Below, piece after piece: positions 1 through 64,000 of a stretch of DNA of 64,000 bases (position 1 is its first letter; each line of letters starts with the position of its first letter). The position numbers and the translations under genes were made by a program. The stretch lies in NCBI GenBank assembly GCA_002730875.1, contig PCBI01000019.1, positions 248,001 through 312,000 on the forward strand, given 5' to 3'. The DNA comes from Spirochaetaceae bacterium. Lineage in GTDB: Bacteria > Spirochaetota > Leptospiria > Leptospirales > Leptonemataceae. The notes under the pieces are model-generated. The model saw nothing but the letters and a program-made list of their open reading frames with translations, was not told the DNA's origin and ran no database searches.

Positions 1-1
1 T

Positions 2-982
2 CCGGTGCGAAGACAACAGCCTTCGGAACTGATTGCCACCGGTATTGCCGGTATCGATTTGAACAACACCCTGGTAACGGGTCAGAAGATTCCTTTCTTT
101 GCGGACCCGGATCAGCCCTATAACCAGGTAATGGCGGATGTGGCTCTGCGAGCTCAGGCAGATAAGATTATCCTGGGCGGCATGGGACTTTCTAACGACG
201 ACTTTCTCTACTACCGAAGCGTATTCGACAATGCCGGCGTGCAGCACAAAATCATCAGTTTCATCAACACCACCGACAACCCGCCGGTGGAACGATTGCT
301 GGTGCCCGACATGTGCCTGAGCGCCGCCGAGTATTTCGCCACCGAAAAGAACGAAAAGGTGCTGGTACTGCTCACAGACATGACTCTGTTTGCGGATGCT
401 CTGGCCATTGTATCCAACAAGATGGATCAGATCCCTTCCAAAGACAGTATGCCCGGTTCGCTTTATAGCGACCTGGCTCGAATCTATGAGAAGGCGGCTC
501 AGTTTCCGGATGGCGGCTCCATAACGATTATTGCCGTAACGACGCTGAACGAAGGCGACATTACTCATGCGATTCCGGATAACACCGGCTACATTACCGA
601 AGGTCAGCTTTTCCTGCGAAGGGATACCACAGTGGGCAAGGTAATCGTTGATCCTTTCCGATCGCTGTCCCGGTTGAAGCAGATTGTAATCGGCAAAAAG
701 ACCCGGGAAGATCATCCCCAGGTGATGAACTCCCTGGTAAGACTCTTCTCCGACGCGGCCAATGCCCGAACCAAGAAAGAAAACGGATTCGATCTTACAA
801 ACTACGATACACGAGCCCTGAAATTTGCCGAAGACTATTCGCGATCCCTACTGGCCGTGGATATCAATATAGATACGGATGCTATGCTCGACCGGGGCTG
901 GGAGCTAATGGGCAAGCACTTCAAGAAATCCGAAGTGGGCATTAAAGCAGAACTTATGGAGAAATACTGGGTATCCAGGTGA
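2..982 (+). CDS. atpB: V-type ATP synthase subunit B, 5' truncated by the window edge
   Basis: Non-catalytic nucleotide-binding subunit of the peripheral V1 headpiece of a V/A-type ATPase. About 326 residues are present; the reading frame is open back to the window edge, and compared with the usual 430-460 residues roughly the first 110-120 are missing. The segment TGIAGIDLNNTLVTGQKIPF near the start is the family's signature before the nucleotide-binding core, and GGMGLSNDDFLYYRSVF, VLLTDMTLFADAL and TGYITEGQL are the expected downstream blocks. The stop overlaps the GTG start of subunit D (GTGA), so the two are translationally coupled. The preceding genes (E, A) should lie upstream, outside the window. 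Identification is firm; the true start is not visible. Confidence 0.96.
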   Translation, partial: PVRRQQPSELIATGIAGIDLNNTLVTGQKIPFFADPDQPYNQVMADVALRAQADKIILGGMGLSNDDFLYYRSVFDNAGVQHKIISFINTTDNPPVERLLVPDMCLSAAEYFATEKNEKVLVLLTDMTLFADALAIVSNKMDQIPSKDSMPGSLYSDLARIYEKAAQFPDGGSITIIAVTTLNEGDITHAIPDNTGYITEGQLFLRRDTTVGKVIVDPFRSLSRLKQIVIGKKTREDHPQVMNSLVRLFSDAANARTKKENGFDLTNYDTRALKFAEDYSRSLLAVDINIDTDAMLDRGWELMGKHFKKSEVGIKAELMEKYWVSR

Positions 983-1617
983 AGTATCAATTCAACAAGA
1001 CAGCCATGCAGCGCCTTAAGCGCGAGCTGAATGTTCGCATCAAAGCGCTGCCAACGTTGAAAGCCAAGGAAACCGCACTGCGGCTGGAAGTGAAGAAGGC
1101 TCAGGAGAACCTTGAGTCTATGAAGTCCGAACTGGATCTGTACCTCACCCAGACGGATGGCGCTTCGCTTTTGTGGTCGGAATTCCCGGACCTGGTGCGC
1201 ATCTCCAATGTGGAGATAACAAATAGAAATATTGCCGGCGTTTCTTTGCCGGAGCTGTCCTCCATTCGATTTGATATCCGTGATTATTCCTATTTTGCGG
1301 GCCGTGCCTGGGTTTCCGAAGGTGTTCGCATTGTAGAAAAACTCAACGAAATGAACGTTCGCATTCAGTTGATGGAACGCACGGTGGAAATACTGCATTA
1401 CGCTCGCAAGAAGACCACTCAGAAGGTGAACCTGTACGAAAAGGTGCAAATCCCCGAATACAAGGACGCCCTTAGAAAGATCAAGGGATTCCTGGAAGAT
1501 CAGGAAAACCTGAGTCGGGCGGCACAGAAGATTGTGAAGTCCAGGCATGAGGCCAAGCAGAAAGAAGAAGACGAAGAGGCCGCCGCCGCAAGAAACTCCG
1601 TGGAGGCTGCTTCATGA
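979..1617 (+). CDS. atpD: V-type ATP synthase subunit D
   Basis: Central-stalk rotor subunit linking the V1 head to the membrane ring. The 212-residue length is normal for the family. The N-terminal helix (FNKTAMQRLKRELN) and the C-terminal basic coiled coil with a conserved RRT/KK-type turn (MERTVEILHYARKKTTQKVN) are the two halves of the rotor coiled coil. It starts at GTG within the stop of subunit B and ends in an ATGA overlap with subunit I, so B, D and I form one coupled operon. The C-terminal 20 residues are Glu/Ala rich. Confidence 0.95.
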   Translation: MKYQFNKTAMQRLKRELNVRIKALPTLKAKETALRLEVKKAQENLESMKSELDLYLTQTDGASLLWSEFPDLVRISNVEITNRNIAGVSLPELSSIRFDIRDYSYFAGRAWVSEGVRIVEKLNEMNVRIQLMERTVEILHYARKKTTQKVNLYEKVQIPEYKDALRKIKGFLEDQENLSRAAQKIVKSRHEAKQKEEDEEAAAARNSVEAAS

Positions 1618-3620
1618 TCCAGAAAATGAAGAAGGTGAATCTTTTCCTGCATTACTCGGAGAAGAAAAGGATCCTGGGTCAATTGCAGCATCTGGGCGTA
1701 ATTCATTTAAACACTGTTTCGCAGGTTGATACGCAGAAGTACAACCATTTCAAGAAGGTAAGAAATCGCTACCAGGATATGATTTCAGCCCTTGCTCTGC
1801 TGGAGAAGAGTCGGGACCAGAAGAGTGCGGCCGGCTCGTCCCCTGTTTCCGGTAGCGCGCCCACTACCCGGGATGGCAAACTGCTTTCCGAAAAGTCCTC
1901 CGCCCGTCAGAAATTGGAATACCTGGAACAGAAGTTTGATGAACGCGAAGCGCTAAAAGCAGCGCTGGAAGAGCTGGATCAAAGCCGTCGAGAACTGTCG
2001 GCCTGGGGAGATTTTCCGCTGGATAAGCTCCAATCCATCCAGGAGCGGGGCGTACGAATTCGCCTATTCATCGGCTCGGAAAAAGCATTCGATCAGTTTG
2101 ATTTTGAGAAGCTCGACGGGGAGCAAGATGCGCCGTTTCACTATGTTTCCGTCCTGAACCGAAGCGAAGGACGCGTGTACTTTGCCCTGCTGGAGTTTTC
2201 CGGCGAAAAGCTTGTATTACCTTTCGAAGAAGTGCCCCTTCCGTCCCGCGGTCTGTCCGAACTGGATCGCGAAATACAGCAGGTTCAGTCTCGAATCCAT
2301 CGTCTGGAAGGCGAAATCCTGGGCTGCAAAAGCTGGGAAGAGTCTCTGAAGCGCGCCATCGGCACCCTGGATTCCAGGATGTCTTTCGAGGCGGCCAAGC
2401 ATAGCCTGGAAAGGGATCCGCAGAACACTATTTTCTACATCACTGGTTTCTATCCCGAAGGGAAAGCCCCCGAGGTGGAAGAGTTTCTGAAGCAGCAAAA
2501 AATCGCCTGCACGCTGGGTCAGCCTGAACCCGGCGATCCTGTGCCGGTAGCGCTGAAAAACGGTTTCTTTGCCCGGATGTTTGAGCCCATAACAAAGCTC
2601 TTTTCGTTGCCCGATTACATGGAACTGGACCCGACCCCTTTCTTTGCTCCGTTCTTTGTAATATTCTTTGGCATGTGTCTGGGCGATATCGGATACGGCC
2701 TGGTGGTTGCTCTGATTTCCACTGTTCTGCTATTCGTCGTGCCCGCGAATTGGCGAATGCTTGCCGGGCTGGGACTGGTGCTCGGTCTTTCCACAACCGT
2801 GGCCGGTTTGCTTCTGAACACATTCTTTGGCGAAAACATGTTTGCCGTTCCTGGATCTGCCGCCAGCGTCACCGGGCGGGCGTCGGATCTGACTCTGTTT
2901 GCGAGCTATAGCTCGGAGGGCACTACTGTCTTTCCGGCAATGACTCTTTCATTGCTTCTGGGGGTTGTGCAGTTATTTCTGGGGATGACATTGCAGGCGG
3001 TAAACGCCTATCGCATGAACGGAATCATGCATTCGATTAAACCGTTTGGTATGATCCTGGCGACTATCGGCGCCCTGATTCTTGCCTGCCATACCAATTT
3101 CTTGAACCTGGGCTTTAATGAACAGTTCAGCGTAGGTCCTTTGATGGTGGGTCAGTGGTTGGTTTCCATTCCTTTCGCTGCGGCGGAAGTTCTGGCTCTG
3201 GGCGGTCTCGGACTTTTCTTCTTGTTTAACAATCCGGATAAGAACTTCTTCCTGCGTCCGCTTACCGGACTATGGGAATTCTATCAGTTCGTAACCGGTT
3301 TTCTGGGCGATTTCCTTTCCTATATCCGATTGTTTGCCCTGGGACTTGCCAGTGGACTACTGGGAAATGCATTCAACCAGATCGCATTTATGATACTTCC
3401 GGGATACCCGGAAAGCACGGACTATCTTTCGCCCCTGATGGCAGTTTCGGTCATCATATTACTGGTGGGGCATACTCTGAACCTGGGGCTTTCGTTGCTT
3501 GGTTCCTTTGTGCATCCTCTGCGTCTCACTTTTGTAGAGTTCTATAAGAACCTGGATTTCAAGGGTGGCGGTGTGGCGTATCAGCCATTTCTGCTCAAGC
3601 AGAGGGTACGCCAGCGTTAA
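1614..3620 (+). CDS. atpI: V-type ATP synthase subunit I (membrane a-type subunit)
   Basis: Membrane subunit carrying the ion half-channels and contacting the rotor ring. 668 residues: a soluble N-terminal half of about 330 residues with coiled-coil heptads (residues 90-130 and 225-260) and a C-terminal half with seven to eight hydrophobic segments beginning near PTPFFAPFFVIFFGMCLGDIGYG. FLGDFLSYIRLFALGLASG is the conserved membrane motif with the essential Arg facing the ring. The start is fixed by the ATGA overlap with subunit D. Residues about 76-100 are a Ser/Gly-rich linker. Confidence 0.95.
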   Translation: MIQKMKKVNLFLHYSEKKRILGQLQHLGVIHLNTVSQVDTQKYNHFKKVRNRYQDMISALALLEKSRDQKSAAGSSPVSGSAPTTRDGKLLSEKSSARQKLEYLEQKFDEREALKAALEELDQSRRELSAWGDFPLDKLQSIQERGVRIRLFIGSEKAFDQFDFEKLDGEQDAPFHYVSVLNRSEGRVYFALLEFSGEKLVLPFEEVPLPSRGLSELDREIQQVQSRIHRLEGEILGCKSWEESLKRAIGTLDSRMSFEAAKHSLERDPQNTIFYITGFYPEGKAPEVEEFLKQQKIACTLGQPEPGDPVPVALKNGFFARMFEPITKLFSLPDYMELDPTPFFAPFFVIFFGMCLGDIGYGLVVALISTVLLFVVPANWRMLAGLGLVLGLSTTVAGLLLNTFFGENMFAVPGSAASVTGRASDLTLFASYSSEGTTVFPAMTLSLLLGVVQLFLGMTLQAVNAYRMNGIMHSIKPFGMILATIGALILACHTNFLNLGFNEQFSVGPLMVGQWLVSIPFAAAEVLALGGLGLFFLFNNPDKNFFLRPLTGLWEFYQFVTGFLGDFLSYIRLFALGLASGLLGNAFNQIAFMILPGYPESTDYLSPLMAVSVIILLVGHTLNLGLSLLGSFVHPLRLTFVEFYKNLDFKGGGVAYQPFLLKQRVRQR

Positions 3621-3647
3621 TGATGGAGTCCGGGAGATAGGTCATCC

Positions 3648-3746
3648 GTGAGAGACGATCTGTTTTCCGGTGGCATCATAGAAATTTTGGATGCGGCCTG
3701 GCTGCATTTGGATACCGCGGAGATTCGAAAGGAATTTTTGCGGTGA
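3648..3746 (+). CDS. possible small ORF between atpI and atpK (32 aa)
   Basis: A 32-codon ORF starts at GTG, 28 bases after the atpI stop, with GGGAG about 10 bases upstream, and ends 58 bases before the atpK start. Its product would be an acidic amphipathic peptide (VRDDLFSGGIIEILDAAW and onward). I do not recognise it. It could be a coupled small operon protein, a relic, or chance. The only support is its position, a plausible ribosome site and protein-like composition. Confidence 0.25.
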   Translation: MRDDLFSGGIIEILDAAWLHLDTAEIRKEFLR

Positions 3747-3760
3747 ATTTTAAAGAAACA

Positions 3761-3777
3761 GCGTTCCGAAAGAACGC
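3761..3777 (+). other. stem-loop upstream of atpK
   Basis: GCGTTC and GAACGC form a perfect 6-bp stem with a 5-base loop, 28 bases before the atpK start. There is no T-run, so it is not a terminator. It may be a processing or mRNA-stability hairpin adjusting the amount of the ring subunit relative to the rest of the operon (inference). Confidence 0.4.
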
Positions 3778-3786
3778 CATAAATAA

Positions 3787-4248
<462 letters not shown>

Positions 4249-4523
4249 GCGACCGGTCTAGCGCACAATTCTGGGGCCGGCTTCTAGAACCACGCTTCTA
4301 GAGCGACCTGTCGCTTGCCGGCTTCCAGAACGTTGGCCGCCAGAGGCTCAAGATCCGGGTAATCTGCGTGCAGGTGGTTTGGTCTTCCCGCGACCCATAC
4401 CTGACTACGAGGCCGTATGCGGCCCCCATGGAGTCCCGGTTTCCTGTGCAGGATCCGAAACAGGATCCGTCCCTCCCTACTGCTTTTTGCCCCCTCAGAA
4501 GCCGAAAATAGACCAGGGCTCCC

Positions 4524-5162
4524 ATGTCACTGGAAACCATTTTCTTACACCTTGCCAACGGCATTGTTCTGCTGGCATTCCTCTTCAAGGACATATTATG
4601 GCTTCGATTAGTCATGGTGATTTCCAGCCTTTTCATGGTAGGCTACGGTAGAATCAGCGGCCAACCCCTGCTGGCTGGCTGGGAAATACTCTTTCTGGCA
4701 ATCAATGCCTACCACATTGTCCTTCTCTTCGAGGAACGAAGACCCATCAAACTAAAGGGTCGCATGGCGCAGATCCACGAAAGGGTATTCAATGAATTCT
4801 CCGCCCGGGACTTCCTCAAGCTGTGGAATTTCGGCATGGATCGCACATATCACAACAATGTGATCGTGAAGCAGGGCGAAACCCCGGAGTACTTGCTCTT
4901 CATTGTGGATGGCGAAGCGGATGTGCTTCGGGGCCGCAAGGTCCTGGTGGAGCTGGATGACCATAGCTTCATTGCGGAAATGAGCTTTCTTACCGGAGAA
5001 CCGGCCAGCGCCACAGTAAAGGCCCGGGGCAAGGTGCATGTACACTGCTGGTCCCAGGAGGCATTGCATGACCTGGAATCCATCGATCCACCGCTAATGG
5101 CGCGCATCCGCGGAATTCTGGGCCGGGATCTGACCAGAAAGCTCACCGAACGATTGAAATAG
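4524..5162 (+). CDS. bacterial Popeye-domain (POPDC-like) membrane cNMP-binding protein
   Basis: 212 residues with two to three N-terminal membrane helices (residues 8-38 and 52-70) followed by a cytosolic cyclic-nucleotide-binding fold. The ending HCWSQEALHDLESIDPPL plus GRDLTRKL, and the membrane motif WEILFLAINAYHIVLLFEER, resemble animal Popeye proteins (POPDC1-3) more than ordinary Crp-type sensors. The phosphate-binding cassette reads FIAEMSFLTGEPASATV: the Glu is present, but the Arg that binds cyclic phosphate in classical CNB domains is replaced, as Popeye pockets also differ there. It lies between the V-ATPase operon and a cytochrome c peroxidase. Likely a membrane cAMP sensor; the partner is unknown. 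Confidence 0.75.
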   Translation: MSLETIFLHLANGIVLLAFLFKDILWLRLVMVISSLFMVGYGRISGQPLLAGWEILFLAINAYHIVLLFEERRPIKLKGRMAQIHERVFNEFSARDFLKLWNFGMDRTYHNNVIVKQGETPEYLLFIVDGEADVLRGRKVLVELDDHSFIAEMSFLTGEPASATVKARGKVHVHCWSQEALHDLESIDPPLMARIRGILGRDLTRKLTERLK

Positions 5163-5506
5163 TATTCGGTTCAGAAATAATAAGCGACCGGTTTTGGCGG
5201 GTTGCTCCTTCGCTATCTCCGTTCTTGAATACAATGATCCTGAGTAAAGGCCTGTTCCCCCGTATACCATACCCATGTACCCTGTATAGAGCGGGTATTC
5301 GTCGTCCTGGTGTTCGGCTCGGGAAGCGCATGGGTATGGCGATTGCATTACTACCTTCCTGCCAGGGCTTCGCGCATGGCCGCGCATGGCCGCGCATGGC
5401 CAGTCTGCCAATCCCAGAAACTGTTTTGATCGGCAAAATCCCCGGAGTGCACACTCTGATGCTACATCCGTGTTGACTACAAAAGCGGAGGCGAAAGCTA
5501 TGCAGT
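5163..5506. other. 344-bp intergenic region with inverted and tandem repeats
   Basis: No convincing gene. It holds an 11-bp perfect inverted repeat, CCATACCCATG (5267-5277) and CATGGGTATGG (5329-5339), separated by 51 bases, then three exact tandem copies of CGCGCATGGC at 5371-5400. The following gene has GGAGG at 5487-5491. That site is ideally spaced (8 bases) for an out-of-frame ATG at 5500 encoding a roughly 30-codon peptide, and 15 bases from the peroxidase ATG at 5507. Confidence 0.5.
5371..5400. repeat. tandem repeat, 3 x 10 bp (CGCGCATGGC)
   Basis: Three contiguous identical decamers lie upstream of the cytochrome c peroxidase gene. Each copy contains the near-palindrome GCGCATGGC. 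Copy number could vary by slippage. Confidence 0.85.
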
Positions 5507-6544
5507 ATGCAGATATCAAAAAAATTGTTTCCTATAGCAATAGTAGGGATATCATCCTTTGCCATTGCTTGTGGACCGTCGGAAGAAGATAAGAAACTCA
5601 TGGATCGCGCATCGGCCATCTTTGGCGTTCTGCCAGAGAAGATGCCCGGCGCAGAAAACGATACAGAAGCGATGATCCAACTGGGTCAGAAGCTGTACTT
5701 TGATAAGCGTCTCTCCGTAGACAACAACCAGTCCTGCAATACGTGCCATCGGTTGGACGGTAACTTCGCAGGGGTAGATAACCGGGCCGTTTCGCCAGGT
5801 TCGCTGGCTGGAACGAAAGGTGATCGAAATGCTCCCACCGTATTGAATGCCGGATTTCATTTGGCTCAGTTCTGGGATGGTCGGGCTGCGGATCTGGTCG
5901 AGCAGGCAAAAGGTCCCATACTGAACCCCGTGGAAATGGCCATGGCTTCCGAAAAGGATGTAGAAGCAAAGCTCTCTAAAGTAGACGAATATCAGTCCTT
6001 GTTTGCCAAAGCGTTTCCCGATGCGGAAGCGCCGATCAATTATCAAAACATCGCCGAAGCTATTGCCGCTTTTGAGCGCACCCTGGTTACGGAGGACCGC
6101 TTTGACGATTTCCTGAACGGCGATGCAGAAGCGTTAACCGCAGAAGAAAAAGAAGGACTGAAGCTGGTAATGGATGAAGGATGTATTCAATGTCACAATG
6201 GACCGTTACTGGGCGCAAAAACGTACCAGAAAATGGGTCGGGAAAATGCCTATTCCGATACCAAAGACAAGGGTCGATTCGCCGTAACCGGAAAGCCGGA
6301 AGACATGTATTTCTTCAAGACTCCTTCTCTGCGCAACGTTGCGCTTACCGCCCCTTATTTCCATGATGGAAAGGCCAAAACTCTGGAAGAGGCTGTGTCG
6401 CAAATGGCCTATCTGCAGCTGGACAAGGAACTAAGCGAAGACAAGGTGCAGAAGATCGTGGCTTTTCTGAAGGCGCTCAGCGACAAAAACAGAACGGCTA
6501 TACCGGATCCAGAGAATCCACCCGAAGAAGTAGCGCCCAAATAA
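5507..6544 (+). CDS. di-heme cytochrome c peroxidase family lipoprotein
   Basis: Periplasmic-side enzyme reducing H2O2 with electrons from small c-type cytochromes. 345 residues with a lipoprotein signal ending in the lipobox SFAIAC (Cys 22). Two heme-binding CxxCH motifs are visible: CNTCH near residue 77 and CIQCH near residue 226, the normal spacing of bacterial CcpA/MauG-type enzymes. GDRNAPTVLNAGFHLAQFWDGRA and TPSLRNVALTAPYFHDG are family blocks. The start at 5507 is the first in-frame ATG before the signal peptide, though the upstream GGAGG is somewhat distant. The C-terminal tail is Pro/Glu rich. A strong terminator follows, so it is probably a single-gene transcript. Confidence 0.9.
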   Translation: MQISKKLFPIAIVGISSFAIACGPSEEDKKLMDRASAIFGVLPEKMPGAENDTEAMIQLGQKLYFDKRLSVDNNQSCNTCHRLDGNFAGVDNRAVSPGSLAGTKGDRNAPTVLNAGFHLAQFWDGRAADLVEQAKGPILNPVEMAMASEKDVEAKLSKVDEYQSLFAKAFPDAEAPINYQNIAEAIAAFERTLVTEDRFDDFLNGDAEALTAEEKEGLKLVMDEGCIQCHNGPLLGAKTYQKMGRENAYSDTKDKGRFAVTGKPEDMYFFKTPSLRNVALTAPYFHDGKAKTLEEAVSQMAYLQLDKELSEDKVQKIVAFLKALSDKNRTAIPDPENPPEEVAPK

Positions 6545-6657
6545 GGGGGCACCATTCTATTCTCCCGAGTTCCGGCAATTCTGGTATCGAATCGGTAAGC
6601 TCGGTACCGGATCGAAACATTGCAGGATTTATTCGGAATCTAATCGATCCAGTAAAG

Positions 6658-6684
6658 AAGGCTCGCCATCAGGCGGGCCTTTTC
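6658..6684 (+). terminator. rho-independent terminator after the peroxidase gene
   Basis: A 10-bp stem (AAGGCTCGCC / GGCGGGCCTT, one G-T wobble) with an ATCA loop runs into TTTT. It ends the rightward transcript ahead of the convergent gene at 6764. Confidence 0.85.
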
Positions 6685-6763
6685 TGGTTCTCGGGAACCC
6701 GGGCCAGGGAGAGAGCCGTAATGGGCCAGGAGTAGCCCGTCGCATCACGCGACTGGGTTTTCG

Positions 6764-7660
6764 TCAGGTATCCAGATCCGGATCCTGGAGGTTGGCCTCC
6801 ATCTTATGCACTCGTCCATCTTCTACGGAGTCTATGCCCTTCTTGCGTATACATTCGTCCAGGATGGTGCTGTAGGCCACAAAGGTGCGAAAGATACTGA
6901 AAATAAGATCCACATCGGAATTAAGAACCCGGGTGAAGAGACTCTTATCGAAGGTGCAGGTAGCGGTGTGTTCCGCCAGTACCAGGGCCGAATAGGGTCT
7001 GCGTTGCATGCCGGTCAGAGTGGACATACCAAAGAAGTCGCCCGCATAGAGCGGATAGAAACTTACCTCCTGGCCCTGAAATGCATGGGCCAGCTGAACT
7101 TCGCCCTTTAGCACCATAAACATTTCCCCCGTATCCCGGTCCCCTTCGGAGTAGACTTTCTTTCCCCGGTAATGCACCATGCTTCGCAAGCTATGCAGCA
7201 TTTCGGCGATCTGCATGTTCTTCTGACGATTCTCAATTAGCACCCGTTTAAGCGGATGGCTTTCCAGGTCCGCTGTAAAAGGCTCCCGGATAAGCTGTAA
7301 TTTGAGCTCAATTCGGGCCAGACGCTGAATCGTAATCCCGATCATTTTCAGCGCAAACTTCATATTCTGGCCGGCTTCCTGCAGGAAGGACTCTACGGTG
7401 ATTCGTGCCATGCGAACCGTGGAAGAGGCGGTGAGTACTGTGGCGGTGCGGGGGTAATCGATTAGAATGCCTACCTCGCCAAAGAATTGGCCTTCGCCCA
7501 GACTATCGATCTGTCGGGACTTGCCCTCGACGGTTTTGAATACGTTTACCCGCCCGGCAAGTATGAAGTATAATGAGCCGTCGGCAGGGTCGCCCTCTTC
7601 ATAGATGACGGAGCCCTGCTTGAACTCAATGACTCGGATGTTCTTTAAAATATGCAGCAT
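6764..7660 (-). CDS. tandem cyclic-nucleotide-binding-domain protein
   Basis: 298 residues with two CNB domains (about 10-115 and 160-270) and no DNA-binding, kinase or membrane domain. The first phosphate-binding cassette (FFGEVGILIDYPRTATV) keeps both the Glu and the Arg expected for cAMP/cGMP binding. The second (FFGMSTLTGMQRRPYSA) has lost the Glu and is probably degenerate. The layout resembles a stand-alone regulatory subunit. It is the last gene of the leftward run that includes the class III cyclase at 9640, so it may bind that enzyme's product (inference). The output partner is not visible. Confidence 0.85.
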   Translation of the reverse strand: MLHILKNIRVIEFKQGSVIYEEGDPADGSLYFILAGRVNVFKTVEGKSRQIDSLGEGQFFGEVGILIDYPRTATVLTASSTVRMARITVESFLQEAGQNMKFALKMIGITIQRLARIELKLQLIREPFTADLESHPLKRVLIENRQKNMQIAEMLHSLRSMVHYRGKKVYSEGDRDTGEMFMVLKGEVQLAHAFQGQEVSFYPLYAGDFFGMSTLTGMQRRPYSALVLAEHTATCTFDKSLFTRVLNSDVDLIFSIFRTFVAYSTILDECIRKKGIDSVEDGRVHKMEANLQDPDLDT

Positions 7661-7703
7661 TGTTCAGAAATCTGGTCTGAAATGGAATCGATCCAGGAAA
7701 CTG

Positions 7704-8459
7704 TCAATGCTTTGCTTTTTTTATGAAAACAGCCTCCAGAAAACCGGTAAGAAAACAAAGAGCTACACTCAGAGCCATAAGCTCTGCCAGAGGACGGTAG
7801 AAGACTGCTGCCACCAGGAGTATCAGAGCGAGTAATGCGAAAGCAATAGACGCTTTTCTCATCCATAGGGCGAATCTGCCTTCGGGTTGCGGCGCTCGAC
7901 TCATGAACAAAAAGGCCGCCGGTATAGCCGCCCATTTGATGTGAGTAAAAGGGATCAGTAGGTGCACCCAGTTTTCAATTATGGCCGGTCCATTCTTCTG
8001 AGTAGACCACACCAGACAGTATCGCAGAGCTTCGGTAATACCCAGAAGAGCAATATTCTCCAGGATATCAAAAACCATGGCAACGATGGCCAGTAACCAG
8101 ACAGCCACTATGGCTTTTTTGGAGCTTTGACTCCCAAAACGAAGGCTTCCTAAAAATACGATGAATGCTGTATAGGCCAGGATATAGGCGGAATCCAGCT
8201 GGTTTATAGCGTCCAGAGTGCTAATGCGATAGCTGGTTTCCGAAGTGAGGGCCTGGCAGGCGGCAACAGTGCCTGTGGAATCCAGGGTGATTGCAAAGAG
8301 CGAATACACCTCCGCCGGACTACGCAGGAACTCGAATGCCACGATCGGAGTGACAAACCCCTCGGGCATTCCTGAAACATCCGTAGGACCGATCAGAGTC
8401 ATAAGGATGGTCAGGGCCAGAAGGGCCAGCGCGGATAAGATGGTTAATGTGCGAGCCAT
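7704..8459 (-). CDS. hypothetical multi-pass inner-membrane protein
   Basis: 251 residues with five to six hydrophobic segments (about 5-25, 90-108, 115-140, 165-190, 200-222, 226-245) and a large extracytoplasmic loop after the first helix. A strong ribosome site (AAGGAGG, 4 bases) supports the ATG at 8459. I do not recognise a family. It lies 43 bases before the cNMP-binding gene and 141 bases after a lipoprotein gene, all in the same direction. Confidence 0.7.
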   Translation of the reverse strand: MARTLTILSALALLALTILMTLIGPTDVSGMPEGFVTPIVAFEFLRSPAEVYSLFAITLDSTGTVAACQALTSETSYRISTLDAINQLDSAYILAYTAFIVFLGSLRFGSQSSKKAIVAVWLLAIVAMVFDILENIALLGITEALRYCLVWSTQKNGPAIIENWVHLLIPFTHIKWAAIPAAFLFMSRAPQPEGRFALWMRKASIAFALLALILLVAAVFYRPLAELMALSVALCFLTGFLEAVFIKKAKH

Positions 8460-8600
8460 GATGCCTCCTTCTACTGTGCTTTCGTGTTCGGCGAGTCAGA
8501 GATTAGCGATCCAGAAAGCCAGCGTATGTCCACTGTTTCTGTGTATCCAGCCCTTGAAGCTGTTCCTCGTCCTCTGGCGGCCTGTAACATGAAGATTCTT

Positions 8601-9374
8601 CTATTGCAAATAAGCCGAATCGTAGGTTCTCATCAACTTCATGAGTCCCCGAAAGAATGCTTTGTCGGTTCCGTCCAGACTGCGTCGAATCCAGAAATAA
8701 GCGCAGGTTTTGACGACATTGCCGTTGTAGCCTGCGTCAAAGCCTCGGTCCACAAAGTAATCGAATCCTCCGTCCGGATTTTCTGCGAATCCCGGATTCA
8801 TGAAATAGAAGTACTTCTCATAGTACATCCTTTCCACTTTGCCCTGCGATTCCAGTCGATATTCCAGCGACCGCCCTTCTCCTCGGAGTAGCTCTGGATT
8901 TTGCTGAAACTTTCTATAGGTAACGTACATGGTTCGGGCCAGTGACGCAACATAGCGATCGTAGATGAATTGTGTAGCTTTTCGAAAATCTTCATCCTCC
9001 GCGCCGGGGATACCGTTCTCTACGAGCAGTTCCACAAATTCCGGATTGTAGTGCCCAAAACTACTATCGCTGTCTAGCTTCAAATTCTGGCCATGGGGGC
9101 CGGAAAGGAAGATCGGTATGGACAGGGAGGACCGGACCTTTTCGTACGAGACTACGCTATTTATGTGACAGTAGAAGCTGCGGATCCCGCCATCGGGAAA
9201 ATAATTGGAGCTGTCCGGACAGCCATCTTCTGAATCCGGAAGTTGAAGCAACGCCTGGCGGGAAGTAGCGCCAATAAGGATCTTCTCTGCATTTTTGCCC
9301 AGGGGGATTAACTGGCAGGCCGTGGCCGCGGTGATAAGGACGAGGATGATAGCGGGGATCTGTAATCTTCTCAT
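8601..9374 (-). CDS. hypothetical lipoprotein
   Basis: 257 residues with a type II signal (MRRLQIPAIILVLITAATAC) whose Cys 20 follows a spirochaete-type lipobox. The mature part has no family I recognise; it is rich in aromatic residues (YYEKYFYFMNPGF) and has paired Cys. AGGA lies 9 bases upstream of the ATG. It sits between the cyclase gene and a membrane-protein gene. Confidence 0.75.
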   Translation of the reverse strand: MRRLQIPAIILVLITAATACQLIPLGKNAEKILIGATSRQALLQLPDSEDGCPDSSNYFPDGGIRSFYCHINSVVSYEKVRSSLSIPIFLSGPHGQNLKLDSDSSFGHYNPEFVELLVENGIPGAEDEDFRKATQFIYDRYVASLARTMYVTYRKFQQNPELLRGEGRSLEYRLESQGKVERMYYEKYFYFMNPGFAENPDGGFDYFVDRGFDAGYNGNVVKTCAYFWIRRSLDGTDKAFFRGLMKLMRTYDSAYLQ

Positions 9375-9639
9375 TGTGCTGTTTCCTGTAGCGTGGTTGT
9401 GAATTTCCTTTTAGCGGGGCGTACCGTCTCTTTCTGAGAGCGGCGTATACAGAATGTTGCGGCCACGGCCAGAGTCCAGTAAGTTACCGGCGAGCGCTTT
9501 CGGATGCGCGAACTCAAGAAGTCGCCGGGCCAAAACGGCCGTGCGCATCTCCCTACCGGTGCGCAACAAGGAGTAGTCGGCCGAGCATTCGTCGGTTCTG
9601 GCGGACTGTCTGTGGACACTCCCTATCACCGAAGGTCGG

Positions 9640-10989
9640 TCAGTGCCCTTTCAATCGATATACTTGCACAGGATCCTTTCGCCCCTTTACCAGCATTGGG
9701 TCCAGAGCCTGGAATTCTAGCTTTTCCCGGCTGGCCGCATGAATAGCCCGGTCCTGGCTTTCTGGCGCCGGCTTGAAGTCCAGATCTTCCATCAGATAAT
9801 AGGAAGCCGCATCGCAGTATACGCCATTGGACGCCTGCATGAGCCGTGCGGCCAGGTTTACTACATTTCCGTGCATCGTATATTCGCTGCGAATATCATT
9901 ACCCATGGGACCGCAGAATACCAATCCTGTGGCCACTCCGGTGGTGGCCCGGTGTCCCAGCTCACTAAGTTCGCGCACAATATCTCGAGCGGCATACATG
10001 GCTCGCAAAGGATCGTCGCCATGGAACAGAGGCGGCAATCCAAAGGCGGCGAGAATTACCGAACCCTTATCTTCAATTCCGAATCGATTAATGCTACCTT
10101 CGTATCTGTACAGGCAGCCCTGTACGATCTGAAGTATCCTATGAAGCCGCTCCAACGGAAAGCTTAGCGACCAGTCTTCGATATTGATAAACAGAACAGA
10201 AACGATTCGCTCCGCGAATTGTTCCTCCAGGGATGTGGGCTTTTCGTCGGTACCTACTATGGTAACGATGGATCGGGGAATGTAACAGCGAAGCGCCTCT
10301 TCGGCTCGCTCTTCTATGGCATGGATTCGATTGGTTTGTCTGACGCTTCCCAGATTCGGCGCCGATCGCTTCATCTGAAAGACCTTCGAGCTTATCTTTT
10401 CGCCCATGCCGGCTTTTTCCAGGAGATGCCAGGCTCGTGGGTGAATCACCACCGTGCCAGGTTGGGCTTCCTTTTCCGCCAGAGCGGTTTGGCGCACCGT
10501 TTCACCGGCTACCAGGATTTCCCATCGTTCGAACAGTCCGCCCAGGCTGAGCGCCGTCATGGGCCCGGCGCCAATTCCAATTCGCAAAGAGACTTCAATG
10601 TCTTTTGCAATAGGAAAGTTGCTCAGTTCTTTTTGAATGGCAAGAGCACATTGGACGGTTTTTCGAGTCTTTTCTTGTAAATCGGCTGTATCTTCGGCTT
10701 TCCATACGGCAAACACAGCATCGCCGGCGAACTTGAAAATATCTCCGCCGTATTCATCGATTATTTCGATCTGGCGGCCCAGATACTTGTTTATGATTCC
10801 GGCCAGTTCCAGCAGTCCCGTTCTGGACTGACTCATGATTTTTTCGGTAACTATGGTGAACTGGGCAATATCGGCAAAGAGGGCCGCTGCCTGGAAATTC
10901 TCAGAATAGGGCTTCTGGGGAGGCGCAGGATTGGAAGCCAGCCTGTTCAGTACAAAAGCCGGCACATACTTTTTATAGAGAGCGAGCAT
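9640..10989 (-). CDS. tandem class III nucleotidyl cyclase, soluble-adenylyl-cyclase-like
   Basis: 449 residues made of two cyclase homology domains and no membrane segment. Domain 1 (about 33-160) has the metal-binding Asp in LFADIAQFT (residue 40), and EYGGDIFKFAGDAVFAVW supplies the second Asp (90) and a purine-contacting Lys (86). Domain 2 (about 255-400) lacks both metal Asps but has IRSEYTMHGNVVNLAARLM, giving the base-contacting Thr and the transition-state Asn and Arg. One catalytic site would form at the C1-C2 interface, as in mammalian ADCY10, whose large NTPase/TPR tail is absent here. The product is most likely cAMP, and bicarbonate response is possible. It lies upstream of the cNMP-binding gene. 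Confidence 0.85.
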   Translation of the reverse strand: MLALYKKYVPAFVLNRLASNPAPPQKPYSENFQAAALFADIAQFTIVTEKIMSQSRTGLLELAGIINKYLGRQIEIIDEYGGDIFKFAGDAVFAVWKAEDTADLQEKTRKTVQCALAIQKELSNFPIAKDIEVSLRIGIGAGPMTALSLGGLFERWEILVAGETVRQTALAEKEAQPGTVVIHPRAWHLLEKAGMGEKISSKVFQMKRSAPNLGSVRQTNRIHAIEERAEEALRCYIPRSIVTIVGTDEKPTSLEEQFAERIVSVLFINIEDWSLSFPLERLHRILQIVQGCLYRYEGSINRFGIEDKGSVILAAFGLPPLFHGDDPLRAMYAARDIVRELSELGHRATTGVATGLVFCGPMGNDIRSEYTMHGNVVNLAARLMQASNGVYCDAASYYLMEDLDFKPAPESQDRAIHAASREKLEFQALDPMLVKGRKDPVQVYRLKGH

Positions 10990-11051
10990 TCCCCTTGGCG
11001 ATAATCACACAGTCCCAATCTGCTGGCGTCCAGTTTTTTTGCTAACGGCGC

Positions 11052-11945
11052 CTAAAAATGCTTTTCGGAACGTTTTCGGATCATTCCTCCCCTGGTCTCA
11101 TCTACCACGCTCTGAATGATGAAGGCAGATGGATCTATTTGCTCAATATCGGCTCTTACAGCGGCGACCTCCAATCGAGTGAGTACCGTATAGACAATAT
11201 TTATTTCTCGGGAATCCGAATCCTCTTCCAGGGGCGCCTGACCGGGCTCCGATTTTTCAGCTCGGACATAACCCTTATGCCCTTTGAACAGGGTCACTCC
11301 CAGGCCCAGTTTTTCGGTTAATAGATAACGGATCTCATCGCTCTTCTCCGAAATGATGGTCATGGCCGTGTATTCTTCCAGTCCGTGGATGATGAAGTCG
11401 ATGGTTTTTGAGGCGGCAAAGTACGTGAGAATGGCATAGAGCGCCGTTTCCAGGTCCACTACCGCTGCGGCCACTCCAAAGATAACGATATTCAGAATCA
11501 GTACAATATCGCCCACTGCCAGACTGGTCTTCCGACTGAGGTAGATGGCCATGATCTCCGTTCCGTCCAGGACGCTCCCACCTCGAATTGAAAGACCGAT
11601 GCCCGCCCCCAGAAAGAATCCGCCAAACCCGGAGATGAGCAGTTTGTCGTCGGTAATCAGCGGCAGTTCCAGGAACTTGAGCGCCAGGGCCAGTCCTACA
11701 ATGGCCAGAAGCGTTTGAATCGAGAAAGAAACATTGATGTGCCTTGCTCCTAATAGTATGAAAGGCAGATTGAACACAACAAGCAGGATGGATATGTCTA
11801 CTCCCGAAAGCAGGTTTACCAGAAGGCTGACCCCGGTGACTCCTCCGTCCAGAAACCCGTTGGGCAACAGAAATGACTTCAATCCCACGGTAGCGCTCAG
11901 TATTCCGAGCACTGTAAGTATCATTCTCCGAAACAATCCCTTCAA
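11052..11945 (-). CDS. YitT family membrane protein (DUF161 / DUF2179)
   Basis: 297 residues: five to six membrane helices in the first 195 residues, including the family motif LPNGFLDGGVTGVSLL and IRGGSVLDGTEI, then a cytosolic DUF2179 domain (about 195-290: GLGVTLFKGHKGY, REINIVYTVLTRLE). An acidic insertion of about 20 residues lies within DUF2179. The transport role of YitT proteins is unproven. It overlaps pabBC by four bases, so it is translationally coupled to folate biosynthesis and RNA methylation genes. Confidence 0.88.
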   Translation of the reverse strand: MKGLFRRMILTVLGILSATVGLKSFLLPNGFLDGGVTGVSLLVNLLSGVDISILLVVFNLPFILLGARHINVSFSIQTLLAIVGLALALKFLELPLITDDKLLISGFGGFFLGAGIGLSIRGGSVLDGTEIMAIYLSRKTSLAVGDIVLILNIVIFGVAAAVVDLETALYAILTYFAASKTIDFIIHGLEEYTAMTIISEKSDEIRYLLTEKLGLGVTLFKGHKGYVRAEKSEPGQAPLEEDSDSREINIVYTVLTRLEVAAVRADIEQIDPSAFIIQSVVDETRGGMIRKRSEKHF

Positions 11946-13987
11946 AACTTCGCCTCAATTAGCCCTCGCAGAGAATTCACCAGAACCAATCTTTCTATCG
12001 ATTCCATTTCATCAATGAGCAATCGTCTAAATCCTATCCTGTGGCGCCACCGATGCAGTAATCTTTTTCTTCCGATTCCTGGAAGCAAACCGCAACGTAT
12101 GGGAGGCGTGTACCATTTGCCCTCCATGCGGTAAAAAAGATTCGTTATAGAGCCTTCTGTAATTTCTCCCCGCTCATTGTAAAAGAGAATCTCATCGTAT
12201 CCATCCGCTCGAGCCTGCCGCAGTGCGGAGTCATAGCATCCTCTTCGGTCCACCTTATGATGTAGCATCCGATCATGACTACTCATGGGATAATCCCAGA
12301 GTCGCACCTTCCACCGGGATCGGGACTCACCGGCGGATCTGCGCGGTGGATCCAGCGACTGAACACTCTGGCTCAAGGTTCCTTCGCTGTTTCTGTGAAT
12401 TCTCAGGCGATATCGACCTTTCGGCGTTTCGGCAACAATGCCATCAAGCAGACTGTTTAGTAAGCTCCTGCTCTGGTTGATGGCGGTCTGCGCTTCCATC
12501 CCCAGGCGACTTATCGAACGCAGCATTCGCTCTAAATGAAGTTCTCTGTTTCTGATTCGGCCGTTTATCAGAAGCATGGTTTCGATTAGACCGGGCCTTT
12601 CCCGCGATAGGGGGCGAGCTTTCCAGTGAAGCTCATCCCATTCCTTCTGCGAATCCGACAGCAGCGTAATGCCCCCTCCGGCGCCGTAGCGAAGCCATCC
12701 CTGGCTGATCTCTGCCGTGCGAATGGCAACATTCAGCCTGCTATGATCTTTCTTTGCAAGGCCAATGGAGCCGGTGTAGACTCCCCGGTAGCGGTTTTCC
12801 TCTTCGGCGATAATCCGCATGGTTTCTCGTCGGGGGGCGCCGGTGATGGAACCTGAAGGAAATAAGGAAGGCAGAATGTCTGAAAGCTTGCCGCTTTTAT
12901 GGAATGCGCTGATTACGGAAGTGAGCTGATGAACATAGACGTATGATTCGCATTGAATCGCTTTTTCCAGCCCAACACCGCCGGTTGGCGCAATGCGGCC
13001 CAGATCGTTTCGAAGCAAGTCGGTAATCATGGCGAGTTCGGCTCGGTCCTTAACGCTTTCCATAAGGACGTTCTTGAGCTTTCGGTCCTGTTGCGGATCC
13101 TTGCTTGCGCGAACCGTTCCTTTCATCGGACGCACTTCCAGTCTATAGCCATTCGAAAAGGCTTTGCTTCCGGTCGCTTGCTTCTCACTGCCCGACGGAT
13201 GGACTTCCTCGGTAGAATCCGAATCCATGTAGCTGGGTTCATGCATCCTGTGGCTTGTTGTCGACCCCGGGTGCGTATCGTCTGGTTGTTCGGCCCTGGG
13301 GATCGGTTTAAGGTGCTTCCTGGCATCCTCCTGGTTGTGCCGGGGCTGGAATCGCTCTGTTCGGCTGGCCTGGAAGAAGAGTTCCGGGGATATACTTACA
13401 ATCTGTCGGTCGCCAAGATCCGCGTACACGCTATAGGGCGATGGAAACCTCTGTCGCATTGAGTGAAAAAGCTGCAACGGATCTCCGGAAAAGGGCATGC
13501 GAAGGGGCGTAGTAAAGTTAACCTGATAGCTACGTCCCTGGCGAATTTTTTCCTGTATGGATTCAATATGGCGCCGGTAGCTCTGCGGATGTAGATCCAT
13601 TCGCAGAGCTCCCAGATCAAAACCGCTCTTATGTGCCGGGAGCGTACCCCTTTCCCTGGTCGCAGGATTTTCCGCCGCTCCTCCCATTGGCTCTTCAGGG
13701 CCTTCAACGATTCCGGAAAAAGCATAGGCAGCCAGCACCGGGTAGCCGGCGGGCAACTCCCCGGGCATGGGAGCATCCTGAATAATGCAGCCCATCTCAT
13801 AGCTGAAGATACAGATTACGTGGAAGTCTTCCTTCCATTGGTCTATTGTTTGCAGAGCGGTCAGGATTTGCTCTTTGTCCGGATAAGCTATCTCGGCGTC
13901 GAGCCGCAATGACTTCTCTGGATTAGTGTAGGCAGATTCCAGAACCGATCGTTGCCCATCCTGTCCGTAGAACAGGAATTGAATCAT
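11942..13987 (-). CDS. pabBC: aminodeoxychorismate synthase component I fused to aminodeoxychorismate lyase
   Basis: A bifunctional para-aminobenzoate synthesis enzyme of 681 residues. The PabB chorismate-binding part (about 1-440) shows ISPELFFQ, RPMKGT, ITDLLRNDLG and SGSITGAPRRETM. The PabC part (about 450-681) is a PLP-dependent class IV fold with LLINGRI at its start and EITEGSITNLFY near its end. Residues about 209-280, between the ISPELFF strand and RPMKGT, are a hydrophilic insertion absent from normal PabB. It overlaps rlmN and yitT by four bases each. A glutamine amidotransferase (PabA) is not seen nearby. Together with PabA the product is pABA for folate. Confidence 0.93.
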   Translation of the reverse strand: MIQFLFYGQDGQRSVLESAYTNPEKSLRLDAEIAYPDKEQILTALQTIDQWKEDFHVICIFSYEMGCIIQDAPMPGELPAGYPVLAAYAFSGIVEGPEEPMGGAAENPATRERGTLPAHKSGFDLGALRMDLHPQSYRRHIESIQEKIRQGRSYQVNFTTPLRMPFSGDPLQLFHSMRQRFPSPYSVYADLGDRQIVSISPELFFQASRTERFQPRHNQEDARKHLKPIPRAEQPDDTHPGSTTSHRMHEPSYMDSDSTEEVHPSGSEKQATGSKAFSNGYRLEVRPMKGTVRASKDPQQDRKLKNVLMESVKDRAELAMITDLLRNDLGRIAPTGGVGLEKAIQCESYVYVHQLTSVISAFHKSGKLSDILPSLFPSGSITGAPRRETMRIIAEEENRYRGVYTGSIGLAKKDHSRLNVAIRTAEISQGWLRYGAGGGITLLSDSQKEWDELHWKARPLSRERPGLIETMLLINGRIRNRELHLERMLRSISRLGMEAQTAINQSRSLLNSLLDGIVAETPKGRYRLRIHRNSEGTLSQSVQSLDPPRRSAGESRSRWKVRLWDYPMSSHDRMLHHKVDRRGCYDSALRQARADGYDEILFYNERGEITEGSITNLFYRMEGKWYTPPIRCGLLPGIGRKRLLHRWRHRIGFRRLLIDEMESIERLVLVNSLRGLIEAKF

Positions 13988-15222
13988 AGGCCGCCCGTGC
14001 CGCTCCTCTGGTTTCGCATGGCTGCTGCTTCGGCAGCGGGGCTCGTATTCTTGCCTGCGGAGCCTTCGGCGCCTTCGGGGCTTTCGCCGGTGGGGGCAGC
14101 GTTGTGGCCCGCGTAGAGCAGTTCTTTCTTTGAATCGGTTTCGCTTCGGGCTTTCAGCGATTTAAGCGCCAGCATGCCGCAGGCGCCGTCCACGTCTTTG
14201 CCGGGGGAGCCCCGGTTAAAAGCCAGGATACCCTCATTCCGTAGCGCGGTTTGAAAACCAGTGATTTCTTGTGCCGTGGGCGCTCGCCAGCCATGTAAAG
14301 TGGTATTAAGAGGGATCAGGTTTATCTTACACTTCAAGTGGCGGGCAATGGAAATAAGCTTGTTCAGGTCCTGGTCCGACATGTTCTGATCGGGAATCAT
14401 GATATATTCGAATGTGATTCGCCGGTTCAGTTCTTTGCCGTATCTTTTGGCCGCCGCCAGAAGTTCCGAAAGAGAATGCTTTTCGGTAACATCCATCAGG
14501 GCTTTTCGCTTTTCCGGATCCGGATGGTTGAGCGATATTGCCAGGTTGAACGGTTGTCTTTCGTCGATGAATCGGTGAATGGCGGGAACAACGCCGGCTG
14601 TGGAAATGGTAATATGACGGGCGGACAGATGCATTCCATCCGGATGGTTCAGAATCCGGGCCGCGCGAATTACATTGTCATAGTTGTGGAACGGTTCGCC
14701 CATCCCCATAAAGACCACGTTTGTAATTCTTTCCTGACGCAAATTCTGGATCTGATAGATTTGATCCAGAATTTCATAAGTTCGCAGATTGCCAATGAAG
14801 GGCAGAGTGCCGGTGGCGCAGAAGGTGCAATTCAAGGTACATCCTGCCTGACTGGAAATACAGAGCGTCTTTCGAGTCCTTTCGTCCTTTCCGTTGGATA
14901 CAATCCAAACCGCCTCAAAGATCCTTTTTCGAACTCCGTCGCGGCCGGGCACTTCTTCCGGAGATTCAAAGATGTATTTTTCGGTTCCGTTGGAGGAAAC
15001 GGAGCTTTCCGTACAATTCAGAAGCGGCAATGCTTCCTTCGCTTTCAGTTTGTCCCTGAGCGCCAGGGAGAACTCCGTGAAGTCATCCAGACTTCGAGCC
15101 CCATGCATGTGGATTCGGCGAAATGCCTGCTTTGCTCGAAAACGCTTCTCTCCCAACTCCTGAAAGAGTTCTTCCAGTTGCGGAAGATCGCAATCGTTTA
15201 AAGCAATAGGGCCTTTATTCAT
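13984..15222 (-). CDS. rlmN: 23S rRNA / tRNA (adenine-C2) methyltransferase RlmN
   Basis: A radical-SAM enzyme methylating A2503 of 23S rRNA and A37 of some tRNAs. The cluster motif CTLNCTFC is present, as are the catalytic Cys in DGACGMLALK and the N-terminal substrate-binding domain (EKRFRAKQAFRRIHMHG). The ATG at 15222, which overlaps the purM stop by 8 bases, is preferred over an upstream ATG that would extend into purM; this gives 412 residues. About 55 C-terminal residues after the catalytic core are Ser/Ala/Gly/Glu-rich and not part of the family. Confidence 0.94.
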   Translation of the reverse strand: MNKGPIALNDCDLPQLEELFQELGEKRFRAKQAFRRIHMHGARSLDDFTEFSLALRDKLKAKEALPLLNCTESSVSSNGTEKYIFESPEEVPGRDGVRKRIFEAVWIVSNGKDERTRKTLCISSQAGCTLNCTFCATGTLPFIGNLRTYEILDQIYQIQNLRQERITNVVFMGMGEPFHNYDNVIRAARILNHPDGMHLSARHITISTAGVVPAIHRFIDERQPFNLAISLNHPDPEKRKALMDVTEKHSLSELLAAAKRYGKELNRRITFEYIMIPDQNMSDQDLNKLISIARHLKCKINLIPLNTTLHGWRAPTAQEITGFQTALRNEGILAFNRGSPGKDVDGACGMLALKSLKARSETDSKKELLYAGHNAAPTGESPEGAEGSAGKNTSPAAEAAAMRNQRSGTGGL

Positions 15223-16285
15223 CCAGAAACACCACGCTTCGATCCCCCTGACGCTGCACAATACTTCCCAGCGCCGCCGGGCTTCTGGAGGTCATGGGAT
15301 CGAACGGTAGATCTTGCCATAGCTCCGTTATTTTTGCCAGCATAGAGTCTGCCTGGTCTGCCGGAACTATGATCAGATATCCATATCCACAATTAAATGT
15401 AGAATGCATTTCTTTCAAGGGTAATCCGGAGTCTCGCTGGATTCGGTCAAAAGGCGAGGGAAGGGCCCAGGGCTTCAGCCTGGCGGCCGATGTATCCGGG
15501 AGAACACGAGGAACATTTTCATAGAATCCGCCGCCGGTAACATGTACCATGCCGTGGATGTCGAATGCATCAAGCAGAGGACGTATCAGGGGCTCGTAGA
15601 TAACGGTGGGCTTCAGAAGAATATCATCTCGAAGAAAGGACTGTAACTCTGTATCTGCCGGAAGTTCGCCGTCTGGCAGATACAGTCTTCGAATCAGGGA
15701 AAGGCCATTGCTGTGGATACCGCTGGAAGGGATTCCCAGGATGATATCGCCCTGCTGAATTCGGCTACCATCGACAATCCTGTTTTTTTCCACAGCTCCA
15801 ACCACAAACCCGGCCAGGTCGTATTCGTCGGCCTTCATTACGCCTGGATGCTCGGCGGTTTCCCCGCCTACCAGAGCGCAATCGCTTCTTCGGCAGCCTT
15901 CGGCAATGGATTCTACAATGGACGCCATCCGTTGCTGATTCAGTTTTCCGGTGGCTATGTAGTCCAGGAAGAAGTGCGCTTTCGCGCCGCCTACGAGTAG
16001 ATCATTGGCGCACATGGCCACCAGGTCTATGCCTACAGATTCATGCCGGTCGAAGAGCTGGGCCAGAACAAGCTTGGTGCCCACGCCGTCCGTCGCGGAT
16101 ACGAGAACAGGATGATCGTAATCTTTTAAGAAGGATGCGTCATAAAGAGCGCTGAACCCCGCCGCAGGCCCCAGCACCTTTTCGTTATGGGTGGATTTCA
16201 CCGAATTAGAGATGGCTTTGACGAATTGCTGGCCCGCTTCGGTGTCCACGCCGGCATCTCTGTAACTCACGGTCTTTCGGTCCAT
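15215..16285 (-). CDS. purM: phosphoribosylformylglycinamidine cyclo-ligase
   Basis: Fifth step of purine synthesis: ATP-dependent closure of FGAM to AIR. The 356-residue length is normal. Family blocks are visible: SATDGVGTKLVLA, GIDLVAMCANDLL, ALVGGETAEHPG, GIPSSGIHSNGLSLIR and VHVTGGGFYENVPRVL. It begins 12 bases after the zinc-finger gene and overlaps rlmN by 8 bases. Confidence 0.96.
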   Translation of the reverse strand: MDRKTVSYRDAGVDTEAGQQFVKAISNSVKSTHNEKVLGPAAGFSALYDASFLKDYDHPVLVSATDGVGTKLVLAQLFDRHESVGIDLVAMCANDLLVGGAKAHFFLDYIATGKLNQQRMASIVESIAEGCRRSDCALVGGETAEHPGVMKADEYDLAGFVVGAVEKNRIVDGSRIQQGDIILGIPSSGIHSNGLSLIRRLYLPDGELPADTELQSFLRDDILLKPTVIYEPLIRPLLDAFDIHGMVHVTGGGFYENVPRVLPDTSAARLKPWALPSPFDRIQRDSGLPLKEMHSTFNCGYGYLIIVPADQADSMLAKITELWQDLPFDPMTSRSPAALGSIVQRQGDRSVVFLDE

Positions 16286-16297
16286 AGGACCGATTTA

Positions 16298-16579
16298 CTA
16301 TACCGCTTGCGCAGGTCTTTTCTGTTTTTGCCCGGATGAACTGGCGCCGGAGGAATCCTTTTTGCCCGGCTTCACGGATTTCTGTTCGATCAGGGGAATG
16401 GCCGGAGCCAGGGGGGCATTGGGCAGGGCCTCTTCTTCGGCGGCCTCTACCAGGCCAGCTTCCATGGACTCCATGCGCTTCTGGCACTTTTTGCAACGAG
16501 ACATATGTTCCCGGAGGCCAGGATCGGAACTCCGACCCAGGCTATAGTTCATAATGTCTGCATCGCTCAAGCAAGCCAC
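16298..16579 (-). CDS. small zinc-finger (anti-sigma ZAS-like) protein
   Basis: 93 residues. The first 40 resemble the zf-HC2 anti-sigma motif: an acidic helix (LSDADIMNYSLG) followed by LREHMSRCKKCQKRM, which supplies the His-x3-Cys-x2-Cys zinc ligands. The rest is an Ala/Pro/Lys-rich tail without a membrane segment. No sigma factor gene is adjacent, so an anti-sigma role is unproven; it could be a free zinc-finger domain. It is tightly packed between the GH1 gene (6 bases) and purM (12 bases). Confidence 0.7.
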   Translation of the reverse strand: MACLSDADIMNYSLGRSSDPGLREHMSRCKKCQKRMESMEAGLVEAAEEEALPNAPLAPAIPLIEQKSVKPGKKDSSGASSSGQKQKRPAQAV

Positions 16580-16585
16580 GCTAAT

Positions 16586-18190
16586 TCATCGGCCGGATTT
16601 TCGGGCTCGGGCAATCATTTTTTTGTAAGCGTCAGCGGATTTGCGGGGTGTCCTCTTCTGGCTGTTAAAGTCTACTTCCACCAGACCAAACCTGGCGGTA
16701 TAGCCTTCGGCCCATTCGAAATTGTCCAGGAAAGACCAGTGGTAGTAACCCTCCACCGGAACCCCTTCCTCCAGGCACCTGGCAATCTGTTGCACATGAG
16801 AAATAAGGAAATGCTCTCTTTTGGTATCGGAGGCATCCGCGATTCCGTTTTCGGTGATTCGAATCGGCAGCTTGTATCTTTCGAAGAAGTCGTGAACCAA
16901 TCGGTGCATACCTTCCGGATAAATTTCCCAGCCCAGATCATTGGTAGGCGCTCCTTCCACTTCTTCCCGGTCGATAAAAAGCCGGGCAAACGCTGTGGGC
17001 GAGAAACGAATCTTATCCCGGGTGTAGTAGTTTAATCCAACGAAGTCCCAGCAGGGGCCGTCATGAAACTTCTCATTCTTGCCCAGGGATCCCTGCAGAT
17101 GTCCGTCATGAATGGAGTCGGTCCACATGTAGTTGAAGCGGTATTCCGCATCTTTGGCCCGGTCCCGGTCCAGCCGGTTATCCGGTCGGGCAGGGTCGAA
17201 CACTCGCACATGCTTGGCCATCCCCACCTGCGGTGTCGCGAATCCTTTTCTTCCATGGGTCTCATGGATTAGATCGTACATCTTGCCCTGGGCCAGAGCC
17301 ATGTTTCGCAGTACTTTCATGGACCTTAGATAGCCAGTGAGTCCACCCTTTGCCGGCGGCCAAATACCTTCCATGTAGGAGAACATAGCGTAGACGTTGG
17401 GTTCGTTTATGGTGGTGTATTCGTATACCAGGTCGCCGGTGTTTTCTACGATGTAGGCGACGAAATCCATAAAGGACGCCAGGTTCTCTTCTTTGACCCA
17501 GCCCCCTTTCTCCAGCCACCATTGCGGAATCGCAAAATGATTCATGGTAAGCAGCGGTCGTATCCCTTTCTTGTTTAGTGAATCCAGCATCGAGCGAAAA
17601 TGATTCAAAGCGGCATGGTTTCTTTCGCCCGGCCGTGGCTCCATTCGAGACCAGTCCACTCCCAGTCGATAGGCATTTAAACCCAGGCTTTTCATGAGCT
17701 TGAAGTCTTCTTCGAACCGATTCCAGTGATCGCAGGCCACCAGGCAGTCTTTGCCGTCGGCGATGTTACCGGGTTTCTGCGAAAAATGTGCCCAGTCCGA
17801 ATGCATATCGCCGCCATCGATTTGAGTGGCGCACGTGGCCGTTCCCCATAGAAAATCCTTTGGAAAAACTTTCAAATAGGAGGGAGTGGCGGGTGCTCCG
17901 GAATTGGCAGTAGTTCGCGCACGGGTCGGTGCCGATCTGGCAACGGATTCTGCGACGCTCGATTGATTTGGCGATTTCTTTGGGGTTTTCTTTGTGGTGG
18001 CTGTGCTTGCGCTGCCGGCCGGTTTGGCTGACTTTTTCGAACCAGGTTTTGCCGACGATCGTGTGGATAATGACTTCTTTGCCGATTTCCCGGACGAGGA
18101 TTTCTTTGCGGCCTTTTTTTTGGCTACGCCTGTGGCTTTCTTCTTTGCAGCGGTTTGGCCGGAGGTTTTCTTTTTCTGGGTGGATGCCAT
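16586..18190 (-). CDS. GH1 family beta-glucosidase with Lys/Ala-rich N-terminal tail
   Basis: 534 residues. From about residue 107 it is a glycoside hydrolase family 1 TIM barrel: FPKDFLWGTATCATQ at the start, acid/base Glu in TINEPNVY, nucleophile Glu in ITENGIAD, and HWSFLDNFEWAEGY at the aglycone site. Residues 1-105 form a tail of repeated Lys-Lys/Ala-Lys-Lys and Ser/Thr/Pro, unlike any secretion signal and similar in composition to histone H1-type tails. The start at 18190 has AGGAACGGAG just upstream; longer starts would run into the divergent neighbour. The protein is probably cytosolic and cleaves beta-glucosides or related sugars; substrate unknown. Confidence 0.9.
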   Translation of the reverse strand: MASTQKKKTSGQTAAKKKATGVAKKKAAKKSSSGKSAKKSLSTRSSAKPGSKKSAKPAGSASTATTKKTPKKSPNQSSVAESVARSAPTRARTTANSGAPATPSYLKVFPKDFLWGTATCATQIDGGDMHSDWAHFSQKPGNIADGKDCLVACDHWNRFEEDFKLMKSLGLNAYRLGVDWSRMEPRPGERNHAALNHFRSMLDSLNKKGIRPLLTMNHFAIPQWWLEKGGWVKEENLASFMDFVAYIVENTGDLVYEYTTINEPNVYAMFSYMEGIWPPAKGGLTGYLRSMKVLRNMALAQGKMYDLIHETHGRKGFATPQVGMAKHVRVFDPARPDNRLDRDRAKDAEYRFNYMWTDSIHDGHLQGSLGKNEKFHDGPCWDFVGLNYYTRDKIRFSPTAFARLFIDREEVEGAPTNDLGWEIYPEGMHRLVHDFFERYKLPIRITENGIADASDTKREHFLISHVQQIARCLEEGVPVEGYYHWSFLDNFEWAEGYTARFGLVEVDFNSQKRTPRKSADAYKKMIARARKSGR

Positions 18191-18276
18191 ATGCTCCGTT
18201 CCTACGTTGCCGGGCCCAGTCAACCTTTTCCGGTCTTTCAGCTTTACAGTAACCGTAATGCAATAAAACTGGAAGT

Positions 18277-18969
18277 ATGCGTCGTGCGGTGCTAACTCTG
18301 GTTCTGGGCAGCGTAATGTTACCGGTGGTCCTTGGGGCCAGTGGCGGTCTGTCTGTGGAGCAATGCCAGAAACTGTATGCGAAGCAGTTGCTTCTGGCCA
18401 CAAAAGCCGGTCCTCTGGATCGGGCATTGGAACTGAATCAAAAGTCCCTTATTTCGCAATCTTCGATCCTGGCTCAGGTCAATCAGTGCCGGGCTTCGGT
18501 GAGTAAACCCTTGTTTCGCTGCCAGATGGCCGCCGAAACGTTCCTGGAAATGCTGCTTTGCGAAGAGACGATTGAGAAAAATCGACCGCTGGCGGCCATA
18601 ATTCAGCAGTTCCAGAAGAATGCAAGCGCGGCGGAGCAAAGCGGCCAATCCGATCCGGGGTCCGGTACCGATCCGGTAACCGTGGACGCCACCGAAGGCG
18701 CTCCAGCCAACCCCGATCAAAAACGAGCCAGCGCCGAAAAGTGCGAAGAGGCCTATGCCAACATGCTGGATGTCTATTCGGACAGCAAATACCTGAAGGA
18801 AGATCCCAAAAGAAAACAGCTTCTGGAATCCTGGAAGTCCGAATCCGCCAGGGTTTCCTTTCAGAGTCGATGCGTGCAACGATTTGGAATGTCTGATGCG
18901 GAATGCCTGATCGGCGCCGAAAGTGCCGGCGAGATTCAACAGTGCCTTTCTGTGATTCCTCCCCGGTAA
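18277..18969 (+). CDS. secreted Cys-rich protein with internal duplication
   Basis: 230 residues with a type I signal peptide (MRRAVLTLVLGSVMLPVVLGA). Two helical modules of similar Cys pattern follow: residues about 30-95 (starting CQKLYAKQLL, ending LLCE) and about 155-228 (starting CEEAYANMLDVY, with C..A.CLIGAES..EIQQC). They are joined by a Ser/Gly/Asp/Pro linker. The modules resemble small Cys-rich helical proteins common in Leptospira, but I cannot name a function. It is divergent from the GH1 gene, 86 bases apart. Confidence 0.75.
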   Translation: MRRAVLTLVLGSVMLPVVLGASGGLSVEQCQKLYAKQLLLATKAGPLDRALELNQKSLISQSSILAQVNQCRASVSKPLFRCQMAAETFLEMLLCEETIEKNRPLAAIIQQFQKNASAAEQSGQSDPGSGTDPVTVDATEGAPANPDQKRASAEKCEEAYANMLDVYSDSKYLKEDPKRKQLLESWKSESARVSFQSRCVQRFGMSDAECLIGAESAGEIQQCLSVIPPR

Positions 18970-19270
18970 CTGGCCCGCACATTTCCAGACATCCCTGTGC
19001 AGGGAAGCGAAAGCAAGGATAGCACAGCTACGTGCCGCACAATTACGTGCCCGGAGCGGGGACCAAGTATGGCTCTTCGCGATCATCGGATCCGGAAAAT
19101 CGTTCAAGCCTACTCTGTCTCGGGCGTTAGCGGGCCGAAAGGCTTTTTGCGGACGCTTCGGAACCTCAAATGCGAATCGATTTCACCTTTGACAAAAAAC
19201 CATAAAAAAAGCATGACAGGAAGTGGCACTCGGGCGGATACCAGGGCTGTAGACGAAGATAGGAGGATTT
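18970..19270. other. 301-bp intergenic region
   Basis: I see no gene. TTGACA at 19189-19194 lies in an A-rich stretch and could be the -35 of a promoter for the next gene, but no good -10 is found at 16-18 bases. AGGAGG precedes the next ATG. Confidence 0.4.
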
Positions 19271-19717
19271 ATGAAATTCAATGTAAAAATAATCGCAACC
19301 GCTTTCGTATTGGCGGGCGCCATGGCCATTATACCTCTAACAGGGAAGCCCGGACAGGGCCCCGGCGGACCGGGAGCTCAGGGGCAGGGGCCATGCATGC
19401 AGGACATGAAGCGAATCTGCCCCAACGCAAAAACCAGGCAGGAAAGACGACAGTGCATGAAGCAGAACAAATCACAGTTCTCTCAGGCCTGCCAGCAACG
19501 AATGCAGCAGATGCGAAACCAGATGAAAAACATGCACGAAGCCTGCGCCGAAGACCGGGCGAAGTTTTGCGAAGGCGTTCAGCCCGGACAGGGCCGTATG
19601 CGCGATTGCTATCTGAAACATCAAAACGAACTATCGCAGCAGTGCAAAGATGCGCTTCCTCCGGGGTTTCTGAATCGGAATCCACCTCCCGAAGTGGAAA
19701 GCGGCGATCCAGAATAA
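19271..19717 (+). CDS. secreted cysteine-rich repeat (GLG1-type) protein
   Basis: 148 residues with a signal peptide (about 1-25) and a Gly/Pro/Gln linker, then two cysteine-rich repeats of the type in the Golgi/FGF-receptor protein GLG1: CMQDMKRICP..ARQ..C and CAEDRAKFCEGVQPGQGR followed by MRDCYLKHQNELSQQCKDAL. Each repeat contains four Cys expected to form two disulfides. Such single-module proteins occur in various Gram-negative bacteria with unknown role. The start has a strong AGGAGG site, and a terminator lies 58 bases past the stop. Confidence 0.85.
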   Translation: MKFNVKIIATAFVLAGAMAIIPLTGKPGQGPGGPGAQGQGPCMQDMKRICPNAKTRQERRQCMKQNKSQFSQACQQRMQQMRNQMKNMHEACAEDRAKFCEGVQPGQGRMRDCYLKHQNELSQQCKDALPPGFLNRNPPPEVESGDPE

Positions 19718-19775
19718 GCCTTACCTGGATCCAGAAAACCAACCCGGATTACTAAACTTATTCGGACAGCGTTCG

Positions 19776-19812
19776 CCGGCGGTGCCTTCATAGAAGGCTC
19801 GCCGGTTTTTTT
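19776..19812 (+). terminator. rho-independent terminator
   Basis: A two-tier stem: outer CCGGCG/CGCCGG, inner GCCTTC/GAAGGC with an ATA loop, followed by seven T. It ends the Cys-rich repeat gene, facing the convergent exonuclease gene. Confidence 0.9.
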
Positions 19813-19906
19813 GCCTGTCTTCCCTGGTCCGGATGTCCGGCGCTTGCAGGAGAGTGTTTTTTCGGTGACCTGTGTCTAGCTCGGAGACGCGAAGAGAAGG
19901 CGCGAA

Positions 19907-20524
19907 CTAATGCTGGAAGATACTGTCGTAGCCCAGGCGATCCAGTTCCACGCGGTGAGGCAGGTATTCCAGGGAGGCGCGTAGCAATTCGGCTCGGCCT
20001 TCCCGGTTGATGATTTCAGTCAGACCGCGCTTAACCGCGAACAAGTAGATCACATCACTCGCTGCGTAGTGCAGTTGATCATCGGTAAGTTTATTGCTGC
20101 CCCAGTCTGAAGAGGTAATCTGCTTATCCAGGGTTTCGCCTGTAAACTCCCGGACCACTTCTTTCAGCCCATGACGGTCGGTGTAGGTGCGTCCCAGACG
20201 ACTGGCAATTTTGGTACAGAACACATTCTGGATCTGAATATTGACTCGCATTCGAAGAAAGAGACAGTCCAGACGAGCAAAGTGGAAAATCTTCTGGATG
20301 GCCGGGTTTTCAAATAGTTGCTGGATGCGAGCCGGCGGCTCATTTTCGTCCACCTGAACCAGGGCGCAGGGACCATTCTCCGCGGCTATTTGAATGAGAC
20401 AAAGGCGATCACGCCAGGGATTGAGTCCCATCATTTCGCAGTCCACGCCCAGTTCCGTTTGATTCTTAAGAGCATCAAACAGATCATCCGGCAGGTCCTT
20501 TTGCACCAGGCGGGCTCGGCTCAT
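19907..20524 (-). CDS. RNase D-like DEDDy 3'-5' exonuclease
   Basis: 205 residues forming the catalytic domain only, without the HRDC domains of full RNase D. All acidic residues are visible: Asp and Glu in GVDCEMMGL, Asp in FHFARLDCLFL, and Tyr/Asp in LHYAASDVIYL, giving the DEDDy set. A role in tRNA 3' maturation or RNA turnover follows from the family. It is followed by the M14 carboxypeptidase gene after 15 bases upstream, both leftward. Confidence 0.9.
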   Translation of the reverse strand: MSRARLVQKDLPDDLFDALKNQTELGVDCEMMGLNPWRDRLCLIQIAAENGPCALVQVDENEPPARIQQLFENPAIQKIFHFARLDCLFLRMRVNIQIQNVFCTKIASRLGRTYTDRHGLKEVVREFTGETLDKQITSSDWGSNKLTDDQLHYAASDVIYLFAVKRGLTEIINREGRAELLRASLEYLPHRVELDRLGYDSIFQH

Positions 20525-20539
20525 AATCCATTATGAGTA

Positions 20540-22225
20540 CTACTCGGTGGGGGTCAATTGGAAACGTTGCTCGCAAACCGATTCACATTCCAGGCGTACC
20601 CGAAGGGGAGCATAGCCCGGTTTGCGAATCTCGGCGTAAAGCACTTCATCCGGTACCAGAAATACATGCAGCTGACCGTGGCGGTTGGACCGTGGCCAGG
20701 CTTCCCGTTCATAGCTGGTTCGTGAAAGCAGTACCATCCGGGCATCTTCCAGTGGCCGTCCCTGGTAATCCGTCACTGTGAGCTCTAGCCGGGGCCCCTG
20801 CCGGATCTGGCGGAAGGCTTCCAGGGAAACAGGTCGCATTCCCCGAATAGAGCGCCTCGCATCCTCCCAGGAAGGTGTGGACATGGAGCCCTCCACAATA
20901 AAAGCCATGGTCCCGAGTTCATGGTAGAGCCAGTCCTGGTCGGTACCGTCCACCGAATACAGCTTTCGAGCCGCCTCGTACTGTCGGGTGGTGCGATAGC
21001 TGATGCCCGGCCAGGCAATCTTTTCGGCAATATGCCGAGCCGGGTCCGGATGCGGATTGGCCGCGCCGTCCGCCGTATACGGAAACAGAATCCGGGTGGC
21101 ATAGGTATGGAAAGAAAAGGAAAGAAGGAATCGGTGGCGCCGGGCCAGATTCATCATGGCCCGGGTTTCCGGTTCCGAGGCGGCTTCCGGACCGCGGTAT
21201 TTGTAGGAGGATGCGGAACCGCTGGAAGCCAGCTCATTCCAGGATTTCCAGTAAAAAGGATAATTGCGGTTCAGATCCACTCCATTCGCATTCTTTCGCC
21301 CCATGTAGCCGCTTACATTCCAGAAACGATGCAAACCGTCTGGATTAACCATGGGAATGATCCAGACTACCAGATTGTCCAAAACATAGTTTCGCAACTC
21401 CGGATCCATGGACGCCGCTTCCGGATAGCAGAGTTCATTGAGTAGCAGGCATGCTACATCCAGGGAATAGTCGATGCTAAGAACCTCCATTCCATGATGG
21501 CCGGAGTTAAACATCACCGCCTTCTTCGCGGCATCATAATTCCGACTGATTCGCAACGCATAGATGGGGCGGTCCTGTACCGAAGTGCCCACTCGAACCA
21601 GTTGCGTAAGTGTGGGATGCTCTCCAGCCAGATAACGTAGAATCCGCTCCAGTATTTCGCCATCCTTGTAACCGTTCATCCAGTCCCGAAAATTTCTGGA
21701 TCGTTTTCGCGCTTTCAAACCCGGGTCGATCCACAGAAAGGGGCCGCCCTTCAGTACCTGGAATCCGTTTTGTTTGAAGAAATTCAGATCTTTCAAGCGA
21801 ACCTTGTAGATTCTGCTCGCACCGCTTCCGTCGGCCAGCATCATGGGTGGATGATCATCGTGGGCTCTTTTTAGTCTCAATACAGCGCCCCGGGATCCTC
21901 GCACAAAGGCGAACTCATCGAACCAGTGAATATAGTCCGGCTCGTAGACTACAATCCTTCGGTTGTCTTTGTCTCCGAACAGTCTATGCCACGTTCCTGC
22001 AAAAAAGGAAGCCCCTGGAAACCATGATTTAGAAACATCCCAATCGGCGATCCCATAGAAGGCATCCTTCGTAGACTGGCAGGCGGGCAGGCTTACAGCG
22101 GCGAAAAAAATCAGTGCTGGCAAAAAGAAAAACCCGGCAAAGCCGGGATAAGTTTGGGGAGAAGTGTTTTGGGCGCCTCGCCGCCGGGGAGACGGCGACG
22201 AGACCTGGGAAGAGTTCTTCGGCAT
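20540..22225 (-). CDS. M14-family zinc carboxypeptidase lipoprotein
   Basis: 561 residues. The N-terminus has a long basic region, then a hydrophobic segment and lipobox VSLPAC (about residue 49). The M14 domain (about 195-455) shows the zinc ligands in GHHGMEVLS (His, Glu) and SFHTYA (His), a substrate-binding Arg in GVDLNRNYPF and the catalytic Glu in FIVEGS. A C-terminal carboxypeptidase-regulatory-like beta domain (about 480-560, LELTVTDYQGRPLEDARMVL) follows. The ATG overlaps the transglycosylase stop (TGATG), so both act together on the envelope, probably on peptidoglycan peptides or surface proteins. Confidence 0.88.
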   Translation of the reverse strand: MPKNSSQVSSPSPRRRGAQNTSPQTYPGFAGFFFLPALIFFAAVSLPACQSTKDAFYGIADWDVSKSWFPGASFFAGTWHRLFGDKDNRRIVVYEPDYIHWFDEFAFVRGSRGAVLRLKRAHDDHPPMMLADGSGASRIYKVRLKDLNFFKQNGFQVLKGGPFLWIDPGLKARKRSRNFRDWMNGYKDGEILERILRYLAGEHPTLTQLVRVGTSVQDRPIYALRISRNYDAAKKAVMFNSGHHGMEVLSIDYSLDVACLLLNELCYPEAASMDPELRNYVLDNLVVWIIPMVNPDGLHRFWNVSGYMGRKNANGVDLNRNYPFYWKSWNELASSGSASSYKYRGPEAASEPETRAMMNLARRHRFLLSFSFHTYATRILFPYTADGAANPHPDPARHIAEKIAWPGISYRTTRQYEAARKLYSVDGTDQDWLYHELGTMAFIVEGSMSTPSWEDARRSIRGMRPVSLEAFRQIRQGPRLELTVTDYQGRPLEDARMVLLSRTSYEREAWPRSNRHGQLHVFLVPDEVLYAEIRKPGYAPLRVRLECESVCEQRFQLTPTE

Positions 22226-22917
22226 CAATCCACCGAATTTTCAGATGCGGGCCCTTTCTGCAAGTAGGCAAGCTTTTGCTCTTCGGAAATCTGAGAGAAA
22301 GCGATCTCTTGCTCGGTGCGGGCTTTTCTATAGTGCCTTCTGATCTTGATCCAATAGCGTTCCACGTAGTATCCGCGGGATACGTTTCCTGGACCGGCAT
22401 TATAAGACAGCGCAACCAGCCGGGGGTCTTTCATCTCTTCGAACAGATAGTTGATGTAGGTTACACCCAGTCTGACGTTCAGATCAGTATCGTGGAGCTT
22501 GTTCAGGTCGGCCCCGGTATTGTATTTTACGTTCATCCACTTTACCGTGTCATGCATTAGCTGCATGTATCCGCGGGCATTTGCGCTGGAAACCGCATAC
22601 TTTTTAAACGTGGATTCGGTTTCGATGAAAGCCGTGACCAGCAATTCCGGTTCAATGGGCTCTCCATCGATTTTTGCGCTTTCCGGTATGCGGAGCTTTC
22701 CGGAATGCTTCATAATGGCCTGCGCCAGGAGTTCACTCTCCTCGGGGCTAACGGCCGGATTATACTTCTGGATGTAGTCCGCAAGAAATGCATAATGAGG
22801 ATCTTCAACCGCAACAGCTTCTGCAGTGGATCCTCTGTTGTCCAGGTAGCGTCCCGCAATCACCGCTACAAGCAGCAGGGGAGCAGTCATCATAAGTCTC
22901 ATCTTAGGGCTTTTCAT
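22225..22917 (-). CDS. lytic transglycosylase (SLT domain)
   Basis: 230 residues with an N-terminal signal anchor (MKSPKMRLMMTAPLLLVAVIAG) and an SLT-type goose-lysozyme fold: catalytic Glu in FIETESTF, ARGYMQLM, NVRLGVTYINYLF and ALSYNAGPGNV. It cleaves peptidoglycan glycan strands to 1,6-anhydro-muropeptides. The start at 22917 is set by AGGAGG five bases upstream, 12 codons inside the longest frame. It is coupled to the downstream carboxypeptidase gene. Confidence 0.93.
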   Translation of the reverse strand: MKSPKMRLMMTAPLLLVAVIAGRYLDNRGSTAEAVAVEDPHYAFLADYIQKYNPAVSPEESELLAQAIMKHSGKLRIPESAKIDGEPIEPELLVTAFIETESTFKKYAVSSANARGYMQLMHDTVKWMNVKYNTGADLNKLHDTDLNVRLGVTYINYLFEEMKDPRLVALSYNAGPGNVSRGYYVERYWIKIRRHYRKARTEQEIAFSQISEEQKLAYLQKGPASENSVD

Positions 22918-22944
22918 ATTGGCCTCCTGACCTGGTTTAGTGCG

Positions 22945-24612
22945 TTGCACCAATCTATTGCCAGATTTTTTTGCGGCGCACTACTGTATAGCCCTTTTTG
23001 TATCGGTTTGTTGGCCTTTTTCTTAATTTTTTCCGGGGCCCGATTTCCCGCATCAGGGCTCCTTTGGGCCGAAAATGGACCGGAAAACGGCTCTCCGCGG
23101 GAAAAAGGGGGCCCAGACGGATCTGATACGGGCAGCGATCCTTCTGATGATTCCGACGGATTCGATCCGCTGTACAATCCGCTTATCCCTTTTTCTGGAT
23201 GGGGCATGGATTTGCAGTTACTGGGGGCCGGTGAAGAAACCTGGAAACCGGTGGTTACCCTCCGGACGCTGGCCCTGTCCGATGCCGGGGGCACGGAAAA
23301 GCCCTTTCATCGGGCCCGGGGCGGTCGGTTCGAGGCCATTGCCGGAGTGGATGTGGCCCGGGTGGACTATGGATTTACCATTCTGGCGGCTGCTCTGGGC
23401 CAGGACGGGGACTTCTCCAAGCAGTCCACCGGAGGGCTATATGCCGGCCAATTCTGGTACGGCTCTCCCTATGTGAGTCATCCTCATCCCATGGAGGGTC
23501 GTAGCTTTCCGTTTTTTCGGGCCGGTTATCAGCCCATGCAGTCCGATCCCCTGGGACTACTCTACGATCTGCGCGCGCCGGCGGTGATCCTGGGTGCACA
23601 ATGGAGATCCCGGCTGGGCCCCGTGCTGGGTTTTCAATTCAGCGCCCTGGATCTTTCGGATGCTGATCCTTATTTCCGCAATAGAGCCCGCACCGGACAG
23701 GCCCGTTTTTATGGCGTGGAGCTTTTTTTCTATAGAAAGGGACTGAGTCTGGAACTGAGCTACGGCAATTTCCGAATCAACGGCCAGAGCGCACGCTCGG
23801 ACGGGCGGATTCAGGAACTGGTTCTATGGGATGGGCAGAACGCAATCCCGGCGCAATATGTGCATTATTCCGGCCTGGGACTCCAGTGGCGGTCCCAGGA
23901 TGTTCGGCTAGATTTTCAGGCCTACGGCTCCCATGGCCAGCAGAGTGCCCGCACGGCCTTCGGAGGAGAGGAATTTCTCTCCCGAAAGACCATTCGAGGC
24001 TGGATGGTTGGTGGCAGGTTTCTCTGGCGCATTTTCGAAGATTCCGAGATTGGATTTGCCGGGCTGGGTAGTTCCAGGCAGAGAAAGGATGCGGACGATT
24101 TCCATGGATTCGGAGCCTTGAATCCGCGGCCCAGGTTACTGGGGGGATTGGGATCGATTCTTTTGTATGCCCGTCCGCCCTTTGATCAAAGCCATCCAAT
24201 GTCCAACATGCGCTTCTACGATGGTTTTCCTTCGGATCATTACTCCCAGAACAGTCGCAACGTGGATTCGGGGCAAATGCGCAGAGATATGGTGATTCCA
24301 GATCATGGCAATCGCGGTATTCGCATGGCCGGCATCCAGTGGTCCACGGAATTATCTTACCCCCGGTTTCTGGATCTGGGCTGGAACGAGCTTGCGATTC
24401 ATTTGAACCGTGCGGAATTCAAGGATGCCCAGGGCACCGAAGCGGTAGCCATACTGCATTATGATCTGGGATTTCTGGAATTCACGCTCAGTGCGGCCGG
24501 GGCTTACATTACTCCTGCGGCGGAATCACCGAATCCCTACACAGGATTGATACCTTCATCTAAACGCAGGTTCTTCTCTCGCTATGGCTTTGCATTCTCG
24601 GCGAAATACTAG
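22945..24612 (+). CDS. predicted outer-membrane beta-barrel protein
   Basis: About 555 residues. A hydrophobic leader (roughly 22945-23070) precedes an acidic Ser/Asp/Gly linker and then a long run of alternating aromatic/hydrophobic strands ending YGFAFSAKY with a terminal aromatic, as in outer-membrane barrels. I do not recognise a family. The start is uncertain: TTG at 22945 or a TTG near 23010; no ATG is available at a sensible place. The divergent transglycosylase starts at 22917, so its promoter must lie inside this leader. Confidence 0.6.
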   Translation: MHQSIARFFCGALLYSPFCIGLLAFFLIFSGARFPASGLLWAENGPENGSPREKGGPDGSDTGSDPSDDSDGFDPLYNPLIPFSGWGMDLQLLGAGEETWKPVVTLRTLALSDAGGTEKPFHRARGGRFEAIAGVDVARVDYGFTILAAALGQDGDFSKQSTGGLYAGQFWYGSPYVSHPHPMEGRSFPFFRAGYQPMQSDPLGLLYDLRAPAVILGAQWRSRLGPVLGFQFSALDLSDADPYFRNRARTGQARFYGVELFFYRKGLSLELSYGNFRINGQSARSDGRIQELVLWDGQNAIPAQYVHYSGLGLQWRSQDVRLDFQAYGSHGQQSARTAFGGEEFLSRKTIRGWMVGGRFLWRIFEDSEIGFAGLGSSRQRKDADDFHGFGALNPRPRLLGGLGSILLYARPPFDQSHPMSNMRFYDGFPSDHYSQNSRNVDSGQMRRDMVIPDHGNRGIRMAGIQWSTELSYPRFLDLGWNELAIHLNRAEFKDAQGTEAVAILHYDLGFLEFTLSAAGAYITPAAESPNPYTGLIPSSKRRFFSRYGFAFSAKY

Positions 24613-24977
24613 ATTGTTCTGAGATGGGGCGGCGAGCAGGCCAGGGGAGAAAGGAAAACCGGATTAGCCCTGGCCTGGATGGCCGGTGAGTTGTAGCCTG
24701 GAGAGCGGTTTCGATCTGGTCTGATCCCGAAAAGCTAGGATGAACACAGAATAGTGGAATCAGAAGATTCACCGAGATTTTCCAGGGAGGTGCGATTCTG
24801 CCTGTAGCTCCTCCGGTATTGTATTTCTAAGGAAAACCCTGGAAGAAAAAAATGAACCCGAAAGAGCGAGGTTTTTCGCAAGCCTGGCCAATATGCAAAA
24901 AATCAGAACGAAGCCCGGAATAGCTGTGTCTAAATACGGTCTGGCTGAAACCGGGCCGTTACATTAAGGAGCCTGAA
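24613..24977. other. 365-bp intergenic region
   Basis: No gene-like ORF, tRNA or clear terminator is visible. The region becomes A-rich towards the YceI gene, where a promoter is likely, and ends with TAAGGAG nine bases before its ATG. Confidence 0.4.
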
Positions 24978-25595
24978 ATGAAGCTAAAAATGAAATCTAC
25001 CCGAAGAGCAACCTTCGCACTGGCTGTGGCCACCTTGTTGGCTGCATCCTTTCTGGTTGGCCCGCTGAATGCGGACTCGGAAAAAGAGCCCCGATTTACC
25101 CTGGATCGATATCGAAGTTCTATAGAGTTTTTTGTGAATGCCAAGCTGGTGGACGTGAAAGGATCCTTCCGCAGCTTTCGTCTTGATCAATTTCAGTTCG
25201 ACGGAACGAACCCGGCCAGCATTCAGGGCGGACTGGTAATCTGGCCCGCTTCGGTGTTCACTCGCGATCGCGATCGAGACGAGCACTTACGACAGGACGA
25301 TTTCTTCTGGGTGGAGAAGTATCCTACCGCTCGCATTGCGCTAAAGGAAGTCAAAAAAGGCGCGGAAGCCAACCTCTACGACTTCGTATTCACCTTGCAC
25401 ATTCGCGACAAAGTAAAGGAATACACGGTTCCAACAAAGGTTTACCGCCAGAGCGATCATATCTACATTCAGGGCGAGTTTCAGGTGAACCGTCGTGATT
25501 TTGATCTAAACGGCGAGCACGTAGCCAACCTGGTGATGAATAATCAGGTGGATCTTAAATACACCATCGCTCTGCAGGATAATCTGCAGAAATAA
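24978..25595 (+). CDS. YceI-family periplasmic protein
   Basis: 205 residues with a signal peptide (about 1-33), then a YceI lipocalin-like barrel: FTLDRYRSSIEFFVNAKLVD, VKGSFRSFRLDQFQFD, RDEHLRQDDFFWVEKYPTA and FQVNRRDFDLNG. Family members bind polyisoprenoids or other amphiphiles in the periplasm. AGGAG precedes the ATG. Followed by a GC-rich hairpin. Confidence 0.9.
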   Translation: MKLKMKSTRRATFALAVATLLAASFLVGPLNADSEKEPRFTLDRYRSSIEFFVNAKLVDVKGSFRSFRLDQFQFDGTNPASIQGGLVIWPASVFTRDRDRDEHLRQDDFFWVEKYPTARIALKEVKKGAEANLYDFVFTLHIRDKVKEYTVPTKVYRQSDHIYIQGEFQVNRRDFDLNGEHVANLVMNNQVDLKYTIALQDNLQK

Positions 25596-25606
25596 GAAGA
25601 TTTACG

Positions 25607-25630
25607 GGCCCGCACGGCGGGCCTTCTATC
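25607..25630 (+). terminator. probable terminator after the YceI gene
   Basis: A perfect 7-bp stem GGCCCGC/GCGGGCC with an ACG loop starts 12 bases past the stop. The T-run is poor (TTCTAT), so termination may be partial. Confidence 0.6.
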
Positions 25631-26003
25631 CGTGCCGGGGCCGCGATGCCGTTATGGCGCCAATCAGGCTGAGCGATTTCGCGGCTGAGCGACTCCGGGC
25701 AGGGACGCTGCGATGATATTCTGACGCCGCGCGAAAGAGGAAAAGTGTCAACACCCGGAACCTGAATGTCACTACCCGGAACCACAGTTCTTATCAAGAA
25801 AAGCGAAAACCATCATGCAACTACAAGTAACACATTCAAAAAAAGAAGGAAGCGTGGGACCTGGAAAACCTGCAGGCTCCAGCATAATGGGGATACAAAG
25901 TCGGCCGGACGTACCCAGGATACGCTTTGGCTGGAGGCCGCGGATGCTGGCGCACTGGATTCCCGGCTTTCTGCGGAGCCAATTGGGGCGCACCCGGGTT
26001 ACC
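25631..26003. other. 373-bp region upstream of the PA14 gene
   Basis: The frame of the downstream gene stays open back to 25815, but the residues encoded are not protein-like and precede a good signal peptide, so I treat it as untranslated. ACCCGGAACC occurs twice (near 25753 and 25774). Nothing else is recognisable. Confidence 0.4.
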
Positions 26004-27905
26004 ATGACTCGCCGTGCGTTAGCTTACCGTGCGTTAGCTTACCGTGCGGCGCCCGTCTCAATCTCTATTATTCTGGTCATAGCGCTGGTCCAGGGGCCTG
26101 TCCTGGATGCGGCACCGCTACCTGATAATCGGATTCAGAGCCTTTCCGTGGAATCCGGAGCAGATCTTGCCTATCTGGGTAAGGATGCCTCCGGTCAGTC
26201 TGTATATGCTACGGTTTCTTACACCGAAGGCGAAATGAATTACTTCACTATTTCTCCGGACGGAATGCAGGGTGCCGGCTTCAACGTTCAGTATTTTGAA
26301 GGCAAAAACCTGGGAAAACTGATCGTGGCGGAAACAAGAGATTCGCTGAACATGCCCATGGGCAACGGCAGTCCGCATAAAGATGTGCCCAGGGATGACT
26401 TTAGTATTCGCGCCACCGGAACTCTACGAGTCACGCGAAACGGCACCTACACTTTTTTTACCAGAAGCGACGACGGAGTCAGGCTGTACATCAATGGTCG
26501 ACCGGTAATTGATAAATGGAAACCCCAGGGAACCACGGAATACAGCGGATCGGTGGATCTGGTAGCCGGTCGCAACTATCAGATCAAGCTGGAGTATTTT
26601 GAGCAGGGCGGACCCGGCCATCTGGAACTCCTATGGAAGAAACCGGGAAGCGATGTGGCCTCCCACGTTTCCCGCTCCGGCTCACTGGCCCCCGGATCCT
26701 TTTTGGTGCGAGAAACCGAGGGTCTGCACTCGTCCTGGCAGGCAGAGTACTTCGAAGGACGAAATTTCGAAAAGCCCGCACTCAAACGAAGCGAAAACGT
26801 CATCGATCATGACTTCAATCGTTCCAGCGCCGCGGCCAGCGTTCCCCGCACGAATTTTTCGGCACGCTGGAGCGGAAAGCTAAAGATTTCTAGGCCCGGC
26901 CTGTATCGGTTCTATACCACAAGCGACGATGGCGTGCGGCTCTATGTAAACGGCCAGTCAGTAATCGACGAATGGAGAGGCATGGCCCCTACCGAGCATT
27001 CCGGGGAGATTCAACTCTCGAACGACGCCGATATCGTTCTTGAGTATTTTCAGGGTGGCGGAGGAGCCAGCATTCGCCTGGAATGGGAAGGGCCGCAGTC
27101 CGGCCGAAGACTCCTGGGGCCCGCCGGAGGCTTTCGCGGTCTTGAGATTCCTTCATCCGTCACTTTTGTGCATTCGCTGCTCTCTCAGAATTCGGATTCG
27201 ACATCGAGCCCCATTCGATTCGCCACTATGGGCGGGGGAATCGAATCCACACTGATGGCCTATGAAGTCGAGGCCAGCGGACTCAAGCCAGCGCCCGTGC
27301 AGATCTCCGGGGCTTCCGATATGAGCGCCGCCTTTACGAAGCTGGGGCTACTGGTCTATGATAATGGCGCCCTGATACAGTACGGCGAAGGCGGCAAGCA
27401 GCAAGAACTTCTGAGCCTGAATGATGCGCCGCTGACCATTTGTTCCGACGGAAGCCTGGTTACTTCCGGAAGCTTCTATGAACCGGGGGCAAACGGACAG
27501 AGCTTTCAGGAGTATCCGCTTGCGAAGTTTCTTGCAGCCCGGGAGGACGACAGCAACGGAGACACTGCGGCGAACGCGGTGGTTTCGGCGCAGTGCTTTT
27601 CTGATCAGGTCCTGCTGCTAACAGAGAAGGAACTCATCCTTATTAAGCGAGCCGGAGGCCTGGAGGCTGTGCGACGCATTCCTAATGCGGAGCCGATGAA
27701 TGGACAATGGCAGGGGAACCGGCGTGGATTGCAGATCTTGAAAGAAAACCCACTGATTTTCGCGTACGGAAACGGACTCTATACCTGGAAAGGCGAGGCG
27801 GTAGACATGCTGTACAGGGGAACCGGCGAGCTATCCTGCGCTTCGGGTCCGATCGCCGTTTGCCTGGACAGCGATGCGGGAAAATTGATTCAGTTTGATC
27901 TCTAG
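26004..27905 (+). CDS. secreted protein with two PA14 domains
   Basis: 633 residues. Signal peptide about 1-37. PA14 domain 1 (about 92-215: FNVQYFEGKNLGKL, FFTRSDDGVRLYINGRPVID, LEYFEQGGPGHLELLW) and PA14 domain 2 (about 230-360: WQAEYFEGRNF, RFYTTSDDGVRLYVNGQSVI, VLEYFQGGGGASIRLEW). The Asp-Asp-Gly motif of carbohydrate-binding PA14 modules is in both. The last 270 residues look like a beta-propeller or sheet domain of unknown type. The signal peptide contains a tandem duplication (ALAYRALAYR). A glycan-binding surface or periplasmic role is inferred from the PA14 family. Confidence 0.85.
   Translation: MTRRALAYRALAYRAAPVSISIILVIALVQGPVLDAAPLPDNRIQSLSVESGADLAYLGKDASGQSVYATVSYTEGEMNYFTISPDGMQGAGFNVQYFEGKNLGKLIVAETRDSLNMPMGNGSPHKDVPRDDFSIRATGTLRVTRNGTYTFFTRSDDGVRLYINGRPVIDKWKPQGTTEYSGSVDLVAGRNYQIKLEYFEQGGPGHLELLWKKPGSDVASHVSRSGSLAPGSFLVRETEGLHSSWQAEYFEGRNFEKPALKRSENVIDHDFNRSSAAASVPRTNFSARWSGKLKISRPGLYRFYTTSDDGVRLYVNGQSVIDEWRGMAPTEHSGEIQLSNDADIVLEYFQGGGGASIRLEWEGPQSGRRLLGPAGGFRGLEIPSSVTFVHSLLSQNSDSTSSPIRFATMGGGIESTLMAYEVEASGLKPAPVQISGASDMSAAFTKLGLLVYDNGALIQYGEGGKQQELLSLNDAPLTICSDGSLVTSGSFYEPGANGQSFQEYPLAKFLAAREDDSNGDTAANAVVSAQCFSDQVLLLTEKELILIKRAGGLEAVRRIPNAEPMNGQWQGNRRGLQILKENPLIFAYGNGLYTWKGEAVDMLYRGTGELSCASGPIAVCLDSDAGKLIQFDL
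26016..26045 (+). repeat. two tandem 15-bp copies in the signal peptide
   Basis: The unit GTGCGTTAGCTTACC occurs twice in a row and then starts a third time. It adds five residues per copy (ALAYR) to the positive region of the signal peptide of the PA14 protein, keeping the frame. Confidence 0.8.
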
Positions 27906-28040
27906 CAGACGGCGAAAGGTTCCCGGCAAAAAGCTCCAATCGGGCATCTTCGAATCCAGCAGGGAGTATCGTGCACGCTGATAGAGAGGAAGGGATGGGC
28001 CCGAATGATTCTATTTTGCGCGGCGAAGGTCCGAGTCAGG

Positions 28041-29108
28041 CTACCAGCTACCGGAAGCTCCGCCCCCGCCAAAGCTTCCGCCGCCGCCGGAGAAGCTACT
28101 GCTGGAGCTAAAACCGGAAGAAAAGCTGCTACTGGAACTACTGGAACTGTAGGAGGAGCTCGAACTGCTGGCGCCGCCTCCCGACCCCTTTGCAGCGATC
28201 ATTATCGTTCCAAAGATGCCAATGAAAAAGGCCACGATTCCGGATAGGAACAGCGCTAAAGCAAACATATCGGTCATGAAGTATACAAAAAGTCCGACCA
28301 GCGCCGCCATGATGAAGGTGACTATGGAAAGCCATCGCCCGGCGATCAAAGGAATGAGCGAACCAACGAGAAGAAAGATGGAACCGATCAGGCTAAAGAC
28401 GGAGAATAATACAAACTCATCTTCGGACTGTTGTACCGGTTCCGGAAGCACTTCGCCGCGAATGATTTTGTCCAGTGTGTTTACCGCATCTTCGATTCCG
28501 GTTCCGTAGTTGCCGGCACGAAACGCGGGTACAATGCGATCCTGGATGATACGATTGGCCACAGCATCAGGAATGGCTCCTTCCAGACCGTAGCCCACTT
28601 CTATGCGAACCTTCCGGTCCTGTTGGGCAACAATTAGAATCACACCATCATCCACGTCTTTTCGCCCTATCTTCAGTTTCTCTCCGGCACGGATTCCGTA
28701 CTCCTCGATGGACTCCTCGCCGGTGGTGGGAACGATGATTACTGCGATCTGAGAGCCTTTGTCTTTTTCCAGCTTGAGGATTTGATCATTTAGTTTGTCC
28801 ACTGTGGATTGCTCTAGAATACCTACCGTGTCCGTGACAGGCTGATTGATTTCGGGAATGGGAACTTCTTGAGCCTGTATCTGCAGAGCAGGAAATCCCA
28901 GGCAAACGGTAACCAGCATATTCAGTACTGTTTGCGGTATGCACAGAGCCGCTCGGTTTGACTGTGCGGGGCACTCTCCCGGCGCCGCCGTGGCGGGCTT
29001 TGAAAGGAAAAGAGTGGCACCCAGGTGCCGGGCAACGCTTCGAGGGGACATACCGGATTCTTGCGAATTCAGGAAGAAAGGCAACGAATTTTCGTCTTTA
29101 GAGTGCAC
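28041..29108 (-). CDS. TPM-domain (YgcG-type) membrane protein with Ser/Gly tail
   Basis: Up to 355 residues. A secretion signal ends near LGFPALQIQAQE, followed by a TPM domain (about 85-225: VTDTVGILEQSTVDKLNDQ, GSQIAVIIVPTTGEESIEEY, GVILIVAQQDRKVRIEVGYGLEGAIPD), two to three membrane helices (about 232-305) and a long Ser-rich tail ending GGGGSFGGGGASGSW. This matches the YgcG architecture. TPM proteins act in envelope or photosystem repair and may have phosphatase activity. The start is uncertain: GTG 29108, ATG 29051 and ATG 28919 are in frame and none has a good ribosome site. Last of three TPM genes. Confidence 0.85.
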   Translation of the reverse strand: MHSKDENSLPFFLNSQESGMSPRSVARHLGATLFLSKPATAAPGECPAQSNRAALCIPQTVLNMLVTVCLGFPALQIQAQEVPIPEINQPVTDTVGILEQSTVDKLNDQILKLEKDKGSQIAVIIVPTTGEESIEEYGIRAGEKLKIGRKDVDDGVILIVAQQDRKVRIEVGYGLEGAIPDAVANRIIQDRIVPAFRAGNYGTGIEDAVNTLDKIIRGEVLPEPVQQSEDEFVLFSVFSLIGSIFLLVGSLIPLIAGRWLSIVTFIMAALVGLFVYFMTDMFALALFLSGIVAFFIGIFGTIMIAAKGSGGGASSSSSSYSSSSSSSSFSSGFSSSSSFSGGGGSFGGGGASGSW

Positions 29109-29176
29109 GGACAGAAGTCAGGGGCCTGGCCGCAAAGGAAAAGCAGGAGCACGGCCGTGGGCTTCTGGATCATCGC

Positions 29177-30061
29177 TTACCAGCCCCCGGATGCTCCGCC
29201 GCCTCCAAAGCTTCCTCCTCCGCCGGAGAAGCCGCCGCCAAAGCCGGAGCCAGACACGCTCACCCCAGATGCACTGCCGATACTGCGACCCAAAGTCGTG
29301 CCTAAGAAGAGGGCCACTATGCCCGTTAGCAGGAAGGAATGGGTGAACAATCCGGTGCCGAACAGGAACAGAATAAACGCTACCGGGCTGATCATTAGCA
29401 CGATGAATAGAAGCATGCGAGAAGCCATATAACACAAGAACAGACCCAGACCCAGAAGCAGCAGTCCAACAAAAGCTACGCCGGAAGATTCTTGCATGGG
29501 GTTATCCGAGGATTGGCTGGAAATGGACTCTTCGTTTTGGAGTAGCATTTCGACGTTTCGGATGCTTGCATCCAGAGCCTGTTCAATGTTGGCTGAACGC
29601 AGGGCTGGATTAATATGGTCGATAGCGATATGCTGCAGAGCGCTTCTAAATTCGGGGTCGACGTCGTTTGAGGCAGTAATCGCTGAGCGCTTTCTATTAA
29701 CTTCAATCGCAATCACCATTTCCCGGGCAAAAATTCTTCGCGTCAGAGTTCTGTAGGCGCGCAAGGAAAATTCGCTTATGGTCTCTGGCGTAGTAGAATC
29801 GACAAGGACGACAAATATATACCAGTCGTATTGCCTAAAGAGGCGACCCAGTCTGGAATTGACTCGCTGCCGGGTTGCCGGTTCCAGAAACCTGGCTGGA
29901 TCTACGATATGATCCTCGGGCTCGGGAATGGAAACAGGCGATCCTGGCCGGGGTCTGCCATACCCGGATGCGCCGCTAAAGAGAACCAGGCAGAGAATTC
30001 CCATTTTCCAGATCGAACAGTTGCGCTTCTGGTGGCTGTATCGTAGTTTCCTCCTGTACAT
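29177..30061 (-). CDS. TPM-domain membrane protein, second copy
   Basis: 294 residues: signal peptide (hydrophobic core MGILCLVLFSGASGYG), diverged TPM domain (about 50-175: IVDPARFLEPATRQRVNSRL, WYIFVVLVDSTTPETISEF, MVIAIEVNRKRSAI), two membrane segments (about 195-262) and a Gly-rich tail ending GGGGSFGGGGASGGW. The TPM core is clearly less conserved than in its neighbours, lacking the usual DDG loop. AAGGAG lies 11 bases before the ATG. Middle gene of the TPM trio. Confidence 0.83.
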   Translation of the reverse strand: MYRRKLRYSHQKRNCSIWKMGILCLVLFSGASGYGRPRPGSPVSIPEPEDHIVDPARFLEPATRQRVNSRLGRLFRQYDWYIFVVLVDSTTPETISEFSLRAYRTLTRRIFAREMVIAIEVNRKRSAITASNDVDPEFRSALQHIAIDHINPALRSANIEQALDASIRNVEMLLQNEESISSQSSDNPMQESSGVAFVGLLLLGLGLFLCYMASRMLLFIVLMISPVAFILFLFGTGLFTHSFLLTGIVALFLGTTLGRSIGSASGVSVSGSGFGGGFSGGGGSFGGGGASGGW

Positions 30062-30202
30062 CTACAGAGATTCTCCTTTCGTAAAACCCCGACGGGGGCA
30101 CGCCTGGTTACGGGCAGGGCGAACCTAAAGATGCAGGCCCGCCAGGGGAGTATCTTTAGGTTCCGCACTATTATACCGAAATCGGCTTCGTGTCCAGCCC
30201 GT

Positions 30203-30793
30203 TCAAGGCTTCCAGGACTCGGGCGTCTCTTCGCGAATGATTCTGGCCATCTGCCCTGCACCTACCAGAAGACCTGCATAGAAGTCCTGTCTCTTAAAAA
30301 AAGGAATCATCTTTTCGTCGATGATTTGCTGGGCCATTTCGTTGGTGAAAAACCGATTCGTTCCATAGCCCAGTTCTATGCGCACACGTCTGTCCTGAAC
30401 GGCCAGCACGATGGCTGACCCATCGTCGTAATCCTTCCTTCCGATCTTCCATGCCCGCATAACTCGGAGGGAAAAGTCTTCGATGGATTCCCGGCCCGTG
30501 GTCGAAACGGTGAGGATTACCAGCTGGGCTCCAGTGTCTTCTTCCAGTTTTCGCGAAATCTCGGCAATGTAGTACTCTTGCCGTTCCGTCAAAACATCAG
30601 CATAGTCATTCACCCGGCCTTTTAGTTCGGGTATGCCGGAGGTCTCGGCCGTTTCTGTCGAGGCGGTTGTTTCCGGGCCAGACGGCGAAGCGGTTGTACA
30701 GGCTCCCGAAAACAGGAGGACGCAGATTAGTATGCTCAGAGGAGCGCCAGCAATCCGGCGCATTGAGGCGGTTCTATCCTTCCAGCGTTTCAT
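30203..30793 (-). CDS. TPM-domain lipoprotein, third copy
   Basis: 196 residues from the ATG at 30793 (ATG 30763 also possible; the longer frame adds an unlikely 33 residues). Type II signal with lipobox LLFSGAC. The TPM domain (VNDYADVLTERQEYYIAEI, GAQLVILTVSTTGRESIEDF, GRKDYDDGSAIVLAVQDRRVRIELGYG) is well conserved. It has no membrane helix or Gly tail after the domain. It is the first gene of the trio, so the lipoprotein and the two membrane-anchored versions may work together. The usual LemA partner is not visible. Confidence 0.87.
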   Translation of the reverse strand: MKRWKDRTASMRRIAGAPLSILICVLLFSGACTTASPSGPETTASTETAETSGIPELKGRVNDYADVLTERQEYYIAEISRKLEEDTGAQLVILTVSTTGRESIEDFSLRVMRAWKIGRKDYDDGSAIVLAVQDRRVRIELGYGTNRFFTNEMAQQIIDEKMIPFFKRQDFYAGLLVGAGQMARIIREETPESWKP

Positions 30794-30964
30794 AGGCAGG
30801 TCCGCTGGCCTGTATCCCGCTTGCGCTGATGGCTTTGGATTCATATCAAGCATGGCGGAAAGCCTGCCGCTAATTCTTACGTGGAAACCCATTCGTAATC
30901 CTTAACGGCCCTGGCATCGAAGTCAATTGCCTTTCGGCTTAACCGCCTGAGATTGCATCAAACA

Positions 30965-32410
30965 TCATCCTCTCAGCATGGGCTCTATTATCTTCGCATT
31001 CCTTGGGACCAGCGGAAAAGGACGACCGCTTCCGGTGGTCAGCGTGGATTCCGGATCCAGGCCCGCCGCTCGATACAGAGTTGCTGTAACGTCTCGAACA
31101 TGGTAGGCCTGGTCATCGCGAGCTGGACGTTGCGCTTTCTTGTCGCTTTCGCCAAAGACGGCGCCCCGGGGAATGGGGCCGCCTCCCAGCAAACTGGTCC
31201 ATACACGAGGATAATGATCCCGACCGTCCCGTTCGCCCACAACCGGGGTTCGTCCGAACTCGGTAGATAGATAGAAAACGGTCTGATCCAGTAATCCCGA
31301 GCCGGCGAGGTCTTCGATCAAAGCTGCAATGGCCGGATCCCCTTCCTGCATGATATCGGCAATCTTGGCCCGGTTATTGTTATGAGTGTCCCAGCCGCCG
31401 ATGGTAATCTGAATAAAAGGAACTTCGGACTCCGCCAGTCGCTTTGCCATCAGGCATGCTTTGCCCGCCCAGGTGTCGCCGTACCGGCGCCGACTGGTGG
31501 CGCTTTCTTTCGAAAGGTCAAATGTCACCAGCTTATCGCTATTCATGAACTCCAGAGCCGAATCGAACATGCCGCGCCATACCTGAACCTGTGTGGCATT
31601 GGATCGTTTCTCGAAGTTGTCGTTCAGCATGTCCAGGAATTGCTCTCTTCGCACCAGGCGTTCCTGGGAGATTTTTCCTCCGCCCGGGCTCAGGTTATTC
31701 ACCGGATTGTCCAGGTTTCCAATGTGGAACGACGAGAACTTGATAGGCAGAAATCCATGCTGCCCGATGACGCCTCCGCGCTGGCCCATGGTAACCACCG
31801 AAGGAAAATAGGGGCCCTGGAAATCCTTCTTTTTGCCGTAGGCGATGGTGCAACCGTAGGAAGGGATGTCCGGAAACCCGGCCGACTCGGTCATGCGATA
31901 GCCGGTGTTCAGAAGCCGTTGTGCGAAACCATGATCCCCGTCTTCCGACCAGGTGGAACGCACCATGCTCAGATGCTTTAGCTGCGCCGCCGTTTTTCTG
32001 AATGGCTCGCCAATGCGAATGCCCTTTATCGATGAGTTTACCACGCCGAAGGGGCTCTGATCGGTTCTGGGATCCAGAGTGTCTACGTGGCTCATACCGC
32101 CGGCCATGTTGATAAAGATTACGGACTTCACCTTGCTGGGCAGCACGATATCATACGGATCGTCGTCCCAGTCCGGCATTTCCTCGGCCAGAAGCCCGGA
32201 ACCGTAGCCCAGGGCGCGACCAAGAAGACTCTCGGCGGCGTTGGCCATTCCCAGTCCGGCCAGAAGTCCGCCGGCCTTTCGCAGAAAACTACCGCGACTC
32301 ATTTCGCCGCTTTCTGTTATGGCGCCGACGCCCTGGACTGTGGAGCTATCGTCGCCCGGGGCCGCTATTCTTTTTATACTTTTGCTATTTGAAGGGTTTG
32401 CATGTTTCAT
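30965..32410 (-). CDS. DUF1501 family protein
   Basis: 481 residues of a sulfatase/alkaline-phosphatase-like family: SVIFINMAGGMSHVDTLDP, IRIGEPFRKTAAQLKHLSMVRS, GGWDTHNNN and LSTEFGRTPVV are its blocks. The N-terminus (GEMSRGSFLRKAGGLLAGLG) resembles a Tat signal in which one Arg of the twin pair is Gly. The start at 32410 has AGGA eight bases upstream. It follows the DUF1549/DUF1553 gene by 54 bases; these two families are usually paired, mainly in planctomycetes. Substrate unknown. Confidence 0.9.
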   Translation of the reverse strand: MKHANPSNSKSIKRIAAPGDDSSTVQGVGAITESGEMSRGSFLRKAGGLLAGLGMANAAESLLGRALGYGSGLLAEEMPDWDDDPYDIVLPSKVKSVIFINMAGGMSHVDTLDPRTDQSPFGVVNSSIKGIRIGEPFRKTAAQLKHLSMVRSTWSEDGDHGFAQRLLNTGYRMTESAGFPDIPSYGCTIAYGKKKDFQGPYFPSVVTMGQRGGVIGQHGFLPIKFSSFHIGNLDNPVNNLSPGGGKISQERLVRREQFLDMLNDNFEKRSNATQVQVWRGMFDSALEFMNSDKLVTFDLSKESATSRRRYGDTWAGKACLMAKRLAESEVPFIQITIGGWDTHNNNRAKIADIMQEGDPAIAALIEDLAGSGLLDQTVFYLSTEFGRTPVVGERDGRDHYPRVWTSLLGGGPIPRGAVFGESDKKAQRPARDDQAYHVRDVTATLYRAAGLDPESTLTTGSGRPFPLVPRNAKIIEPMLRG

Positions 32411-32464
32411 GATGGCTTTCCTATGTCTCTCCAAAGGGATACAGACGGACCTTACGCACATACA

Positions 32465-34333
32465 CTAGTTGATGTGTATGAACTCCTGGCTGTTGAAGAT
32501 ACTCCAGATCAGATCCTGCAAGGCTTCCTGGTTGAACCGATCCTTTCGATTCCCGGCCAGGCTTGTAGTTGTAAGCGACTCAATTTTTTGCCATTCCGCA
32601 TCGCTCAGGCTTCGAGAAAGGAGGCTCTGGAAAATGGCATTGGCCGCATCTTGAATGCTTCCTTCTTTCTGATAGTGCTGGTGTATATACGAACCCTGGC
32701 GGGCGAAATCCCGGGCCAGGCGATTTGTAAGCCTACCGTTCAACAGCGTTAGAACCTGCTCGATGGTGGGCGATTTTTCATCGTCGGCTATGTCTATTCT
32801 GGGTCCGGCGCCGAACACTGCCAGAAAAGAGTTATAGTGGACCGGTCGCTCTACTTCTACGGCATTTGAGAAGTCCCGCTGGTTTTGCTTTGGCGACTTC
32901 AGAGCTCCCAGGCCTTTGAGGTTGATTCGCGCCAGGTCCGGCGTAGTCTGGCTGAACTGAATCTTTCGCTCGCGTATGTCGGAAACAGTCATGGCAAAGG
33001 AACCCTTGATCAAAGAGTTCATAAGTTGATCGGGATCCATTCGTTGAGCCTGGAAATAGATTATCGGCGACTTCGCATCCCGGGAATCGGCCAGGGGCAT
33101 GGTCCGGGCGTAGGCTCGGGAACTTACAATGTAGAGAACCAGATCCTTGATGCGATAGTCCTGTTGCACAAAGACATCATCCAGATGATTCAATATCTCT
33201 TCGCCCTGAATGTCTGTTTTATCGTTCCAGTCATCCATGGGAGTGAAGAAGCTCCAACCCATCAATCGAGTCCAGATCCGGTTGATGAGGACCTTGCGAA
33301 AGCGATCGTTCTTACGATCGGTAAACCAGCGCGCCAGAATGGCCCGGCGATCCACGCCTTCCTGTAAGCTGGCTTCGCTTCCGTCCGGATACACCGGTTT
33401 TACCAGGTCGCCGCCTGGCTCGTTATCGCTAACCGGGAATCGCAGCCCCAGTTCGGGCACCCGAAAAACGGCATCGTACTTGAGTTCGGTGCCCTGGCGG
33501 TGGGCTTTTTTCTGTTGTTGGTTGAGCTTATTCCAATAATCTCTATAGAATTTGTTCCACGCGTCTTTGTACTGTTTCTGCGATTCGGTGGGGAGGTTTT
33601 CGATTTCGTTTCGTGGAACATATTTCAAACCGGTGATGCCTTCAAACTTCTTGTCGTAGCTATCCGTTGTGTATTGCTGCGCGAAGAAGGCGGCCAGCCC
33701 ATAGTAGTCCCGCTTTGTGTAGCCGCTATAGAACGGGTGATCATGGCACCGGGCGCATTCCAGTCGTTTTCCATGAAAAAGCCGGCCGGTGTATTCGGCC
33801 AGTTGTAGCGGATCTCCGCCGTCGCGAACAATGAAGTTGACGGCCGGATTTTCTTCCGGGGAACCGGTAGCGGTGAGCATTTCCGTAACCAGAACGTCAT
33901 ACGGTTTGTTCTGATGCAGGGACTGGCTCAGATAGTTATAGAAGCTTGCATACTTTAAATCCCGGCCTTCAGTTTGTTCGCGAAATAGCGAGCCAAAGTA
34001 AGTGCCCCAGTACTGGGCGAATTCAGGGCTGCGAAGGAATGCTACCGCAAAATTCATTCGCGCTACGGAGGGGTCGACGCTTGCGGCTTCGTAGGAGTTT
34101 AGCTCCTGGATGGATGGTATGGTGCCGCGGAGATGTAGCGAAAGACGGCGTAGCGCCACGCCGGCCGGAGCGGGCTCAATTCTTTCGTCGGCCAGGTCTT
34201 CGTAGAGTTTATCCAGCTTTTCGGGGCTCAGAGGCTTCGCATGCAAGCCATGTTCTAAAGAGAAGAACAGAATCAGAGCAACGGGAATGAGTCTGGATGA
34301 AGTGATTTGCGATTTAAATTGTTTCAGTTTCAT
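32465..34333 (-). CDS. DUF1549/DUF1553 secreted protein
   Basis: 622 residues with a signal peptide (about 1-32). DUF1549 (about 38-240: LRRLSLHLRGTIPSIQEL, RDGGDPLQLAEYTGRLFHGKRL) contains CARCH, a CxxCH heme-type motif. DUF1553 occupies about 335-600 (FRKVLINRIWTRLMG, SRAYAR, LLNGRLTNRLARD, LWSIFNSQEFIHIN-type ending). Together with the DUF1501 gene this is the planctomycete PSD1/DUF1501 pair, function unknown. It is likely transcribed first; an inverted repeat GTTCAA-TAT-TTGAAC lies 65 bases upstream. Confidence 0.9.
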   Translation of the reverse strand: MKLKQFKSQITSSRLIPVALILFFSLEHGLHAKPLSPEKLDKLYEDLADERIEPAPAGVALRRLSLHLRGTIPSIQELNSYEAASVDPSVARMNFAVAFLRSPEFAQYWGTYFGSLFREQTEGRDLKYASFYNYLSQSLHQNKPYDVLVTEMLTATGSPEENPAVNFIVRDGGDPLQLAEYTGRLFHGKRLECARCHDHPFYSGYTKRDYYGLAAFFAQQYTTDSYDKKFEGITGLKYVPRNEIENLPTESQKQYKDAWNKFYRDYWNKLNQQQKKAHRQGTELKYDAVFRVPELGLRFPVSDNEPGGDLVKPVYPDGSEASLQEGVDRRAILARWFTDRKNDRFRKVLINRIWTRLMGWSFFTPMDDWNDKTDIQGEEILNHLDDVFVQQDYRIKDLVLYIVSSRAYARTMPLADSRDAKSPIIYFQAQRMDPDQLMNSLIKGSFAMTVSDIRERKIQFSQTTPDLARINLKGLGALKSPKQNQRDFSNAVEVERPVHYNSFLAVFGAGPRIDIADDEKSPTIEQVLTLLNGRLTNRLARDFARQGSYIHQHYQKEGSIQDAANAIFQSLLSRSLSDAEWQKIESLTTTSLAGNRKDRFNQEALQDLIWSIFNSQEFIHIN

Positions 34334-34397
34334 AGCTGTATCCGTTATGGGGCATTCGGATGCGCACCAGTTTTGGACGTGTTTTCGTGCCGGCCAG

Positions 34398-34412
34398 GTT
34401 CAATATTTGAAC
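34398..34412. promoter_or_regulatory. inverted repeat upstream of the DUF1549/DUF1501 operon
   Basis: GTTCAA and TTGAAC are separated by TAT, 65 bases upstream of the ATG at 34333. A candidate operator; nothing in the sequence identifies its regulator. Confidence 0.3.
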
Positions 34413-34547
34413 GCTAACCCATTGAGGCTTACAATGCCCGGGTTCATCTTTTTTTGACGATCCGAAATATTGTTTCCGGTTTTCTTTTCCCCGCATTGGG
34501 CGTACAGCGTCTCGGGGAGCGACGGTGTAGTTCATCGTCCTGGAAGG

Positions 34548-34787
34548 CTAGTAGCAGGACTGAGCCATGCATGCGCTTTCGCAGTTCTGTTTATTCCATT
34601 GCTGCTGCGGCGCCTGATGTGGCTGATGTCGATTCAAGTCCGGGTTGATGTTTCTGGAGCTAAGAGCGCTACAGTTACGTAAACAGCGGTTTCTTTCGGC
34701 CATACAATCGGAGGGACTCTGATTGTCGCCGGAGGTGCAGAAGCTCAGAATTAGTAGAATCGGCATGCATTGTAAGGATTTCACCAT
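34548..34787 (-). CDS. small Cys-rich lipoprotein
   Basis: 79 residues starting at ATG 34787 (GTG at 34784 and ATG at 34766 are alternatives). A hydrophobic start with lipobox LILSFC is followed by a short module with seven more Cys (DCMAERNRCLRNC ... NCESACMAQSCY). This is typical of small spirochaete envelope proteins. No ribosome site is obvious, and no function can be given. Confidence 0.55.
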   Translation of the reverse strand: MVKSLQCMPILLILSFCTSGDNQSPSDCMAERNRCLRNCSALSSRNINPDLNRHQPHQAPQQQWNKQNCESACMAQSCY

Positions 34788-34997
34788 CCGAAAATGCTAC
34801 TGGAGCGAAGCGGGTCAACGGGATAATCGAAGTAATTCCCCGGATCGCCGGTTTCGCATCTTCTTGTATGGGAGGGGGACGGTCCTTGGCTAAGTTAAGC
34901 ATTTGAGCGTCCTGGTCCGGGCGCTGCTTTCTCACTCGGTCATTGGTTCGTAGTCGTCTGCCAGCCGGAAAAGGTGGGACTCTAAGCCTTTCCGGGC

Positions 34998-35519
34998 TTA
35001 GCCGGCGGCGTTGAGCGGCCACACCGGAAGGATGCGATAGTGTTCCGAAGTAAGGCCGATCCGTCCATTCTCAATGCAATTCAAGTGCGCGGAATTGCTG
35101 ACTTGAAGCAGTTCTACCCGGGGTGCATTCTTTTCGATTCGATTGTCTCCCATGAGCCTTTTCTGTAGTAAATCCACCAGGGGCTCTTTGCGAAATCCCC
35201 ACCGGGCCACCAGGAAGTGCAGGCCCGGAAAGCGTCGTAGAATGGAGACAACCTTCTCCGGTTTTACCTGGCCCGCTTCGGCCCAGAAGATCGGTTGCCC
35301 GGGAGGCTCAGGATCCAGGCAGATTACGTCTGGTTTGTAGCGGTCGCCGGTGGATTTTTCCACTTCCAGGGCGTTGTAGTTTTCTCTGAAAAGCGCCCAG
35401 ACAAAGGCCTTGAGAAATACATGCTCGGAGGACTCCAGGGGCTTCTTGATCAGATGCAATCGTGCGGAACCTGCCTTAAAGACCCATTTTCTGCGTAGTT
35501 CCAGATCCTCCTTTTCCAT
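34998..35519 (-). CDS. YaeQ-like protein
   Basis: 173 residues from ATG 35519; a longer frame would run past the divergent dehydratase start. The pattern YKPDV ... [21 protein letters not shown] corresponds to the Asp-(x)n-Glu-x-Gly-x-Val-x-x-x-Lys core of the YaeQ family, which adopts a PD-(D/E)xK nuclease-like fold without proven nuclease activity. [15 protein letters not shown] upstream of it also fits. Weak similarity overall. Confidence 0.5.
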
Positions 35520-35565
35520 GCTTCTTTTGTTGACTCCGATGTCAAAGCGTCGAGCCTTGCTACCT

Positions 35566-36012
35566 ATGGCAGTAAGCAAAGACCTTGTAGGCAAGAAATT
35601 AAACCCCTATACATTCACCGTGGAGCGGGGCAAGATAAAGGAATTCTGTAGAGCAATCGGCGAGACCAATCCCGTATTTTTGGATCCGGCCAAAGCAAAA
35701 GAGGCCGGCTTTGAAGACACTCCCATTCCTCCTACATTCCAGACCGCTTTTCAATTCTGGGGCTATCCAGAGATCTTCAACGACATGAGCGAGATGGGCA
35801 TCGATGTGCAGCGACTGCTACACATGAAAGAGGAATACAACTACCTGAAGCCTATCTATCCCGGAACCGAGATCCATGCGCAGGGCGAAGTAGTGGATGT
35901 GAAGACCGGCAAGATGGACATGGTTACCTTCAAGACCACTTTTGCCAATAAGTCCGGCGAGCCGCTTCTGGAAGCGGAAATGGCCATTGTAATCCGACCG
36001 GAGGATAGCTAA
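35566..36012 (+). CDS. MaoC-like dehydratase, N-terminal FAS1-type subunit (HadA-like)
   Basis: 148 residues with a MaoC_dehydrat_N hot-dog fold: [53 protein letters not shown] and [20 protein letters not shown]. It is the substrate-binding, non-catalytic partner in HadAB-type (3R)-hydroxyacyl-ACP dehydratases. The ATG at 35566 is chosen because the family begins with this segment; ATG 35539 is possible. Paired with the catalytic partner 92 bases downstream. Confidence 0.85.
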
Positions 36013-36104
36013 TCATCGCAGTCTTGCGAACTTGCCGGGATTGCCCGTAGCGGGCTGGCGGCAGGTGACCTTCAGAGATTCCGAAGATTAAAAGGAGCAA
36101 TACT

Positions 36105-36518
36105 ATGAATCGAATCAAACTAAGCGACTACAAACAGGGCGACGAAATCCCTGAACTGAAGACCAGCGCCATCCAGCATATGGACCTGGTCCGCTACGCG
36201 GGCGCCAGCGGGGACTTCAATCCAATCCACACAGATCCAGACTTCGCCGAAAAGGTGGGCCTGGGCGGAACCATCGCGCATGGGATGTACGTAATGGCTT
36301 TGCTTGGCCGTTGCGTTACCGACTGGGTGAATCCGGCGCAGATGCAATCCTTTGGAGTGAAATTCAAGGCTATGACCAAGCCAGGGCAGGCCATTACCTG
36401 TTCCGGCAAGGTTAAGAAGATCAAGGAAGAAGAAAAGCTGATGACCGTTGCCGTACAGGCGGCAGACGAGAACGGCGAAGTAAAAGCGGCCGGCGACATT
36501 GTGATTGCCTGCGATTGA
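36105..36518 (+). CDS. MaoC-like hydratase/dehydratase (HadB-like)
   Basis: 137 residues, single hot-dog domain. The catalytic Asp and His of hydratase 2 enzymes are in GDFNPIHTDPDFA; GTIAHGMYVMALLG is the helix motif. The start has AAAGGAG eight bases upstream. With the preceding gene it probably forms a (3R)-hydroxyacyl dehydratase of fatty-acid metabolism. It overlaps the possible TTG start of queG. Confidence 0.9.
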   Translation: MNRIKLSDYKQGDEIPELKTSAIQHMDLVRYAGASGDFNPIHTDPDFAEKVGLGGTIAHGMYVMALLGRCVTDWVNPAQMQSFGVKFKAMTKPGQAITCSGKVKKIKEEEKLMTVAVQAADENGEVKAAGDIVIACD

Positions 36519-36535
36519 TTCAAACCGGGCGCGGT

Positions 36536-37771
36536 ATGCATCAGCCTTCGCGCAATCCCTGTTTGAGCAAGAGTCAACAAACCCGCTTTCTGGAATTGTG
36601 TCAGGAGGCGGGTTTTGATTTGTACGGGTTTACCCTTGCTTCGATTTCGCAGGAAGATAGAGAAAACCTGGACAGATTCGCCAGGGAAAATGCGAGCAAC
36701 GACCTGCACTGGTTTAACCAGCATGTGCATCTCAGAACCCATCCTTCGGACATCCTGCCCGGCGCGATTTCCGTTCTGATGCTCGGCGCCATCTACAGAC
36801 ACCCCGAAATGGATGAGGCTCTTGCCAATTCCCGGGCAAAGGTATCGCGCTATGCGGCGGGTAAGGATTATCACCTGGTTCTTCGCAAGAAAGCGGCAAG
36901 GCTGGCGGACCGATTCTTTGAACTTCATAGAAAAGAGCTCCCCGGATTACGCTATCGCGTCACTACGGACTCGGCCCCCGTGCCGGAAAAGATCCTGGCG
37001 CGAAACGCGGGGCTGGGCTGGCAGGGAAAGAACACAAACTTGATCCATCCCGAGATGGGATCGTATTTCTTTCTTACAGGAGTCTTTCTAAACGCGGACC
37101 TGGAAGGCTTCGCGGAAGATCTGTTACGCCACCCATCTACTTTTCCATCGCATTCTAATTCGCAGGGGCTCCCTGATTTGCGTTCAGCTTCCCCCGAAAA
37201 CTTCGGCGATCCTCGAAAAAGCAGCGGAGATCGGTATGCCGCAAACAGCAACGGCGGGGAGACGGCCCGGTCGGCCGAGCAAGAAGGTCTTTTTGGTTCT
37301 GAAGTGCCGGAGATCCCCACGGATTCCGAATCTGGCGCCCAGTATGCCGAGCCTTCCCTTTTTCGGGCGCCTAACGTAGATCGCTGCGGAAGTTGTCGAC
37401 AGTGCCTGGATGCCTGTCCCACAGGGGCCCTGGAGCCTTATCGAATTGAAGCGAGCAAGTGTATATCATACTGGACCATTGAGGCAAAGTCGGCTATGCC
37501 TGAGACGGTGGCGGCAAACATCCAGAGCTGGATCTTTGGATGCGATATCTGTCAGGAAGTCTGTCCCTATAACCGGGGCGCAAAAGGTCGCCGACAGGTT
37601 ACGAAGGAGGAATCCTTTGAGCCCCGATCGTTTCTGATGCAATGGATGGCGAGTCCTACGGATCCCGGGGAATCCAATACCTGGTCAAAGCTTAGCGTTT
37701 CTTCGCCACTGAAGCGTCCCGGCCAGGACAGGTTTAGAGAGAGCTGGAAAGTCATTGATGCCCGGTCGTGA
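36536..37771 (+). CDS. queG: epoxyqueuosine reductase
   Basis: Final step of queuosine synthesis on tRNA: cobalamin and two [4Fe-4S] clusters reduce the epoxide. 411 residues from ATG 36536; an in-frame TTG at 36515 overlaps the previous stop. Visible: APVPEKILARNAGLGWQGKN (substrate site), CGSCRQCLDACPTG and CDICQEVCPYN (the two ferredoxin motifs), YWTIEAKSAMP. Residues about 193-279, just before the first cluster motif, are a Ser/Glu/Gly/Pro-rich insertion not found in the family. Confidence 0.93.
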   Translation: MHQPSRNPCLSKSQQTRFLELCQEAGFDLYGFTLASISQEDRENLDRFARENASNDLHWFNQHVHLRTHPSDILPGAISVLMLGAIYRHPEMDEALANSRAKVSRYAAGKDYHLVLRKKAARLADRFFELHRKELPGLRYRVTTDSAPVPEKILARNAGLGWQGKNTNLIHPEMGSYFFLTGVFLNADLEGFAEDLLRHPSTFPSHSNSQGLPDLRSASPENFGDPRKSSGDRYAANSNGGETARSAEQEGLFGSEVPEIPTDSESGAQYAEPSLFRAPNVDRCGSCRQCLDACPTGALEPYRIEASKCISYWTIEAKSAMPETVAANIQSWIFGCDICQEVCPYNRGAKGRRQVTKEESFEPRSFLMQWMASPTDPGESNTWSKLSVSSPLKRPGQDRFRESWKVIDARS

Positions 37772-37883
37772 AACCTTGCATGTGCGAATTAAATTGCATC
37801 CTCGGATCTGACCTGCCCGGAGAGATTCAATGGTGTGCGAAAGGTCGTTCTCAGGAAGGATAGTTCGCGTTAGCAGGTTTGCG

Positions 37884-39179
37884 TCAACGTTTGTATCTAA
37901 AGACAAAAAGTCCGTTATCATCGTCCGACACATAGACCAGATTCCCGGAAAATGTGACCGCCTGCGTTGGACCTGAAAGGGAATACTGGCCCAGTAAGGA
38001 AGGGCTGGAAGGATTGGATGCATCGATTAGTCGTAGACCGAAGCTGTGGTCCGCCACGGCAATAACGCTACCGTCTAGAGCCAGCTTATAGGCGTTCATC
38101 CCGGGTGTATAGGCGCCTAGCAACGTAGGCGATACCGGGTTGGAAACATTCAGGATTAGAAGTCCACCGGATCCATCAGCAACATAGGCCGTAGAGCCGG
38201 AAACAATGACATGGCTGGCATTGATTGATGCATAGGTGCCGATAACGGACGGGCTGCTTGGTACCGAAAAATCTATAACCTGAAGACCGCTGGCGCCCCT
38301 GGCTGCATACACGAGTGTACCTACAGCATCCAGTCCCAGTCCACCTGCGCTGGATTCGGTTCCCAGGAGGGTGGGGCTTCCTATGGCGGAAATATCAATC
38401 GCATGGATACCGCCAGAATCGCTGGCTGTATAGAGCAGGTTTCCTTCTGTATCCAGGTCATAGAGAAAACCCGGGGGGTCTGAACTTCCAATTGAGCTCG
38501 GAGCAGTGGGGTTGGAAATATCGTATGCCACCCATCCGTTTCCATGTAGCGCAACAAACAGTCTCAACCCATCCAGATGCAGGGCTCGCGCATTTCCAAA
38601 CGGATTTGCCTGGGCCGCGGGTGCTGGATTCGCAGGATCGGAAACACTGAGTATCTGCAAGTCGAAACCTCCCCAGTCTGCTACGTATGCATAGTCTCCC
38701 ACTATTACAGAATCCATCGCATTAACAGGCGTATTGATAGAGCCAATCAGAGCCGGGGCAGCCACATAGGTGGCCTCCGTTGCGAGGGAGAATCTCAGGT
38801 TATCTCCATCTCTGACACAGGCTATGGCCCGAATGCGGGTCACCGAGTTAGCAGATACGCCCAGAGGTTCTGCATACTGCGTCGAGCTACAGCTGGGGTC
38901 GCTGCCATCCAGAGTATAATGGATAGTGCTCACCTCTGTGGCGCTGGAGATGTTCACTGATTGCGCGGAATAGTAGGTCAACGATTCATCCGGCGAAAAG
39001 GTAGGAGGAAGCACCAGATTGCTCACCACTGCCGCCAGTAGCAGGTTTTGCTCTGTATCGCCAGCTGAGTCCTCATGAAGGCCGAAGATATCAGTCAGTG
39101 GATGAAAGACACAGTAGATAGGAGAGAGGGCAATGATCAGAATGACCATCGGAGTCAATTTTCGGATCCGGCGTTGCAT
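37884..39179 (-). CDS. exported LVIVD-repeat protein
   Basis: 431 residues with an N-terminal signal (IRKLTPMVILIIALSPIYC, possibly a lipobox). A chitobiase-C-terminal-like domain follows (about 60-140: TFSPDESLTYYSAQSVNISS, IHYTLDGSDPSCSST), then five to six LVIVD repeats of about 45 residues (for example AYVADWGGFDLQILSVSDP and VYAARGASGLQVIDFS), forming a beta-propeller. Common in Leptospira-type genomes; function unknown. Divergent from the Crp gene. Confidence 0.88.
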   Translation of the reverse strand: MQRRIRKLTPMVILIIALSPIYCVFHPLTDIFGLHEDSAGDTEQNLLLAAVVSNLVLPPTFSPDESLTYYSAQSVNISSATEVSTIHYTLDGSDPSCSSTQYAEPLGVSANSVTRIRAIACVRDGDNLRFSLATEATYVAAPALIGSINTPVNAMDSVIVGDYAYVADWGGFDLQILSVSDPANPAPAAQANPFGNARALHLDGLRLFVALHGNGWVAYDISNPTAPSSIGSSDPPGFLYDLDTEGNLLYTASDSGGIHAIDISAIGSPTLLGTESSAGGLGLDAVGTLVYAARGASGLQVIDFSVPSSPSVIGTYASINASHVIVSGSTAYVADGSGGLLILNVSNPVSPTLLGAYTPGMNAYKLALDGSVIAVADHSFGLRLIDASNPSSPSLLGQYSLSGPTQAVTFSGNLVYVSDDDNGLFVFRYKR

Positions 39180-39287
39180 TTTCTCTTTTCACCTTCAGGC
39201 ATCTTTACAGATAACTTCCAGGTTCTGGGGTCCACCTTTTTTGGGTTGAACTACCCGGTTGGAACCCGCGAGTATTCACTGAATGCA

Positions 39288-39878
39288 ATGAAAGACGAAG
39301 CGTTAGAATCCAGTATTCTGTCCTACTTTGAGAAATTCCAACCCCTGAGAGAAGGCGCTCGTCAAGCGATCCTGGATTGTGCCTCAAGCGTGGAGTTCAA
39401 GAAAGGGCAGCTTCTGGTTCGAGCCGGAGAAATGGCCCCAAACATCTATTTCCTGCATTCAGGAATTATTCGAGCCCATTATCCATTGAATGATCGCGAA
39501 ATCACCGGTTGGCTTACATTTCCGGGAGATCTGGCGGCCGCCTTCGAGTCCATGGCCCGGGGCAAACCGGCCGATGAGACGCTGGAAGCCATGAAGGATG
39601 GCGCCGCCACTTACATTCGCTACAATGCCTTGAAAGAAGCTGGCAAGAAGTGGCCGGAGATTCTGCATCTAATCATCCTGGTGCTGGAGGATGCCTATCT
39701 TCGTCTGGAGCGTCGTGCCTCCCATCTACAGTCCAATTCCGCGGAAGCCCGCCTGCGAATGCTTCTCCAAGCGGAACCGGAAGTAATGGAGTTGGTACCA
39801 AACTATCAGGTGGCCAGTTACCTGGGTATTACACCTGAAACGTTGAGCAGGCTACTAACAAAGCTCTTTCGAGCTTGA
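39288..39878 (+). CDS. Crp/Fnr family transcriptional regulator
   Basis: 196 residues from ATG 39288; upstream extensions are not protein-like. A cNMP-binding-type barrel (about 20-115: VEFKKGQLLVRAGEMAPNIYF, GWLTFPGDLAAAFESMARGKPA) and a C-terminal winged helix with recognition helix in NYQVASYLGITPETLSRLLTKL. The sensor lacks a recognisable cAMP cassette and Fnr cysteines, so its ligand is unclear. Its likely target includes the 108-base region shared with the divergent LVIVD gene. Confidence 0.88.
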   Translation: MKDEALESSILSYFEKFQPLREGARQAILDCASSVEFKKGQLLVRAGEMAPNIYFLHSGIIRAHYPLNDREITGWLTFPGDLAAAFESMARGKPADETLEAMKDGAATYIRYNALKEAGKKWPEILHLIILVLEDAYLRLERRASHLQSNSAEARLRMLLQAEPEVMELVPNYQVASYLGITPETLSRLLTKLFRA

Positions 39879-40044
39879 TTCGCGCACTTCGTATCCATCC
39901 GCATGTTCGGAGTAAGCTCGGCAACGGCTGCCTTTCGCCACATTTCAGGTCGCGTCCCTGAAGAGTTTATATTGCCGGGTTTGTTCCGCGAACCATTTCT
40001 TACAATAGGCTATCGGCACCATTCACCCGGCGTAGCGGCCCTTT

Positions 40045-41484
40045 CTAAATACTGCCGGAAATCATACCTTTAAGGATGGAAAGGCCGGCTCGCAGGAAAC
40101 CGCCGATGGGCCAGCGCATTCCGCTGGCAAAGAGCGTTCGCATTCTTTCTGCATCGGAGTCCATCCTGTCCTCTGTGGCCAGGTCTGCGGTAAGCTTTCC
40201 GGACATGAGGGCAGTGCCCACTCCGCTGCCGCCACCGTAACCGATGCTCAGAATAACGTTGGGATGGCCGGGCACCGTGCCCACTATCGGCGCTTCGGTG
40301 CCGGTCTGCAAATAGGCGCCGGCCCAGGCGCTTCCAATGCTTGTTGAGTCCAGAAAAGGAAATCGCTTAAATAAGGCTCTCTCAAGTTTCATGAAGGATC
40401 GCACATGGCGATCATCCTCTTCGCGAACTGCGGAATCGCGATCCACTCCGTTAAATAGTAGGCTCCTGCCGTGGAGTCGACCTATGTAGAAACTCAAAGC
40501 AGGGTCTCCAAAAGGCGCTCTGCTTCGGCTGATTCGATCCAGTGTCGCATCATCCAGCGGGTTGGTGGCCAGCATATATGTATGCTTTGGCTTTGCTTCG
40601 GGGATGGGAAAGTTCCTCTCAATTCTGTCCGTATAAGCGTTGGTGGCCAATATCAGCTTGGCCGCGCGAACCATGTAGCCGGCGGAAGTTTTTAGCTCTA
40701 CCTGTGTATGGCCGGACTTCACTGACTGAATGGCAGCGTCTTCATAGATGTTAATGGCGTTTCTTTCGCAAATGGCCTTCAGGCTCCTTACAAGATGAAA
40801 GGGGTGTATGGTGTCGATTTCGTATGCAATGGCCGATCGGGCCGGATAGCTTACGATATCGCCTGTTCTTGCAGCGCTGATTTGCTCGGTGGGATAGCCG
40901 GCTTTGGCGAATCTGGGAGCGGCCCAGCGAATGGTGGCTTCTTCCAGGGCATTCCTGGCAACCAGGTGATGTCTGGATGGTTGCCATATCTGGTCTGGAG
41001 AGTAACCCTGCTCCTTGAGGAATGTCTTCAATTCTCTTAGATTGGATTCAATATTTCTGGAAACGAATCGGATCTCCTCCCATCGCTTTTCATTTTCCGT
41101 GTCTTCCAGAAGCCAGAGCAGAGGGGGCAGTCCCATGAGCCAGCCAGCATTTCGTCCGCTGGCTCCGAACCCGGCATGCTGGGCCTCAAAGATGCTAACA
41201 TCTAATTTTGGATTTCGACACTTGATTTCCAGGGCGGCGCTTAATCCGGCGAAACCCGCGCCCACAATTGCTATGTCGCAATAGAGGTTGCGGTCCGGTT
41301 TCCGCGGCTTCTCTTTGCTCCAGCCCTCCCTTTCTTCTCTGGTAGCTTCAGTTTTTGCGCTTTCTTCGGATGAGAAAGCCCGAGAAGCCTTCGGATCCGG
41401 GGCGTCTTCCGAGAACCAGTGGGACGTTTTGAAAGGTAGCCGGTTATCTACAAGCCGGCTGTCGGCAGATCTGCGATTACTCAT
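40045..41484 (-). CDS. FAD-dependent amine/amino-acid oxidoreductase (DAO family)
   Basis: 479 residues. The FAD-binding Rossmann motif DIAIVGAGFAGLSAALEI (about residue 70), FGASGRNAGW and C-terminal SIGYGGGSGVGTALMSGKL place it near gamma-glutamylputrescine oxidase/PuuB-like enzymes. The first 65 residues are a charged, Ser-rich extension. ATG 41484 is chosen over a TTG 63 bases upstream. Divergent from the aldo/keto reductase (102 bases). Confidence 0.87.
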   Translation of the reverse strand: MSNRRSADSRLVDNRLPFKTSHWFSEDAPDPKASRAFSSEESAKTEATREEREGWSKEKPRKPDRNLYCDIAIVGAGFAGLSAALEIKCRNPKLDVSIFEAQHAGFGASGRNAGWLMGLPPLLWLLEDTENEKRWEEIRFVSRNIESNLRELKTFLKEQGYSPDQIWQPSRHHLVARNALEEATIRWAAPRFAKAGYPTEQISAARTGDIVSYPARSAIAYEIDTIHPFHLVRSLKAICERNAINIYEDAAIQSVKSGHTQVELKTSAGYMVRAAKLILATNAYTDRIERNFPIPEAKPKHTYMLATNPLDDATLDRISRSRAPFGDPALSFYIGRLHGRSLLFNGVDRDSAVREEDDRHVRSFMKLERALFKRFPFLDSTSIGSAWAGAYLQTGTEAPIVGTVPGHPNVILSIGYGGGSGVGTALMSGKLTADLATEDRMDSDAERMRTLFASGMRWPIGGFLRAGLSILKGMISGSI

Positions 41485-41586
41485 GGATGTATGGTAGGCG
41501 ATTTCGCCCCGGATTTCATTGACGGATGTCAATATTTGCGAAGTCAATCACTGGACAAAATCGCCAGACTGCCTTAATCTGAAACA

Positions 41587-42582
<996 letters not shown>

Positions 42583-42815
42583 AGGAAGCGAAACAGAGAG
42601 CCTCAAGAACAGAGTTCCGGGATTACGCAAAAAAGAGTTTTGTCCAATCTGTGAGCATCCCTGGACGGCATCCGCCCCTTTCCTGGGGAAACTCCAGGTA
42701 TTGAATTATTCCTTCTTCGGACTCACACTTCTTTTGCTGGCCAGGAAACGGGACGGTTTTCTAATTGTAGCCATACCCCTGCTTTCGATTTTCGACATAC
42801 AGGTTAGGTGCTGCT

Positions 42816-44135
42816 ATGAATATGATGGAAATCGCTTTTCCCATTATTGTGGGATTGATTTTCCTGGAGATGATCCTGGGGTGGATCCAGCATCGCCCCT
42901 ATTACCGAGTGAATGATACCGTAGCTGGCATCAGTACAGGCATCATGTTCATGCTGGTAGGTGTGCCGACTCTCTTTGGCGCCTTAATCGTTTACGATTG
43001 GATTGAAACAAACTTTTCGTTATTCACGCTTTTTGACTGGCAGGCTATTCCTTTCGACGATCCTCTTGTATTTGCCTCCGAGTTCCCCTATGTTCACATC
43101 AATGCAGTGCCGTTCCTGTACTGGGTGTTCGTGATTTTCGCGGTGGATTTTCTCTACTACTGGTTTCACCGGCTTTCCCACGAGGTTAACTTTCTATGGG
43201 GTTCTCACGTAACCCATCATTCCAGCGAACAGTTTAATCTGGCCGTTTCTTTCCGGGGCGGTAGTTTTCAGCGGGTCTTTGAATACGCCTTTTTCCTTCC
43301 GCTGGCATTTCTGGGTATCAACTGGTTCATGTTTCTTTTTGCGCACCGAGTGCTAAAGCTATATCAGTTCTGGGTGCACACGGCAGCGGTCCCGGAGCTG
43401 GGCTTTCTGGAATATTTCATGGTTACACCTTCCAATCATCGGGTGCACCATGGTAGAAACCCGCAATACATAGACAAGAACCATGGCGGAATCTTCATTA
43501 TTTGGGATCGCATGTTTGGAACTTATGAACCGGAAAGAGAAAAGATCAACTACGGTATTACCAACCAGCTAACGAGCTTCAACCCATTGTGGATGACCTT
43601 TCATTACTACGCGGAGCTCTGGCAGCAAACCCTGGCTACCCGGTCCTGGAAGAATAAGTTTAAGGTCTGGTTTGCCAGGCCCGGTTGGAAGCCGGCAGAT
43701 CTGGGCTCCAGCGAAATCGTGTATTCAGACCCGGCCCGGCCGGATTACGATCCGCCCCTACCGAAAAGGGTTAAGATTTACGGTATTTTTCAGTTCTTCT
43801 TCCTGTCTGCTTCGGGCCTGCTGGCGTACAGCCTGGCCCACGATTCGGCTTTTGGCATCTTCCGGCTATTGATTCTGATCGGTTTTACCGTGTATGGATT
43901 AACAGTGGTTGGGGGAATACTGGATAGCAAAGCATGGACCTTTCCCGCGGAGATGCTGCGGCTTGTGCTGCTTCCCCTTGCTGCCTTCTTAATTCACCTT
44001 AACGGATTTTTGAAAGTAGATTTGCTCCTGGGGCTGGTTGTCTACAGCGCCGTTTCCCTGGTCTGGCTAACCCTGCTGCGCAAGGCCTTTACTGGCGAAG
44101 ACGACAGCCCGGAGGCGCCGGTAGCCGCTGCGTAG
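42816..44135 (+). CDS. alkylglycerol-monooxygenase-like (TMEM195) fatty acid hydroxylase family membrane protein
   Basis: 439 residues with eight to nine membrane helices. The di-iron histidine motifs are WFHRLSHEVNFLW, HVTHHSSEQFN and HRVHHGRNPQYIDKNHGG followed by IIWDRMFGTYEPE. The last motif and the spacing match human alkylglycerol monooxygenase more closely than sterol desaturases. Family knowledge predicts tetrahydrobiopterin-dependent cleavage of ether lipids, but the cofactor here is unproven. A C-terminal extension (residues 330-430) adds three membrane helices, as in TMEM195 proteins. Monocistronic. Confidence 0.87.
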   Translation: MNMMEIAFPIIVGLIFLEMILGWIQHRPYYRVNDTVAGISTGIMFMLVGVPTLFGALIVYDWIETNFSLFTLFDWQAIPFDDPLVFASEFPYVHINAVPFLYWVFVIFAVDFLYYWFHRLSHEVNFLWGSHVTHHSSEQFNLAVSFRGGSFQRVFEYAFFLPLAFLGINWFMFLFAHRVLKLYQFWVHTAAVPELGFLEYFMVTPSNHRVHHGRNPQYIDKNHGGIFIIWDRMFGTYEPEREKINYGITNQLTSFNPLWMTFHYYAELWQQTLATRSWKNKFKVWFARPGWKPADLGSSEIVYSDPARPDYDPPLPKRVKIYGIFQFFFLSASGLLAYSLAHDSAFGIFRLLILIGFTVYGLTVVGGILDSKAWTFPAEMLRLVLLPLAAFLIHLNGFLKVDLLLGLVVYSAVSLVWLTLLRKAFTGEDDSPEAPVAAA

Positions 44136-44301
44136 ATTGGCTAATCGGCACTTTCTTGCCCGGCACTTTTTTGCCCGGCAGTGTGGCGCCAGTATTATTT
44201 CTGACCGTCGCCGGTGCCCTTTCTCGCCGGACAAATGCCGGACGGCCCTGTTGTTAACCGTTCGGGGGATTAGCCGCTGTCTGCCTTGAGTGCATTTGTG
44301 C

Positions 44302-44526
44302 TCAGGATTCGGTCCGGATGGCTTCTTTGACCTCCTGCAGAAGATGCTCAGAGTAGTTCTGTTGTAGGATCCACCGTGCCTTATCCTCCAGGAATTCCTG
44401 GAAGGAGAACAGGTGGCGGTTCGGATCCTTTCCCGGATCAAAGTATTCTTTGATTAGAACCTGCCCTTCCAGAAGCTGGATTTCCAATGAGGCATAGTTT
44501 GCGCTATGTCGCCAGGTACGTTTCAT
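44302..44526 (-). CDS. conserved-looking hypothetical protein, 74 aa
   Basis: Soluble, 74 residues, mixed charge, predicted beta then helical (LEIQLLEGQVLIKEYFD, then FSFQEFLEDKARWIL). GAGGA five bases upstream of ATG 44526 supports translation. Family not recognised. Divergent from the small Cys gene at 44603. Confidence 0.6.
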   Translation of the reverse strand: MKRTWRHSANYASLEIQLLEGQVLIKEYFDPGKDPNRHLFSFQEFLEDKARWILQQNYSEHLLQEVKEAIRTES

Positions 44527-44602
44527 TCTCGTCCTCTATCACCTGGTAAGAAAGTTAAATAAAAAAATAAGACCAGGATTGCATTTAGTCGTCCAACCGG
44601 AT

Positions 44603-44833
44603 ATGAAGCCTCCGATCTGCGAGCTATGTGGCCACGATTTCCGGCACCAGTGGGACGGATCCGATGCCGGAGGGGGGCTGGTGCAATTCGCCGATTACAG
44701 ACCTCTGCCCGGTAACCAGGTGGGACATCCGGCCGGGCTAGGATTCTTCTGTTCAGTTCATTTAACCCAGGCAAGGAGCCTGCATCATTTGTCCATGATC
44801 GATGCAATGGAGCGAATGCAGCAGACCGATTGA
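44603..44833 (+). CDS. small zinc-ribbon-like protein, 76 aa
   Basis: 76 residues from ATG 44603. ICELCGHDF supplies a Cys-x2-Cys pair and FFCSVHL a Cys and His further on, so one metal site is plausible. The residues between are Gly-rich. No family recognised, and the ribosome site is weak. Alternative in-frame start at 44579. Confidence 0.55.
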   Translation: MKPPICELCGHDFRHQWDGSDAGGGLVQFADYRPLPGNQVGHPAGLGFFCSVHLTQARSLHHLSMIDAMERMQQTD

Positions 44834-45002
44834 TTACGCCAGGCAAGGGCTAAGTCTGGCCAACCACTAGCTGCGACGGACCCTCGGGCCAATGGCCGAA
44901 ACCCCGGCGCCTACAGACGCTCTGACAAAACCGGCAGGCGCTACCAGCCTCCGGATCCCGGATCGGTCATTAGTCAAGGGCCGGCCGTGGTGAGTCCAAT
45001 CG

Positions 45003-47012
45003 TTAGGGATCCTGGCCCTCCGTCTGACGAGCAATATCCTCCAGCTCAGCGGCCGAGGGAAAGATGCGGTTCTGGTCCAATAAGAAATAGCTCAGATTCA
45101 GAAAGGCCCGACTGTTAAGATAGCTTTGCGGACAGTGCTTGCTCAGGTCCTCGCTGATCACATTGCAGGGACCGACACTTTCGTGGGGAGGTTCCAGGGT
45201 ATAGACCGTGCCAGGGCCCCCTTCCACGGATTGAATATAGAACAGGGGCTCTTCGATCCATCCGAATAAATTTCCGTAAGCAAAATACGCCGACCCTCCT
45301 TTTGATTTCATTAGATCTCGACCAAAGGAGGTGAAGTAGGCCTCTTTGCCAATGAAACCCAGGATAGTGGGAAACACATCCAATTGCGAAACAATATCGT
45401 CCCGAATGCCTGGCTGGATTTTGCCCGGTGCATACAGCAGCAATGGAACGTTGCGGTCTTCGTAGTAGTTCAGAAAGCGATGGTGGCTGTGGTCCGAAAC
45501 AAATACGAAAATCGTGTTGTCGAAATAAGGCGCCTTCTTTGCTTCCTCTATGAAATCATGAATGGCCCAATCTGCATAATGATACACGTTCAGATATTCA
45601 TGGTCCTGGACGGTTTCATCAAATATGTTGAAGCGCTCCTCCGGCGTATGATACGGGTAATGGGTTGTTACCGTGTGTACTGTGGCCAGAAAAGGCTGGT
45701 CTGCCGGTAGCTTCATCAGCTGTTCGTGCAGTAGTTGCAGGATCTTTCGGTCTTGAAAGCCCCAGCCGCCGGTGCCCTGTTTGAAACCCATCTTTTCGAT
45801 TTCTTCCTTACCGATCAGGGTTCTGAAACCCCAGTGGCTCATAATGGTTCGTTTATTGTTGAAATCCAAGTCGTTCCCGGACACAAAATACGTCTTGTAA
45901 CCCAGCTTCTGAGCCACTGTGCCCAGACCCGAAAAGCGATTGGTGATCTGCGGCGTTCGCACAGCCGTCAAGCCCGGGCGGTCCGGAACGCCACCGGCGA
46001 GGGCCATCAGTCCATTGGTGGTCCTTCCGCCGGGGGCGTAGAAGTGGGTGAAGAAGAGTCCCTGTTTTAGAAGTTCATTAAAATGGGGAGTCACAGGTTT
46101 ACCGTTCACCCGTCCATCGGTAATCGGCGAAATAAACTTTCCGGTCCATCCTTCCAGGATGATGACCATGATGTTTGGCGGTCTTCCTTCCCGGCTACCC
46201 TCTAGCTTACGCAACAACGGGTACTCATCGCTTACAAAGCTGGCTCCCGGGTAGTCGATGGCTTTGCGAACAACGTCAATGGCCTCTGCTACATCCATCT
46301 TGTGTCGTTCGGGAATAGACGTGCTTTTTAGATCTACGATGGCTGTATAAACTCCGTTAACAGCCAGAAGATTGATGAAGTGGTTCCTGGTGAAAACGGC
46401 ATCTGTTACACGAAGCGGGTTTATCTGGACCCCGCCGCGAATCCCTATCACAATCAACACCAGGGCCAGGACGAAACTGAACACAGGAGACTTCCACGTT
46501 CGACGGTCATGCTCGTAAGGGATCTTTCGTAGGACCCAGATCACAGCGGCCACAAAAGCGGATGTAAGTCCCAGACCGCCTATAACTGTAAACGGCGCAT
46601 TCTGAAAGGCCGCTCCCAGGATCACAAAGAGTTCGGTGCCCAGAAATGCATAGGCTTCGTAGCCAATGTGCTTGTTTGCGTTTTCGAAATAGATGATGTC
46701 TGCTACAAGAAGGATTACCTGAAAGAAAAGGATAAATGGCGGTAGATACACCCAGAGTATGCGATAGAGAGTGAATCGATTGAGATAGTGTATCATGGCC
46801 AACAGCGCAAACGGACCCATGATGATGCACACAGTGGATATGTCGAACCTGAGCCCCAGAAGGAAGGCCCATAGTACGTCTGTCCACGGACTCTGTCCCG
46901 CTCGATAGGAATAAATGAAAAAGAACAATAGTCGGTAGACCTGCAACAGGCCCAGGCTAATTAGCATGTAGCTCAGGATGAGTTTATAATTGTACGGCAG
47001 CCTCTTCCACAT
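45003..47012 (-). CDS. LtaS/MdoB-type sulfatase-fold phosphoglycerol transferase
   Basis: 669 residues: five membrane helices in the first 190 residues and an extracytoplasmic sulfatase-like domain (about 270-600). Visible metal/nucleophile elements: LEGWTGKF (Glu), GGRTTNGLMAL (nucleophile Thr), HTVTTHYPYHTP and FVSDHSHH (Asp, His). The family transfers phosphoglycerol or phosphoethanolamine to glycans or lipids. The acceptor in a spirochaete envelope is unknown. Monocistronic. Confidence 0.9.
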   Translation of the reverse strand: MWKRLPYNYKLILSYMLISLGLLQVYRLLFFFIYSYRAGQSPWTDVLWAFLLGLRFDISTVCIIMGPFALLAMIHYLNRFTLYRILWVYLPPFILFFQVILLVADIIYFENANKHIGYEAYAFLGTELFVILGAAFQNAPFTVIGGLGLTSAFVAAVIWVLRKIPYEHDRRTWKSPVFSFVLALVLIVIGIRGGVQINPLRVTDAVFTRNHFINLLAVNGVYTAIVDLKSTSIPERHKMDVAEAIDVVRKAIDYPGASFVSDEYPLLRKLEGSREGRPPNIMVIILEGWTGKFISPITDGRVNGKPVTPHFNELLKQGLFFTHFYAPGGRTTNGLMALAGGVPDRPGLTAVRTPQITNRFSGLGTVAQKLGYKTYFVSGNDLDFNNKRTIMSHWGFRTLIGKEEIEKMGFKQGTGGWGFQDRKILQLLHEQLMKLPADQPFLATVHTVTTHYPYHTPEERFNIFDETVQDHEYLNVYHYADWAIHDFIEEAKKAPYFDNTIFVFVSDHSHHRFLNYYEDRNVPLLLYAPGKIQPGIRDDIVSQLDVFPTILGFIGKEAYFTSFGRDLMKSKGGSAYFAYGNLFGWIEEPLFYIQSVEGGPGTVYTLEPPHESVGPCNVISEDLSKHCPQSYLNSRAFLNLSYFLLDQNRIFPSAAELEDIARQTEGQDP

Positions 47013-47207
47013 GGAATGAAGCTCCCACTGCGCTCTGCCGGGTCAAACGATTTGCAGAGCCCGCAGGCGACGGCATAGTCCCCGGGGAAACTCCCGAATT
47101 GACTTCGGAAACTGGCAGTGAGGTTACGTCGCAGTGAACTTGCCCGAAAAAAGTCCGTGGGGCCTGTTTTTCAGGCCCGGCTTGCCCCCCGGGGAACGAT
47201 TCTGATT

Positions 47208-47603
47208 TTACCGGGACTTCAAAGCCTCGATAACTTTTTGCAATCGCGCAGTTACCTCGTTGGCGATATCCATCAATGCCGGGTTGTTCACCGCTTTCAT
47301 CGACTCTATGGGATTAATGGCCGCCACCTCGGTTCCTCCGCCGTCGGCTTCCTGTACAATTACATTGCACGGTAGCATTGTACCGATTTTGTCTTCCAGA
47401 CTTAAAGCCTTGTGTGCGTAGGGCGGATTGCAGGCGCCCAGGATTCGGTACTTCCGGAAGTCTATACCCAGCTTCTCCTTCAGTTTATCCTGGATGTCTA
47501 TTTCAGAGATAATCCCAAAGCCTTCCGCTTTCAAGGCCTCGGTGACCACTTGAATGGATTCATCGAAATCCATATTCAGTCTTGCTGCAAAGTAATAGCT
47601 CAT
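47208..47603 (-). CDS. DUF302 family protein
   Basis: 131 residues, a single DUF302 domain: FDESIQVVTEALKAEGFGII, LGACNPPYAHKAL, MLPCNVIVQEADGG and INPIESMKAVNNP. AGGAG precedes ATG 47603. The function of DUF302 is not settled. Upstream in the 5' direction is a YceK-like lipoprotein gene end, 104 bases away. Confidence 0.92.
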   Translation of the reverse strand: MSYYFAARLNMDFDESIQVVTEALKAEGFGIISEIDIQDKLKEKLGIDFRKYRILGACNPPYAHKALSLEDKIGTMLPCNVIVQEADGGGTEVAAINPIESMKAVNNPALMDIANEVTARLQKVIEALKSR

Positions 47604-47707
47604 GTTTGCTCCTGAGGTAAAATACGTACACTGACAGTTTCAGTGAAATACCCATGGAGGGTATCGTCCAGCAATTCCACAACACCCGGAAGGGCTCGGT
47701 CCGCCGG

Positions 47708-48289
47708 TCATGGATCGGTTTCGGAAGCGCTTTCTTCTTGCGGGACGGCCGTGGCGCCATCGGAATCCTGATCTTGCGGCTCATCTGAGTCTACACCCAC
47801 GGCAGTCTCCTTCTGCGAGTTCTGGTCCGAGGGGGCATCGGTTGATTCGGGATTGTCCTTCGAGGTTGGTTGTGCCGTAGTCCGGTCATTTTCGCCTTTG
47901 CTTATTTGGGGATCGTCTTTGCGGGCAGGCTCTCCGCTTCGTTTTTCATCTGTGGATTGCGGCGATTCCTGTTCTCTGGAAAGAAAATAGGCGGGCAGGG
48001 TAATGGGAAGGAGGAGCGTATCGGCCAGAAGGCTAAATGGCAAGTCCACCAGGCCGCCTACAAAGGCGAGAAGGGCCAGCCCGCCACAGTCCAACGGCGA
48101 CTCCAGAACCGTTAGGCCGCCGTAGATCAAAAGAATGTTGATTTCTGTGCCGCCATAGACGGTAGGAGCTTCGTTGTTGGTGACCTCGGAAAGAAAACGA
48201 AGTGTTGTGGCACAGTTCAGGTTCGCGACCAGAATGAGCGTGGCTACCAGGAATACGAGCTGTCTATTACGGTGGAGGCGAATCATCAT
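47708..48289 (-). CDS. YceK/YidQ-like lipoprotein with acidic C-terminal tail
   Basis: 193 residues. Lipobox VANLNC (about Cys 26), then the short YceK core (VYGGTEINI, LDLPFSLLADTLLLPITLPAY-type block at about 83-102). Residues about 105-193 are an Asp/Glu/Ser/Gln-rich, probably disordered tail, roughly doubling the normal family length. The start overlaps the upstream gene's stop by four bases. Confidence 0.8.
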   Translation of the reverse strand: MMIRLHRNRQLVFLVATLILVANLNCATTLRFLSEVTNNEAPTVYGGTEINILLIYGGLTVLESPLDCGGLALLAFVGGLVDLPFSLLADTLLLPITLPAYFLSREQESPQSTDEKRSGEPARKDDPQISKGENDRTTAQPTSKDNPESTDAPSDQNSQKETAVGVDSDEPQDQDSDGATAVPQEESASETDP

Positions 48290-49122
48290 GAATCTTTCGC
48301 CGCCTGGTCACCTGGTATATACTTCTTTGGATTCAATGCAGACTTGAAGGATCGTCTGTAATCATCGTTGAACAAGGAACGATTGAAGTATTCGCCTTTC
48401 AGCGACAGCATTTCTCCGTGCCTCCAGCGATAAACCTCTCCAGTCTTCCTTTCTACGATTTGGCCGGAATGAATGGCTGTGCTTAGCTTTCGGATATTTC
48501 GTAGGATCTGCAGGTTCTGGAAATCTGCGGCCTTTTCCGGGTTGGCAAATTTGCATTCCATAAAGCGTGTAAAGAGCATGGCGTCGTGGAAGTACTCCGG
48601 AACGGTAATGATTCCGCTAACGCGAGTTATCTCAACCAGTTGTCGAACCAGATTCTTGAATACAAAGAGCACGCCCGAGCCCAGACCGGGATATTTCTGA
48701 CCGGGGTAAAGGTCTCGGGCTGCCGCCCTTATATTCTGGGTTAGAAACCAGTCTATGGAAATCAGGCGTACCGGACTGAGACCGACTATTGGATAATTAC
48801 CAATCTTCAACCGGAGAAAGAATAGGTCTTCGTCCGAGTCGCTCCGAATATGGATGCGGTTGTCATCCAGCGATCCGAACTCCACGATGGTCTTGAGATT
48901 GGAATAGCCTCGTTCGCCGAGCTCCTCTAGAAGTCCCAATTCGACCAGGAGCTCCCGTACTTCGGATTCCTTCAGATGACCCAGAAAAAGATCCGGCCGA
49001 TCCACGGAGCCTTCAATGCCCAGTTCGGAAACATCAATATCTTCGAAGGGTATGCTCTTTTCCGGATCGGGTTGCATGGCGGTTGTAAAAGCCATAATGA
49101 TTGCGCTGGTTCGGTTGCCCAT
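48286..49122 (-). CDS. hypothetical protein, 278 aa
   Basis: Start taken at ATG 49122 (MGNRTSAIIM); ATG 49095 is possible, and upstream sequence is not protein-like. Soluble, no signal. Blocks of alternating beta pattern (IVEFGSLDDNRIHIRSDSDE, LRLKIGNYPIVGLSPVRLIS) precede a helical half ending KYIPGDQ. I recognise no domain. It is coupled to the YceK-like lipoprotein gene. Confidence 0.65.
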   Translation of the reverse strand: MGNRTSAIIMAFTTAMQPDPEKSIPFEDIDVSELGIEGSVDRPDLFLGHLKESEVRELLVELGLLEELGERGYSNLKTIVEFGSLDDNRIHIRSDSDEDLFFLRLKIGNYPIVGLSPVRLISIDWFLTQNIRAAARDLYPGQKYPGLGSGVLFVFKNLVRQLVEITRVSGIITVPEYFHDAMLFTRFMECKFANPEKAADFQNLQILRNIRKLSTAIHSGQIVERKTGEVYRWRHGEMLSLKGEYFNRSLFNDDYRRSFKSALNPKKYIPGDQAAKDS

Positions 49123-49259
49123 AGAAAATTTCGGGGAATTATAGAACGCCTTGCCGAAAAAGGCTCGTGGAATTCGCGAATTAGCGTGCCATCGCAACGA
49201 CAGGGGTAATCTCGTCGGCTCGCTGGCGCAGGGCAGGTAACTCGACAACAGGTTGGATG

Positions 49260-50492
49260 CTAGATGTCCAGAAGCCTGGCGGCAAATCCTGCCGCGCTCA
49301 CTGCCTGCATTAGCTCATCTCTGTGGCTTCCATCCCTGGTCTCTATGGTCAAATCCAGGTCAGCGCTCTTGATGGAAAGCGCGGAAAAGACTCTGTGATG
49401 GGTTACATCGACTATGTTGCCTTCGTGGCGGGCGATGATTTCGCTGATCCGCGCCAATTCTCCAGGCACATCGGTGCTTTCTACTCGCATTCGAATAAGT
49501 CTTCCGTCTCGCGCCAGGCTACGGAGCATCACAAAGGCCAGGATTCGCTCATCAATGTTTCCGCCGCAGATAATTATCCCTATCTTTTTGTTGGTAAAGC
49601 GATGCGAGTAATCGCTATGTAAGAGGGCTCCCAGCGCTGCGGCGCCGGCTCCTTCCGCCACGGTCTTTTCCACGCTGGCAAGGAGAGCTACCGCTTTTTC
49701 AATTTCCGCTTCAGAGGCCAGTAGCACATCGCTAACGTTTCGTTTGATGATTTCCATTGTAAGCTGCCCGGGGGACTTTACAGCGATCCCTTCGGCAATG
49801 GTGGCTGCCCCGCGGGGCTCCAGGTTGGAGGAATAGAAGCGGTTGAAGGCGAAAGGGTACACCTCGGACTGAACGCCCAGAATCTCTATGTCCGGGTTCA
49901 ATGAGCGGGCAGCCACCGAAATACCGGAAATCAGGCCTCCGCCGCCAATCGGCACAACCAGCATGTCCAGGTCCGGTTCCTGCTGGAGCATTTCAAGGGC
50001 GATGGTTCCCTGACCGGCAATCACTTCGGGATCATCGTAGGGATGGACAAATACGAGATTTTCGCTCTCCATGCGCTGCCGGGCCACCGCATAGGACTCG
50101 TCCACATTGCTTCCGGCAAGCTCCACCGTCGCGCCAAAGGCCCGGGTGTGCCGCACTTTGTTGAGCGGGGTGTATCGGGGCATGATGATCGTGGCCGGAA
50201 TACCCAGACGCTGGCAATGGTAGGCCACTCCCTGCGCATGGTTTCCTGCAGACATGGCAATGACTCCCTGACGGCGCTCCTGGTCGGTCAGGGTAAGGAG
50301 CTTGTTCAGGGCCCCCCTTTCTTTGAATGAGGCTGTAAACTGATGGTTTTCAAACTTAAGCCACACCCGGGCCCCCACCAGATCCGAAAGTGTGCGCGAT
50401 AGCTGAAACGGCGTATTCAATATCGCACCGTGGATTCTCCTGGCCGCCGAATACACCGAATCGGGGCTTACTGTTTCGCTTGCATGTGGCAT
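49260..50492 (-). CDS. ilvA: threonine ammonia-lyase with ACT domain
   Basis: PLP-dependent dehydration of threonine to 2-oxobutanoate, first step of isoleucine synthesis. 410 residues: PLP Lys in SFKERGALNKL, MSAGNHAQGVAYH, Gly loop PIGGGGLISG, and a C-terminal ACT domain (about 325-405: MRVESTDVPGELARISEIIA). The short one-ACT form resembles TdcB/IlvA of many bacteria and could be feedback-regulated. Confidence 0.94.
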   Translation of the reverse strand: MPHASETVSPDSVYSAARRIHGAILNTPFQLSRTLSDLVGARVWLKFENHQFTASFKERGALNKLLTLTDQERRQGVIAMSAGNHAQGVAYHCQRLGIPATIIMPRYTPLNKVRHTRAFGATVELAGSNVDESYAVARQRMESENLVFVHPYDDPEVIAGQGTIALEMLQQEPDLDMLVVPIGGGGLISGISVAARSLNPDIEILGVQSEVYPFAFNRFYSSNLEPRGAATIAEGIAVKSPGQLTMEIIKRNVSDVLLASEAEIEKAVALLASVEKTVAEGAGAAALGALLHSDYSHRFTNKKIGIIICGGNIDERILAFVMLRSLARDGRLIRMRVESTDVPGELARISEIIARHEGNIVDVTHHRVFSALSIKSADLDLTIETRDGSHRDELMQAVSAAGFAARLLDI

Positions 50493-50655
50493 CAGTCAAA
50501 TATTGCTTTCCCGGTCCTGGTCTTCTTTTTCGCCGCAACGATGGGGCTTGCCTCCTGAATTTCTTTCAGGGAAATCTTGCAAACCGGCCTGAGCCCGGGT
50601 TTGCCTCGGCGGCGACAACGAAAGCCTGCTCATTCAGCGGCTCACTCGAGCGATT

Positions 50656-51516
50656 CTACTCTCCACTCAGATAGCGGTCCAGACTCGAATCAATCAGATG
50701 CATGTTTTTCTGCACTTCTTCGGGCCAGGCTGGTAGCGCTTTGTCTTCCCAGTACCAATCTCCCACTACGTTTAGGATGGGCGCAGTCTGGGAAAACAAA
50801 GCCTTCCTGACTCCGATCTGGAGATCCTCGGTTTCCAGGGGACGATAGGGCTTTTCAGACTTCGCCAGCGGCCCCAGGACTCGTTCTTCTTCAGCGGCGT
50901 TGACACGGGCGAAATAGTCTTTGAACTTCATGCCGGATTCTTTCCAGCCCTTGCGATACGGTTCCTGTTCCGGATACTTCCCGGAGGTTATCGCCTTTTG
51001 CGAAAGGATGGAAATTCCTCTTGCCGAATTGCTTACGAACATTCCGTATCGCACACACTTCAAGCGATCCGGATGCTTGAGAGTGAGCTGCTCCATGGTG
51101 ATCTTCGTATAGATCATGGGACCATAAAGCATCATGAGTGGCTCGAGCCACATGAACCCGGAAAACCAGAGTCCGATGTCCGGCCTTAGAAGCTCCATCA
51201 ATCTTAGCATGGGAATCACTGAAAACTTGAGGCTCTCTTGATACTCCGATTCCTCGGCGTACTGCACCGGTTTGCCTACAGGTCCGCGAGCGGGTACATA
51301 AACGATAGCTCTCAGTCGATCCGGTACAAACTCCGGTATGGATTCGATGCTTTCGGCCCGGGTCAAATCTATGTTGGGTATGGTTCGATCGGCGCCAGGT
51401 ACCGGCTCATCGCCCGAGGAAGTGGATATTATGATGGAATCCGCATCCTCTTTTCGAATAGCAGCGATGGATTGCTGCCCCAGTACTGCTTTTCCGCCAA
51501 TAACTAGATAATTCAT
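50656..51516 (-). CDS. NAD(P)-binding Rossmann-fold protein
   Basis: 286 residues with an N-terminal MNYLVIGGKAVLGQQSIAAI, a variant Rossmann dinucleotide site, and an SDR-like layout: AIVYVPARGP, then Tyr-x3-Lys in IYTKITMEQL. The second half is helical. Family beyond extended SDR is not recognised; substrate unknown. Starts 45 bases from a 7-bp stem GGTTAGC/GCTAACC (51546-51562) in its leader. Confidence 0.65.
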   Translation of the reverse strand: MNYLVIGGKAVLGQQSIAAIRKEDADSIIISTSSGDEPVPGADRTIPNIDLTRAESIESIPEFVPDRLRAIVYVPARGPVGKPVQYAEESEYQESLKFSVIPMLRLMELLRPDIGLWFSGFMWLEPLMMLYGPMIYTKITMEQLTLKHPDRLKCVRYGMFVSNSARGISILSQKAITSGKYPEQEPYRKGWKESGMKFKDYFARVNAAEEERVLGPLAKSEKPYRPLETEDLQIGVRKALFSQTAPILNVVGDWYWEDKALPAWPEEVQKNMHLIDSSLDRYLSGE

Positions 51517-51545
51517 TTACTCTTCCCGAACTGTTTTACAGAGCA

Positions 51546-51562
51546 GGTTAGCGGAGCTAACC
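51546..51562. other. stem-loop GGTTAGC-GGA-GCTAACC
   Basis: A perfect 7-bp stem with a 3-base loop lies 30 bases upstream of the Rossmann gene start. No T-run follows on either strand. Role unknown. Confidence 0.4.
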
Positions 51563-51812
51563 GGGCTGGCAACCAAATGCCGCTTTTATCATTCAGGCTA
51601 TAGAAAATCAGGGACAGACATTGATTCCCCAATACATGAAGAGTGAATTCTGAATCAGTGCAGGATAGGCGCGGAATTCGTCAGATGCCCTTGCATTCCA
51701 GGATGGAACGGTCTCCGCCTTCATTCTGTCTTCGGCGAGCGCGGCTGATGATCGTTGGCGAATCCTGGGCCGACTCCGCTGGACAGCGTCCCGGGGCTTG
51801 AGAAGTTCTGTC

Positions 51813-52434
51813 ATGGCTTTGTTGAATTCTGGAGAGTCGGTAAAAGAACAATTCCTGAGGTCTGTGCGTTCGGCCATCGAAAACAATGTAATAGATCCAG
51901 AGCAGCTACGGATGCTTGTGGTAAGTCCCACCGAGGACAGAAGCGCTCTGTCCGTTCACTTCAGCAACGAATACGAAGACTTCCTGGATCTAGAATATCT
52001 TGAAACGGACTCTATAGGACATATTGACATCTCTCCCTGGCTGGATGCCTGCGACAAGTTAGACCCGGCCAGTATTGCAGCGTTGAATAGTGCAGAACAG
52101 CTTCGCCTGGCTGAAATGCAGCAACGTTATCGGCAGACGCCGCCGGCGATTTCCATGGATACGATCCCGGAAGGCCCCTGGCGTCAGCGGCTGGAACTAC
52201 TACGTGAGGAAATGATTTCCGAAGTAGAGTCCGGCCTGAGCCATACCGTATTTCGAAAAGGCGGCTACGGAAGTACCGGATGAGGCCATGTACATTGCAA
52301 ACATCGCCGAATGTCATTACAAGACTGACAATGCTGAAAAGGCCCTTCAATACGCTATCAATGCCAGGGATAAGGGAGCCAAAAGCGAAATAATTCAAGA
52401 GATCCTGGAAAACAAAGGAAGGCGCCCTGTATAG
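51813..52434 (+). pseudogene. TPR-tail protein interrupted by a frameshift near 52240
   Basis: From ATG 51813 the frame encodes about 145 protein-like residues (FLDLEYLETDSIGHIDISPW, then LNSAEQLRLAEMQQRYRQTP) and ends at 52283 in a short non-protein-like tail. A +1 shift at about 52240-52255 gives a classical tetratricopeptide helix pair, YFEKAATEVPDEAMYIANIA then AEKALQYAINARDKGAKSEI, ending at TAG 52432-52434. The intact protein would have about 205 residues. Either the gene is broken, the reading is in error at one base, or frameshifting is used. The function is unknown; a TPR protein mediates binding. Confidence 0.65.
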
Positions 52435-52511
52435 TCCAGGGGCGACCTCCGCAATGGATGCCTCAATTTGACGCTACAATGATACTATGAAAAAGACTGA
52501 GGTTGTGTCTA

Positions 52512-53117
52512 TCAGCTTACGGCAATATCCAGAAGCAACCGTTGATTCAGATATCCCTGCAGCTGATCTCCGGAAGCTATTGGACCAACGCCTTCCGGGG
52601 TACCGGTGAAAATAAGGTCACCTTGTTCCAGGGAAAAGAAAGCCGAAGTGTGACTGATGATTTCTGCGAAAGAAAAGATCATATCCGATGAGACTCCGCT
52701 TTGAACCGTGCTTTCGTTTTTCTTAAGTTCCAGAGACAGGGGCCCTTCGTCCGACGAAAAAGAAACGAAGGTGCCCACAACGGCGGATCCATCGAATGCC
52801 TTGGCCTTTTCCCAGGGCAGTCCTTTTCGCTTGAGTTCGTTTTGTAGATCTCTGGCTGTTAGATCCAGACCCACGGTGCATTCCTGGATCAGCGAAAGTG
52901 CCTGCTCCCTGGAAACGTTCCTGGCCGGTCGCGCTAACTTCAGGACGATTTCGATTTCATGGTGCACATCCTGACTGAAAGCCGGCAATTGGATGAGCTC
53001 TCCCGCCGGAAGCAGTGCGGATTCTGGCTTCAGAAACACCACTGGTTCGTTCGGTAAATCGTTTCCAAGCTCCAGGGCATGTTTGCCGTAATTTCTACCT
53101 ATACAAATGCATTTCAT
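52512..53117 (-). CDS. fumarylacetoacetate hydrolase (FAHD1-like) family protein
   Basis: 201 residues, short FAH fold. Metal ligands fit HHEIEIVLKL (Glu, Glu) with a following Asp in GLDLTARDLQ; IFTGTPEGVGPI is the conserved loop. The family includes acylpyruvases and oxaloacetate decarboxylases. ATG 53117 gives the standard start (MKCICIGRNY). Confidence 0.9.
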   Translation of the reverse strand: MKCICIGRNYGKHALELGNDLPNEPVVFLKPESALLPAGELIQLPAFSQDVHHEIEIVLKLARPARNVSREQALSLIQECTVGLDLTARDLQNELKRKGLPWEKAKAFDGSAVVGTFVSFSSDEGPLSLELKKNESTVQSGVSSDMIFSFAEIISHTSAFFSLEQGDLIFTGTPEGVGPIASGDQLQGYLNQRLLLDIAVS

Positions 53118-53159
53118 CCAGGATAAGGAAATCTGTGCGGTTGCCCCGGGCCAGAACAA

Positions 53160-53303
53160 ATGCCCGGGAGCTCCGTAAATGATACTCGCTCAATTGCTCT
53201 TGGCACCAACGCGGCCTTCAGCGCTCCCTACAAAATAACCACGGATGGAAAGAGTTTGTCCATTGTCGACAGCGCAAACCATTCCATTCGAAAAGTAGAC
53301 TGA
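53160..53303 (+). pseudogene. NHL-repeat gene fragment (47 codons)
   Basis: An ATG at 53160 opens 47 codons encoding one NHL-type repeat: FSAPYKITTDGKSLSIVDSA then NHSIRKVD and stop. That pattern (FxxPxGIxxDGxxLYVxDxxNHxIRK) is unmistakable, but a full NHL propeller needs five or six repeats and nothing continues in any frame. I take it as the remnant of a deleted beta-propeller gene, or a sole repeat kept by chance. It starts 42 bases from the divergent FAH gene. Confidence 0.6.
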
Positions 53304-53598
53304 AGGGATTTACCTAAACCTTCTGCCAGAAAATGGAGCAAAAGTCTCAAAGTACCCCGGGGCCGGAGTGTATCGAATCGCACAATCCGGGCATCCCGGG
53401 GTAGCATGGTGATCCAGGAAATTGCGAAAATAACGTCGCCCAGCGCAAGAAATAATCACGCAGCTCTGGCCCGCCGGATTGCAAAACAGTATTTAGGATC
53501 CTTTGATGCCGTCCGCGATCCACGGAGACGTCTGCAAGCCGGGACAGCCTGGAGTGTCCCGGAGCGTCGCACAATTCTGAGCCTTTGTTCCCGGCTGC
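53304..53598. other. 295-bp spacer after the NHL fragment
   Basis: No gene, RNA or clear repeat is recognised. It is GC-rich with small palindromes (CCCCGGG near 53356, TCCCGGGG near 53394). Confidence 0.4.
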
Positions 53599-54237
53599 CT
53601 ATTCGGTTACCAATCGCTCTTCAAAGTGATAGGCTTCGAAGGCGCTCAGTTGTCCGGGAAAAGCGCTGTAGGCGAAATCAATCCGAAGGGTTTGCCTGGC
53701 TGCGATGTAATGGTAGGTCGCAAATAGTATTCCGGGGGTTCGTTGGTTTATGTAGACCCGCTTGAAAACGATTTCGGCCCCTGCCGCATCAATGGGACTT
53801 TGATGCAGACCGGTCTGCTCCACTTTATTGTATTTGGTGAGCGTCTTACGATACCAGCCCACCGGTTCTTCAATAGTATTGCCGTAGGGTTGGTTATAGA
53901 AGTCACCGGCCATGTACTGAAACCCGAGCTCTTTCAATCGAGTCTCATGGGCCCTGGATTGAAGAAAGATCGCCTCAACGACCCCGCCCTTGAATTGCGA
54001 AAAATCGACTTTGGCCCAGTTCCAGTTCGTTGTGAACCAGCTGATCTCCGTCGGGTTCTGACGATGAATTTCTGTATACCGGGGCGACGAGTAAAAGGAT
54101 GAGCCACTTATGCCGTGTTCTGGTTTTTGCAGTTCCTCAAGAGTATCGATGATGGCCGTGTGCCGGGCGTAGTTATCGGCTTCATGGGAGGAGCAAGATA
54201 AACCGACCGCAAAAGCTGCCAGTAGTACGAATCGCAT
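53599..54237 (-). CDS. hypothetical lipoprotein
   Basis: 212 residues from ATG 54237 (lipobox AVGLSC, Cys 15). The longer upstream frame is Arg/Pro-rich and runs into the repeat region, so it is rejected. The mature protein is rich in Tyr, Phe and Trp (ISWFTTNWNWAKVDFSQF; FQYMAGDFYNQPYGN), beta-like. No family is recognised. GAAGAAGG lies about 11 bases before the ATG. Confidence 0.7.
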   Translation of the reverse strand: MRFVLLAAFAVGLSCSSHEADNYARHTAIIDTLEELQKPEHGISGSSFYSSPRYTEIHRQNPTEISWFTTNWNWAKVDFSQFKGGVVEAIFLQSRAHETRLKELGFQYMAGDFYNQPYGNTIEEPVGWYRKTLTKYNKVEQTGLHQSPIDAAGAEIVFKRVYINQRTPGILFATYHYIAARQTLRIDFAYSAFPGQLSAFEAYHFEERLVTE

Positions 54238-55484
54238 AGCTATTGCTACCTTCTTCCGCAAAGCTGGCAAGCCAAACCCGTGAGGCGGGCAGGAGCGGAA
54301 ATTCTTCCGTGGGATCCGCCTTTTCCGTGCATCAGCGTGAAAGCGCGCCCGCCGCCTTCGTCGCTCTGCGCCCGTCGGCTCTCGACATCCTGGTCGCTCT
54401 CGGACATCCTGTCCTCCGCGACACTGGGACTTCCTGTCCGGCGGCTTCGCCGACATTGGAACATCCTCGTTCGGCATCCACGGCGCCCGGGACACTTGTC
54501 CATCCGTGGACATCGAGTTGGCGGGTTCTCATCCGGAAAAGGTGGTTTGGCTTTGCCAAACTTCGGTAGAGCTGCCGCCCTGCGGTTGGCCCCCTCCAGT
54601 AGTGGGGGTTTTGTTCTGCGATTTCTGGTCGGTTCTTACCGGAGCTTTGTGTTGGGGGGGGGGAGACTGATTTATGGGGTGTATCGAAAAGCGAAGGCAC
54701 CAGGGCAGGGGAAGAGGACCCGTCTCCTCATTAGATTACGTTCGGCCGACTCCCGGGGGGCCCGCCGATTGAATGTCGTATCGAAAAGTGAGGCCAGGAT
54801 GGCCGAACGTCTGGAAGTCGAGCCAGGAAGGCTCGGTCCCTCTCGGGCCTCCTGCCCTTCGGGACACTTGTCCGTCCGTGGACTTCGCCTTCGAACTCGA
54901 TGCGAAACTCAATCCGATAGGGGGGGGAGAGGACCCCTTAGCGGTTCGGAGAGGGGGGGATGCTTCGCTGACTGCGTCAGCTCAGACCACTCGCTTTGCT
55001 CGTGGGCGAACCTGAAACAGGGGTAGCTTGCTTCGCAAGCATTTTAAGTTACTGCCGCCTTCCAGTTGGCGGGTTCTCATCCGGAACAAGTGGTTTGGCT
55101 TTGCCAAACTTCGGTAGAGCTGCCGCCCCGCGGTTGGCCCCCTCCAGTAGTGGGTGTTTTGTTCTGCGATTTCTGGTTGGTTCTTACCGGAGATTTTGTT
55201 GGGGGGGAGACTGATTTATGGGGTGTATCGAAAGGCGAAGCCACGAGGGCTGAGCGCCCGGAAGTCGAGCCAGGGAAGGCTCGGTCCCTCTCGGGCCTCC
55301 TGCCCTTCGGGACACTTGTCCGTCCCTGGACTTCGCCTTCGAACTCGATGCGAAACTCAATCCGATAGGGGGGGGAGAGGACCCCGCTAATGGGGATTTG
55401 CGAAAAGCGAAGGCAGGAAGCCTGAGCCTCGCAAATCTGAACAGGACGTTCAGCTTTGCGAGTCGCAATTCCCCCTTAGCGGTT
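54238..55484. repeat. non-coding direct-repeat array adjoining tRNA-Ser
   Basis: About 1.25 kb with no credible gene. Block A (54516-54699) recurs at 55064-55242 at high identity. Block B (54777-54937) recurs at 55225-55385. The 28-bp segment 54934-54961 recurs exactly at 55472-55499, where it contains the last 15 bases of tRNA-Ser plus 13 flanking bases. A third copy of part of block B (GGGACACTTGTCC) lies at 54489-54502. G-tracts of 10, 8, 7 and 7 bases, and hairpins such as GGTTTGGC-TTT-GCCAAAC, GCTTGC-TTC-GCAAGC and GATTTGCGA/TCGCAAATC, are spread through it. Unequal A copies include a 109-bp extra piece (54700-54808). Confidence 0.85.
54934..54961. repeat. copy 1 of 28-bp repeat carrying the tRNA-Ser 3' end
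   Basis: Identical to 55472-55499, including 15 bases of the acceptor and T-stem 3' side of tRNA-Ser. Looks like an attachment-site-type or duplication scar. Confidence 0.8.
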
Positions 55485-55499
55485 CGGAGAGGGGGGGAT
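55472..55499. repeat. copy 2 of 28-bp repeat, overlapping the tRNA-Ser 3' end
   Basis: Identical to 54934-54961. The first 13 bases lie beyond the tRNA, the rest inside its 3' end. Confidence 0.8.
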
Positions 55500-55569
55500 T
55501 CGAACCCCCGGTAGTGTTACCTACACTTGCTTTCCAAGCAAGCACCTTAAACCGCTCGGACACCTCTCC
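55485..55569 (-). tRNA. tRNA-Ser(GGA)
   Basis: 85 bases, minus strand. Acceptor 5' GGAGAGG pairs with 3' CCTCTCC and is followed by discriminator G; anticodon stem-loop CTTGC TTGGAAA GCAAG carries anticodon GGA (reads UCC/UCU). The variable arm is long (TGTAGGTAACACTA region), as in class II tRNAs, and the T-stem is GGGGG/CCCCC around TTCGAAT. The CCA is not encoded (AACC follows). Preceded by tadA upstream and adjoining the repeat array. Confidence 0.92.
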
Positions 55570-55715
55570 TTCTGCCATCCAACGATGGGACCGTTGGAAT
55601 CGACGGTCCATGCTTGAATGGAAGGCAGGCCAGTCAAGTGAAAAGGCCGAGTTTGCCGCATTCCGGCAAATACAGCATCGGAGAGCCATCGCCTCGGGGG
55701 TAGATTTTCAGGCAT

Positions 55716-56186
55716 TTAGGGATGTCTGGATTCTCGCTGCTTCTCGAAGAAACGGGTAAGCAGGGCGGAGGAACGGTTTTCATAATCTTCTAGAAGTCGC
55801 CAGGCTGGATGATGATTTATTTCGTCCTTCAAGTTCTCCAGGAGTGTGGAGAGTCCGGGCCAGCGAGTAGAGGGCGCCATAAAGGCCACCGCAGAGATCC
55901 GAGAATGCAAGATCAGTCCGCTGCACATGATACAGGGCTCTAGAGTGGAAATCAGAATAGCATCCGGGATTCTTTCTGATTTAAGGTGCTCACAGGCAGC
56001 CTGGATTGCCTTAAGCTCGGCATGCCAGGAAGGATCTACTTTTTCCAGAATCCGATTACGGCCTTCGCCAAGAATCTGGCCCCGGGAATCGCATACCACT
56101 GCGCCTATGGGCGTTTCGCCATGATCGAAGGCCTCGTGGGCCAGTTCCAGTGCTCTGATACAGGCGCGGTGCGGAGGGTGTAGCAT
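55716..56186 (-). CDS. tadA: tRNA-specific adenosine deaminase
   Basis: Converts A34 to inosine in tRNA-Arg(ACG). 156 residues: zinc/catalytic motif WHAELKAI (His, Glu) and PCIMCSG (Cys-x2-Cys); an N-terminal helix HRACIRALELAHEAF. Located 146 bases upstream of tRNA-Ser. Could be a related deaminase, but the length and motifs fit TadA. Confidence 0.88.
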   Translation of the reverse strand: MLHPPHRACIRALELAHEAFDHGETPIGAVVCDSRGQILGEGRNRILEKVDPSWHAELKAIQAACEHLKSERIPDAILISTLEPCIMCSGLILHSRISAVAFMAPSTRWPGLSTLLENLKDEINHHPAWRLLEDYENRSSALLTRFFEKQRESRHP

Positions 56187-56266
56187 TTATCAGAGTGGGG
56201 TGAGTATTAGGACAAGGGCGGATACGCTCCGAGATGGGGACCGTATCCGCTCCGGGGATATTTCTA

Positions 56267-57421
56267 TTAGAGCCCCAATCCTTTACCGGCGATGATTTCT
56301 CGCATGATCTCGGACGTTCCAGCATAAATGCTCTGAACCCTTGCGTCCAGGAAGGCCCGTGCGATAGGATACTCGGTCATGTATCCGTAGCCGCCAAAGA
56401 ACTGCAGGCATTCATCCACATGGCGCTTTAGCATTTCGGAGCAAAGTAGCTTAACCTGCGAGGCTTGAACGGTTACCTTTTCGCCCTTCATGAACTGAAT
56501 GATTACCTGGTCCAGCATTGCGCGAGCTGCCATCTGTTCCGTGTACATATCTGCCAGACGGAACTGGGTATTCTGGAATTTTCCGATGGGTTTACCAAAA
56601 GCCTTTCTGGTCTTTACGTAGTCTACGGTCATCTGCAAGACTGCTTCAGCTGAACGCTGGTTACTTATCGCCAGAACCAGACGTTCGGTAGCCAGTTCGC
56701 TCATCAAGTAACGGAACCCGTAGCCTTCTTTTCCGATCAGGTTTTCTTTTGGAACCTTGACATCGTTAAAAAACAGCTCCGCGGTATCCTGCGCGTGGAG
56801 TCCAATTTTCTCCAGTTTGCGACCTCTTTCAAAGCCTTCCATGCCCCTTTCAATTCCTAACAGGGAGACCCCGTTCTGGCCACGGGAAGCGTTGGTCTTT
56901 ACTACAGTGATTACCAGGTCGGAAAGATAACCGTTGGAGATAAATGTCTTGGAGCCGTTCACCAGATAGTGATCGCCTTTATCCACAGCGGTGGTCTGGA
57001 TTCCTGCCAGGTCGCTACCTGCATTTGGCTCCGTCATAGCCACAGCGAGGATTTTTGTTCCGTCCACCACGCCCGGCAGCCATCGTTTCTTTTGTTCCTC
57101 GTTTGCATGGTGCAGGATGTAAGGAGCGATTACGTCTGCGTGTAGACTTACGAAGAATCCGCTGGCGCCCACTCGGGCCAGTTCTTCAATTACGATTACG
57201 TTGTACAGAAAGTCCGCTTCTGCGGCTCCGTACTCCGCCGGGAAGTTCGGGCAGATCATTCCTAGCTGACCTGCCTCTGCCCAGATTTCTCTGGGAACGA
57301 TTTTGTCTTTCTCCCATTGTTCATGGTTGGGAGCGATTTTTTCATCTACGAAATCCCGGACCATGTCCCGGAAAGTATGATGATCATCTGTGTAGGGAAG
57401 TTGACTGGGTAAACCTTTCAT
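56267..57421 (-). CDS. acyl-CoA dehydrogenase
   Basis: FAD-dependent alpha-beta dehydrogenation of acyl-CoA. 384 residues from ATG 57421, which has AAGG at 8 bases; ATG 57436 would leave a 12-base leader. Visible: VAMTEPNAGSDLAGIQTTAV, KTFISNGYLSDLVITVVKT, QFFGGYGYMTEYPIARAF. The usual MCAD catalytic Glu in YEGT is Ala (IYAGTSEIM), while ATERLVLA carries the Glu at the isovaleryl/long-chain-type position. So isovaleryl-like or long-chain type (inference). Its promoter overlaps an 18-bp palindrome. Confidence 0.92.
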   Translation of the reverse strand: MKGLPSQLPYTDDHHTFRDMVRDFVDEKIAPNHEQWEKDKIVPREIWAEAGQLGMICPNFPAEYGAAEADFLYNVIVIEELARVGASGFFVSLHADVIAPYILHHANEEQKKRWLPGVVDGTKILAVAMTEPNAGSDLAGIQTTAVDKGDHYLVNGSKTFISNGYLSDLVITVVKTNASRGQNGVSLLGIERGMEGFERGRKLEKIGLHAQDTAELFFNDVKVPKENLIGKEGYGFRYLMSELATERLVLAISNQRSAEAVLQMTVDYVKTRKAFGKPIGKFQNTQFRLADMYTEQMAARAMLDQVIIQFMKGEKVTVQASQVKLLCSEMLKRHVDECLQFFGGYGYMTEYPIARAFLDARVQSIYAGTSEIMREIIAGKGLGL

Positions 57422-57454
57422 ATATGCCGCCTTCATACTGACACAAGGCCAGTG

Positions 57455-57484
57455 TATATACTGAGTGTTGACTCAAGAGTCAAC
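57455..57484 (-). promoter_or_regulatory. sigma-70-type promoter of the acyl-CoA dehydrogenase gene
   Basis: On the minus strand TTGACT (57483-57478) is followed after exactly 17 bases by TATATA (57460-57455). Predicted start near 57448 gives a leader of about 27 bases to ATG 57421. Confidence 0.8.
57467..57484. promoter_or_regulatory. 18-bp perfect palindrome covering the -35 box
   Basis: GTTGACTCAAGAGTCAAC is perfectly self-complementary and covers the -35 of the acyl-CoA dehydrogenase promoter. The size and shape match operators of TetR-type fatty-acid regulators, which would block RNA polymerase when bound. No such regulator gene is seen nearby. Confidence 0.7.
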
Positions 57485-57621
57485 TTTTGGGCCATGCAGG
57501 ATTCTGCCAAGAAATATACAATTCTGACATCAGGTCAGTTTCTCCTGGGGCATCGGTATTCCCAATGGCCGAAAATTGGAACGCTCATGTCGACACGGGG
57601 TCGGCATCCCGGGAGAAAAAA

Positions 57622-57786
57622 GCGAACCGAAAGCAAACCTGAGACGAGAAAGGAGCTAACCGGAAGCAAACCTGCGACGCGAAGGAAGCGAACCGAAAAC
57701 AAACCTGCGACGGGAAGGAAGCGAACAGAAAGAAAACATGCACGGAGAAAGGGAACAAGCGGCAAGCAAGCAGGGAGAAAAGAGGA
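57622..57786. repeat. 33-bp tandem repeat, about five degenerate copies
   Basis: Units begin at 57622, 57655, 57688, 57721 and 57754; consensus about GCGAACCGAAAGCAAACCTG plus 13 bases. The first four are clear, the last decays. The period is a multiple of three and the repeats stay open in one frame per strand, encoding a Lys/Arg/Thr-rich 11-residue repeat on plus or a Phe/Val/Leu-rich one on minus. No ribosome site supports translation. The rest of 57485-57795 holds nothing recognised. Confidence 0.8.
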
Positions 57787-57795
57787 ATGGCGGTT

Positions 57796-59382
57796 TCAAA
57801 ATTCGAACATGGTGCCGCTCAGAAAGCGACGAAAGACTTCGTACTTTCGGATACCGAAAATACGGTTACGGTTTTGTCGAATCCAGGAGTCCTGCTGCAG
57901 ATATCCTCCTCCTGGCTGTTCGGACCGACGCATTTCGACTCCCCGCGCATAGAGCGCTCGGAACTCTTTGCGAATCATTTCCAGGGTGCGGGAGTAGGTA
58001 AGGTAAGAGTCCACCTGCTCGCCGTTTATGGCGCGAAATCGTTCGGTCCACCATTCGATGAGAATCTTTTTGATCAAAACCTCGGGGTATTCCCGACGAA
58101 TCTGGCTTTGATCGTCGATGCGAAAGACATCGCCAATATTTCTTTGTCGCAAGGTGGTGGTGAGAATTCTGTAAACGACGTTTGGACCGCAATGATATAG
58201 AAATACGTCCGGATGAAGCAATCCGGGAAAGTCTGAAGTGATCAAAGCCCTGGTTTCTTCATTCAGGATTCGCTCAATTAGATCAATGTAGGCCTCCAGT
58301 TGCGTGGCGCCGGAGCCCTTCTTGAGCATTGCCGAAGATGGCGTCAGGCTGGAAGGCTGATCTTCCGGCTTTAGAACAACTAGAAAGGCCTCTTTGAATT
58401 CCTCCAGACCGTTTCGATAGTCCTGAACCGAGATTTCCAGACTGTAATCGTTGGAGCGATTCCAGTCCCGACTGCCCAGAATGGGCACTGCATACAGGCT
58501 GGCGCGATGGATTCTTCGTTCCCTGGTTTCGAGTATTATGCTGCGTGCGATGGAAATTGCAGCAGGCCCGGCTTCCTGCTCTTCTTCTTCCAGCTCCTCC
58601 GAGACTTCTTTTTCCTCGGGCCCCTCCGGTCGAGCCAGAGCTTCCAGGGTGTAATCTACATTACCATCATAGCCCAGATCGATTCGGTAGCCGCCGGTCA
58701 CAGAGTCCCTTTGCTCTCGATTCACCTGGATGTAGCGATACAGCGCCTGCAGGAAATTCTCGGTGCTACGAATTAACTTTTGGACCGGCTCCAGGTAATC
58801 GCCTTCCAGCCCACGGACCAGCCGCCTGGTTTCATGGATTACGGAAAACGTATCTACCAGTTTGTTTATGCCTCTCCAGATCTCGCGGGCCTTCTCGTTG
58901 AAGGTTTTGATCTTTTCATAGTAGCGCTTGAGCTTTACAAAGTTGATCTCGTTGGTTCCGTATTCCTCTTGAAAGAACTTACGGACCTGTCGTGTGGCTT
59001 CCCGGGTAAGCGTTTCATCGGCTGCCGTTTCTACATAGACACGGTATGCTTTTCGCAGAGCATCGGTGTTTGACTTTAGATCTTCGCCGTATTGCTCCAC
59101 CACGGCACGGGTACTGTCTTCGAGACCGGGGGCAAATAATCGCTCCAGGATTAGATTGGCCGTGGTGATGTGAGGCCGGAGCACCACCTCCACCGGCCGT
59201 AAGAATAGCTGCACATCCTCATCGGTCTTTGCTTCTGGAGGCGGTTCCAGGGTTCGTGTGGCGCTGGAAAGGAAAGCCGCATCTTCGGCTTTGGCCATGC
59301 TATCCATCTGAAATGGCTGGCTAAGAACGCGCTGAAGATCTTCATCGCTCTGTTTGGAGTCCTTTGGATTTGATTCCGCCAC
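57796..59382 (-). CDS. hypothetical protein, 528 aa
   Basis: No signal or membrane segment. Mostly helical, with coiled-coil-like regions (about 125-215 and 255-275, the latter very Glu-rich: GPEEKEVSEELEEEEQEAG). The C-terminal 200 residues are better conserved-looking (LLHPDVFLYHCGPNVVYRIL, RREYPEVLIKKILIEWWTE). I recognise no domain; I think it is a cytosolic protein of the lineage. The 33-bp repeat lies just after its stop. Confidence 0.75.
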   Translation of the reverse strand: MAESNPKDSKQSDEDLQRVLSQPFQMDSMAKAEDAAFLSSATRTLEPPPEAKTDEDVQLFLRPVEVVLRPHITTANLILERLFAPGLEDSTRAVVEQYGEDLKSNTDALRKAYRVYVETAADETLTREATRQVRKFFQEEYGTNEINFVKLKRYYEKIKTFNEKAREIWRGINKLVDTFSVIHETRRLVRGLEGDYLEPVQKLIRSTENFLQALYRYIQVNREQRDSVTGGYRIDLGYDGNVDYTLEALARPEGPEEKEVSEELEEEEQEAGPAAISIARSIILETRERRIHRASLYAVPILGSRDWNRSNDYSLEISVQDYRNGLEEFKEAFLVVLKPEDQPSSLTPSSAMLKKGSGATQLEAYIDLIERILNEETRALITSDFPGLLHPDVFLYHCGPNVVYRILTTTLRQRNIGDVFRIDDQSQIRREYPEVLIKKILIEWWTERFRAINGEQVDSYLTYSRTLEMIRKEFRALYARGVEMRRSEQPGGGYLQQDSWIRQNRNRIFGIRKYEVFRRFLSGTMFEF

Positions 59383-59416
59383 TGCTTTATTGTCGTAGCG
59401 GGCCTTATCCGGGGCA

Positions 59417-59446
59417 ACAAAAAAGCCCGGATTTCTCCGGGCTTTT
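59417..59446 (-). terminator. terminator of the ftsH transcript
   Basis: Read on minus: stem AAAAGCCCGGA/TCCGGGCTTTT, loop GAAA, then further T. 60 bases past the ftsH stop. Because the A-run and T-run are symmetrical it could also act on plus. Confidence 0.85.
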
Positions 59447-59506
59447 GCGACCGCTCAACGGCAGTCGGCCTTTCAGGCCGCTCTACAGTAGTCGCTTTTA
59501 GGCCGT

Positions 59507-61528
<2,022 letters not shown>

Positions 61529-61583
61529 AGATAGGCCTGTAAACTTGGTTCAGTATAGACAGCGCCCGGAGGACCGTCAATTT

Positions 61584-62147
61584 CTAAAGGCGGAATTTTT
61601 CCACCACCTCGTCGATATCGCCCTGGGTGATGGAGCGGATGGCGGCTTCGGCATCGTTGATGATGTTGATCAGTTGGACGTTTTCCAGGGGATCGAATTC
61701 CTGATTCACGTACTGTTCTCGCTTCTTCTTGCCAGCCCCTTTTCCAACAATGCCTACCCGTACCCGGATAAAGTTTGGGGATTTGAGAGCCACGGCCAGG
61801 TTGTCGATTCCAGGATGGCCGTGGTTGATGCCTCCCTGTTCTACCACAATCTTGCCCAGATCCAGAGCGAAGTCGTCCATGATGACAATGATGTCTTCGG
61901 GTTTGATTCGTAGAAAGGAGGCGATATACAACGCGGCTTCCCCGGCCAGTTCGGCGTAGGTTTGAGGCTTCAGAAGCACCACTTCTTCGCCTTCAAATTC
62001 GCCGCGACCGATCAGGGATTTCTTTTTCTTTGTGCGAATATCTATGTTGTTGTTATTGGCAATTACATCCAGAATCTTGAAGCCAATGTTTGACCTCCGA
62101 TTGATGAATTTTTCCCCGGGATTTCCCAGGCCAATAATCAATTTCAT
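61584..62147 (-). CDS. pth: peptidyl-tRNA hydrolase family protein with altered active site
   Basis: 187 residues, clearly of the Pth fold by GLGNPGEKF at the N-terminus, VLLKPQTYAELAGEA, IVIMDDFALDLGKI and GHPGIDNLA. Canonical Pth uses His20, Asn68, Asp93, His113 and Asn114 (E. coli numbers). Here the positions read Ser19 (in NRRSNIG; canonical TRHNxG), Glu66 (AEL; canonical MNL), Asp91, His111 and Pro112 (canonical Asn). So three of five are changed, with the general-base His among them. Located in the normal rplY-pth-ftsH block. Function as a Pth is therefore uncertain. Confidence 0.88.
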   Translation of the reverse strand: MKLIIGLGNPGEKFINRRSNIGFKILDVIANNNNIDIRTKKKKSLIGRGEFEGEEVVLLKPQTYAELAGEAALYIASFLRIKPEDIIVIMDDFALDLGKIVVEQGGINHGHPGIDNLAVALKSPNFIRVRVGIVGKGAGKKKREQYVNQEFDPLENVQLINIINDAEAAIRSITQGDIDEVVEKFRL

Positions 62148-62177
62148 AGACTACCCTCGAGCCAGAAGTGGGCCGAA

Positions 62178-62783
62178 TCAGGATTCGGCCGCTTCTTCAG
62201 TGGCCCCGCCTTGCTTGTCGGACATTACAGTCATTCTGGACTGAGCAATCTTACAGATGATAGGATTTCCTTTCATCATGACGTCCCAGTCCCCCGGAAT
62301 ATCCAGGTCCTTCAGATGGATTTGTCCGCCCACCTGCAGATTTGTAATGTCCACTTCGATCTTCTCTTTTAGAGATTCGGGCGGAGTGCGCACTCGCAGT
62401 TGTCTAATATAGTGCTCCAGAGCTCCGCCGGCTTTCACTCCACGGGCGAAACCTTTGGTTTCTACTGGCACGTTCACGCGAAGTGTTTGGCCAGGGTTGA
62501 TTCGGTACAGGTCGACGTGAAGAATTTCGCCGGAAACCGGGTGACGCTGGATTTCTTTGGCAAGTACCTTTACCACTCCTTCGCCTTCCATATCCAGCTG
62601 GATCTCGGAGCTCTGACGAAGACCGGATTGGAGCAATTTCTCAAAATCCTTGGCATCCAGTTCCAGGGCTTCGGATTTTCCGCTGCCGATCAGGTTTCCG
62701 GGTATTTTGCCGGCTACACGAGTTCTACGGGCTACGTTTTTGCCTCTTCCATCGCGTTTAGTGGCTGCAATCTTTCTTTCCAT
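62178..62783 (-). CDS. rplY: 50S ribosomal protein L25 (CTC form)
   Basis: 201 residues: L25 N-terminal 5S-rRNA-binding part (about 1-90) and the CTC C-terminal domain. IPGNLIGSGKSEAL, PVSGEILHVDLYRINPGQ and RVNVPVETKGFARGVKAGG fit. The usual neighbour of prs and pth. Confidence 0.95.
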   Translation of the reverse strand: MERKIAATKRDGRGKNVARRTRVAGKIPGNLIGSGKSEALELDAKDFEKLLQSGLRQSSEIQLDMEGEGVVKVLAKEIQRHPVSGEILHVDLYRINPGQTLRVNVPVETKGFARGVKAGGALEHYIRQLRVRTPPESLKEKIEVDITNLQVGGQIHLKDLDIPGDWDVMMKGNPIICKIAQSRMTVMSDKQGGATEEAAES

Positions 62784-62905
62784 TTTTTTACCTCAATTTC
62801 CTGGGCGATTCCAGATAATTCCTTTCTCTTTTCCTGCTGCATGCGGCCCCTCTCCCCGAGGTGTTCCCGATGGCCTGCACCGCCAGTATGTCTTACAAAT
62901 CAATA

Positions 62906-63844
62906 TTACAAGAACAGGGAGCTTACGGACTCCTCGTTATGGATTCGACGAATCGCTTCGCCCACCAGACCCGCTACCGAAAGCTGGGTAATCTTATCTA
63001 TCTTCTTTTCTTCGGGTAGCTGAATGCTATTCGTAAATATAACCTCATCGATGGCGCTTTCCCGCAATCTTTCCACCGCCGGGCCGGAAAGCACAGCGTG
63101 AGTGGCTGCCGCCATGACCGATGCGGCGCCGTTTTCTTTCAGAGCTGCGGCGGCCTTGGTAATGGTGCCGCCGGTATCGATCATGTCGTCGAAGAGGATG
63201 CAATTTCGATCCTTGACTTCGCCGATTACGTGCATTACTTCGCTTACATTGGCCCGGGGCCTTCGCTTATCGATAATGGCCAGACCTGCGCCAATCTGGC
63301 GGGCCAGGAATCGGGCCCGTTCTACCCCTCCGGAGTCCGGGGATACTACCACCGGGTCCTGAAGCTTCTTCTCGTTCAGATATCTCACAAATACCGGCGC
63401 CGCATAAAGATGATCCACGGGCACTTTGAAAAAGCCCTGAATCTGGTCGGCGTGTAGATCCATGGTAAGTAGCCTGTTGGGCCCCATGGATTCGATTAGG
63501 TCCGCAGCTACTCGAGCAGAAATGGGCACACGGGGCTCGCTTTTGCGGTCCTGCCGTCCGTAGCCGTAGTAGGGAATGACTGCAGTGATTCGTTTTGCGC
63601 TGGCGCGGCGGATGGCATCCAGCATGAGAAACAATTCCATCAGATGGTCGTTGGCGGGCTCGGAAGTGGGCTGAATAATGAATACGTCTCTACCACGAAT
63701 GTTCTCTTCGATCTTAACGGAGATTTCGCCGTCGGAGAACTTCTTAATAGTCGCTACGCTCAAACGGGTGCCCAGATACTCGGCGATTTCGCCGGCCAAC
63801 TTTGGGTTCGCGCTTCCTGAAAAAATTAGTAGTTCGTAGCTCAT
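62906..63844 (-). CDS. prs: ribose-phosphate pyrophosphokinase
   Basis: Makes PRPP. 312 residues from ATG 63844 ([17 protein letters not shown]), the family's normal length; a longer start at 63877 adds 11 residues and lies 3 bases after the upstream stop. [31 protein letters not shown] and [17 protein letters not shown] (PRPP loop) are all present. Confidence 0.96.
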
Positions 63845-63880
63845 ATCTCCCGCCCGGATGTCCTCTGGTTCCTGCATGGC

Positions 63881-64000
63881 TCAGGATCCGCTTACAGCTT
63901 GTTTCTCCGATTGAAATCGATTGTACCGCTCTTCCAGAATGGTCAGTTCATCCACCGTATTGGCTCCCAGGGTTTGTGCCGGGTCGTCCAGCACCAGAGT
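63881..64000 (-). CDS. 3' end of a GlmU-like NTP transferase gene, truncated by window edge
   Basis: The last 39 codons (TLVLDDPAQTLGANTVDELT then ILEERYNRF) match the end of a GlmU-type uridylyltransferase domain, in which D-P-x-E-x-x-G-x-N-T recurs. It ends at TGA 63881-63883, right before prs; glmU and prs are neighbours in many bacteria. Most of the gene is outside the window. Confidence 0.6.
   Translation of the reverse strand, partial: TLVLDDPAQTLGANTVDELTILEERYNRFQSEKQAVSGS

Follow-up and report, generated by a model that had tools for sequence, protein, structure and literature searches.

tRNA-linked repeats (TLRs) have been known in Escherichia coli since 1978 and have no known function (PMC8144298). 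Twenty-two units occur at ten loci of strain K-12, each with a 3' stretch of 18–19 bp that is the end of the upstream tRNA or rRNA, and an early report of a function for the tyrT unit has been retracted (PMC8144298). RrA, RrB and RrF, sRNAs encoded downstream of E. coli 5S rRNA, are likewise trailer elements whose end repeats the 3' end of the RNA upstream, but they belong to an rRNA operon, lie between two terminators and bind Hfq and CsrA; the mapped 3' end of RrB lies 3 nt beyond the repeat, which the authors proposed to be a cleavage or processing signal (PMC8144298). Our literature search on rtT, tyrT and Leptospira repeats turned up one paper on E. coli TLRs, an editorial that cites it and nothing further; subscription journals were outside its scope, so published TLRs beyond the enterobacteria could have been missed.

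Direct repeats of a tRNA 3' end are also found at integrase att sites, and the T-loop is a usual crossover zone of tRNA-targeting integrases. The window analysed here, a 64,000-nt stretch of spirochaete DNA, contains an array beside tRNA-Ser(GGA) that shares such a repeat but has no integrase, cargo or empty site. We consider it likely that this array is made up of TLRs lying within the 3' trailer of tRNA-Ser(GGA).

The array downstream of tRNA-Ser(GGA)

The features of the locus are collected in Table 1. As tRNA-Ser(GGA) is read from the minus strand, the array follows it as a 3' trailer and is not a leader. Of the original prediction that two unequal modules precede the tRNA, the modules themselves stood (147 nt at 93% identity, 54513/55061, and 112 nt at 99%, 54826/55274) and their placement did not. 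They are unequal since each unit has an additional stretch of its own, ~90 nt in unit I and ~98 nt in unit II, at different places. The predicted 28-bp duplication was confirmed, with exact copies that start at 54934 and 55472, 538 apart, and in which 15 nt are the 3' end of the tRNA (55485–55499); G-tracts of 10 in one copy and 7 in the other were also as predicted. On the tRNA strand, units I and II align over long stretches at ~95% identity, interrupted by indels, which supports the earlier suggestion of a tandem-duplication product.

Past its GGATGAGAACC, unit II continues into the palindrome-rich segment, the hairpins of which are of the GGACA..TGTCC type; similar ones were seen inside the Asp unit of the window's genome (G000) and the Asn unit of G001. 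For the rest of the array, matches in the genome were limited to the 28-bp repeat and one 36-nt match. A single terminator-like site was found on the tRNA strand (54804–54792, within unit II), in a scan whose total was about that expected from shuffles. Nothing but the tRNA reached the gathering score in an Rfam scan of the window.

Table 1. Coordinates of features at the tRNA-Ser(GGA) locus, in positions of the window.
Feature	Position	Strand	Basis
tRNA-Ser(GGA), without encoded CCA	55485–55569	minus	ARAGORN; Rfam RF00005, 55.4 bits
28-bp repeat, copy 1: final 15 tRNA nt, from within the T-loop, and 13 trailer nt	55472–55499	minus	
28-bp repeat, copy 2: tail copy (54947–54961) closing unit I and the same 13 nt starting unit II	54934–54961	minus	
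Composite unit I, 538 nt: trailer hairpins, then TLR core, then tail copy at the end	54947–55484	minus	
TLR core of unit I: GGATGAGAACC (55072–55082), GGTTCG (55007–55012), hairpins, tail	54947–55082	minus	
Composite unit II, broken off right after its own GGATGAGAACC (54524–54534), without tail	54513–54946	minus	
Hairpin-rich segment of ~90 nt, unit I only	55386–55475	minus	Unit alignment
Segment of ~98 nt, unit II only	54707–54804	minus	Unit alignment
Palindrome-rich segment, fragments of which match ~17 other places in the genome	54359–54516	none	

On the tRNA strand, the genes run ftsH, a hypothetical gene, an acyl-CoA dehydrogenase, a tadA-like deaminase, tRNA-Ser, the array and an unnamed lipoprotein-like ORF, which is so labelled from its N-terminus and has no Pfam match. 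Gene order upstream of the tRNA is conserved within the genus; in the relatives, the few kilobases read downstream did not contain the two genes that lie past the array. The tadA-like gene (55716–56186) is 60–67% identical among same-genus genomes and the adjoining acyl-CoA dehydrogenase ~96%; a search of genome contigs for tadA neighbours returned distant genomes only.

Tail copies at other tRNAs and in related genomes

Among the 37 tRNAs of the window's genome, an exact copy of the last 15 nt was detected downstream of Ser-GGA and Asp-GTC only, and no such copy was present upstream of any of them. Tail copies thus exceed chance, with two of 37 tRNAs having one downstream and none upstream. 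The copy downstream of Ser-GGA was found in all four of the genomes G000, G001, G003 and G004, and others lie downstream of Asp-GTC in G000 and G003 and of Asn-GTT in G001. Upstream, no tail copy was detected for the ~115 tRNAs of these four genomes, some of which are at contig ends with little downstream sequence. G002, a fragmented fifth genome of the genus, was outside the tRNA-Ser trailer comparison.

The original prediction had called for comparison of copy number among relatives, and this proved variable: at tRNA-Ser(GGA), G004 has two tail copies (spacing 132 and 288), G003 has a 36-bp repeat at a spacing of 290, and G001 has a single, slightly diverged copy. An identical structure in all relatives, which the same prediction named as counter-evidence, is not what we observed, as the orthologous arrays of all three same-genus genomes read vary in spacing and flanks.

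Repeats were also seen beyond these first units. The tRNA-Asp loci of G000 and G003 (L150, L173) have more, interrupted tail copies past the first unit and, beyond them, a long near-repeat of the first trailer stretch. Downstream of the G003 array (L173) is a low-complexity stretch with runs of TCTTCGTC and TCCTCGTCATC; on the opposite strand it probably codes for acidic residues. G007, of another genus, has 70-bp tandem repeats of the tRNA-Asp 3' half after tRNA-Asp (L235 and L236 on contig C70, L232 on C31), and both contigs end within the repeat array. Some contigs of G003 (C9, C14, C3, C18, C34) and G001 (C36, C39, C34, C63) start or stop less than ~30 nt from a tRNA gene, as if the assembly had been broken by tRNA-gene repeats.

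Comparison with the TLRs of E. coli

A complete TLR unit would form a stem-loop that starts with an anti-tail complementary to the tRNA end and continues with a loop near AUGAGAA, a small hairpin and then UUCG, and variable hairpins; it would close with GAGUA-like bases and, after them, the 3' strands of T-stem and acceptor copied from the tRNA 3' end. In E. coli K-12, we found this order after tyrV and tyrT as anti-tail, AUGAGAA, hairpin, UUCGA, hairpins, GAGUA and a tail with CCA. The spirochaete units share with the E. coli TLRs, including RttR/RtT of the tyrT operon (RF00391), their place directly downstream of a tRNA on the same strand, their tandem units, a tail copy that begins at the last T-loop bases, the closing anti-tail (in E. 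coli clear for tyr, argV and lysW) and, in intact units, the AUGAGAA-like, UUCG and GAGUA-like motifs. The tail copies of the K-12 tyr, arg and lys loci share their starting point in the T-loop with those of the spirochaetes.

Several of the characters by which TLRs are recognised are present at the window locus. Where TLRs lie immediately downstream of a tRNA or rRNA in the same orientation, so does the array; its 3'-end identity covers 15 tRNA nt, runs through 28 bp and starts at the E. coli T-loop boundary, and the tail copy is shorter than the 18–19 bp of E. coli because CCA is not encoded. TLRs have one to five copies per locus at several loci per genome, and units occur at both Ser and Asp loci in G000 and G003. 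In contrast to those of E. coli, the spirochaete units are found in the Leptonema illini family at Ser, Asp and Asn tRNAs, lack an encoded CCA in the tail, have a spacing of 98–538 nt and are mixed with other hairpin modules and dispersed palindromes, and the window has one eroded and one truncated unit.

This anatomy bears on the suggestion, made in the original prediction, of a remnant of a deleted integrated element; the 28-bp copies would be its attL and attR, and ~510 bp of the element would be left between them. Such a remnant would fit tail copies that start in the T-loop, where integrases often cross over, and the lack of synteny, in the stretch read, between the genes downstream of the array and those of relatives. 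The prediction was right that integrase is absent: none was found among the flanking genes scanned, and the contig has no tyrosine recombinase closer than ~150 kb. That absence argues against a remnant, as do the lack of any recognised gene remnant and the relatives' sites, which carry different material and are not empty. A remnant does not predict a closing anti-tail or core motifs, nor that these would recur in E. coli and in each genome of the genus that was read, and we regard it as very improbable.

Folding and tail/anti-tail pairing

In minimum-energy folds of the units outside the window, the tail copy pairs, in whole or in part, with an upstream complement made up of acceptor 5' and T-stem 5' sequence, whereas few tail bases are paired in the fold of the window unit. 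We assessed this pairing as a duplex of tail and unit body against 1000 dinucleotide shuffles of the body, and it was significant in about half of the units tested. P was 0.001–0.007 for G001, G003, G004 (two units), G012 and E. coli tyrV, tyrT and argV, 0.026 for G003 Asp and 0.033 for lysW. It was not significant for the window (P 0.088), G000 Asp (0.22) and G001 Asn (0.54), nor for argQ, argZ, lysT, lysZ, lysV, lysQ and rrfB; the 5S rRNA trailer element thus differs in that its tail had no significant anti-tail in this test. Unit bodies favoured the tail of their own tRNA over those of six other classes, ranking it first in 12 of 23 cases (class-label permutation P 0.0003), a result obtained without the covariance model R1 described below. 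The predicted folds and the pairing of units outside the window support the earlier idea of a structured RNA, and the closing hairpin of intact units is a concrete, though predicted, RNA structure.

Searches with covariance models

The enterobacterial Rfam model RtT (RF00391), which was given no tRNA positions, matched the G003 unit at 29.1 bits and the G004 units at 25.7 and 24.4 bits. Over 100 genomes of the phylum it gave four places at E ≤ 1: G003, G004, G012 (34.6 bits) and one likely chance match, in G041 (20.4 bits), which was set aside as no tRNA adjoins it. G012, of another genus, has a two-unit array at the end of a short contig without a tRNA, so that its link to tRNA-Ser is inferred from the tail. 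The window units had no RtT match at E ≤ 5. No spirochaete unit reached the gathering cut-off of 45 bits, the best being that of G012, and for this reason we do not assign the spirochaete units to Rfam RtT.

We built R1 from two E. coli and four spirochaete units and trimmed some internal loops and bulges by hand; MAFFT alignments A1 and A2, in which variable loops were misplaced, were left out. Since R1 was trained on both groups, its matches cannot show homology between them. In the 64-kb window R1 matched once, at 54947–55063 on the minus strand (20.7 bits, E 0.017), and its core test found motifs and tail in the window unit with a weak anti-tail; the other units were clear. Across 48 genomes of the class at E ≤ 0.05, it recovered the units on which it was trained and added two in G010, one immediately after tRNA-Ser(GGA) and the other immediately after tRNA-Ser(CGA). 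In 393 genomes of the phylum (E ≤ 0.003, stricter filters) only the same four genomes were matched. Among 17 genomes from elsewhere, matches were found in Atlantibacter (Tyr, Ser) and Mixta (Lys, Ser), all linked to tRNAs, as well as one in Desulfomicrobium (L262) that we take as chance, with no tRNA adjoining. R1-detected TLRs are thus those of four Leptonema-family genomes and the Enterobacterales.

The strict linkage to tRNAs, the patchy spread over two distant groups and the inverted copies of T-arm sequence inside units would also suit selfish or homing DNA elements that enter tRNA 3' ends through their hairpins, any RNA role being secondary. The array may have a miniature mobile origin, one of the options in the original prediction. 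No enzyme is known to be associated with such elements, however, and REP/RAYT mobilisation was ruled out by the absence of the REP-associated Y1 transposase (PF01797) from G000; Y1 is also absent from G003 and from G009, a genome of the same family. R1 found no copy away from a tRNA in the 48 class genomes, except in G012, where the contig ends inside the array. Taken together, these points leave a selfish element as the main explanation quite improbable.

The paired positions were compared in an alignment of 27 units (A4), in which 84% of cells were paired, against 45–59% with the partners slid, and double changes were seen in 18 of 20 pairs; A4 was fitted to R1 and likewise does not prove homology. 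The R1 match at L140 (4268–4362, minus) reads a palindromic unit in antisense and was rejected; one of the 27 aligned matches is such an antisense reading. The covariation of paired columns is one of the observations that speak against a purely neutral origin, in which tandem duplication and gene conversion of trailer DNA would carry the tail copy as a passenger in a functionless structure. The identity of units I and II, with their indels, and the fast turnover among species are what such a process would leave, and template switching could still produce anti-tails. The anti-tails, however, best fit their own tRNA class, and a constant T-loop boundary is unexpected from random duplications; we regard neutral duplication as unlikely.

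A putative tRNA-end-mimicking trailer RNA

Our reading of the array as TLRs is based on its position, sense orientation and tail copy, on the anti-tail pairing of about half of the units, on covariation and on recurrence at several tRNAs in two distant groups. We suggest that a unit would be transcribed along with its tRNA, with transcription running on past it, and that the helix of tail and anti-tail would imitate the acceptor/T stack of the tRNA. The tail of a tRNA is the part that directs its 3' maturation. Processing of tRNA 3' ends at each tail may thus free a small trailer RNA with a defined end, by the logic of the cleavage signal proposed for RrB in E. coli (PMC8144298). The window locus itself looks decaying or recombining, since the anti-tail of unit I is weak (tail and motifs are kept) and unit II is a truncated tandem copy, and its array may no longer be working.

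More tentatively, TLRs could be one class of tRNA-end-mimicking trailer RNAs that the Leptonema family shares with the Enterobacterales. The closing helix of these RNAs would track the acceptor and T-stem sequence of the host tRNA so that the tRNA processing machinery excises a small RNA; related units would then lie at many tRNAs, unannotated outside the enterobacteria. Convergence is possible because parts of the unit derive from the T-arm of the tRNA. Tail, anti-tail and GGUUCG piece all follow tRNA sequence and GGAUGAGAACC resembles a degenerate reverse complement of the T-arm; the GAGUA-like bases that precede the tail are alone in lacking an obvious counterpart in the tRNA. Descent, transfer or repeated origin could each account for units in both groups.

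A direct repeat of a tRNA 3' end beside its tRNA is thus not, by itself, evidence of an integrated element. With a second, distant group that has TLRs at several tRNAs, comparative data now extend beyond E. coli alone, and they suggest that what is conserved is a defined helix linked to the identity of the tRNA.
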